This document shows, one piece after another, positions 1 through 34,250 of a stretch of 34,250 nucleotides of DNA. This stretch comes from Acidobacteriota bacterium (lineage in GTDB: Bacteria; Acidobacteriota; Terriglobia; Bryobacterales; Bryobacteraceae). The position numbers and the translations under genes were made by a program. Numbering within the stretch: the stretch's first letter is position 1; every line of letters begins with the position of its first letter. The stretch lies in the NCBI GenBank assembly GCA_016213775.1, contig JACQZR010000282.1, positions 1-34,250 of the forward strand. Reading direction: 5' to 3'. The notes below the pieces were generated by a model, which did no database searches, had not been told where the DNA came from, and worked only from the letters and a program-made list of their open reading frames with translations.

Positions 1-118
1 CTTCCTTCGCCGGAGCCACTTCCAGGTCCACGTGCAGTTGAATCGGTTCCGCCATCGCGCCCTCCAGGGAGATTACCGCGGCCGCAGCCAGCGATGCCAG
101 CGTGCTTCTTCGGGTCAT
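1..118 (-). CDS. N-terminal part of an exported protein (cut by window edge)
   Basis: Only the first 39 codons are inside the window; the gene runs off the left end. The protein begins MTRRSTLASLAAAAVISLEG, a signal peptide with a twin-arginine pair at residues 3-4 followed by an alanine-rich hydrophobic stretch, so the product is probably exported, perhaps by Tat. The mature start (EPIQLHVDLEVAPAKE) resembles the opening of small ferredoxin-fold proteins of the antibiotic-biosynthesis-monooxygenase type, but this is a weak recollection from few residues. No Shine-Dalgarno sequence is visible; a TACAAT hexamer (128-133 on this strand) lies 9 nt before the ATG. The gene follows tadA on the same strand after a 76-bp gap. 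Confidence 0.55.
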   Translation of the reverse strand, partial: MTRRSTLASLAAAAVISLEGAMAEPIQLHVDLEVAPAKE

Positions 119-194
119 AAGGCTGTGATTGTATCAAATGGGCGTCAAGTCCAAGGGAAGTCTCTGCGGCGCAGTTCTCGAAGGAGTAGGGGCG

Positions 195-650
195 TCAGTA
201 GCGGCGGGATTCAAAGAAATCCTTGAGGAGGGCGACGGATTCAGGACCGAGGACGCCCTCGACGATCTCGATTTGGTGATTCAGCAGGTCAGAATCGGCG
301 ATGCGGAACTTGGCGCGGACTCCACCGAAGCGCAGGTCGCGGGAGGCGAAGACCAGGCGTTTGACCCTCGCGTGGACGAGGGCACCTGCGCACATGGGGC
401 ACGGCTCGAGGGTGGCGTACATGGTGGTGTTTTCGAGGCGGTAGTTATTGGTGGCGGCGGCCGCCTCGCGAAGGGCGAGGATTTCGGCGTGGGCGGTGGG
501 GTCGCAACGGGAGATGGGGGAGTTGGCGCCACGGCCGATGATCAGCCCATCGCGGACGAGCACTGCGCCGACGGGGACTTCGCCGGCCGCGGCTGCACTT
601 TTGGCGAGTTGGAGCGCGTGGCGCATAAAGGATTCGTCGGTGGCGGACAT
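195..650 (-). CDS. tadA: tRNA-specific adenosine deaminase TadA
   Basis: The 151-aa protein is a cytidine-deaminase-fold enzyme that converts adenosine 34 to inosine in tRNA-Arg(ACG), allowing wobble reading of CGN codons in the cytoplasm. The zinc site is complete: His54-Ala-Glu56 (HAE, Glu being the proton shuttle) and Pro-Cys84-Pro-Met-Cys87 (PCPMC). Other family marks are GEVPVGAVLV near residue 25, NNYRLENTT near 68-76 and the basic loop around LRFGGVRAK. Length is usual for bacterial TadA. The ATG at 650 is the first in-frame start; no good ribosome site is visible. The gene is divergent from trpA, with about 120 bp between the two starts. Confidence 0.93.
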   Translation of the reverse strand: MSATDESFMRHALQLAKSAAAAGEVPVGAVLVRDGLIIGRGANSPISRCDPTAHAEILALREAAAATNNYRLENTTMYATLEPCPMCAGALVHARVKRLVFASRDLRFGGVRAKFRIADSDLLNHQIEIVEGVLGPESVALLKDFFESRRY

Positions 651-772
651 CTCTATATGAGTTTTGCATTGGAGGGGGCGTCGGCGTTACGAGATGATGG
701 AAGAAGTACAAGGGGCGTGTGATAGACTGGACATACACGCGCACCTGCGCTCCTCTTATTTGTAATCCTTCT

Positions 773-1576
773 ATGCGAATTTCCGCACTCTTCGAACGCA
801 AACGCGCCGCGAAGCAACCTGTCCTTATTGCTTATTTGACTGCGGGCGATCCGACTCCTGAACGTACTCCTGCATTGGTGGCGGCATTGGAACGCGGCGG
901 GGTGGACCTGGTGGAATTGGGTGTCCCGTTCTCGGATCCGATTGCCGACGGTCCGGTGATTCAGGCGGCGTCGGAACGGGCTCTGGCGGCCGGGACAACC
1001 GTGCCGCTGGTACTCGAGATTGCCGAAGAGGTGCGACGGCATTCGGAGATTCCGTTGCTATTGTTCTCCTACCTGAACCCGATATTGCGCTATGGCGTTG
1101 AAGCGCTGGCACGTGATGCCGTGAGGAACGGCATCGACGGATGCCTGCTGACGGACCTGTCGGTGGAGGAAGCGGCGGGGATTGTAGGGAAGATCCGCGC
1201 TGCCGGTCTGGATACGGTGTTTCTGGCGTCTCCGACATCGCCGGCGCGGAGGTTGAAGGCGGTGAGCGATCTCTCATCCGGGTTCGTGTACCTGGTGTCG
1301 CGAGCGGGTGTGACCGGGGAGCGGCAGGAATTGTCGAATTCGGTGGCGCCGCTGGTGGCGGAAATGAGAAGGGCCACGCAGTTGCCGCTTGCAGTGGGGT
1401 TCGGGATCTCGACGCCGGAGCAGGCGGCGCAAGTGGGTTCGCTGGCGGAAGGGGTTGTGGTGGGGAGTGCGTTCGTGAGGATTGTCGAGCAGAATCACGA
1501 CTCGGCTGACCTGGAAATAAGACTGGAAGAATTCGCACGCACGCTTTCCTCGGCATTACAGGGAGTCCATGCGTGA
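773..1576 (+). CDS. trpA: Tryptophan synthase alpha chain
   Basis: This 267-aa TIM-barrel protein cleaves indole-3-glycerol phosphate to indole and glyceraldehyde-3-phosphate and passes indole to TrpB. Both catalytic acids are present: Glu48 in VELGVPFSDP and Asp59 in DPIADGP. The phosphate-binding GFGIS loop (near residue 208) and the GSAFV segment near the C terminus are also there. I chose the ATG at 773 (MRISALFERK) because it matches the usual TrpA N terminus; the frame is open upstream to 719, but those residues (MIDWTYTRT...) do not look like TrpA. No Shine-Dalgarno is seen, and a TGTAAT hexamer ends 6 nt before the ATG. trpB is not next to it: upstream is the divergent tadA, so trpA here heads a unit of common-pathway and tyrosine-branch genes. 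Confidence 0.95.
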   Translation: MRISALFERKRAAKQPVLIAYLTAGDPTPERTPALVAALERGGVDLVELGVPFSDPIADGPVIQAASERALAAGTTVPLVLEIAEEVRRHSEIPLLLFSYLNPILRYGVEALARDAVRNGIDGCLLTDLSVEEAAGIVGKIRAAGLDTVFLASPTSPARRLKAVSDLSSGFVYLVSRAGVTGERQELSNSVAPLVAEMRRATQLPLAVGFGISTPEQAAQVGSLAEGVVVGSAFVRIVEQNHDSADLEIRLEEFARTLSSALQGVHA

Positions 1577-1962
1577 GCACCGCGGATTCGCGCCTACAAG
1601 AGCCGGCCAGGGGCGGCCCCGACGACGCTCGCGAGGAAGCCAATGCACGGCTGACGCGCTTGCGGCGGCGCATTGATGAAGTGGATCTTCTGATCCTGCA
1701 GCACATCAACGAACGTACACTGGTGGTAGAGGAGATCGGCAAAGTGAAGCGGGAGTTTGGACTCCCGATCTACGAGCCGAAGCGAGAAGACGACGTGTAC
1801 CGCAACGTCACCGGGAATAATCAGGGCCCCCTCCCGCCAGACGCTGTGCGGCGGATCTTTGAACGCATCATCGACGAGATGCGCACCGTGCAGCGCAATC
1901 GCATGCTTGCCGAGCAGGAGCGAGTGAAGGCGGAGAGCGCGAAGGGCCCGGGTTCGAAATAG
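1573..1962 (+). CDS. Chorismate mutase, AroQ class
   Basis: A small (129 aa) mainly helical protein that should convert chorismate to prephenate, the first step towards phenylalanine and tyrosine. By alignment in my head to the E. coli P-protein mutase domain, the active-site residues are retained: Arg31 (LRRRID), Arg48 (NERTLV), Lys59 (GKVK), Arg71-Glu72 (KREDD) and Gln107. A charged tail of about 20 residues (ending AKGPGSK) follows the mutase fold, and about 22 residues precede it. The start is GTG at 1573, whose TG is shared with the trpA stop (4-bp overlap GTGA), implying translational coupling. It is a stand-alone mutase, not fused to DAHP synthase or prephenate dehydratase, but sits directly before the DAHP synthase gene, so the two may form a complex as seen in some bacteria (inference). 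Confidence 0.9.
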   Translation: MSTADSRLQEPARGGPDDAREEANARLTRLRRRIDEVDLLILQHINERTLVVEEIGKVKREFGLPIYEPKREDDVYRNVTGNNQGPLPPDAVRRIFERIIDEMRTVQRNRMLAEQERVKAESAKGPGSK

Positions 1963-1974
1963 AGGAAATCCGAA

Positions 1975-2988
1975 ATGTTTGTCGTGATGGAAGAAGGCGC
2001 AACCGAGATTCAGGTCCAGGGTGTGATAGACCTTCTGGTGAACGAAGGGTTTACGGTGCACCGGTCGACCGGCGTAGTGCATACGGTGTTGGGGTGCGTG
2101 GGGCCGAAGGAAGAGATCGACCCGCGGGCGATTGAGCTGATGGACGGGGTGAAGGAATGCCACCGGGTGATGGCACCGTACAAACTGGCGAGCCACCGCT
2201 TCCGTCCGGGTGGAACGCGCTTTGAAGTGCGCGGGGTGGAGATCGGCGGGGACAGGGTGGTGGCGATCGCGGGTCCGTGCAGTGTGGAGAATGCAGACCA
2301 GATTGAACAATGTGCGGAACTGGTGGCGAGAGCCGGTGGCAAGGGACTGCGCGGGGGCGCGTTCAAGCCGCCCTCTTCACCTTATTCGTTCGAGGGGTTG
2401 GGCGAAGAAGGATTGCGGATGATGCGCACGGCGGCGGACCGCAACGGGCTGTTTGTTGTGACCGAAGTCATGGACCACACGCAGATCGGGATGATGGAGC
2501 CGTACGTGGATGTGTTCCAGGTGGGCGCGCGGAACATGCAGAACTTCAATCTGCTGAAGGAGCTGTCGAAGTCGCGTACGCCAGTGCTGTTGAAGCGTGG
2601 GATTGCGGCCACGATCGAAGAACTGCTGTTGTCGGCGGAGTATCTGCTGTCGGGCGGCAACTACAACGTGATTCTGTGCGAGCGGGGCATCCGGACGTTT
2701 GAGAGCTACACACAGAACACGATGGACATTTCAGCGATTCCGGTGGTGAAAAAGTTGTCGCATCTGCCGATCATGGCGGATCCGTCGCACGGAACAGGGC
2801 GGCGCGACAAGGTGATCCCGATGGCGCGCGCGGCCGTGGCGGCTGGTGCGGATGGAATACTGGTGGAGGTACATCCCACACCCGACAGGGCGTTGAGCGA
2901 CGGGCCGCAGTCCCTCTACCCCGAACAGTTTGGGGAACTGATGCGGCAACTGAAAATGATCGCCGCGGCGGTGGGCCGGAGCATCTAG
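1975..2988 (+). CDS. aroF: 3-deoxy-7-phosphoheptulonate (DAHP) synthase, type I beta
   Basis: This 337-aa enzyme condenses phosphoenolpyruvate and erythrose-4-phosphate in the first step of the shikimate pathway. Residues 1-70 form the ferredoxin-like regulatory domain of the Thermotoga-type enzymes (MFVVMEEGATEIQVQGVI..), which usually mediates Tyr/Phe feedback; the barrel follows. Metal ligands are visible as Cys102 (AGPCSVE), His272 (ADPSHGTG), Glu298 (VEVHP) and Asp309 (ALSDGPQ). One departure stands out: the motif normally written KPRTSPYSF reads KPPSSPYSF at 131-139, so Pro replaces the Arg that normally helps bind erythrose-4-phosphate. The ATG at 1975 lies 13 nt after the chorismate mutase gene, preceded by GAGGAAA. 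The stop overlaps the next gene's GTG by one base, so all four genes are probably one operon. Confidence 0.93.
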   Translation: MFVVMEEGATEIQVQGVIDLLVNEGFTVHRSTGVVHTVLGCVGPKEEIDPRAIELMDGVKECHRVMAPYKLASHRFRPGGTRFEVRGVEIGGDRVVAIAGPCSVENADQIEQCAELVARAGGKGLRGGAFKPPSSPYSFEGLGEEGLRMMRTAADRNGLFVVTEVMDHTQIGMMEPYVDVFQVGARNMQNFNLLKELSKSRTPVLLKRGIAATIEELLLSAEYLLSGGNYNVILCERGIRTFESYTQNTMDISAIPVVKKLSHLPIMADPSHGTGRRDKVIPMARAAVAAGADGILVEVHPTPDRALSDGPQSLYPEQFGELMRQLKMIAAAVGRSI

Positions 2989-3866
2989 TGTCGGGTCAAA
3001 TCCAAACGGTAACCATTTGTGGGGTAGGGCTAATCGGGGGGTCGTTTGCGCTTGGGTTGCGGAAGGCGGGGTTCAAAGGGAAGATCCTGGGGGTGAGTTC
3101 GCGGCAGACGCTGGAGACAGCGATTGGGTTAGGAGTGATCGACGAAGGGGTAGGGAAAGAGGAAGGGATCGGGCGCGCGGACGTCATTTACTTGGCGCAG
3201 CCTATTCTGAGGATCATCGATTTCCTGACGGTGGTGGCGGCGAACCGTCAACCCCATGCACTGGTGACTGACGCGGGATCAACCAAAGTGAAGATCATGG
3301 AGCGGGCGCTGGAACTGCTACCGGACGCAGTAGTACTGGGGGGACATCCGATGGCCGGGAAGGAGCTACGAGGGGTGGAACAGGCCGAGGCTACATTATT
3401 TGAAGGGCGGCCTTACATTCTCACAGCGAGCAAAGTTTCTCTTTCGAATGAGCTAGCAATGGAGTTTGTGGCGTGGATCGAGGCGATGGGCGCGAGGGTG
3501 CTGTACATGGATGCGGGCCAGCACGATAGTACTATATCTCTCATATCACACCTGTGTCAGATGACGTCAACAGCCTTGGCTTGCACCGTGTTGGATAGTA
3601 TTACTAGTACTAAGGATCTAGAGGCGGCAGGGCCTGCGCTGAGGGACATGACCAGGGTAGCGATGAGCTCATACGAATTGTGGCGAGATATCATCGAGAC
3701 GAATCGCGGCCCCATTGAGGAAGCGATGCAGAGGATGATTGAACATCTGCAAGATATGAAGAATCATCTCGATGGCGCTTACATTGCGGAGGAGTTCAGT
3801 CGCGGAGCGGGGCTCGCCACATCGCTGCGTAGGGCTACCAACACGCCCATTGAGCGGCATAATTGA
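2988..3866 (+). CDS. tyrA: Prephenate dehydrogenase (TyrA family)
   Basis: A 292-aa NAD(P)-dependent dehydrogenase that should oxidatively decarboxylate prephenate to 4-hydroxyphenylpyruvate for tyrosine synthesis. The Rossmann motif is CGVGLIGGSFALGLRKAG (11-28); DAGSTK (about 95-100) and GGHPMAGKE (about 117-125) are family hallmarks. The helical dimerisation domain has HDSTISLISHLCQ where most homologues read SHLPH, so the last His is Gln here. Arogenate use (cyclohexadienyl dehydrogenase) cannot be excluded. The start is GTG at 2988, sharing one base with the DAHP synthase stop. The stretch 3420-3650 is richer in A/T-ending and rare-looking codons (ATA, CTA, AGT, ACT) than its neighbours. 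The gene ends the aromatic unit; no clear intrinsic terminator follows. Confidence 0.9.
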   Translation: MSGQIQTVTICGVGLIGGSFALGLRKAGFKGKILGVSSRQTLETAIGLGVIDEGVGKEEGIGRADVIYLAQPILRIIDFLTVVAANRQPHALVTDAGSTKVKIMERALELLPDAVVLGGHPMAGKELRGVEQAEATLFEGRPYILTASKVSLSNELAMEFVAWIEAMGARVLYMDAGQHDSTISLISHLCQMTSTALACTVLDSITSTKDLEAAGPALRDMTRVAMSSYELWRDIIETNRGPIEEAMQRMIEHLQDMKNHLDGAYIAEEFSRGAGLATSLRRATNTPIERHN

Positions 3867-3974
3867 TTCTCCGAAGAAAAAAATGCGAAGAAGGGTGTTG
3901 TTATCCTTGCATCGGAGGGCGTGTACTAGTACGCTGTTGTAAAAGCTGTTATCTCCCTGAAAGGTAGAACGCGG

Positions 3975-4673
3975 ATGCAACCACACACCGCGGCGGATCT
4001 GGATTTCGCCCAAGAGGTACGCCAGAACCTGCTTGCAATGCCTGGATTGACCCGAATACCGCAGTGCCGAAGGTTTACAGTGTTGTATTCGGCGGGAAGC
4101 GCGGCGGACACCGTATTTTTCCTGGAGTCGGGGTTGGTGAAGATCGTCAAAAAGGGGGATGAGAACAAGGAAGTTCTGCTGAGCCTCATCCGGCCTGGAG
4201 AGATTTTTGGCGAGGACGCGTTGCTGAGCGTGGGAGTACGAACCACGTCGGCGGAAGTCCTGCAGGAAGCCAGCATCGTGATTGTTCCCAAGGACATCTT
4301 CCGGCGATTCTGCGCCGAGCGATCCGAAGTGTGGCGGATGCTTGCAGAAATGCTGGCGCGGCGTGAGCAGGAACTACAACAAAAGATCGAACTGCTGTTG
4401 TTGCGCGATGTGGAGCAGCGTATCCTGATTTATCTGGCGGAACTTGCGGAAGCCGTGGGTGTACCGGCGGAGAACGGATGCCTGTCGGTGCAGTTTTCTC
4501 AGGGGGAGATCGCAAGCCTGGTAGGGGCGACTCGGGAAACCACCTCCAGTATCCTGAACTCACTGGCGAGGCGGGAACTGGTGGAGTTGGGCCGGCGGAA
4601 GATGCTGGTATCCGCGCCGAGCCGGCTGCGGGAAGTGGCCAATTCCCCGCGAGTGAAGGGCGCTACGCCGTAG
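3975..4673 (+). CDS. Crp/Fnr-family transcriptional regulator
   Basis: The 232-aa protein has an N-terminal cyclic-nucleotide-binding-type beta roll (about 25-115, with FFLESGLVKIVKKG and RPGEIFGEDALLS), a long dimerisation helix (about 117-145) and a C-terminal Crp-type helix-turn-helix (about 172-215, QGEIASLVGATRETTSSILN). There is no Fnr-type cysteine cluster: only one Cys in the N-terminal part (residue 31), with two more at 113 and 169. It is therefore more likely a small-molecule or redox-independent sensor than an oxygen sensor. The effector is not deducible. The ATG at 3975 is preceded by GGTAGAACGCGG, a weak ribosome site. The upstream 108 bp hold a perfect 10-bp palindrome GTACTAGTAC (3923-3932), a possible autoregulatory site. 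It faces the same way as the aromatic genes but is probably transcribed separately. Confidence 0.9.
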   Translation: MQPHTAADLDFAQEVRQNLLAMPGLTRIPQCRRFTVLYSAGSAADTVFFLESGLVKIVKKGDENKEVLLSLIRPGEIFGEDALLSVGVRTTSAEVLQEASIVIVPKDIFRRFCAERSEVWRMLAEMLARREQELQQKIELLLLRDVEQRILIYLAELAEAVGVPAENGCLSVQFSQGEIASLVGATRETTSSILNSLARRELVELGRRKMLVSAPSRLREVANSPRVKGATP

Positions 4674-5453
4674 GCACGCCGGGCGTTACAATACTCATTC
4701 TGTCAACTGGTCCGATTCGAACACCGATGTCGATTGAGGAAGGCGCGGCCCGTTCTACTGCTGTGTAGCCGGGGAACTCCCTGTGGTCAGCTCATGCAAA
4801 CCGCTGGGGAGGTAAGCACACGCTCACAGACGTCAACCGCAAGGCTGCGTATCCCAACTGAGCGGTGCAAGTGCGCCGCCACTCAAACCTGGATCGTCGA
4901 CCTCCACACGCACGATCTTGAGGAAGGGGACCGCCACGGGGCGGCTGATGTTACCAGGGGCTCCTGGAAAAACGATATGCGGCGCCGCGCCCCAATCGAG
5001 CTACTACACTCTCCCACGCACCGCAGGTTTTCTGGCACCGTTCAAGTGAGAATCCCGACTCGGCGTTTACTAGTGTCACGGACGATTGAGGAGCGTTGCC
5101 CGGGAATGTCCTCTATTACGGACTTGCGGCTCCGATACCATGCAGGGCACGTTTTTTTGCCCTTTGGCAACGACTTCTTACCGCTCGGCCCCTTTTCCTG
5201 TTGCAATTTACAGGTGTTGCGTTAACATGACATACATGTATCCAGTTCGGCGGCAGGGGTGGAATATGGATGAAGTTTGCTCGCAGACACCCCTCTAGAC
5301 TGTATCAGAACAAGTACTCGTATTCACCACGTTTGAGGCTTGTTCGATACCACGGAAGTAGAACGCGCTGACGCACGGCTGATATTTGGCTTGATTATGG
5401 AGTCTGGCTCCTGGTGGAAGGCTCCTATTTCCTATAGGGGAAGGTGTTAACAC
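4674..5453. other. 780-bp stretch without a convincing gene
   Basis: Between the Crp-type regulator and the first TonB-dependent receptor I see no believable protein. A 163-codon open frame (4734-5225, plus strand) has no ribosome site, no recognisable motif and an Arg/Thr/Ser/Cys-rich composition typical of chance translation. Base use changes across this stretch towards that of the downstream receptor. A short G/C stem around a T run (GGGCACGTTTTTTTGCCC, about 5146-5163) is present but does not have terminator geometry. The right part carries a possible promoter and a palindrome (5201-5241), and a long leader (about 210 nt) to the receptor start. It may be decayed DNA brought in with the receptor gene. 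Confidence 0.5.
5201..5241 (+). promoter_or_regulatory. Candidate promoter and overlapping palindrome for the TonB receptor
   Basis: TTGCAA (5201-5206) and TAACAT (5223-5228) are separated by 16 nt, a fair sigma-70-like match. The predicted start point near 5235 falls inside a perfect 10-bp palindrome ATACATGTAT (5232-5241), which is where a repressor operator would be expected. The receptor start is at 5454, giving a leader of about 220 nt. Sequence match only; chance cannot be excluded. Confidence 0.3.
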
Positions 5454-8400
5454 ATGACAGCAAAGGGTTTGTTCCTCATCCCGTTCAGCATTCTCGCCTT
5501 GACGGGAAATCTGACCGCTCAGGTGGCAGCCAAGCTGGAAGGCACGGTTCAGGATCAGAGCGGAGCGGTGATTGCCGGCGCCAAAGTTACGACGGTAAAC
5601 ACCAAAACGCAGCAGAAGTTCGAGGCGCAGTCCAGCACCGAAGGGCAGTTTGTCTTTCCGGTTGTCCCTCCAGGAATCTACGATCTCACAGTGGAAGCCT
5701 CGGGTTTCCGCAGAGCCGTGCTCGCCAACATCGAAATCAACGTCTCCGCCACGGTTTCGCAGATCGTCAAACTGGAAGTCGGCCAAACCACCGAGAGCAT
5801 CACCGTGGAGGCCCAAACCGCGGTCGTGCAGACCACGGATTCTCAGATCTCACGCGTCGTTAACGTGAAGGACATTGACATCCTGCCGCAATTGGCACGT
5901 ACGCCCATCCTCCTCGCGGCCTACCAGCCGGGCGTCTCCACCAATCCCGGCGATCCGTCGTTCTCACGCATCAACGGAACCCGCCAGGGCAGCAACAACT
6001 CCCGTCTGGACGGCATTGACGTGAACGATTCCGTGGTGCCGCGCCTCGGGCTTTCGCTCACCGCCAACAACTCCGATTCCGTAGGCGAATTCCGTGTCGT
6101 CCTCAACGGCGGCAGCGCCGAGTATGGCAGAAACGCCGGCGGTACGGTGGATCTTGTCACGCGCGGTGGAACCAACCAATTCCACGGCAACGCCTTTGAC
6201 TACCTCCGCAACACCGCCCTGAACGCCAACCAGTTCTTCAGTAACCAGAGTGGCGCCAAGGTGCCTAAATTGGTGCAGAACCAATTTGGGGGTTCCTTTG
6301 GCGGCCGCATCATCCGCAACAAGACTTTCTTCTTTGGGAATTTTCAGCGCCGCGATACGCGTCAGGAAACAGTGCGCAACCGCACCGTGCTGAGGCCGGA
6401 AGCCAAGAGCGGGATCTTCCGGTACAATGCCGGAGGAGCGGTCCAGTCCTTTAATGTGCTCACCGCGGATCCTCTTCGCCTGGGCATCGACAAGGAAACC
6501 AAGAAGCTGTTTGACATGCTCCCCGCGCCCAACAATTCGGACCTGGGCGACGGCCTCAATACGGCCGGCTTCCGCTTCAACGCCCCCAGCAGCAGCTACG
6601 AAGACCAGTTCACCATCCGTGGCGATCACAACATCACCGACAACCACCGCGCCTTCCTTCGCTGGAGCTGGCAGCGCAACTCCTTCATTGACACGCTGAA
6701 CAACGCCGACGCGCCCTTTCCCGGAGGCATTCAGGGAACGCAAGGCGGAAAGCGCTGGGGCTACGCCATTGGCTCAAACTGGAACCTGACCCCCACCATG
6801 GTCAATGAAGCCCGTTTCGGATATCAAAGTGCCCAGGTCGCATTCAACCGCCCGGGACGAGTCGCAGGGGCGCAGTTGCTACCAAACCTCTACACGAATC
6901 CCATCCTGCCGAATTTCGCCCAGGGGCGGAACTCGCCAGTCATTCAAATCAGCGACTCTATCACCAAGGTTCATGGCTCCCACACCTTCAAAGGCGGGTT
7001 CGACTATCGGCGCACGAAGCAGTACGGCTACAACGACGCGGGCATCTACCCCAACGTCTCGCTGGCCACCGGGAACGGAAACCTCGTCGCTTCGACGGTT
7101 GGCCCGCAGGGTTTGAGCGCCGCTGACCGAACCAGGTTCGACCAATTCTGGAACGACGTCTTCGGTCGCATGAGCAACGTCACACAGACCTACTACAGTG
7201 ACCTTACGAAGTTCCAAGGGCCGGGAACCCCACGTGTCCGCAATTTCGTCCTTCGCGAAGGCGGCGGCTTTATTCAGGATGATTGGCGCATCCGGCGAAA
7301 CCTCACCCTGAACATCGGCCTACGCTATGAGTATTTCGCCGTCCCCACCGAACGGGATTCGCTCCAGGGAGTGCTCGACAGAGCCGATCAGGTGAATTCC
7401 GTAACTCAGATCGACAATCTAACCATCAAGCGCACCAACTCCTATTACAACTCTGACCGCAACAACTTTGCGCCGCGCATCGGGCTCGCATGGGACGTTC
7501 GTGGCGATGGGCGCACCGCCGTGCGCGCCAACTATGGGATCTTCTATGACCGCCAGATAGGCGCCACTGTTAGCCTTGCGGATGGAAACACCCCTGGGTT
7601 CTCCACCACGTCACAGGTATTCCCGAATCAGGCGGCGGGTTCCGACGTTCGCGCCGGCGCCGGTGTTCCAGCCACCCCGCAACCCGCGGCCCCCGTTCTC
7701 ACCCTCCCCACGACACGCAACTTCAGCGTCGTGGTTTTCAATCCGAATCTGCGCACCGGTTATGTGCAGAGCTTCTCGCTGAGCGTTCAGCGGGAATTGT
7801 CGAGAGGAACCATCATGGAAGTTGCCTACGTTGGCACGCGTGGCGTGAAGCTTTTCATGAACCGCGATTTGAATCAGCAGCGGGTGAATGAGGATTTCAT
7901 GAGGTCGTTCAAGGAACTGCAGGCCTTCCAGTCCAGCGGCGCGGCACCCTCGGCCAACAACACTCTCGTTCGTTTGTATGGCACGCCGGCAGCCGCCATC
8001 AGCACTCTTGGCGCGAATAACTTCACTCAAGGGCGCGCTGGAACCGTGGCGACTGCGCTCGACACCAATTCCAGCAACTTCAACCGCTACGCCGCCGCCG
8101 GCGTTTCGAATTTCTACCTCCGCAACTTTCCGCAGTTCAATCAGTTCATCTACGGAAACAACAACGGAAGGTCCTACTACAATTCGATGCAACTGAGCGT
8201 GCGGCGGAACGTTGGAGCCGTGCGGCTAACCGGAAACTACACCTTTAGCCGAAGCATCGACAACATCTCGGTGGATGGTAACGGCTTCACAAACGTAATC
8301 GACAACAATAACCTCCTGCTCAACCGTGGCCGCAGTGACGCCGACCGTCCGCACGTTTTCAACGCCAATGGGAGTTACATCATTCCTATCGGCAAAGGGA

Positions 8401-8897
8401 AGCGCTTTGGCGGTGACATGGGCCGCGCGGCCGATGCGGTTGTTGGCGGCTGGGAGATGGGCGGATTGCTGTACTGGCAGACCGGTTCCACCTTCACGGT
8501 GTCATCGCAGAGGGCTACCACCTCAGGTCAAAACACCTGGGCCAATTACAGTGGTGACCGGAATATCGGCGCGGTGGAACGGCGTGGTGATGGTGTCTAC
8601 TTCTTTCCCGCGGGCACCCTCAGCAGTTTCGGATATCCCGTGGCCGGGGAGATTGGCAATTCCGGACGCAACAGCTTCCGGGATGCGCGCTATTTCAATA
8701 TCGACATCACTTTGCAGAAGCGCTTCAAGATCATTGAGAACCACACGCTCCTCTTCCGTACCGAAGCATTCAACCTGCTCAACAATGTCAATTTCACCGG
8801 ACTCAGCACAAACATGGATGCCCCGGCATCATTCGGCAGGTTCAGCGGTACCACCGCCGCCCGGACAATGCAAATGGCGCTGCGTTACGAGTTCTAA
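5454..8897 (+). CDS. Large Oar-like TonB-dependent outer-membrane receptor
   Basis: The 1147-aa protein starts with a signal peptide (MTAKGLFLIPFSILALTGNL, cleavage near TAQ at 21-23). A carboxypeptidase-regulatory-like beta-sandwich follows (about 25-110: LEGTVQDQSGAVIAGAKV, then EGQFVFPVVPPGIYDLTVEA). Next come a plug domain (about 120-240: NGTRQGSNNSRLDGIDVND, GGTVDLVTRGGTNQFHGNAF) and a long beta barrel ending in the aromatic RYEF typical of outer-membrane proteins. Proteins of this build are expanded in acidobacteria and are thought to import large carbohydrate or peptide ligands; the substrate is unknown. The start is supported by AGGGGAAGG 9 nt upstream. Its coding strand is C-rich at third positions, unlike most plus-strand genes here, including the second receptor, which suggests an inverted or transferred segment. 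A strong terminator follows 31 bp after the stop. Confidence 0.93.
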   Translation: MTAKGLFLIPFSILALTGNLTAQVAAKLEGTVQDQSGAVIAGAKVTTVNTKTQQKFEAQSSTEGQFVFPVVPPGIYDLTVEASGFRRAVLANIEINVSATVSQIVKLEVGQTTESITVEAQTAVVQTTDSQISRVVNVKDIDILPQLARTPILLAAYQPGVSTNPGDPSFSRINGTRQGSNNSRLDGIDVNDSVVPRLGLSLTANNSDSVGEFRVVLNGGSAEYGRNAGGTVDLVTRGGTNQFHGNAFDYLRNTALNANQFFSNQSGAKVPKLVQNQFGGSFGGRIIRNKTFFFGNFQRRDTRQETVRNRTVLRPEAKSGIFRYNAGGAVQSFNVLTADPLRLGIDKETKKLFDMLPAPNNSDLGDGLNTAGFRFNAPSSSYEDQFTIRGDHNITDNHRAFLRWSWQRNSFIDTLNNADAPFPGGIQGTQGGKRWGYAIGSNWNLTPTMVNEARFGYQSAQVAFNRPGRVAGAQLLPNLYTNPILPNFAQGRNSPVIQISDSITKVHGSHTFKGGFDYRRTKQYGYNDAGIYPNVSLATGNGNLVASTVGPQGLSAADRTRFDQFWNDVFGRMSNVTQTYYSDLTKFQGPGTPRVRNFVLREGGGFIQDDWRIRRNLTLNIGLRYEYFAVPTERDSLQGVLDRADQVNSVTQIDNLTIKRTNSYYNSDRNNFAPRIGLAWDVRGDGRTAVRANYGIFYDRQIGATVSLADGNTPGFSTTSQVFPNQAAGSDVRAGAGVPATPQPAAPVLTLPTTRNFSVVVFNPNLRTGYVQSFSLSVQRELSRGTIMEVAYVGTRGVKLFMNRDLNQQRVNEDFMRSFKELQAFQSSGAAPSANNTLVRLYGTPAAAISTLGANNFTQGRAGTVATALDTNSSNFNRYAAAGVSNFYLRNFPQFNQFIYGNNNGRSYYNSMQLSVRRNVGAVRLTGNYTFSRSIDNISVDGNGFTNVIDNNNLLLNRGRSDADRPHVFNANGSYIIPIGKGKRFGGDMGRAADAVVGGWEMGGLLYWQTGSTFTVSSQRATTSGQNTWANYSGDRNIGAVERRGDGVYFFPAGTLSSFGYPVAGEIGNSGRNSFRDARYFNIDITLQKRFKIIENHTLLFRTEAFNLLNNVNFTGLSTNMDAPASFGRFSGTTAARTMQMALRYEF

Positions 8898-8927
8898 CCG
8901 GCGGAATCAAACCAGTCCAATGGAAAG

Positions 8928-8961
8928 GCGGACCGTGAAGAACGGGTCCGCTTTTTTTTTT
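8928..8961 (+). terminator. Intrinsic terminator after the TonB receptor
   Basis: A perfect 7-bp stem GCGGACC (8928-8934) / GGTCCGC (8945-8951) with a 10-nt loop is followed by ten T residues (8952-8961). It lies 31 bp after the receptor stop. In the other direction the tract after the stem is only CTTTCC, so it mainly serves the plus strand. Confidence 0.9.
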
Positions 8962-8972
8962 GCGTTTTGAGA

Positions 8973-9353
8973 TCAAGCGGCTGGACGCCTGCGTGTCGGG
9001 CGGATGAGGATTTCAGCGGCAATTCCGAGGTCGGCGGCGAGCCGACGGATCATGGCGAGGGAGAGGCCACGTTTGCGGTTCAGGATTTCCGCAACGCGTG
9101 TACGGGAGCCGATCATGGGTTCGAGGTCTTTGCGCGTTAGGCCCTGCTGTTCCATGCGGAAGAGGATGGCATCGATGGGGTCCGGCGGATCGATGGGATG
9201 GTGCTGGGACTCGTAGGCATCAATGAGGGTGGCCAAGACGTCCAGCCTGTCGCCTTTGGGGGTGCCAGTTGGGGAACCCCAAAGGCGATCGAGTTCCTCG
9301 AGTGCGCGTTCGTAATCCGATTCTGACCGGATGGGTCGCAAACTAGCTGCCAT
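8973..9353 (-). CDS. higA: HigA-type antitoxin
   Basis: This 126-aa protein is the antitoxin and DNA-binding half of a HigBA-type toxin-antitoxin pair. The C-terminal half is an XRE-like helix-turn-helix (about 62-112: FRMEQQGLTRKDLEPM, then RTRVAEILNRKRGLSLAMIR), characteristic of the HigA group; the first 55 residues (RPIRSESDYERALEELDRLW) are the usual N-terminal arm that contacts the toxin. I chose the ATG at 9353 because it sits inside the last codons of higB (11-bp overlap), as expected for coupled translation; in-frame starts at 9365 and 9389 would only add residues that overlap higB more. It should bind HigB and repress its own operon through the palindrome upstream of higB. The C terminus is basic (RPTRRRPAA). 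Confidence 0.88.
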   Translation of the reverse strand: MAASLRPIRSESDYERALEELDRLWGSPTGTPKGDRLDVLATLIDAYESQHHPIDPPDPIDAILFRMEQQGLTRKDLEPMIGSRTRVAEILNRKRGLSLAMIRRLAADLGIAAEILIRPTRRRPAA

Positions 9354-9666
9354 ATTGCACCTCATTGGCGTCGAGACGATCGTATTCACGGTGGGAGCCG
9401 ATCCACTTGATCCAGACTATACCCTTTGCATAATCAACTGCCACTATCAGACGGTATGAGTTGCCTTTGATGTTGAATACAACGCGTTCCGAGTCTACTA
9501 TGCTGGCGGTTGCGTAGTGACGGCGCACGTCCGCGGGAGTGAACCAACGCGCGCGGCTGACTTCATGGAACCACGCGTCCAACGCTGCCTTAACCGCCGC
9601 CTGGTCCTTCCTTCCGGCCAACGAACGGACGAACTCACGTAGCGTGCGCCGCGAAATGATCCGCAC
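9343..9666 (-). CDS. higB: HigB-type mRNA-interferase toxin
   Basis: The 107-aa basic protein belongs to the RelE/HigB fold family and should cleave mRNA on the ribosome when freed from HigA. Family features are MRIISRRTLREF at the start, WFTPADVRRHYATAS in the middle, the FNIKGNSYRLIVAVDY strand pair (about 64-79) and the C-terminal IGSHREYDRLDA, which corresponds to the conserved THxEYD segment. Toxin-first order with a downstream overlapping antitoxin is the usual higBA arrangement. The start appears to be GTG at 9666 (no in-frame ATG nearby). A TAGAAT -10-like hexamer and a palindrome lie just upstream. Confidence 0.88.
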   Translation of the reverse strand: MRIISRRTLREFVRSLAGRKDQAAVKAALDAWFHEVSRARWFTPADVRRHYATASIVDSERVVFNIKGNSYRLIVAVDYAKGIVWIKWIGSHREYDRLDANEVQYGS

Positions 9667-9672
9667 AGGAGC

Positions 9673-9697
9673 ATTCTATCATGTGCCCATTTTGGGC
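9673..9697 (-). promoter_or_regulatory. Candidate higBA promoter/HigA operator
   Basis: Reading the minus strand, a perfect inverted repeat GCCCA-AAA-TGGGC (9685-9697) lies 6 bp upstream of TAGAAT (9673-9678), a good -10 hexamer; no clear -35 is seen. HigA proteins typically repress through short palindromes overlapping their promoter, so this is the likely operator. The region also separates higB from the divergent enolase-superfamily gene (86 bp between starts), so HigA might affect both. Confidence 0.5.
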
Positions 9698-9752
9698 GCG
9701 GAGTTCGGTGCCTTATTGGTGTCCCGTGGGGGCGCGGTAGAATTGACTTCGA

Positions 9753-10913
9753 ATGCGTATCGAGGAGATTCGGGCCTATGGGCTGCGGGGCCGCACGCCG
9801 GAGGGCGGGTGGTCAAATGAGTTGCAGCCGGAAGATTGCGTGCACACGCTGATTGCGGTTCGCACGGACAGTGGTTTGGTGGGCTGGGGTAGCGTGTTTA
9901 CCAGCGAGGATCTGGTGCGGGCCTCGCTGGCGGTGTTGAAGCCGCTGTACTCCGGCGAGTGCGCGATCGAGCCGGAGCGTGTCACCGAGAAGCTACATCA
10001 GAATACGTTCTGGCTGGGGCGCGGCGGGTCGATTACGCATACCATCAGCGGGATCGACATAGCTCTGTGGGACATTACCGGGAAGGTGATGGGGCAGCCG
10101 GTGGGCCGGTTGATCGGCGGACGGTATCGCGAGCGGGTGCGGCCCTATGCGTCTCTGTTGATGCGTGAGCCGGAGCGGATGGCGGCTGAGTTGTTGCCGG
10201 TGAAGGCGCAGGGATTTCGGGCGTTCAAGATCGGCTGGGGGCCGTTTGGGCGGCGCGACAATGCGACGGACGAGGCAATCGTTCGGTCGGCGCGCGAGGC
10301 TGTCGGCGCGGAGTCGCTGCTGATGGTAGACGCGGGTGCGAGCGATGCGTACTGGCCACAAGGGTACAAGTGGGCGGTGCGCGCGGCCGAGATGCTGGCG
10401 GACTACAACGTGTACTGGTTCGAAGAGGCGCTGCATCCGGATGCACTGCAGGATTATGTTGCGCTGCGGCGCGCGGCGCGGATTCCCATTACGGGCGGCG
10501 AGGTGTTGACGCGGCGGCAGGCATTTCAACCATGGCTGGAGGCTGGGGCGTTCGACATTGTGCAGCCGGATGTGACCAAGTGCGGAGGGATCAGCGAAGA
10601 GCGGCGGATTGCGGTGATGGCGCGCGATCATGGGGTGCGGTTCATCCCGCATGGTTGGAACACGGCGCTGGGGCTTGCGGCGGATCTGCACTTGGCGTCG
10701 GCGTTCGCGGACACGGATCTGGTGGAGTATCTGACGGGGTCGCCGTTCATCGATGATATTGCGGAGGGCGGGTGGCGGTTGGATGCGGATGGGATGCTGG
10801 GGATTCCTTCGGCCCCGGGGTTGGGTGTGGAGGTGAACCTGGATGCGGTGGCGGAGTTTGCGCGGGTTCCGGTGGCGGAGCTGCGGGCGTTTACCACGTC
10901 CAATGTTCGGTGA
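9753..10913 (+). CDS. Enolase-superfamily enzyme (mandelate racemase/sugar-acid dehydratase type)
   Basis: The 386-aa protein has the capping domain plus modified TIM barrel of the mandelate racemase/muconate lactonising group, which abstracts the proton alpha to a carboxylate. Visible residues: Lys159 (FKIGWG), metal ligands Asp193 (MVDAGAS), Glu224 (YWFEE) and Glu250 (TGGEVL), and the Asp273 (QPDVTK)-His300 (FIPHGWN) dyad that acts as second base in the mandelate racemase subgroup. The substrate is probably a sugar acid such as a galactonate- or fuconate-like compound, but cannot be read from sequence. The ATG at 9753 has no strong ribosome site. It is divergent from higB and its 3' end overlaps the family 2 glycosidase gene tail-to-tail by 23 bp. 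Glycosidase and acid-sugar dehydratase side by side suggest use of plant or microbial polysaccharide. Confidence 0.9.
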   Translation: MRIEEIRAYGLRGRTPEGGWSNELQPEDCVHTLIAVRTDSGLVGWGSVFTSEDLVRASLAVLKPLYSGECAIEPERVTEKLHQNTFWLGRGGSITHTISGIDIALWDITGKVMGQPVGRLIGGRYRERVRPYASLLMREPERMAAELLPVKAQGFRAFKIGWGPFGRRDNATDEAIVRSAREAVGAESLLMVDAGASDAYWPQGYKWAVRAAEMLADYNVYWFEEALHPDALQDYVALRRAARIPITGGEVLTRRQAFQPWLEAGAFDIVQPDVTKCGGISEERRIAVMARDHGVRFIPHGWNTALGLAADLHLASAFADTDLVEYLTGSPFIDDIAEGGWRLDADGMLGIPSAPGLGVEVNLDAVAEFARVPVAELRAFTTSNVR

Positions 10914-12900
10914 GGGCGGACCAGCCGTTGGGACGCAGGACGTCGGCGTGGATGGTCAGCGGCGTTTTCGCGTAGGCGGGGTTGAGCGAGAGGGTGGTTG
11001 ACGCGCCGGGGGCGAGGTCCGGGATGGGGGCTTCGAGGCGTTCGAGGATTGTCCCGCCGGGGCCTTCCAGCAAGACGCGCAGCGTATACGCTTTCAGGGT
11101 GTACGCGGGGAGCGTATCGCGGTTTTTGAGGGTCGCGCGGAGCTTTCCTTCCTCGTAGCGGATTTGCAGGCTTTCGATGGGGCTGAGCTCGCGGCGGAGT
11201 GCTTCGAAGGATTCCTTGCGGCGGCCGTATACGTCGACGACGCCGTGGACGCGCTGCTGGAGACGGTCGAGGCCGCGGTCGCCGACATGGGTGCGGTAGT
11301 CGTTGTAGCAGAAATAGATCAGGCCGGCGATTTCGGGTCGGCGGCGGAACACCTCTGTGTGGGTGGCGAGGATGCGGCGGCGCTTGGCATCCCCTTCGGG
11401 CCATTCGGGTTTGCAGGCACAGTAGCCGTATTCAGATATTAGGATCGGTTTGGCTGGATATGCTTCGCGGATGCCGTCGAGCATTTTAGTGAGGTCGGGG
11501 ATTCCGCCGCCGTTCCAGCTTTCGAAGTACTCGTTTACTTCCACGGCTTCCATGATGCGGGAGATGTCCTTGGCGGGTGTGGTGCGGAGGGAATACGACG
11601 CGTACGTGCGGGGTCGGCGCGGGTCGAGGCGCTTGGCTTCGTTGTACATGGCCTCGGCGAATCCGGCGTCGGCGGGGCGCTGGCCACCGATTTCGTTACA
11701 GCAACCCCACATGACGACGCAGGGATGATTGCGGTCGCGGGCGATCATTTCGCGGAGATGGCCGAGTCCATTTTCGACGATCCAGGTGTCGGGCTTGTCC
11801 TTCATGTCCTTGAAGGTGGCTTGACCCCAGGTGGGGACTTCGAGTTGGACCATGATGCCTTCGCGATCGCAGAAGTCGAGGACACGGCGGTCCTGCTGCC
11901 AGTGGACGCGGGTGAACATGCAGTTGAGCTCTTTGAGGTCGCGATGGTCGTGGTCGATCCAGTGGGCGGGTTCGGCAAAGCCGTATTCGGGGTGGGAGCC
12001 GGCCATGCGTTCGACGCCCGCGAGGCGGATGCGCTCGCCGTTGAGGAAGATGCCGGCGTCGCGGATTTCGAAATCACGGATGCCGAAGGTCTCGGTGAGG
12101 GTATGGATGCCGGTTGCGGATTCGAGGCGGAGGGTGAGCTGGTAGAGGTGGGGGTGGTCGAAATGCCAGAGGCGTGGTTCAGCGATGGTTAGACCGGGGA
12201 GGCGGAACGGACCGGCGGGGGCGTCGATGTTGGCGCGCGTAAGGACGGTGCGCTGCGAGGTGAGGTCGCGGATTTCGGCGTGGAGGCGGCCGGGGCCTGT
12301 GAGGTGGGCGGTGACTTCGATGGTGGCGGGTCCGGCGGGGAGCGTGGGAATGGCTTCGATGGCGGTGCGCTCGATATAGGTGCGCGGCGTGACGTGGAGA
12401 TGGACGGGGCGGTAGATGCCGCCGTCGTGAGCCCAGTCGCTGGAGCGGCCACGGGGGAGCATGTGGTCGTTAAAATCGTTGTCGACTTCGACGGTGATTT
12501 CGTTCTCCGCGCCGAACTTCAGCAGGCGGCTGATATCGATGGTGAAGGCGGTGTAGCCGAGGCGTTCGTGGGTGCCGGCGAGCTGGCCGTTGATGAGGAC
12601 GCGGGCGGTGTGGAAGACGGCTTCAAACTCGATGCGGATGGTGGATTCGCGCCATTCGACGGGAGCGTCGAAGCGGCGGCGGTAGGTGGCCTTGCCGCGG
12701 TGGTTCTCATAGCCGGTTATGACTTGCCAGGTGTGGGGGACGGTGACTGTGGTCCAGGGGCGGTTGGGGATTTGGAACTGCCAGAGACCGTCGAGGGGGA
12801 TGTGGGCCTGGACGCCGGTGGCGCGGGTGGTATCAGCGGCGGCGGGGGCGGCGGTGAGGGCAAGGGTGGAGAGGATGGCGCGGCGGCGGGATGAGGGCAT
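10891..12900 (-). CDS. Exported glycoside hydrolase family 2 protein
   Basis: The 669-aa protein begins MPSSRRRAILSTLALTAAP, a twin-arginine-like signal peptide with a probable cleavage after AAA. It then shows the GH2 order: sugar-binding jelly roll (about 30-175, with DGLWQFQIPNRPWTTVTVP and HDGGIYRPVHL), an immunoglobulin-like domain (about 175-280) and a TIM barrel. The acid/base Glu403 is in MWGCCNEIGGQ and the nucleophile Glu490 in ILISEYGYCAC. A C-terminal beta domain follows (about 575-669). GH2 includes beta-glucuronidases, beta-galactosidases and beta-mannosidases; the exact specificity is unclear, though the barrel resembles the glucuronidase/galactosidase side. The frame is open upstream to 12996, but those residues overlap the ATPase gene and lack a signal, so the ATG at 12900 is preferred. 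Confidence 0.9.
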   Translation of the reverse strand: MPSSRRRAILSTLALTAAPAAADTTRATGVQAHIPLDGLWQFQIPNRPWTTVTVPHTWQVITGYENHRGKATYRRRFDAPVEWRESTIRIEFEAVFHTARVLINGQLAGTHERLGYTAFTIDISRLLKFGAENEITVEVDNDFNDHMLPRGRSSDWAHDGGIYRPVHLHVTPRTYIERTAIEAIPTLPAGPATIEVTAHLTGPGRLHAEIRDLTSQRTVLTRANIDAPAGPFRLPGLTIAEPRLWHFDHPHLYQLTLRLESATGIHTLTETFGIRDFEIRDAGIFLNGERIRLAGVERMAGSHPEYGFAEPAHWIDHDHRDLKELNCMFTRVHWQQDRRVLDFCDREGIMVQLEVPTWGQATFKDMKDKPDTWIVENGLGHLREMIARDRNHPCVVMWGCCNEIGGQRPADAGFAEAMYNEAKRLDPRRPRTYASYSLRTTPAKDISRIMEAVEVNEYFESWNGGGIPDLTKMLDGIREAYPAKPILISEYGYCACKPEWPEGDAKRRRILATHTEVFRRRPEIAGLIYFCYNDYRTHVGDRGLDRLQQRVHGVVDVYGRRKESFEALRRELSPIESLQIRYEEGKLRATLKNRDTLPAYTLKAYTLRVLLEGPGGTILERLEAPIPDLAPGASTTLSLNPAYAKTPLTIHADVLRPNGWSALTEHWTW

Positions 12901-12937
12901 GGGATTTGGTGAGCAGTTGATGCGCCACTCGAAGGCG

Positions 12938-13954
12938 TCACAACTGCGAGATTGAGTAGCGCAGGAGGCGGCCTGCGCGGCGGTCGGGGGCAGCAACGGC
13001 GCGCGTGATGAGAGCGGCTTCTTTGACGGCGGCGAGGCGCATCCAACGGTGAAGGCCCGATTCGATGGTTGGGTTGGGCTTCTCGGCGATGGCTACCGGG
13101 ATGGGACCGCCAGTTTCGGGTTCGATGACCAGGGGGATTTCAAAGCCGTTGGAGTCGCGCCAATGGCGGAAGCGTGGAGCGAGGCCGGCATGGGAGGCGT
13201 TGCGGTGGAGCTCGGAGACGGCTTCGCTTTCGAACGCGGTTGCGTGAAGAAAGTGAAGTTTGGGGCGGCGGACGAGACGGCGTCCGAAGTCGAGTGTGGA
13301 TGGCTGGAGCCGGACCGTGAGGAAGCACGAGTCGAGGGCTTGGAGCCAGCGGACGGCGGTGCGGTGGGAGATGACGGCTTCGCGGGCGAGGACCTGCTGA
13401 TCGAGCACCTGGGCGGTGTGCTGCTGGGCGATGGCGAGGAATTCGTAGAAGCGATCGATGTCGTGGAGGTGGATGAGGCTGCGAATGTCGGAATCGAGCA
13501 GGTGGGCGTTGGTGGGCCAGGGTTCTGTTTCGGCGGTCGGTGTGAGCTTGGAAGGCGCGAAACGGCCGATGATATCGAGCGAAAGCGCAGGGCGGCGCTG
13601 GCGTTCGGCGTGCGTGGGGGCGTGAAGTTCGAGTGTTGGGATGGGGAGGGTGAGGCGGAGCGAACTAGCCGCGAGGAGCGGGAGCGCGGTGAGAGGGATG
13701 ATGGCCGCGAGCTCGGGGGCGCGGTGGATGTCATCGAGGATGGTGGGTTGGCGGAGGCGGGAGAGGAATCCTGGCGGATCGCGGCGGGCTCGGGCGCGGT
13801 CGGTTGGGTCGTTCAGGGTGATGTAGAGGTAATCGGGAAACTCACGGAGGAGGAGCGTGGTCTTGCCGCTTCCGCGGGGGCCGTGAAGGAGGACCGGCTC
13901 CCGATCGTGAGCGGCGCGGCGCAGGTTGATGGCGAGGTGCCGTTCCAGGTACAT
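12938..13954 (-). CDS. AAA-type ATPase with DUF4143-like C-terminal part
   Basis: The 338-aa protein carries a Walker A loop GPRGSGKTT at 25-33 and a Walker B-like segment TILDDIHRAPEL at 71-82. These match the bacterial family in which an AAA_14 ATPase is joined to a C-terminal domain (DUF4143). The usual TGSS sensor after Walker B is not evident (LLAASSLRLTLP instead), so ATPase activity may be altered. The function of the family is poorly known; members occur as lone, often horizontally spread genes. The second half contains VISHRTAVRWLQALDSCFLTVRL (around 190-212), the helix-turn-helix-like part of the family, and residues 220-290 resemble its nuclease-like beta core (VSELHRNA, PVAIAEKP). 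The ATG at 13954 lies just downstream of an A/T-rich palindrome. It precedes the glycosidase by 37 bp on the same strand. Confidence 0.75.
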   Translation of the reverse strand: MYLERHLAINLRRAAHDREPVLLHGPRGSGKTTLLLREFPDYLYITLNDPTDRARARRDPPGFLSRLRQPTILDDIHRAPELAAIIPLTALPLLAASSLRLTLPIPTLELHAPTHAERQRRPALSLDIIGRFAPSKLTPTAETEPWPTNAHLLDSDIRSLIHLHDIDRFYEFLAIAQQHTAQVLDQQVLAREAVISHRTAVRWLQALDSCFLTVRLQPSTLDFGRRLVRRPKLHFLHATAFESEAVSELHRNASHAGLAPRFRHWRDSNGFEIPLVIEPETGGPIPVAIAEKPNPTIESGLHRWMRLAAVKEAALITRAVAAPDRRAGRLLRYSISQL

Positions 13955-13961
13955 GTATTTT

Positions 13962-13976
13962 CATTTTATAAAAATG
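13962..13976 (-). promoter_or_regulatory. A/T-rich palindrome upstream of the ATPase gene
   Basis: CATTTT-ATA-AAAATG is a perfect 6+6 inverted repeat with a 3-nt centre, 7 bp before the ATPase start. Read on the minus strand it also contains TATAAA, a plausible -10. It is a sharp A/T island in GC-rich DNA, so an operator-promoter overlap is likely. It lies between divergent genes (ATPase and inositol phosphate synthase). Confidence 0.4.
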
Positions 13977-14047
13977 TCTATGCATAGTCAGTTGAGCGTT
14001 TTTCTTGACCCTCGCAGGTGGAGGCTCTTACGCTGAAGCAAGCTACT

Positions 14048-15355
14048 ATGAGTCTCAAAATCGCACCCGCAAAAGGCAAGCTCGGCATTCTGATTCCGGG
14101 CATTGGCGCTGTTTCCACCACGTTCATGGCCGGCGTGGAAGCCGTGAAGAAAGGCTACGGCGAACCGGTGGGTTCGCTCACCCAGTTAGGCACTGTTCGA
14201 CTAGGCAAGCGCACCGACAATCGCGTTCCGCGCATTCAGGATTTTGTGCCGCTGGCGGGGCTGAATCAGCTTTGCTTCGGCGGCTGGGACATCTTTGAGG
14301 ATGACGCCTATGAAGCGGCCTCGAATGCGAAGGTTCTGGAGCCGGCGCTGTTGGAGAAAGTAAAGCCGGCTCTGCGGAAGATCAAACCGATGAAGGCGGT
14401 GTTCGACCGGCGGTATGTGAAGCGGATCGACGGGCCGAATGTGAAGTCGAAGGGCACGCTGGCGGACAAGGCCGAGGCGTTGATGGAGGACATGGCCAAC
14501 TTCAAGAAGGCCAACAAGGCGGACCGGCTGGTGATGATCTGGTGTGGTTCGACGGAGGTTTTCCATAAGCCGGCGAAGGTGCACCAGACGCTCGAGTCGT
14601 TTGAAAAAGGGCTGATGAAGAACGATCCGGAGATTGCGCCGAGCCAGGTGTACGCGTATGCGGCGTTGAAGAGCGGGGTGCCGTTTGCCAATGGCGCGCC
14701 GAATCTGACGCACGATGTTCCGGCGCTGCTCGGGATGGCGCGGGACCGGCAGATTCCGGTTTGCGGGAAGGATTTCAAGACCGGGCAGACGTTTATGAAG
14801 ACGCTGCTGGCGCCGGGGCTGAAGGCGCGCATGCTGGGGTGCTCGGGGTGGTTTTCCACGAATATTCTAGGGAATCGGGATGGGGAAGTGTTGGACGATC
14901 CGGGGTCGTTCAAGACGAAGGAAGAGACAAAGCTGAGCGTCCTGGACCAGATACTGCAGCCGGGGTTGTATCCGCAGTTGTACAAAGACCTGTTCCACTC
15001 GGTGCGGATCAACTACTATCCGCCGCGAGGGGATCAGAAGGAAGGCTGGGACAACATCGATATTTTCGGATGGCTGGGGTATCCGATGCAGATCAAAATC
15101 GATTTTCTGTGCCGCGATTCGATTCTGGCCGCGCCGATTGTGCTGGATCTGGTGCTTTTCCTGGACTTGGCGCAGCGCGCCGGAATGAAGGGGATACAGG
15201 AGTGGCTGAGCTTCTACTTCAAAGCGCCGATGACGGCTCCGGGGCTGTATCCGGAGCATGACATTTTCATCCAACTGATGAAACTGAAGAACACGCTGCG
15301 GTGGATGAAGGGGGAAGACCTGATTACCCACCTTGGGTTGGAGTACTACGATTAG
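14048..15355 (+). CDS. ino1: Inositol-3-phosphate synthase
   Basis: The 435-aa protein should convert glucose-6-phosphate to 1L-myo-inositol-3-phosphate using bound NAD+, the committed step to inositol lipids and inositol-derived solutes. The N terminus holds the nucleotide loop ILIPGIGAVSTTF (14-26, GxGxxxT pattern). Family segments include GGWDIFEDDAYEAA, NLTHDVPALLGMARDR, VCGKDFKTGQTFMK and GCSGWFSTNILGNRDGEVL. The frame is open to a GTG at 14018, but the ATG at 14048 (MSLKIAPAKGKLG) better fits the family; neither has a good ribosome site. TTGACC (14005-14010) with TACGCT (14029-14034, spacing 18) could be a promoter that would leave a leader of only a few bases. No terminator follows directly; the next strong one is 590 bp on. 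Confidence 0.92.
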   Translation: MSLKIAPAKGKLGILIPGIGAVSTTFMAGVEAVKKGYGEPVGSLTQLGTVRLGKRTDNRVPRIQDFVPLAGLNQLCFGGWDIFEDDAYEAASNAKVLEPALLEKVKPALRKIKPMKAVFDRRYVKRIDGPNVKSKGTLADKAEALMEDMANFKKANKADRLVMIWCGSTEVFHKPAKVHQTLESFEKGLMKNDPEIAPSQVYAYAALKSGVPFANGAPNLTHDVPALLGMARDRQIPVCGKDFKTGQTFMKTLLAPGLKARMLGCSGWFSTNILGNRDGEVLDDPGSFKTKEETKLSVLDQILQPGLYPQLYKDLFHSVRINYYPPRGDQKEGWDNIDIFGWLGYPMQIKIDFLCRDSILAAPIVLDLVLFLDLAQRAGMKGIQEWLSFYFKAPMTAPGLYPEHDIFIQLMKLKNTLRWMKGEDLITHLGLEYYD

Positions 15356-15471
15356 GTTTGGTGAGATCCAGTGGGGAATTCGCCCCGATCGTGGGGGTGG
15401 TGCGCAGTGAGATTTGCCCCAAATCGGGCCTTGGAAAACGACGGAGCAAGCGTTTACGGGCTTGGAACGTT

Positions 15472-15487
15472 TGGCATAGGAGTTGCA
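15472..15487 (+). promoter_or_regulatory. Full-consensus sigma-54 (RpoN) promoter
   Basis: TGGCATAGGAGTTGCA matches the sigma-54 consensus TGGCAYRNNNNTTGCW at every specified position; the GG (15473-15474) and GC (15485-15486) doublets have the required 10-nt spacing. The expected start point is about 12 nt after the GC, near 15498. Given the base requirements, about 0.03 such sites would be expected by chance in a window this long on both strands. No convincing protein gene lies directly downstream; the next gene is the broken sulfatase, after a terminator. Confidence 0.65.
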
Positions 15488-15497
15488 TAGTCTCTGT

Positions 15498-15980
15498 TCC
15501 GTTGAGCTTGTATGAGGCTCCACTGACGGTGATGTCAATGGCTCGCAGGCTGTGCCAAAATGCGGAACCCAGCACGGTTACACAGGAACTGGAGTACGCG
15601 GGCGAAGCTTGCTGGAGCCGGACCGTTTGCGACCCATCATCGTGGCGCATGAGCAGCCGCAACACTGGTAAGTCGGGTTGCGGGTGGAGCGGCCCGGTGG
15701 AGCCTCTTTTTGACAGATTTTTTGCTCGCAAGCTGGTAGGCTGTCGGCCATCCGGTGTCCATCATAGCTTTTCATACCCTTATCCGGGTAGGATAAGCCG
15801 CCAGCTTGTGAGCGTGAGTTTTCGTTTTGTGTTGTGAGTCAAGAGTGAGTGTGTGTGTGTGTTCGTTGCGCTCCGCGAGGGTGATTGTGAGAGATCGCCC
15901 CCGTAAGAGAGTGATCCTTTCGCGAGGCCATCTTATGATGGGCGGGAGTTCCGGTTAACGGGCCTCCCGCCATTTTTTTT
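15498..15980 (+). ncRNA. Candidate sigma-54-driven orphan RNA
   Basis: The stretch from the predicted sigma-54 start to the strong terminator is about 480 nt. It holds a 13-bp stem GCTCGCAAGCTGG (15724-15736) / CCAGCTTGTGAGC (15801-15813, one G-U pair), enclosing a further 7-bp hairpin CTTATCC/GGATAAG (15779-15785/15791-15797). A (GT)7 run follows (15849-15862), then GGGTGAT/ATCGCCC and CCATC/GATGG hairpins before the terminator. A 101-codon open frame (15532-15837) exists but has no ribosome site, is rich in Cys, Ser and Arg, and overlaps the big stem, so I doubt it is translated. No known RNA family is recognised. It could alternatively be a long 3' UTR of ino1. Confidence 0.35.
15941..15980 (+). 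terminator. Strong intrinsic terminator
   Basis: An 8-bp perfect stem GGCGGGAG (15941-15948) / CTCCCGCC (15964-15971), with a small inner CCG/CGG pairing, is followed by A and eight T residues (15973-15980). It lies 20 bp before the sulfatase start, so the sulfatase must have its own promoter or depend on read-through. It ends transcription from the ino1/sigma-54 side. Confidence 0.9.
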
Positions 15981-15999
15981 GCGTGCGGGTAGAGGCGGT

Positions 16000-17415
16000 A
16001 TGATCAAGGCCATGGCTTCGCTTACCCGGCGCACCGTACTTCAGTTCGTTTTGGCCTCCCCCGCGGCGGCGCAATCCGCCAAGCCTCGTCCCAACATTCT
16101 TCTGCTACTCGGGGACAACTGGGCGTACCCGCATGCCTCTGTTTATGGGGACCCTGTGGTGAAGACGCCGGCGTTCGACCGGATTGCGAAGGAAGGCGTG
16201 CTGTTCCTGCACGCATACGCTCCGAATCCGTCGTGCTCGCCCTCGCGATCGTTGCTGTTGACAGGCCGGGAAACACACCGGTTGGGGGAAGCGGCAAGTC
16301 TTTATGGCCCGCTGGCGGCGGCGGTTCCTACATATACGGAATTGCTGCACAAGAGCGGGTACCACGTGGGGTTCACGATAAAGGGCTGAGGGCCCGGAAC
16401 GCCTGGGACGCAGTGGGCCAAGAATCCCGCGGGCACCTCGGCGGAAGACTTCGATTCGTTCTTGAAAGGAAAGGCATCGGGGCAGCCGTTCTGCTACTGG
16501 TTTGGGAGCCACGATCCGCATGTGCCATGGAATCGTGGGCAGGAGGGCAAGGCGTCGATGGATGCGGGGCGCGTGAAGGTGCCGGCACATTTGCCGGATA
16601 AGCCTGCCGTGCGCGACGACATCCTCAACTACTACTGCGAGGTGCAGCAGTTTGACAAGGAGTGCGGGGCGATCCTGCGGACGCTGGCGGCGCGGGGCGA
16701 ACTCGAAAACACCGTTGTCGTGGTGACGAGTGACAACGGGTGGCAGATGCCGCGCGGGCTGGCCAACTGTTACGACTTGGGGGTACGGATTCCGATGGCG
16801 ATGCGCTATCCGGCGCGGGTGAAGGCCGGCGAAAGGCGTGAGGATTTTGTTTCGATTGGGGACTTGGCTGCGACCTTTTTGGAAGCGGCGGGCGTGGCGT
16901 TGCCGGCAGGGCTGACCGCGAGCAGCCTGTTTTCGGGGAAGCGGCGGGACGCCATGTTTCTGGAACGCGAGCGGCATGCGAATGTGAGGGCGGGGAATTT
17001 GAGCTATCCCGTGCGAGGTGTGCGGACGCGGGAGTTTTTGTATTTGCGGAATTTTGAGCCGAAGCGGTGGCCGGCCGGGGATCCGGTGCTGGTGTGGGCG
17101 GTGGGGCCCTACGGGGATGTGGATGATTCGCCGTCGAAACGGTTGATCATGGCTGAGAAGGCGCAACCGTACTTTGATCTGTGTTTTGGGAAGCGGCCGG
17201 AGGAGGAACTCTACGATTTGCGAAAGGACCCGGGACAGGTTCGCAACGTAGCTGGGGAAGCGGGGTATGCGAAGGTCCAGGCCGAGCTTGCGGCGAAGGT
17301 GGCGGGTTGGATGAAAGAGACGGGCGATCCTCGCGCTGACGCCCCGCGTACGGACTATTGGGATCGCGCGGCGTATTCCGGGCCGCGGTTTCGGGGGACG
17401 CCGCCAAAGGAGTAA
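16000..17415 (+). pseudogene. Exported sulfatase with one in-frame TGA
   Basis: The reading frame runs 16000-17415 but is interrupted by TGA at 16387-16389. With read-through the product is about 471 aa: a twin-arginine-type signal (SLTRRTVLQFVLASPAAA), the first metal region NILLLLGDN, the Cys-type formylglycine motif CSPSR, GSHDPHVPW, and VVVTSDNGWQMPRG. This is the layout of N-sulfoglucosamine sulfohydrolase-like sulfatases that desulfate polysaccharides. At the interruption the text reads KG-stop-GPG, where I expect KGWGPG in relatives, so a single TGG-to-TGA change explains it; everything after is in frame and looks intact. The Lys usually following MPRxK is Leu here. Start 16000 has GAGG upstream; 16012 is an alternative. 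It is a recent pseudogene, a read-through gene, or a base error. Confidence 0.75.
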
Positions 17416-17509
17416 GTTCGTTGAGTGGCCATAGGCGTCACTATGCGAGGTTGTAAGCGCTATTCGGGAGCGATCTCTCAGGCTCCACGCCGCTCGCGCT
17501 TCGGCGTTG

Positions 17510-17638
17510 GACAATAAAGCGGTTGTCCCGCGAGAAGTTGTCGTTGTTGTCGAGTGCTTTGGAAATGGGCGAAAAGGTGAGTTGCCACTCGGCGGCGGAT
17601 GCGGATGCGGCGAGGAGGATAAAGGGAAGAGCGCGCAT
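17510..17638 (-). pseudogene. 5' relic of an exported TolB-like/DUF3748-type protein gene
   Basis: From the ATG at 17638 the minus strand encodes [15 protein letters not shown], a clean signal peptide, followed by [20 protein letters not shown] and SRDNRFIV. This is the usual beginning of beta-propeller, Tol-like proteins with a QLT.SP..DNNDNFSPD opening. After about residue 43 the similarity stops and the frame ends shortly afterwards in unrelated residues (stop at 17441), about 25 bp from the sulfatase stop. The rest of the gene (normally several hundred codons) is missing, so this is a truncated remnant. Its start is only 20 bp from that of the divergent cyclophilin gene, so the old shared promoter region survives. 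Confidence 0.5.
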
Positions 17639-17657
17639 ACAGGTTACACTGAACAGT

Positions 17658-18140
17658 ATGGCCAAACAGTACGCGGCGCCGCCGCCCATGTCGATTGACA
17701 CCAACAAGACTTATGCCGCCACGCTGGAAACCTCGCGGGGCAAGATTGTCTGCGAGCTTTTCACCAAGGACACACCGAAGACGGTGAACAATTTTGTATT
17801 CCTCGCGCGCGATGAATTCTACAACGGCACGGTGTTTCACCGCGTGATTCCCGATTTCATGATTCAGGGCGGGGATCCGACGGGAACGGGCCGCGGCGGT
17901 CCCGGCTACCGTTTTGAGGATGAGACGAAGAACAACCCCAACCGGCATGCACGCGGGGTGTTGTCAATGGCGAATGCGGGTCCGAACACGAACGGCAGCC
18001 AGTTCTTTGTGACGCATGTTCCGTGCGACTGGCTGGATGGGAAGCATACGGTGTTTGGGAAAGTGACTGCCGGTCAGGATGTCGTGGACGCGGTGCAGCA
18101 GGGCGATCAACTCGTTTCCGTGACGATCGAGGAGAAGTGA
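17658..18140 (+). CDS. Peptidyl-prolyl cis-trans isomerase, cyclophilin type
   Basis: A 160-aa single-domain cyclophilin catalysing proline isomerisation during protein folding. The active-site set is present: His61-Arg62 ([13 protein letters not shown]), Phe67, Gln70, Met104 ([16 protein letters not shown]), Gln115, Trp125 and His130 ([11 protein letters not shown]). No signal peptide is seen, so it is probably cytoplasmic. The frame is open to 17523, but the ATG at 17658 ([14 protein letters not shown]) fits bacterial homologues, and the upstream residues overlap the divergent relic gene in antisense. The SMP-30-like gene starts 10 bp after its stop, so the two are likely co-transcribed. 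Confidence 0.92.
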
Positions 18141-18150
18141 GGAACTCCGT

Positions 18151-19035
18151 TTGCGGACCCTCGTTTTAATAATGGCAACGGCGGTCTCCGGCGAGGAATT
18201 GTGGAAGGCCACGCCGTTGACCGCGCCGGGATCGTTCACGGCGGAGATTGAAGGCCCGGCGGTGGATCGCGCGGGCAACATCTATGCAGTGAGTTTCGCG
18301 CGCAAGCCAACCATCGGGCGAGTAACCCCCGACGGCAAGGCGGAAGTGTTTCTGGAGTTCACGCAGGGGTCGCTGGCCAACGGGATCCGGTTTGACCGGC
18401 GTGGGCGGATGTTCGTCGCCGATTACACGAATCACAACGTACTGCTGGTGGACGTGAAGAAGCGGACGTTCCGAGTCTTTGCGCACGAGCCGTCGATGAA
18501 TCAGCCGAACGATCTGGCGATTGCATCGAACGGGATGTTGTATGCGAGCGATCCGAAGTGGGCCGATGGGACGGGTCAACTGTGGCGGATCGATGGCAAG
18601 GGCCGCGTGAGGAAGATCGCTTCCGATATGGGGACGACAAATGGGATCGAGGTGAGTCCCGATGGGAAGAGGCTGTATGTCAATGAGAGCAGGCAACGAA
18701 ATGTGTGGGTGTTCGACATACAGCCGGACGGCGATGTGAAGAACAAACGGCTCTTGATTTCGTTCTCCGATTTTGGTTTCGATGGGATGCGATGCGATGT
18801 GGATGGCAACCTCTACATCACGCGGCACGGCAAGGGTGTGGTGGTTGTGGTTTCGTCCGAGGGGAAAGTGCTTCGCGAGATCGACGTGCTGGGCAAGAGT
18901 CCGACGAATTTGTGCTTCGGCGGACCGGATGGACGCACGGTCTATGTGACCGATGCGGACCAGAAGCGGCTGGTGCAATTTCGCGTGGACCGGCCGGGAT
19001 TGGAGTGGACGCGCTGGCCCGGGCGGAAGAGGTAA
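18151..19035 (+). CDS. SMP-30/gluconolactonase-like beta-propeller protein
   Basis: The 294-aa protein is a six-bladed propeller of the SMP-30/gluconolactonase/LRE family, which hydrolyses sugar lactones using a single divalent metal. Likely metal ligands are Glu34 (AEIEGPAVD), Asn164 (TTNGIEVSPDG) and Asp211 (GFDGMRCDVDGN), with Asn120 (NQPNDLAI) nearby. The start is TTG at 18151, supported by AGGA 8 nt upstream, and gives a short hydrophobic signal (MRTLVLIMATAVSG), so the protein may be periplasmic. It lies 10 bp after the cyclophilin and 23 bp before the kinase gene; lactonase plus sugar kinase suggests a pentose or sugar-acid pathway. The substrate is not determined. Confidence 0.85.
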   Translation: MRTLVLIMATAVSGEELWKATPLTAPGSFTAEIEGPAVDRAGNIYAVSFARKPTIGRVTPDGKAEVFLEFTQGSLANGIRFDRRGRMFVADYTNHNVLLVDVKKRTFRVFAHEPSMNQPNDLAIASNGMLYASDPKWADGTGQLWRIDGKGRVRKIASDMGTTNGIEVSPDGKRLYVNESRQRNVWVFDIQPDGDVKNKRLLISFSDFGFDGMRCDVDGNLYITRHGKGVVVVVSSEGKVLREIDVLGKSPTNLCFGGPDGRTVYVTDADQKRLVQFRVDRPGLEWTRWPGRKR

Positions 19036-19058
19036 CATAGGCTTCCGGAGGTTCCAGT

Positions 19059-20627
19059 TTGTCCACCGTTGCAGGCGTAGATTTCGGCACATTGAGTGTC
19101 CGCGTATCCATTTTTGATAGCGAGAAAGGGCGCATTGGATCGGCTACGGCCGACTATCCGCTGCTGCGCAAGAGGGAGGATCCCGACCATGCGACGCAGC
19201 GCCACGACGATCATATGTCGGCGCTGACTCAGGCCATGCGGGCCGCGTTGACGGCAGCCGGCGTGGATGGCGCCGGGATTGCGGCGCTGGCGTTGGACAC
19301 GACTGGTTCGACGATTGTGCCGCTGGGAGAAGGGCTGCGGCCTCTGGACGATTATTACGTCTGGTGCGATCACCGCGCGAAATCGGAAGCGGCGGAGATT
19401 ACGACGAAGGCAAATGCGTCCGCGCTGCCGGCTATTGAATGGTGCGGCGGGATCTATTCGAGCGAATGGGGATGGGCGAAGCTGCTGCACTGGCTTCGGC
19501 AGAATCCGACTGCCCGCGAACGCATGGTGACGGCCGTGGAGCATTGCGACATGGTGGCGGGGATTCTGTGTGGCGTCACCGATGCCAACGATTTGCCGCG
19601 CAGCATTTGTGCAATGGGCCACAAGTGGATGTGGAACGATTCGCTCGGGGGGATGCCGCCAGAGGAGTTCCTTACCGCGGTGGATCCGCTGCTGGCGGGG
19701 GTGCGGGCGAAGATCGGCGGCCGCTATGCGACTTCGGACAAGATTGCCGGGCACTTGAGCGCGGAATGGGCCGGGAAGCTTGGCTTGCGCGCGGGGATTC
19801 CCATTCCAGTGGGTGCGTTTGATGCGCATTGGGATGCGATTGGCGCGGGCGTGCGCGAGGGTGACGTAGTGAACGTGGTGGGGACGTCGACGTGTATCAT
19901 GGCAATCTCGCGGGAACCGGTGTTGATTCCGGGTGTGTGTGGCGTGGTGCCGGGTTCGATTCATCCCGGGTTCGCGGGGATTGAGGCGGGACTGTCGGCG
20001 TGCGGCGACATATTCGATGCGATTGCGAAGCGCGCCGGGCAGCCGCTGGCGGAATTGTCACGGTCAGTGGAGGGGTATCGCGCGGGGCAGACCGGGCTGC
20101 TGCGGATAAGCTGGGACAACGGCGATCGCACGGTGCTGGTGAATCCGAATCTTGGCGGGGTGACGCTGGGCTGGAACCTGGTGCACACGGCGGCGGATGA
20201 GCTGTTCGCTTCGATTGAAGGGACGGCGTTCCACACGCGGATCATTTTGGAGCGTATGGCGGAGCATGGCACGCCGATTCACCGTGTGATCAATGGCGGC
20301 GGGATTCCGCAGAAGAATCACACGCTGAACCGCGTGTATGCGAATGTGTTGAACAAGCCGGTGCTGGTGCCGGAGAGTGAAGTGACGAGCCTGGGGTCGG
20401 CGATTTTCGCATTCCTTGCTGCCGGTGCGTTCCAGAATGTGGAAGAGGCGCAGGACAGGTTGTGCCCGAAGTACCGGGTGTTTACCCCCGATGCGGCGGA
20501 GGCCGCTGTGTGTGAGACGCTGTACCAGCATTACCGTAAGTTGTACTTCGCGCTGGGGCAACCGGATGCGGTGGCGGTGGCTATCGGGGATGTGCTGCCT
20601 GCGCTGCGGCACATCGCGGCGCGATAG
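19059..20627 (+). CDS. araB: FGGY carbohydrate kinase, L-ribulokinase-like
   Basis: The 522-aa protein belongs to the FGGY sugar kinase family; its overall length and ends match ribulokinase (L-ribulose to L-ribulose-5-phosphate, ATP-dependent) better than xylulokinase or glycerol kinase. Visible features are the first phosphate loop VDFGTLSVRVSIFD (7-20), ALDTTGST (78-85), the catalytic Asp255 in VGAFDAHWDAIGAG, the second phosphate motif VVGTSTCIM (273-281), and the adenosine part INGGGIPQKNHTLN followed by VTSLGSAIFAFLAAG. The start is TTG at 19059 with GGAGG 7 nt upstream, a strong site. No araA or araD is nearby, so the exact ketopentose is an inference and the symbol is provisional. Confidence 0.82.
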   Translation: MSTVAGVDFGTLSVRVSIFDSEKGRIGSATADYPLLRKREDPDHATQRHDDHMSALTQAMRAALTAAGVDGAGIAALALDTTGSTIVPLGEGLRPLDDYYVWCDHRAKSEAAEITTKANASALPAIEWCGGIYSSEWGWAKLLHWLRQNPTARERMVTAVEHCDMVAGILCGVTDANDLPRSICAMGHKWMWNDSLGGMPPEEFLTAVDPLLAGVRAKIGGRYATSDKIAGHLSAEWAGKLGLRAGIPIPVGAFDAHWDAIGAGVREGDVVNVVGTSTCIMAISREPVLIPGVCGVVPGSIHPGFAGIEAGLSACGDIFDAIAKRAGQPLAELSRSVEGYRAGQTGLLRISWDNGDRTVLVNPNLGGVTLGWNLVHTAADELFASIEGTAFHTRIILERMAEHGTPIHRVINGGGIPQKNHTLNRVYANVLNKPVLVPESEVTSLGSAIFAFLAAGAFQNVEEAQDRLCPKYRVFTPDAAEAAVCETLYQHYRKLYFALGQPDAVAVAIGDVLPALRHIAAR

Positions 20628-20700
20628 TGTGTAGTACGTTCCAGGACAGGCGCTCACGGGTGCGCTTGACATGCGGGAAGGGATGAGGCAGACTCTCAGC

Positions 20701-20729
20701 TTGAGACAAATTTGGGATTCTGCTGTAAG
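20701..20729 (+). promoter_or_regulatory. Candidate sigma-70-type promoter for yajC-secDF
   Basis: TTGAGA (20701-20706) and TGTAAG (20724-20729) are spaced 17 nt apart, 5/6 and 4/6 matches; TAAGAT two bases on is an alternative -10. The start point would be near 20737, giving a leader of about 117 nt before yajC. Confidence 0.4.
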
Positions 20730-20762
20730 ATGAATAGTTTGTCTAGAGTGTTTGGGTGAATC

Positions 20763-20822
20763 GTCCCGGTCAGGTCCTTACCGAGCAGTAAATCCACGCC
20801 GCGGTCAACCTGAGGGTGGGAC
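20763..20822 (+). promoter_or_regulatory. Structured 5' leader before yajC
   Basis: Two co-linear stems can form: GTCCC (20763-20767) with GGGAC (20818-20822) and TCAGGT (20770-20775) with ACCTGA (20808-20813), separated by a small internal loop. They enclose a 32-nt loop and end 31 nt before the yajC start, leaving AAGGAG free. It could be a regulatory element of the export operon; no known riboswitch family is recognised. Confidence 0.35.
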
Positions 20823-20853
20823 GTGTGCGTGTTGAAGGAGAGAGATTGCGTAG

Positions 20854-21162
20854 ATGATGTTCGCATTGATGTTGTTGCAGGCCGCGCCGGCCGGGAACCC
20901 GATACTCAATTTCCTTCCCATCATCCTTATCTTCGGCATCTTCTATTTCCTCCTGATGCGTCCGATGCAGAAGCAGCGCAAGGAGCAGCAGACGCTGCTG
21001 GCGAATCTGCAGAACGGACAGGTAGTGACGACGAGCGGCGGGATCATCGGGACAATCGTGGCTCTGTCCGACGACACGGTGACGTTGAAGGTGAAGCCGG
21101 ATAATGTACGATTGCAGATTGCGCGCAGTGCGGTGTCGGGGCTGGTTGCTGAGGAAAAGTGA
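20854..21162 (+). CDS. yajC: Preprotein translocase accessory subunit YajC
   Basis: A 102-aa single-pass inner-membrane protein that associates with SecDF. The transmembrane helix is about 18-36 (ILNFLPIILIFGIFYFLLM), followed at once by the family's RPMQKQRKE motif and a small soluble domain (GQVVTTSGGIIGTIVAL). The start MMFALMLLQAAP has AAGGAG about 13 nt upstream, a rather long spacing. It is first in the yajC-secD-secF order found in many bacteria, with secD 61 bp downstream. Confidence 0.93.
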   Translation: MMFALMLLQAAPAGNPILNFLPIILIFGIFYFLLMRPMQKQRKEQQTLLANLQNGQVVTTSGGIIGTIVALSDDTVTLKVKPDNVRLQIARSAVSGLVAEEK

Positions 21163-21223
21163 ACAGCACCGAACGCCAACCGTTGCTTCGCAGGCGCAGC
21201 GGAATTTGAACTAAGGCAGAAGA

Positions 21224-22840
21224 ATGGACAAGAATCTACGGATCAAAGCGCTGGTCATCCTGGCTACGGTGCTCATCAGCATCTACGGCATTATCGGCTT
21301 GCCGAAGTCGAAGGACGAACTGGCGAACAACTGGAAAAAGAACATCCGGCTGGGCCTGGACCTTCGCGGCGGCAGCCATCTGGTGTTGCAGGTGCAGGTG
21401 CAGGATGCCTTCAAGGCCGAAGCCGATGCCGATATCGAACGGCTGAAAGAGGACATGGGCAAGGCGAACATCACGTTCGGCGGGTTGGAGCGCAACGATC
21501 CATCCTCACTGGCGGACGCCGACAAGATCGAGATTCAGATCAAGGGCGTGCCGGTGGACAAAGCCGCCTCGCTGCGGACGCTGGTGAGCGAGAAATATGA
21601 CGCCTGGGTATTCGGATCGGTGAATTCGAGCGACTACCGGCTGACGATGAAGCCGACCAAGTCGCTGGAGTTGCGGCGCGATACGCTGGCGCGGAGCATG
21701 GCGACGATTGAAAGCCGTATCAACGGACTTGGGCTGGCGGAATCTACGGTGCAGCAGCGCGGGCGCTCGGATGCCGAATCGGAACTGCTCGTGCAGTTGC
21801 CTGGAGTGGACGATCCGGCGCGCATCAAACAGATTCTCGGCACGGCGGCGCTTCTGGAATGGTATGACGTGAAGGACGGTCCGTTCGCGACGCCGGAGCA
21901 GGCGCGGATGAACTTTGGCAATGCGCTGCCGCTGAACTCGAAGCTTCTGCGGAGCGCGGCATCGGCCGATGCAGGCGAGGCGTGGTATGTGGTTTCGCGA
22001 GCGCCGGTGATCACGGGGCGCGATTTAAGGAACGCCCGTCCGCAGCAAGGCGAGTTGGGGAAATGGGAAACAGGATTCACGCTGAATCAGGAAGCGGCGA
22101 AGCGGTTCGGGCGGTACACTGAGACGCACATCAATAAGCGTCTGGCGATTGTGCTGGACGGACAGGTGAAGAGTGCCCCAACGATTCAGGCGCGAATTGA
22201 GGACAGCGGACGCATCACCGGAGCGCGCGATCAGCAGGATGCATCGGATTTGTCGCTGATGCTGCGATCCGGTTCGCTGCCTGCGAGCGTCACCTATTTG
22301 GAAGAGCGAACAGTGGGACCATCATTGGGCGCGGACTCGATCCAGCAGGGTCTGGTGTCCGGCGTGGTCGGCTTGATTGCGGTGGTGCTGGTGATGCTGG
22401 TCTACTATAAACGATCGGGCATCAATGCAACGATCGCGCTGGTGCTGAATGCACTGATTCTCATTGCGGCGCTGGCGTATTTTGAAGCAGTGCTGACGCT
22501 GCCGGGGATCGCCGGCATCATTCTCCTGATCGGTATGGCGGTGGATTCGAACGTGCTGATCTTTGAGCGCATTCGGGAAGAGCTGCGCAGCGGGAAGGGT
22601 GTCGTCGCTGCGATTGACGCCGGCTTTAGCAAGGCGTTTTTGACGATCATCGATACGCATGTGACGACAGTAGTGAGCTGCGCATTCCTCTTCATATTTG
22701 GGTCAGGCCCGGTGAAGGGATTCGCGGTGAGTCTGGTGATCGGGCTTGTGGCGAACGTGTTCACGTCGGTGTTCATCTCCCGGTTCATTTTTGACTGGGA
22801 GACATCAGGCAAGAAGCAGTTGGCCGAACTCAGCATCTGA
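21224..22840 (+). CDS. secD: Protein translocase subunit SecD
   Basis: The 538-aa membrane protein works with SecF to use the proton gradient for late steps of protein export. The first transmembrane helix (about 8-25) is followed by the conserved GLDLRGGSHLVLQV (44-57), the large periplasmic P1 domain (to about 350) and five C-terminal helices. In these lie GMAVDSNVLIFERIREEL and FSKAFLTIIDTHVTTVV, the D4/D5 motifs of SecD. The length fits a compact SecD. The ATG at 21224 is preceded by AAGGCAGAAGA. secF follows after 133 bp, an unusually wide gap for this pair, which contains the inverted repeat TGAAC-GTTT-GTTCA (22883-22896). Confidence 0.95.
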   Translation: MDKNLRIKALVILATVLISIYGIIGLPKSKDELANNWKKNIRLGLDLRGGSHLVLQVQVQDAFKAEADADIERLKEDMGKANITFGGLERNDPSSLADADKIEIQIKGVPVDKAASLRTLVSEKYDAWVFGSVNSSDYRLTMKPTKSLELRRDTLARSMATIESRINGLGLAESTVQQRGRSDAESELLVQLPGVDDPARIKQILGTAALLEWYDVKDGPFATPEQARMNFGNALPLNSKLLRSAASADAGEAWYVVSRAPVITGRDLRNARPQQGELGKWETGFTLNQEAAKRFGRYTETHINKRLAIVLDGQVKSAPTIQARIEDSGRITGARDQQDASDLSLMLRSGSLPASVTYLEERTVGPSLGADSIQQGLVSGVVGLIAVVLVMLVYYKRSGINATIALVLNALILIAALAYFEAVLTLPGIAGIILLIGMAVDSNVLIFERIREELRSGKGVVAAIDAGFSKAFLTIIDTHVTTVVSCAFLFIFGSGPVKGFAVSLVIGLVANVFTSVFISRFIFDWETSGKKQLAELSI

Positions 22841-22973
22841 GGGGGCGGCGGCTTTTGCTGGAGAGATATTTTGTGGTAGTGTTGAACGTTTGTTCAGGAA
22901 CACAGCCGCAGGTTGGGAACTTTTTTGAACAGGCGGTGTCTACGAAGGTAGGCGCCGAGATTAGCGGAACTTC

Positions 22974-24176
22974 ATGGAGTTATTCAGGAAAACAAATTTC
23001 GACTTCCTCGGCAAGAAGTGGCCATTCATCATCGCATCGCTGGTATTGACGGTGGCCGGGCTCGGCACCATGGTGATGAAAGGCGGCCCGCGGTATGGGA
23101 TTGATTTCCGCGGCGGCGTGAACATGGCTGTAAAGTTCGTGCAGACTCCGCCCGTGGACAAGGTGCGTTCGGCACTGAGCAGCAAGATCTCGGGTGAGAT
23201 TTCAGTGGTGGAAAACCGGACGGACAACGAGTTGCTTATCGGCACTGAATTGAAGGATGAGAAGGCATTGGACGCGGCCCGGAAGACGATGCAGGAAACG
23301 CTGGCGGCGACGTTCGGCGGGACATCGGGCAAATTGGATCTGCACAACACAGGCGCGCAGGCGCTGGTGGACCGGTTGCGGGATCCGCTGCAACGGGCAA
23401 GCGTTCCGATGAACGATCAACAGTTGCGCGATCTGACGAAGGGGATTCTGGCTTACCGGGATGGGCGTCCGAACTTCGGTATTATTCAGAACCTGGATGA
23501 CCTCGGGAAGGTGCAGGGCGTGACGCCGCAAGTGTTGAACGTGATCAAGCAGGAAGTGGCCTTGGCGCCGTTCGCGATCCGGAACACGGAAGTAGTGGGT
23601 CCGAAGATTGGGGCGGAACTGCGGAATCAGGCAATCCTCGCCACGCTGTACGCGCTCGGAGGAATGCTTGTCTACATTGCATTCCGCTTTGAGTGGATCT
23701 ACGGAGTGGCAGCCGTGATCGCGGTGTTCCACGACACGGTGATCACGCTGGGGCTTTTTTCAATATTTGACAAAGAGATCTCCTTGACGGTGATTGCGGC
23801 ATTGCTTACGCTGGTTGGTTACTCAATGAACGACACGATCGTCGTGTTCGACCGCATCCGGGAGAACTTGAAGCTGATGAGGCGCGAGAAGTTCGAGCCG
23901 TTGGTGAATGCGAGCGTCAACCAGACGCTGAGCCGGACGGTGCTGACATCGAGCCTGACGCTGCTGACGGCCTTGGCGCTATTGTTTTTCGGTGGTCAGG
24001 TGTTGAATGGATTCTCATTCGCTCTAGTGGTTGGTATTATCGTAGGAACCTATTCTTCGATCTTTATCGCGAGTCCGATCCTGATCTACTGGACGAACCG
24101 GTCAGGAGTGCAAGGAAAGGGCAGCGGAGGAGAGAAGGTAGCGACGGCGGCGGCTCCGAAGGCGGTCGCCAAGTAG
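22974..24176 (+). CDS. secF: Protein translocase subunit SecF
   Basis: The 400-aa partner of SecD. It has an N-terminal helix (about 17-34), the SecF signature YGIDFRGGVNMAVKF (41-55), a periplasmic domain and five further helices with GYSMNDTIVVFDRIRENL and SRTVLTSSLTLLTALALLFFGG. It is longer than typical SecF (about 300-320 aa): the periplasmic domain (about 60-210) is enlarged (TSGKLDLHNTGAQALVDRLR and the following segment), and there is a short Gly/Ala/Lys tail. The ATG at 22974 has no strong ribosome site. A GC hairpin (GGGCGG/CCGCCC, 24185-24206) begins 8 bp after the stop, before tonB. Confidence 0.94.
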   Translation: MELFRKTNFDFLGKKWPFIIASLVLTVAGLGTMVMKGGPRYGIDFRGGVNMAVKFVQTPPVDKVRSALSSKISGEISVVENRTDNELLIGTELKDEKALDAARKTMQETLAATFGGTSGKLDLHNTGAQALVDRLRDPLQRASVPMNDQQLRDLTKGILAYRDGRPNFGIIQNLDDLGKVQGVTPQVLNVIKQEVALAPFAIRNTEVVGPKIGAELRNQAILATLYALGGMLVYIAFRFEWIYGVAAVIAVFHDTVITLGLFSIFDKEISLTVIAALLTLVGYSMNDTIVVFDRIRENLKLMRREKFEPLVNASVNQTLSRTVLTSSLTLLTALALLFFGGQVLNGFSFALVVGIIVGTYSSIFIASPILIYWTNRSGVQGKGSGGEKVATAAAPKAVAK

Positions 24177-24184
24177 TCGGGAAA

Positions 24185-24265
24185 GGGCGGTGTTCACAAG
24201 CCGCCCGTGCGTTACCCGCAAGGGACTTTGGCCTGCTGGTGAGGTGGGCGAAAGTGCCGTGCGGG
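24185..24265 (+). promoter_or_regulatory. Structured spacer upstream of tonB
   Basis: After the secF stop a 6-bp hairpin GGGCGG (24185-24190)/CCGCCC (24201-24206) is followed by a nested structure: CCCGCA (24215-24220) with TGCGGG (24260-24265), and inside it ACTTT (24225-24229) with AAAGT (24251-24255). The tonB ribosome site (GAGGAG) lies just beyond. No T run is present, so it is not an intrinsic terminator; a processing or translational control element is possible. Confidence 0.35.
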
Positions 24266-24281
24266 AACTGAGGAGAAAGAC

Positions 24282-25052
24282 ATGTTTGAACAAACCTTTG
24301 TCGACGGACAAGGACAGACGGCAAAGCCCTGGACGGTGTTTGTATCGTTCATCGGACAATTCATCGTACTGGGCATTCTGATTCTGATTCCTCTGATTTA
24401 CACGGACACGCTTCCGAAAGCGCAATTGGCGAGCTTTCTGGTGGCACCTCCTCCTCCCCCTCCCCCTCCTCCTCCTCCGGCAGCGGCCCCTGTAGTAAAA
24501 ATCGTGAAGGTGATTCCGCGGCAGTTTGACGCCGGAAGGCTGATGGCTCCCAAGAGCATCCCGAAAGATATCGCAATGATCAAGGAAGAGGAAATGCCTC
24601 CTTCGGTCGGCGCGGTGGGAGTAGTGGGCGGTGTGCCGGGCGGCGTTCCGGGCGGAACACCGGGTGGCGTAATTGGTGGCATTATCGGATCGGTACCGAC
24701 AGCGGGACCTCCGCCTCCGCCACCTCCGCCAGTGAAGAAAGAAGAGAAGCCGCCGACGCCGCAGCGCATCCGTGTCGGTGGCAATGTGCAGTCGGCGAAA
24801 CTGGTTCGTCAACCGAAGCCGGTATATCCTCCGCTAGCGAAGCAGGCGCGTATCCAGGGTACGGTCCGTTTCACGGCGATCATCGGCAAGGACGGCACGA
24901 TCCAGAATCTGCAATTGATCAGCGGGCATCCGCTGCTGGTTCCCTCGGCCACGGAAGCGGTGAAGCAATGGGTGTATCAGCCCACGTTGCTGAACAACGA
25001 ACCGGTGGAAGTGGTGACCCAGATTGATGTGAATTTCACGTTGAGTAATTAG
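24282..25052 (+). CDS. tonB: TonB-type energy transducer
   Basis: The 256-aa protein links the ExbB-ExbD proton motor to outer-membrane receptors. It has an N-terminal membrane anchor (about 19-40), a run of 11 prolines (56-66), a Gly/Val/Pro linker with repeated GGVPGG-type units (about 112-135), a second proline run (PPPPPPPP, about 143-150) and a C-terminal TonB domain (about 168-256) with PVYPPLAKQARIQGTVRF and QWVYQPTLLNNEPVEVV. The anchor is preceded by about 18 residues and the usual short cytoplasmic start. Both rigid linkers would span the periplasm. The ATG at 24282 has GAGGAG 8 nt upstream. It heads the exbB-exbD genes and serves, by inference, receptors such as the two large ones in this window. 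Confidence 0.92.
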   Translation: MFEQTFVDGQGQTAKPWTVFVSFIGQFIVLGILILIPLIYTDTLPKAQLASFLVAPPPPPPPPPPPAAAPVVKIVKVIPRQFDAGRLMAPKSIPKDIAMIKEEEMPPSVGAVGVVGGVPGGVPGGTPGGVIGGIIGSVPTAGPPPPPPPPVKKEEKPPTPQRIRVGGNVQSAKLVRQPKPVYPPLAKQARIQGTVRFTAIIGKDGTIQNLQLISGHPLLVPSATEAVKQWVYQPTLLNNEPVEVVTQIDVNFTLSN

Positions 25053-25116
25053 AGTGAGCAACTAGCGCCGGGCTAGGGAACCCGGTTTCAATTCAACTCG
25101 CAGGAGAGTATCAGTT

Positions 25117-25848
25117 ATGTTCCTTCAGATGCAGGTATGGGCCTTGTTCCTGTTGCAGGAAGGCTCCGTCAACTTTGACCTGAGGTCGATGTGGTCACAG
25201 ATGGGACTCCTGGCGAAAGCCGTGGTGATCATTCTGTTCTTCATGTCAGCGTGGTCGATTGGTGTGATGATTGACCGTTTGCTGGCGTTTAACGCTGCGC
25301 GAGGCCAGTCGCGGGCATTTGCCCCGGCGGTCGCTGGTGCGTTGCGCGAAGGCAAGCTGGATGAAGCTATCAAGATCGCAGACCGTTACAAGAAGAGCCA
25401 CCTGGCGAAGGTGGTTGTGGCAGGATTGCAGGAATTCCGCGCGCATCAAATGAGCACGGAAATACCAGGGGAAGAGATAGAAGCGTCGCGCCGTGCACTG
25501 GAACGCGCCGAAGCGATTGTGCACGCGGAACTGAAGCGCGGCGTCAGCAGTCTGGCGACAATCGGATCGACCGGTCCGTTCGTGGGACTGCTCGGCACGG
25601 TGGTCGGCATCATCAACGCGTTCAAAGGTATCGCTGCGGAGAAGTCGACGGGTCTTGGCGCCGTGGCCGGCGGTATTTCAGAAGCGCTGGTGACGACGGC
25701 ATTCGGGCTATTCGTGGCTATTCCCGCGGTTATGATGTTCAACTACTTCACCAACCGCGTGGAAGCGTTTGACGTGGAAATGTCGAACTCGAGCTCGGAA
25801 TTGATCGACTACTTCCTGAAGCGGTCGCAGAAGGCGAGCGCGAAGTAA
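25117..25848 (+). CDS. exbB: ExbB/TolQ/MotA-family proton channel
   Basis: The 243-aa inner-membrane protein has three hydrophobic segments: about 30-50 (LLAKAVVIILFFMSAWSIGV), 146-168 (the TIGSTGPFVGLLGTVVGIIN signature) and about 190-210 (ALVTTAFGLFVAIPAVMMFN). The loop between the first two is cytoplasmic. With ExbD it forms the pentamer-dimer proton motor that powers TonB. The start at 25117 has AGGAG 10 nt upstream. The residues before the first helix (LQMQVWALFLLQEGSVNF) are mildly hydrophobic, as in many acidobacterial and myxobacterial ExbB/TolQ proteins. Its spacer to tonB carries a small CCGGG/CCCGG hairpin and that to exbD a strong one. Confidence 0.92.
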   Translation: MFLQMQVWALFLLQEGSVNFDLRSMWSQMGLLAKAVVIILFFMSAWSIGVMIDRLLAFNAARGQSRAFAPAVAGALREGKLDEAIKIADRYKKSHLAKVVVAGLQEFRAHQMSTEIPGEEIEASRRALERAEAIVHAELKRGVSSLATIGSTGPFVGLLGTVVGIINAFKGIAAEKSTGLGAVAGGISEALVTTAFGLFVAIPAVMMFNYFTNRVEAFDVEMSNSSSELIDYFLKRSQKASAK

Positions 25849-25905
25849 GGGACCGGAGAAGCCGCGGCGCGGCTTGAATCGCTACGAATGCGAGTTGAAT
25901 GAGAG

Positions 25906-25932
25906 TCCGGCGGTGGGGCACCTGCCGCCGGA
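25906..25932 (+). promoter_or_regulatory. GC hairpin between exbB and the first exbD
   Basis: A perfect 8-bp stem TCCGGCGG (25906-25913)/CCGCCGGA (25925-25932) with an 11-nt loop lies in the 156-bp spacer. A second small stem (GCCGC-GGC-GCGGC) sits just after the exbB stop. There is no T run, so an mRNA stability or processing element is more likely than termination. Similar hairpins occur in neighbouring spacers. Confidence 0.4.
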
Positions 25933-26004
25933 AGGCTCAAACGGTGACGTGGTACTCTCGTGGCGGACAAGCAGGCGCTGAGAGGAAGGTAAAGGAGAAA
26001 CGGA

Positions 26005-26460
26005 ATGGCTGAAGGAAAGAAGTTCAAAGCAGCGCCTCCGGTGGCCGATATTAACGTTACGCCAATGGTGGACGTGATGCTGGTCATGCTCATCATCTTC
26101 ATGGTCATCACGCCTATGCTCTCCAAGGGTGTCAGCGTGGATCTGGTGAAGACGAAGAACCCGATCGCGATGGCCAACGCGGACAAGGAAGACGCCGTGC
26201 TGGTGGCCGTGACTCGTGACGGGAAAGTCTACCTGAACACGACGCAGTTGACGGCGGATACCTTGCCGAATAAAGTAAAGGACATGCTGACGACCAAGCT
26301 TGACAAAACCTGCTATGTGAAAAGCGATTCGCGGGCGAAGTTCGAGAAAGTCGTTGAAGTGATCGACAACCTGCGCGCGGCTGGTGTGGACAATCTAGGA
26401 TTGTTGACCGAGCAGATCCAGCAGGGAGGGATGCCGGTGGAAAAGAAGGACGCGAAGTAG
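26005..26460 (+). CDS. exbD: ExbD/TolR-family protein (first copy)
   Basis: A 151-aa single-pass protein: a short cytoplasmic start, one transmembrane helix (about 23-40, VDVMLVMLIIFMVITPML) and a periplasmic ExbD domain. Asp23, at the beginning of the helix in INVTPMVDVML, corresponds to the proton-carrying Asp25 of E. coli ExbD. It differs from the two downstream copies in lacking the proline-rich/D-rich insert after the helix and in a Lys-rich tail (VEKKDAK). The ATG has AAGGAG upstream at good spacing. It pairs with the ExbB directly upstream. Confidence 0.92.
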   Translation: MAEGKKFKAAPPVADINVTPMVDVMLVMLIIFMVITPMLSKGVSVDLVKTKNPIAMANADKEDAVLVAVTRDGKVYLNTTQLTADTLPNKVKDMLTTKLDKTCYVKSDSRAKFEKVVEVIDNLRAAGVDNLGLLTEQIQQGGMPVEKKDAK

Positions 26461-26514
26461 TGCCTGTCAAAGGGTAGCGCGCGTCAAAGGAATCTCGCAG
26501 CCGGTAGGGTTGCA

Positions 26515-26536
26515 GCGCGGTAAGTGAAGACCGCGC
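26515..26536 (+). promoter_or_regulatory. GC hairpin between the first and second exbD
   Basis: A perfect 7-bp stem GCGCGGT (26515-26521)/ACCGCGC (26530-26536) with an 8-nt loop ends 5 nt before the AAGGAG of the second exbD. Without a T run it is a candidate RNA processing or translation-tuning element. Confidence 0.4.
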
Positions 26537-26555
26537 AGAAAAAGGAGAGTCAACT

Positions 26556-26987
26556 ATGGGTATGGCAGTTGGCGGTCCGGGTAGTGGACCCCGGGCGGAC
26601 ATCAACATGACCCCGCTAATCGACGTGCTGCTTGTGCTGTTGATCATCTTCATGGTGATCACGCCGCTGACGCCGAAAGGCCTAGAGACGTTAGTGCCAC
26701 AGCCTCCGCCGAAGGACAGACCGCCACCGCCTCCGGAGCAGGATCGTACAGTCGTCATCATCATCAATAAAGACAAGTCGATCATGTTGAACACCGAGCC
26801 TATCGACGAGGCCCGTCTTGGTGATCGTTTGGAGCAGGTCTTCAAGACCCGCGCCGAGCGTGTAGTCTTTGTAAAGGGCGATCCTGACCTGGAGTTTCGA
26901 GATGTGGCCCGTGCAATCGACATTGCCAAGGGCGCGGGAATCGACAAAGTCGGGCTGATGACGCCGAAGATTGAAGCCGGAGAGTAA
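26556..26987 (+). CDS. ExbD/TolR-family protein (second copy)
   Basis: A 143-aa ExbD paralogue with the N terminus MGMAVGGPGSGPRADINMTP, one membrane helix (about 22-40, IDVLLVLLIIFMVITPLTP) and the conserved Asp23. After the helix comes a proline-rich stretch (PQPPPKDRPPPPPEQDRTV) not found in the first copy, then a periplasmic domain ending DIAKGAGIDKVGLMTPKIE. It is much closer to the third copy downstream than to the first, indicating a duplication. The ATG has AAGGAG 9 nt upstream. The TPR lipoprotein gene starts 10 bp after the stop, implying coupling. Confidence 0.92.
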   Translation: MGMAVGGPGSGPRADINMTPLIDVLLVLLIIFMVITPLTPKGLETLVPQPPPKDRPPPPPEQDRTVVIIINKDKSIMLNTEPIDEARLGDRLEQVFKTRAERVVFVKGDPDLEFRDVARAIDIAKGAGIDKVGLMTPKIEAGE

Positions 26988-26997
26988 GGAGGGATTC

Positions 26998-27852
26998 ATG
27001 ACCCAGAAGACGAAACTCGTTCTTGCTCTGATCGCGGTTACGGCTGGCTGCATCGGAATGGGATGCGCAAAGCTGCAGGCTCGCGATCACCTGAACAAGG
27101 GTGTGCAGGCCTTCAAGGGCGCGCGCTACGCCGAGGCCGTTGAGCACTTCAAGACCAGCGTGGATCTGGATCCGGACTTTCACGTGGCCCGTTTGTACCT
27201 GGCGACTGCGTATATGAGCCAATACATTCCGGGCGCGGAATCGAAGGAGAATCTGGAATACAACAAGATGGCGAAGGAAGAGTTCCTGAAGGTTCTGGAA
27301 AAGAGCCCCGGGGACAAGACAGCGGTTGCTTCGCTGGCCAGCTTGCACTACAGCCAGGCGCAGGGCATCTCGAATCTTGAGGACAAGCTCAAGAAATTGG
27401 ATGAGGCGAAGGTGTGGTACCAGAAGATGGTGGAAGTGGATCCGCAGAACAAGGAAGCTTACTACAGCCTGGGCGTGATTGTCTGGGCGAAGTGGTATCC
27501 GGCGCTGATGGCCGCCCGCGTGAAATTGAACATGAAGGCGGAAGATCCCGGCCCACTGAAGGACAAGAAGCTCAAGGAAGAGTTGAAGGAAAAGTGGGCG
27601 GCGACGGTGGACGACGGTCTCAACAGCCTGAAGAAATCTCTGGAGATCGACAAAGAATACGACGACGCGATGGCGTATATGAACCTTCTGATTCGCGAGA
27701 AGGCGGACCTGGCTGACAATTCCGAGGAATACAAGAAGATGATCGAGGAAGCAGACAACTGGGTGCAGAAGGCTCTGGAGATGAAGAAGATCAAGGCTGC
27801 ACGGCTGCCCGCTGGCGGCGGCATCATCCAGGAAGCAGCACCGGCGAAGTAA
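26998..27852 (+). CDS. TPR-repeat lipoprotein of the Ton cluster
   Basis: The 284-aa protein begins MTQKTKLVLALIAVTAGCIG with two Cys (18 and 23) that could serve as lipid-attachment sites, followed by helical tetratricopeptide repeats. Clear TPR-like units are ARDHLNKGVQAFKGARYAEA (about 27-46) with VDLDPDFHVARLYLATAYM, then LEKSPGDKTAVASLASLHYS, VEVDPQNKEAYYSLGVIVW and LEIDKEYDDAMAYMNLLIR. The C terminus is Ala/Gly/Pro-rich. I chose the ATG at 26998, which has AAGGAGG right before it. TPR lipoproteins near ExbB/ExbD genes are plausible envelope scaffolds; here its place between two exbD copies suggests a role in the motor complex (inference). An intrinsic terminator follows. Confidence 0.88.
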   Translation: MTQKTKLVLALIAVTAGCIGMGCAKLQARDHLNKGVQAFKGARYAEAVEHFKTSVDLDPDFHVARLYLATAYMSQYIPGAESKENLEYNKMAKEEFLKVLEKSPGDKTAVASLASLHYSQAQGISNLEDKLKKLDEAKVWYQKMVEVDPQNKEAYYSLGVIVWAKWYPALMAARVKLNMKAEDPGPLKDKKLKEELKEKWAATVDDGLNSLKKSLEIDKEYDDAMAYMNLLIREKADLADNSEEYKKMIEEADNWVQKALEMKKIKAARLPAGGGIIQEAAPAK

Positions 27853-27882
27853 CTCCCGCGCATAGTCCGGATTCATTTAGAA

Positions 27883-27912
27883 GCGGCGCCCTTTCGGGGG
27901 TGCCGCTTTTTT
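27883..27912 (+). terminator. Intrinsic terminator after the TPR lipoprotein gene
   Basis: A 9-bp stem GCGGCGCCC (27883-27891)/GGGTGCCGC (27898-27906, one G-U pair), with a TTTCGG loop, is followed by six T residues (27907-27912). It separates the third exbD gene from the rest of the Ton cluster, so that gene may be expressed less or from its own promoter. Confidence 0.85.
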
Positions 27913-27956
27913 ATTTGAGATGGGGCGGGAACAACTTGCGCCGGAGTGGTTTCTAT

Positions 27957-28376
27957 GTGGGCATGGGAATGCAAACTGGAAACTCGAACGGGATGTATGC
28001 GGCCATCAACGTGACTCCACTGATTGATGTGCTGCTGGTGCTGTTGATTATCTTTCTGGTGATAACACCGGTGACGTCGAAGGGCTTGCAGACGCAGGTT
28101 CCGCAGGATTCGACTGGTGTTCCGCCGGCTGATGAGGTGGACCGGTCGGTTGTGATTCGGGTGATGAAGGACCGGTCGATGCAGATCAATAACGAGCGTG
28201 TGGAAGAGGCGTTGATGGGCGCGCGGCTGCGGGAGATCTTTAAGCGGCGCGCTGACAAGACTGTGTTTGTGCACGGGGATCCGGAGATCGAGTATGGCGA
28301 TGTAGCGAAGGCGATCGACATTGCGAAGGGCGCGGGGATGGATAGGGTAGGGCTGATCACGCGGGAAATGGAGTAA
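27957..28376 (+). CDS. ExbD/TolR-family protein (third copy)
   Basis: An ExbD paralogue of 139 aa if started at GTG 27957 (GGAG 10 nt upstream) or 137 aa from ATG 27963. It has a Gly/Asn/Met-rich start (MGMQTGNSNGMYAAINVTP), a membrane helix (LIDVLLVLLIIFLVITPVTS) with the conserved Asp, and a periplasmic domain ending DIAKGAGMDRVGLITREME. The periplasmic part closely follows the second copy (compare DIAKGAGIDKVGLMTPKIE) but lacks the proline-rich insert. Its position after a terminator suggests separate or reduced expression. Three ExbD proteins with one ExbB is unusual; they may form mixed dimers or serve different partners. Confidence 0.9.
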   Translation: MGMGMQTGNSNGMYAAINVTPLIDVLLVLLIIFLVITPVTSKGLQTQVPQDSTGVPPADEVDRSVVIRVMKDRSMQINNERVEEALMGARLREIFKRRADKTVFVHGDPEIEYGDVAKAIDIAKGAGMDRVGLITREME

Positions 28377-28400
28377 GCTCTTCATACCACGGGCCGGTTT

Positions 28401-28426
28401 AGCGGGTTCTTCGGTGTCGCTTTTTT
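28401..28426 (+). terminator. Weak terminator-like element after the third exbD
   Basis: AGCG (28401-28404) can pair with CGCT (28418-28421) around a GGTTCTTCGGTGT loop, followed by TTTTT to 28426. The stem is only 4-5 bp, so termination may be partial. Confidence 0.4.
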
Positions 28427-28523
28427 ATTGAGATGGAGGGAACCGGCTGTACGCGGGCGTGATTCCCGCCTTGACACCCAGAGCCTGGGCGCGTAAGCTC
28501 CGGAATGTAAGAAAGCCAAAGCT

Positions 28524-30293
28524 GTGACAGCCGCAACTTCGTCGTACAAGTTCGTTCGGTTCGGCGACTTCGAAGTTGATTTCCAGGCTGGGCAATTGCG
28601 CAAGAGAGGAATCAAGCTCAGGCTGGTGGATCAGTCGTTCGAGATTCTGGCAATGCTGCTGGAACATGCCGGAGAAGTCGTCACGAGGGAGGCCTTGCGC
28701 CGGCGCCTGTGGCCGGATGCGGTATACGTCGATTTCGACAACAACCTGAACAAGGCAATGGCGAAGTTGCGGGAGGTGCTTGGGGATTCGCCGGCGCGAA
28801 CACGGTTCATCGAAACGCTACCCAAACGCGGCTACAGGTTCATCGGTACTGTCTCGCGGGTGGAATCGGCGCGCCCCCGGCTGCTGGTGATGCCGTTCCT
28901 GAATCTCAGTGGAGATTCTTCACAAGAGTATTTCAGCGAAGCGATGACAGAAGAGATCATTGGAGCGCTGGCGAGTGTAGCGGCGGAGAGTCTGGCTGTG
29001 ATCGCGCGGACCACCGCGATGCACTACAAGGGGAGTGAACGGGCGGTTGGCGCCATAGGGCGTGAGCTTTCGTTGGACTACATTGTTGAGGGCAGCGCGC
29101 GGAAGGAGAATGGCCGGGTTACCGCAAACGTGCAACTGATCAGGGTCCGCGACGAATCGCACCTGTGGAGCCAGCACTACGATGCGGAGATGAGTGACCT
29201 GTTAAACATCGAAATCGGGATTGCCGAGGCGATCGCCGCACGGATCGGGCTGAGTCCGCGGCCGGGTGCACGGAAAAGCGTCATGGACGTTGTGGCGTAC
29301 GACCTGTACTCCAAAGGCCGGTACCATCTCTCCACGCCAACGCTCAAGGACATGGAGAAAGCACAGCACCTCTTGGAGCAGGCCATTGCTCGCGCCCCGG
29401 ATTTCGCACTCGCGTACGACTCGCTCGGCGAAGTGTTCTGGTACCGCGGGTTCTGGGGGCTTGATCCGCCTAGGCGGGCCTGCTCAGAGGGAATCTACTA
29501 TCTCCTCAGAGCTCTTGAAATTGATAACAGGTTGGCAGAGACTCATGCCCTGCTCGCCATGTATCGCAAGGGGCTTGGCTACGATTGGACGGAGGTTCAC
29601 AGGGAGATCGTTCTGGCGCGGAAACTGAACCCGGCGTCGCCCCTGGTGAAGGAGCGAGCGGCCATCATCGACTCTCTGCCGCACGGTCTCATGAACGAGG
29701 CGGTGGCGGAACTGGAGGGAGCACTCGAATCGGACCCACTAAGTCCGTCGATTCGGGGGTGGTTGGTAACTTGTCTCTGGCTCGGACACCATTCCGACCG
29801 GGCGATCGAGGAGGCACGCACGTTGCTGGAATTGCATCCCACGGGGCACATCAGCTACTTTGTGGCCGGTTTCTGCTATTGCGACAAAGGAATGTTCCCA
29901 GAAGCAATTGCCGCTCATCGTAAGGCGGCTGAGCTGTCTGGAGGTTCGCCGGCGATGTTGGGGTGGCTCGGGCTGACGCTTGCCCAGAGTGGGGCGGCGG
30001 CGGAGGCCCGCGAAATTCTGGACGGTCTACTGCTGTTGGCAAGGGACAGATATATCGCGCCAACGAGCATTGCCTGGATACACCTTGGGCTGGGAGAGAT
30101 TGATGAGGCATATACCTGGATGGATCGGGCCGCCGAGTGCGGGGACCAGATGCTGGTGCCGATTCTCACTTACCAGTTTTTCGATCCTCTGCGGTCCGAC
30201 GCGCGGTTCGAGGCTTTGCTCCGCAAGATGAATCTGGACGCGAAATCGGAGGAGCGGCGAGCGCTCCTGATCGAGCGGGAGCGCGCGGGATGA
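28524..30293 (+). CDS. CadC/ToxR-like winged-helix regulator with TPR repeats
   Basis: The 589-aa protein has an OmpR-type winged-helix DNA-binding domain (about 10-108: GDFEVDFQAGQLRKRGIKLR, then NNLNKAMAKLREVLGD and TLPKRGYRFIGTV). It is followed by a TolB/FlgO-like domain (about 118-250: LLVMPFLNLSGDSSQEYFSE, ARTTAMHYKGS, LDYIVEGSARKENGRV) and a long TPR array (about 265-580, e.g. LLEQAIARAPDFALAYDSLG). No transmembrane helix separates the parts, so it is a cytoplasmic regulator; this build is common in acidobacteria and its signals are mostly unknown. The start is GTG at 28524 with a poor ribosome site. It faces two secreted-protein genes and precedes the second receptor, which it could regulate (inference). 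Confidence 0.88.
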   Translation: MTAATSSYKFVRFGDFEVDFQAGQLRKRGIKLRLVDQSFEILAMLLEHAGEVVTREALRRRLWPDAVYVDFDNNLNKAMAKLREVLGDSPARTRFIETLPKRGYRFIGTVSRVESARPRLLVMPFLNLSGDSSQEYFSEAMTEEIIGALASVAAESLAVIARTTAMHYKGSERAVGAIGRELSLDYIVEGSARKENGRVTANVQLIRVRDESHLWSQHYDAEMSDLLNIEIGIAEAIAARIGLSPRPGARKSVMDVVAYDLYSKGRYHLSTPTLKDMEKAQHLLEQAIARAPDFALAYDSLGEVFWYRGFWGLDPPRRACSEGIYYLLRALEIDNRLAETHALLAMYRKGLGYDWTEVHREIVLARKLNPASPLVKERAAIIDSLPHGLMNEAVAELEGALESDPLSPSIRGWLVTCLWLGHHSDRAIEEARTLLELHPTGHISYFVAGFCYCDKGMFPEAIAAHRKAAELSGGSPAMLGWLGLTLAQSGAAAEAREILDGLLLLARDRYIAPTSIAWIHLGLGEIDEAYTWMDRAAECGDQMLVPILTYQFFDPLRSDARFEALLRKMNLDAKSEERRALLIERERAG

Positions 30294-30300
30294 GCCCGCT

Positions 30301-30326
30301 ACGGACCGGCCTTTCGACCGGTCCGT
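30301..30326. other. Perfect 9-bp inverted repeat between convergent genes
   Basis: ACGGACCGG (30301-30309) and CCGGTCCGT (30318-30326) flank CCTTTCGA, 7 bp after the regulator's stop codon. It lies between the regulator and the facing secreted-protein gene. There is no T run in either direction, so it may block 3' decay of both convergent transcripts rather than terminate alone. Confidence 0.55.
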
Positions 30327-30356
30327 GCCATGAACCGCGGGCCGCCCGTCAACGAG

Positions 30357-30893
30357 TCAGTTTTTCCCGGGGTCCAGAATGCGGCAGATAGTATTATTCA
30401 CGCCGGGTACGGCGCTCGGATACCCCTCGCACTTGGATTGGAGCCCGTCCACCGGGCCGCTCTGGCCATGCCCAACGGTTTTGAAGTCGTAAACAAGAGT
30501 ATTGACGTCGATATTGCCAGTGAATGTACCTTCCCAAACGCCACCGGCGCCGAGCACGCTCCTGTAGGTTCCCCACATGTTGCCTTTACCGTCCGGCCCG
30601 AAGTTGATGTTCGCGGTAATGGTGTTGGTGCCGTCGAACTTGGGATCTGGCGGATTCGCCCTTTCCAAAGCCACGAGGGTACGTCCGCGGACAGTCCCTC
30701 GCACACCGGGAGGACAGGGTTGGACAAACAGGTTCCCTGTAGGAGCGACGCCACCTTGGCAATTCACCACTCCCTCGGTGAGAGCAATTCCCTGTTCGGT
30801 GCCTAAGATGATTGTGAAGGTTGCCTTGGCGGCGACTGTGAATGCAGCCAGCGACAGGACAGCCATGGAGAGGAGAAGAGAAGTTCGGATCAT
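30357..30893 (-). CDS. Small secreted protein of unknown function
   Basis: A 178-aa protein starting MIRTSLLLSMAVLSLAAFTV, a signal peptide with likely cleavage near AAKA (about 24). I do not recognise the mature part; it holds four Cys (in NCQGG, QPCPPG, KCEGY, ICRIL) that could form two disulfides, and segments such as NINFGPDGKGNMWGTYRSVL with alternating polar/hydrophobic residues suggesting beta strands. I chose the ATG at 30893 because AAGGAGG lies 5 nt upstream; the longer open frame upstream has no signal. It follows another secreted-protein gene on the same strand after 38 bp, so the two probably form one transcript starting between 31310 and 31497. Confidence 0.75.
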   Translation of the reverse strand: MIRTSLLLSMAVLSLAAFTVAAKATFTIILGTEQGIALTEGVVNCQGGVAPTGNLFVQPCPPGVRGTVRGRTLVALERANPPDPKFDGTNTITANINFGPDGKGNMWGTYRSVLGAGGVWEGTFTGNIDVNTLVYDFKTVGHGQSGPVDGLQSKCEGYPSAVPGVNNTICRILDPGKN

Positions 30894-30931
30894 AAGGACC
30901 TCCTTTTCGAATCGGGGTACCGGCATTGGAC

Positions 30932-31309
30932 TTACGGCGCAAAGTAGCCGTTGATATCCAACACCACGTGGGTTGCGCTGCTGGCGTAGATGGAGACGGC
31001 TCCACCGCGCCGGCGTGAACAATGGCGGCGTTGGCCAGTGTGCGGCCAACAGGGGAATTCAGGGTTGAGACCATGGGTTGTGGTTGTCCGGCCGGCTGCC
31101 AGACCGCCTTGCAGGACGTAGCCGTAAGGCGAGGTGGAATTGATGTGCGAGTTGGAGCCATCCTGATCCGTAAATGCGATAGGAATACCCCCTAACGGGT
31201 TTCCATTTGTGTCCCGAACATGAACGGAGATGGAGAGCGTGCTGTCTTGAGCAGCGGCATTGGTGCTGGCGAGCAGGACCGCCAGCGCTGCGATGATGAG
31301 GCTGTTCAT
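30932..31309 (-). CDS. Small secreted protein with a frame-restored segment
   Basis: A 125-aa protein with signal peptide MNSLIIAALAVLLASTNAAA and a beta-sandwich-like start (STLSISVHVRDTNGNPLGG). It ends THVVLDINGYFAP, an ending I know from many acidobacterial secreted proteins. There the preceding segment usually reads STLN...NAAIV.AG..GA. Here that segment (QPMVSTLNSPVGRTLANAAI then VHAG) is present in the neighbouring frame, between about 31090 and 31010, while the gene's own frame reads an unlikely HGLNPEFPCWPHTGQRRHCS. Two compensating indels, near 31100 and 31005, would explain this. The ATG at 31309 has AGGAGG 6 nt upstream. Whether the product still folds is unknown. Confidence 0.7.
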   Translation of the reverse strand: MNSLIIAALAVLLASTNAAAQDSTLSISVHVRDTNGNPLGGIPIAFTDQDGSNSHINSTSPYGYVLQGGLAAGRTTTTHGLNPEFPCWPHTGQRRHCSRRRGGAVSIYASSATHVVLDINGYFAP

Positions 31310-31459
31310 GGTAAACCTCCTGGCCTGGATGATGCGCCGCGCCTCCCGCGGGATCAATGGACCGCGGATGGAATTCAGGTTGACTTTTCCTTACCGCCCA
31401 AGTGCATGGCTGCAATGCCGCTTAGTAGCAGGAGGTGCGACCTCCGGCGTTTGCGGCGG

Positions 31460-31465
31460 TATAAT
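31460..31465 (+). promoter_or_regulatory. Perfect -10 hexamer before the second receptor
   Basis: TATAAT at 31460-31465 lies 32 nt before the receptor ATG, predicting a start near 31472 and a short leader. No good -35 is found (GCGACC at the expected place), so an activator may be needed. It sits in the 188-bp region shared with the divergent secreted-protein genes. Confidence 0.45.
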
Positions 31466-31497
31466 CGACGAGATCCATCACGTTCACTGGGGGCTTC

Positions 31498-34215
31498 ATG
31501 ATCCGGTATCTCATTCTTGGTCTGGTTGTCTGCCTGAAGATGTCGGGGCAGAATTCGACGGGTTCGATTAGTGGAACGGTTGCCGATCCCAATGGGGCGG
31601 TGATTCCCGCCGCATCCATCACGCTGATCAGCAAGGCAACCGGCGGGCAGCGCAAGATGTCGACACGAAAGGATGGGAACTATGCGTTCGAGAATCTGCT
31701 GCCGGGGGAATACGAGGTGAGGGCGGGGCACGAAGGTTTTTCTTCGCAGACCCAGACGGTGACTGTGGTGGTAGGGTCCACCACGAATGCGGCGTTTTCA
31801 CTGCAACTGGGGGCAACGTCGCAGGTGATTGAAGTGACCGGGACGGCTACCACCGTGAACACGACCGATATTGCGCTGGGGGGCGTAGTGGACCGGGAAC
31901 AGGCGGAGAATCTCCCCTTGAACGGGCGGAGTTTCCTGTCGATGGCGATGCTGGAGCCGGGGGTGGCGGTGAGCTACGAGTCCGAGTCGGGACCGGGGAA
32001 TCCGAATAATTTCTTCCAGGTGAGCATCAATGGCGCGCCACAGCAGCTTACCAATATTTCCTTTGATGGGGCGCGCGTGAATGATCGCGTCACCGGTGGG
32101 ACGTCGCAGAATTTCTCGGTGGAGAGCGTGCAGGAGTTTCAGGTGAGCACGTTCAACTTCGACCTTTCGAGCGGGACGGTGGCAGCGGGAGCGATCAACG
32201 TTGTTTCGCGCACCGGGACGAATTCCACGCACGGTGCCGCGTTCTTCTATTTCCGCGATCACAGTATGGCGGCCTACCCGGCGTTGCGGCGGGATCCGTT
32301 TTATCCGAACCCGTACTTTGCGAGGAAGCAGCTTGGAGTGAATCTCGGGGGCCGCATCAAGCGGGACAGGCTGTTCTACTATGCCAATTATGAGCGGACG
32401 AATCAGGTGGGCGCGAGGACGGTGGTGTTCACGGATCCATTGCTGACGAAGATGAACCATGTCGCGCGGCAGCCGTTCAAGGGGAACCTGGGTGCGGTGC
32501 GGCTGGATTATCGCATGCGAACGAATCATGCGGCTTTTCTGCGCGGCGCGATTGACCGCAACAACAGCGTGACGGGGACGGGGATTGAATCGGGGTGGGT
32601 GGCGTCGTCGAATTTCTCGTATCAATCAGCGATGGGCGTGACGAGCGTGCTGCGCAACAACATGGTCAACGACTTGCGGTTTAGCTATTCGTACTTCCGG
32701 AACTGGCTGGTTGCGCCGACCGAGGACGCGTGCACGGCGGTTTCGGGAAATCCGGATTACTGCGTGGGTGCTGGCGGACCGAGGGTGTCGTTCTTTGGCG
32801 GGTTGACGATTGGGAACAGTCCCAATGGGCCGCAGGACCGGCATCCGCGCACCTATCAACTGACGGACAATTTCAATTGGACGCGCGGGAAACACCGGAT
32901 TCGTTTTGGAGGGAACTGGGAGCATGATTTCGATCATGGGAGCTGGTCGCGGAATACGACGGGGACGTTTGGGGTTTATAACCCGACCCAGTTAGCGGCG
33001 CAGAATCCGGCGATTTACGATACGCTGCCGTCGAGTTTGAAGATCGGGTCGACAACGGGTCCACCGGCGCTGGCGGAACTACTGCGGTTGCCTGTGGCGG
33101 GTGCGGTGACCATTGGCGTGGGCGATCCAGGGCAGCCGCCGTTGTACCGGCAGAGCGAGACGGATTCGAACGATCACATACGGTTCTACATCCAGGACCA
33201 GTGGGCGATCCGGCGGGGGCTGACGATTAACTACGGCGTGGGGTGGTCGTTTGAGAACAACGTGATTTATCACAACACCGTTCGGTCGCCGTTTCTGTAT
33301 CCATTGATCGGGCAGCAGACGGGAACGGTGCCGTACGACTGGAATAACTTCGATCCGGCGATTGGATTGGCATGGGCGCCGGGGCGCTCACACAAGATGG
33401 TGTTTCGCGGCGGCGTGTCAGTGCATCATTCCTCGCCGAATGTGCAGTTCCTGAAGCTCAACGATGCGATTCTGAATTACCCCGCTGGGATCGGGTTGAC
33501 GCAATCGTCGTCGGCGGGGATTGCGAATCCGCGGGCAGGGGAGGCGGGGATGCCGGCAACTTTGAATTTCAACACGCCGGGTCCGATGACCGCTGGGGAC
33601 CTGATTGCGCTGATGCCGGTGATCCGAGGGACCATCGAACGTGGCCTTCGGTTCAACGGAAGCGATCCTTCGATCCGGAATGTGGAAGTGTCGAAGACGA
33701 TTCAGGGGCCAGGATCGAATGATATTTTCTTCGACAAGAGTTTTCGCACGCCGTACACGATTCATGCGACAGCGGGGTTCTCGCGGGAGATTCTCCCGCG
33801 AACGGTGATGTCCTTGGATTACGTGATGACGCGCGGCGTGAAGTTTGGGCCGCTGGAAGGGATGTTTGTGGATTTGAACCGGTGGAACCGCTTCAGCGGG
33901 TATAACATCAATGCCAGTGGAACGGCGGCGCTGGGCCCACGGAATCCGGTGATTCCGGCATGCGTGGGTACCCAGGCTGCCGATCCGAGAGCGCTGTGCT
34001 CGCTGGGCCCGGTGCAGTATGGGTATCCGGGGATACTTAGCCGCTATCAGGCGCTGAATGTCAAAGTGAATAAGTCGTTTACAGGCGGGCTGCAGTTTAC
34101 AGGCGGCTTCACTGCTGTCCAAAACAGGCGCAGAAAAAATAACACGTGTTGCAGGCGAAGGCGTTGGGCCTTCGGGACTGTCGTCTTGAGGGTGAGGTCT
34201 GCCTTTCTGGTTTAG
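31498..34215 (+). pseudogene. Second Oar-like TonB-dependent receptor, 3' end replaced
   Basis: The frame begins with a signal peptide (MIRYLILGLVVCLKMSGQ). A carboxypeptidase-regulatory-like domain follows (about 20-105: SISGTVADPNGAVIPAASIT, GNYAFENLLPGEYEVRA), then a plug (about 120-250: ENLPLNGRSFLSMAMLEPGV, INVVSRTGTNSTHGAAFFYF) and beta-barrel sequence up to about residue 875 (NKSFTGGLQFTGGFTA). From about 34115 the translation turns into RRRKNNTCCRRRRWAFGTVV and stops at 34215, with no barrel end and no C-terminal aromatic. Relatives, including the 1147-aa receptor in this window, continue for roughly another 150-250 residues. So the 3' end was lost to an insertion or rearrangement and the product is unlikely to insert in the outer membrane. 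Unlike the first receptor its codons are G-rich, like the rest of the window. Confidence 0.8.
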
Positions 34216-34250
34216 CCGCCTCCTGTCCAAGATCATTCCCCATCCGGGCC
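34112..34250. other. Foreign sequence interrupting the receptor gene (possible element end)
   Basis: Receptor similarity ends near 34112 and unrelated DNA continues to the window edge. The octamer CTGTCCAA occurs at the junction (34115-34122) and again at 34223-34230; repeated short motifs near an end are seen in some insertion sequences, but no transposase or inverted terminal repeat can be checked within the window. It may be the left end of an insertion element or the breakpoint of a deletion. Confidence 0.3.

Follow-up and report, generated by a model that had tools for sequence, protein, structure and literature searches.

The analysed DNA, referred to as the window throughout, is a stretch of 34,250 nt from a genome assembly of 10.96 Mb in 314 contigs. 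Within it, the candidate stretch lies between a myo-inositol-1-phosphate synthase gene and a broken sulfatase gene and carries a match to the sigma-54 promoter consensus, a sequence predicted to fold and an intrinsic terminator (Table 1). The host was judged from relatives of the neighbouring synthase gene to be an acidobacterium near Bryobacteraceae; among the best 80 of 588 matching stretches the labels were mostly Bryobacterales, Bryobacteraceae or Acidobacteria, with a few others. Synthase relatives at E <= 1e-50 were found in 51 of 60 genomes. The listed start of the synthase open reading frame is a GTG at 14018, while its likely start is the ATG at 14048. The sulfatase frame is interrupted by a TGA at 16387–16389, a position at which relatives carry W (12/13) or F (1/13), and the N part of the sulfatase is present in all 13. 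Either the gene is a genuine pseudogene or the TGA is an error of assembly.

Table 1. Coordinates in the window of the features discussed in the text.
Feature	Position	Strand	Basis or remark
Myo-inositol-1-phosphate synthase gene, upstream neighbour	14048–15355	+	Pfam PF07994 and PF01658
Opposite-strand open frame, about 130 codons	15342–15731	-	Codon score -0.13
Sigma-54 (-24/-12) promoter match TGGCATAGGAGTTGCA	15472–15487	+	Exact match to consensus
Proposed non-coding transcript, about 483 nt	15498–15980	+	Fold energy; transcription presumed
101-codon open frame, judged not a gene	15532–15837	+	Codon score -0.16
Strongest folded part	15712–15825	+	z -5.2, 0/200 shuffles as good; contains the 13-bp stem
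Intrinsic terminator	15941–15980	+	Stem 15941–15971, then A and eight T (15973–15980)
Sulfatase gene, downstream neighbour	16012–17415	+	Pfam PF00884 in both halves

Gene order around the synthase gene varies. An NAD-epimerase gene follows it on the 3' side in 26 of 29 relatives and is absent from that place in the three closest loci (L041–L043) and in the window, all of which have an AAA/DUF4143 gene upstream of the synthase. In the window this gene (12938–13954) is divergent to the adjoining synthase gene, an arrangement that recurs in at least 16 loci among the best 80 of 588. A sulfatase gene close behind the synthase was seen in the window alone: none of the 29 relatives has one in the 1.5 kb that follow the synthase gene, and one of the best 80 of 588 synthase loci has a sulfatase relative (41%) at a distance of 2.8–3.8 kb on the other strand. 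These differences indicate that the candidate stretch is part of a lineage-specific junction. As the nearest synthase genes are only about 80% identical to that of the window at the DNA level, closer relatives are lacking.

The sigma-54 promoter match and the predicted fold

The consensus TGGCAYR-N4-TTGCW was searched for with exact spacing. The original prediction of a full sigma-54 match was correct in both sequence and position, and the site is the sole exact match in the window; with one mismatch allowed there are 2 matches, against 1.19 expected from shuffles. Judged from the -12 position, transcription would be expected to start near 15498. RpoN is encoded in the genome (PF04552, 190 bits, one match, to the DNA-binding domain). 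Upstream of the site, at 15300–15475, no clear activator site was found; the region holds two short palindromes and a single direct repeat of 10 nt. No activator gene was detected among the window proteins scanned, nor any sigma-70-like promoter by a promoter scan of 14500–17500.

Exact sigma-54 matches number 13 genome-wide. As controls, the reversed pattern gave 8 matches, six wrong spacings gave 49 (about 8 per spacing) and those reversed gave 40, which pools to about 7.5 per spacing, so that the genome-wide total exceeds chance by a small margin (Poisson P 0.04). Reading frames overlapping each site, with 30 of the 49 wrong-spacing sites included, were scored under six rules against codon usage in 15 genes of the window. 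Between 5 and 9 of the 13 sigma-54 sites were non-coding as compared to 4–9 of 38 control sites (one-sided Fisher P 0.005–0.036 over the six rules), the control figure comprising 0/8 reversed sites under each rule and 4–9/30 wrong-spacing sites; one control site (L209) overlaps a sigma-54 site (L071), so that these two are not independent. The window's own site was non-coding under every rule. A sister exact site (L079, 1501–1516) has the start of a gene for a 4Fe-4S protein 28 nt downstream of it and is likely a true sigma-54 promoter of this genome. Another exact site (L073, 748–763) lies about 100 nt before a long frame that, judged by eye, may encode a chromosome-segregation SMC protein.

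The non-coding enrichment and the L079 site together suggest that real sigma-54 promoters exist in the genome and that a non-coding exact match has good odds of being one. The promoter in the window is probably real since exact matches are enriched in non-coding DNA. Its odds are lower than those of the sister sites because no gene start with coding-like codon use follows within 400 nt, and the controls imply that about one fifth of the non-coding exact matches (1.8 of 9) arise by chance.

Downstream of the match, the proposed transcript folds at -201.1 kcal/mol compared to -178.0 kcal/mol for shuffles (z -3.8), and at z -2.4 with the terminator part removed. The strongest part, a hairpin of 114 nt, scores z -3.9 on the other strand, while four further stretches gave unremarkable values (z -2.2, -1.2 and -1.4) and, for the terminator, -4.25. 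The long-range stem of 13 bp including one G-U named in the original prediction was confirmed at 15724–15736/15801–15813 (13 pairs, one G-U), and both the whole proposed transcript and the hairpin are predicted to fold better than shuffles. Only at this position does the window hold a stem of 13 bp, allowing one G-U, with arms within 120 nt; stems of this size were present in 22 of 60 shuffled windows, at a mean of 0.48 per shuffle. Tiling of the plus strand (899 tiles) gave two tiles at z -5 or less, both elsewhere (-5.4 and -5.1), and a tile fitted to the hairpin reached z -6.2 with 40 shuffles. The fold is therefore strong for its place, yet within what a window can give by chance.

The two other strong plus-strand folds (23637–23750, z about -5.4; 24207–24320, z about -5.1) lie at or before a secF/tonB-like boundary. 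A stem scan with a different outer-pair rule returned a 13-bp hairpin, GTCGCCTTTGGGG/CCCCAAAGGCGAT, at 9249–9289 of the window.

Relatives of the stretch and alternative explanations

No DNA relative of the stretch was found in any of 60 related genomes. The host genome holds no second copy, the best other match being 19 nt, and the stretch was absent from plasmid and phage records; the stem pattern had 0 matches in viral contigs and 0 in the genome contigs database. A repeat or mobile element was rejected on these grounds. At the gathering score, Rfam models matched nowhere in the window, and with E up to 5 there were 0 matches in 15340–16020, which rejects a known RNA family. Beside the best 80 of 588 synthase loci, blastn returned nothing below E 0.12, and in the first 1 kb downstream of the synthase a sigma-54 site with one mismatch was present in 3 of these loci and an exact one in 0. 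A covariance model built from a single sequence (15712–15825) returned one match in 150 relatives (26 bits, E 0.024 per genome), in a genome from another family of the same class (G133), which is judged to be at chance level; it had no match in 91 further loci. Conservation of stems and promoter in relatives, the lack of which had been named beforehand as grounds for rejection, was thus not found, the covariance search included. As a refutation of a small RNA this is weak, because 0 of 29 relatives keep the same downstream neighbour and there is no orthologous stretch to compare. A lineage-specific junction is compatible with an RNA gene of recent origin as well as with ordinary junction DNA.

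That the stretch is ordinary junction DNA, a recent rearrangement scar or decaying sequence in which the promoter match and stem are coincidental and the terminator merely stops run-on transcripts from the synthase gene, is a serious possibility. The missing epimerase, the stop in the next gene, the failure to find a relative, the share of non-coding exact matches expected by chance and the reduced odds of a site with no nearby gene start would all fit such an origin. It accounts less readily for a promoter match, folding and a terminator that follow one another along the same strand over about 500 nt, or for the enrichment of this class of match in non-coding DNA.

The terminator stem has 8 outer pairs (7 of them G-C) and an inner 4-bp helix, and the original prediction of a strong intrinsic terminator stands: it is a good one and points in the right direction. 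Equally good stems before a T run arose 7 times in 30 whole-window shuffles. A relaxed scan also gives 8922–8957 and 27881–27908, with weaker candidates at 711 and 17007, at a background of about 2 per shuffle, while a stricter scan (loop limit 8) leaves 15941–15980 off its list. The terminators at 8922 and 27881, the two in the window that compare with it, each follow a gene, about 25–30 nt beyond the stop codon; the one at 15941–15980 has no coding frame ending shortly before it, and 31 nt lead from its last T to the sulfatase ATG.

The order of promoter, structured leader, terminator and gene on one strand is also what would be expected if the sulfatase gene had a long, attenuator-bearing leader driven by sigma-54, the terminator being opened under some condition so that the sulfatase is transcribed. 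Such a leader is improbable here. A search for an anti-terminator partner rich in G-C found none; the best pairings of 9–12 bases are G-U-rich or chance-like, and an attenuator with an anti-terminator was rejected for want of a good pairing partner. Folding with the terminator helix disallowed is about 20 kcal/mol less favourable, none of 13 sulfatase relatives is preceded by a sigma-54 site with one mismatch or fewer (0.66–1.5 kb upstream covered), and the sulfatase frame is itself broken in this genome.

Codon scores of the two open frames in the stretch (Table 1) compare with 0.17 to 0.48 for the 15 window genes and -0.20 to -0.64 for the wrong frames of these genes. Neither frame matched a family in Pfam or PHROGs. 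In 150 related genomes, at E up to 0.1 and with the own genome excluded, protein matches were found in 30 genomes for the minus frame (best per-genome E 0.0014) and in 43 for the plus frame (4.3e-4); they are weak and scattered, many have internal stops, and they appear to be such as chance gives. A short protein from either frame, for which the open lengths of 101 and about 130 codons speak, was rejected as highly improbable on the codon scores, the lack of a family match and the chance-level relatives. We accordingly agree with the earlier view that the stretch holds no convincing protein gene, and the proposed check of the 101-codon frame for protein-like conservation gave the same answer.

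A candidate lineage-specific transcript and known systems

The best reading of the stretch, put forward tentatively and at somewhat short of even confidence, is a lineage-specific non-coding transcript driven by sigma-54. RNA polymerase with sigma-54, presumably opened by some enhancer-binding activator, would start near 15498, transcribe about 480 nt that are predicted to fold and do not look coding, and end at the terminator (15980). This would yield a stand-alone small RNA that may act on a target by base pairing or protein binding. An own promoter, the absence of a protein, an intrinsic terminator and an intergenic position, by which a stand-alone small RNA gene is recognized, are all present here as sequence features.

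The exact promoter match, rpoN, the non-coding enrichment, the L079 sister site, the non-coding codons, the folding and the terminator argue for such a transcript. Against it stand the lack of a sequence or structure relative and of an Rfam match, a raw sigma-54 count barely above controls, the absence of a clear activator site upstream and a stem of a size expected about 0.5 times per window. The original prediction of a sigma-54-controlled small RNA hence holds in part: it is borne out in promoter class, RpoN, non-coding character, fold and terminator, and lacks support from conservation of stem and promoter in relatives. That the stretch encodes a structured RNA of about 480 nt, of an undescribed family, driven by sigma-54 and confined to one Bryobacteraceae-like acidobacterial lineage, is a more demanding claim, possible and at present rather doubtful.

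At present the stretch is one candidate, known from its sequence features, with no relative for covariation. If transcribed, it would provide a sigma-54-controlled regulatory RNA in a phylum for which few RNA regulators have been described, and a case of an RNA gene of recent, lineage-specific origin located where gene order is broken. Among the papers listed by a literature search, none reported a sigma-54-driven structured RNA in the phylum.

The Acido-1, Acido-Lenti-1 and Solibacter-1 RNA motifs are, like the present stretch, candidate structured RNAs of acidobacteria (PMC2864571). The stretch differs in having no Rfam match; Rfam numbers are given for Acido-1 and Acido-Lenti-1, and none is shown for Solibacter-1 in the part of that source drawn on here (PMC2864571). 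In Myxococcus xanthus, Pxr is a sigma-54-linked small RNA of about 108 nt, conserved among myxobacteria and located downstream of the sigma-54 response regulator gene nla19 (PMC5568312). Going by this description, the candidate is set apart by its length of about 480 nt; whereas Pxr is conserved and lies beside nla19, searches found no relative of the candidate, and none of the window proteins scanned is an activator (PMC5568312). CrcZ and CrcY of Pseudomonadaceae have RpoN-dependent promoters, and CrcZ, as the source describes it, lies behind the gene encoding its activator, CbrB, and acts on Hfq/Crc (PMC6292655). The candidate resembles these RNAs in its predicted promoter of the same kind; unlike CrcZ, which adjoins cbrB, it lacks both an Rfam match and an activator gene among the proteins scanned (PMC6292655). 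As far as these sources describe them, Pxr and CrcZ/CrcY make sigma-54-driven small RNAs a known kind (PMC5568312, PMC6292655), and to call the candidate a 'new' regulatory RNA, as the original prediction did, is too strong a wording for what would be a further member of that kind.
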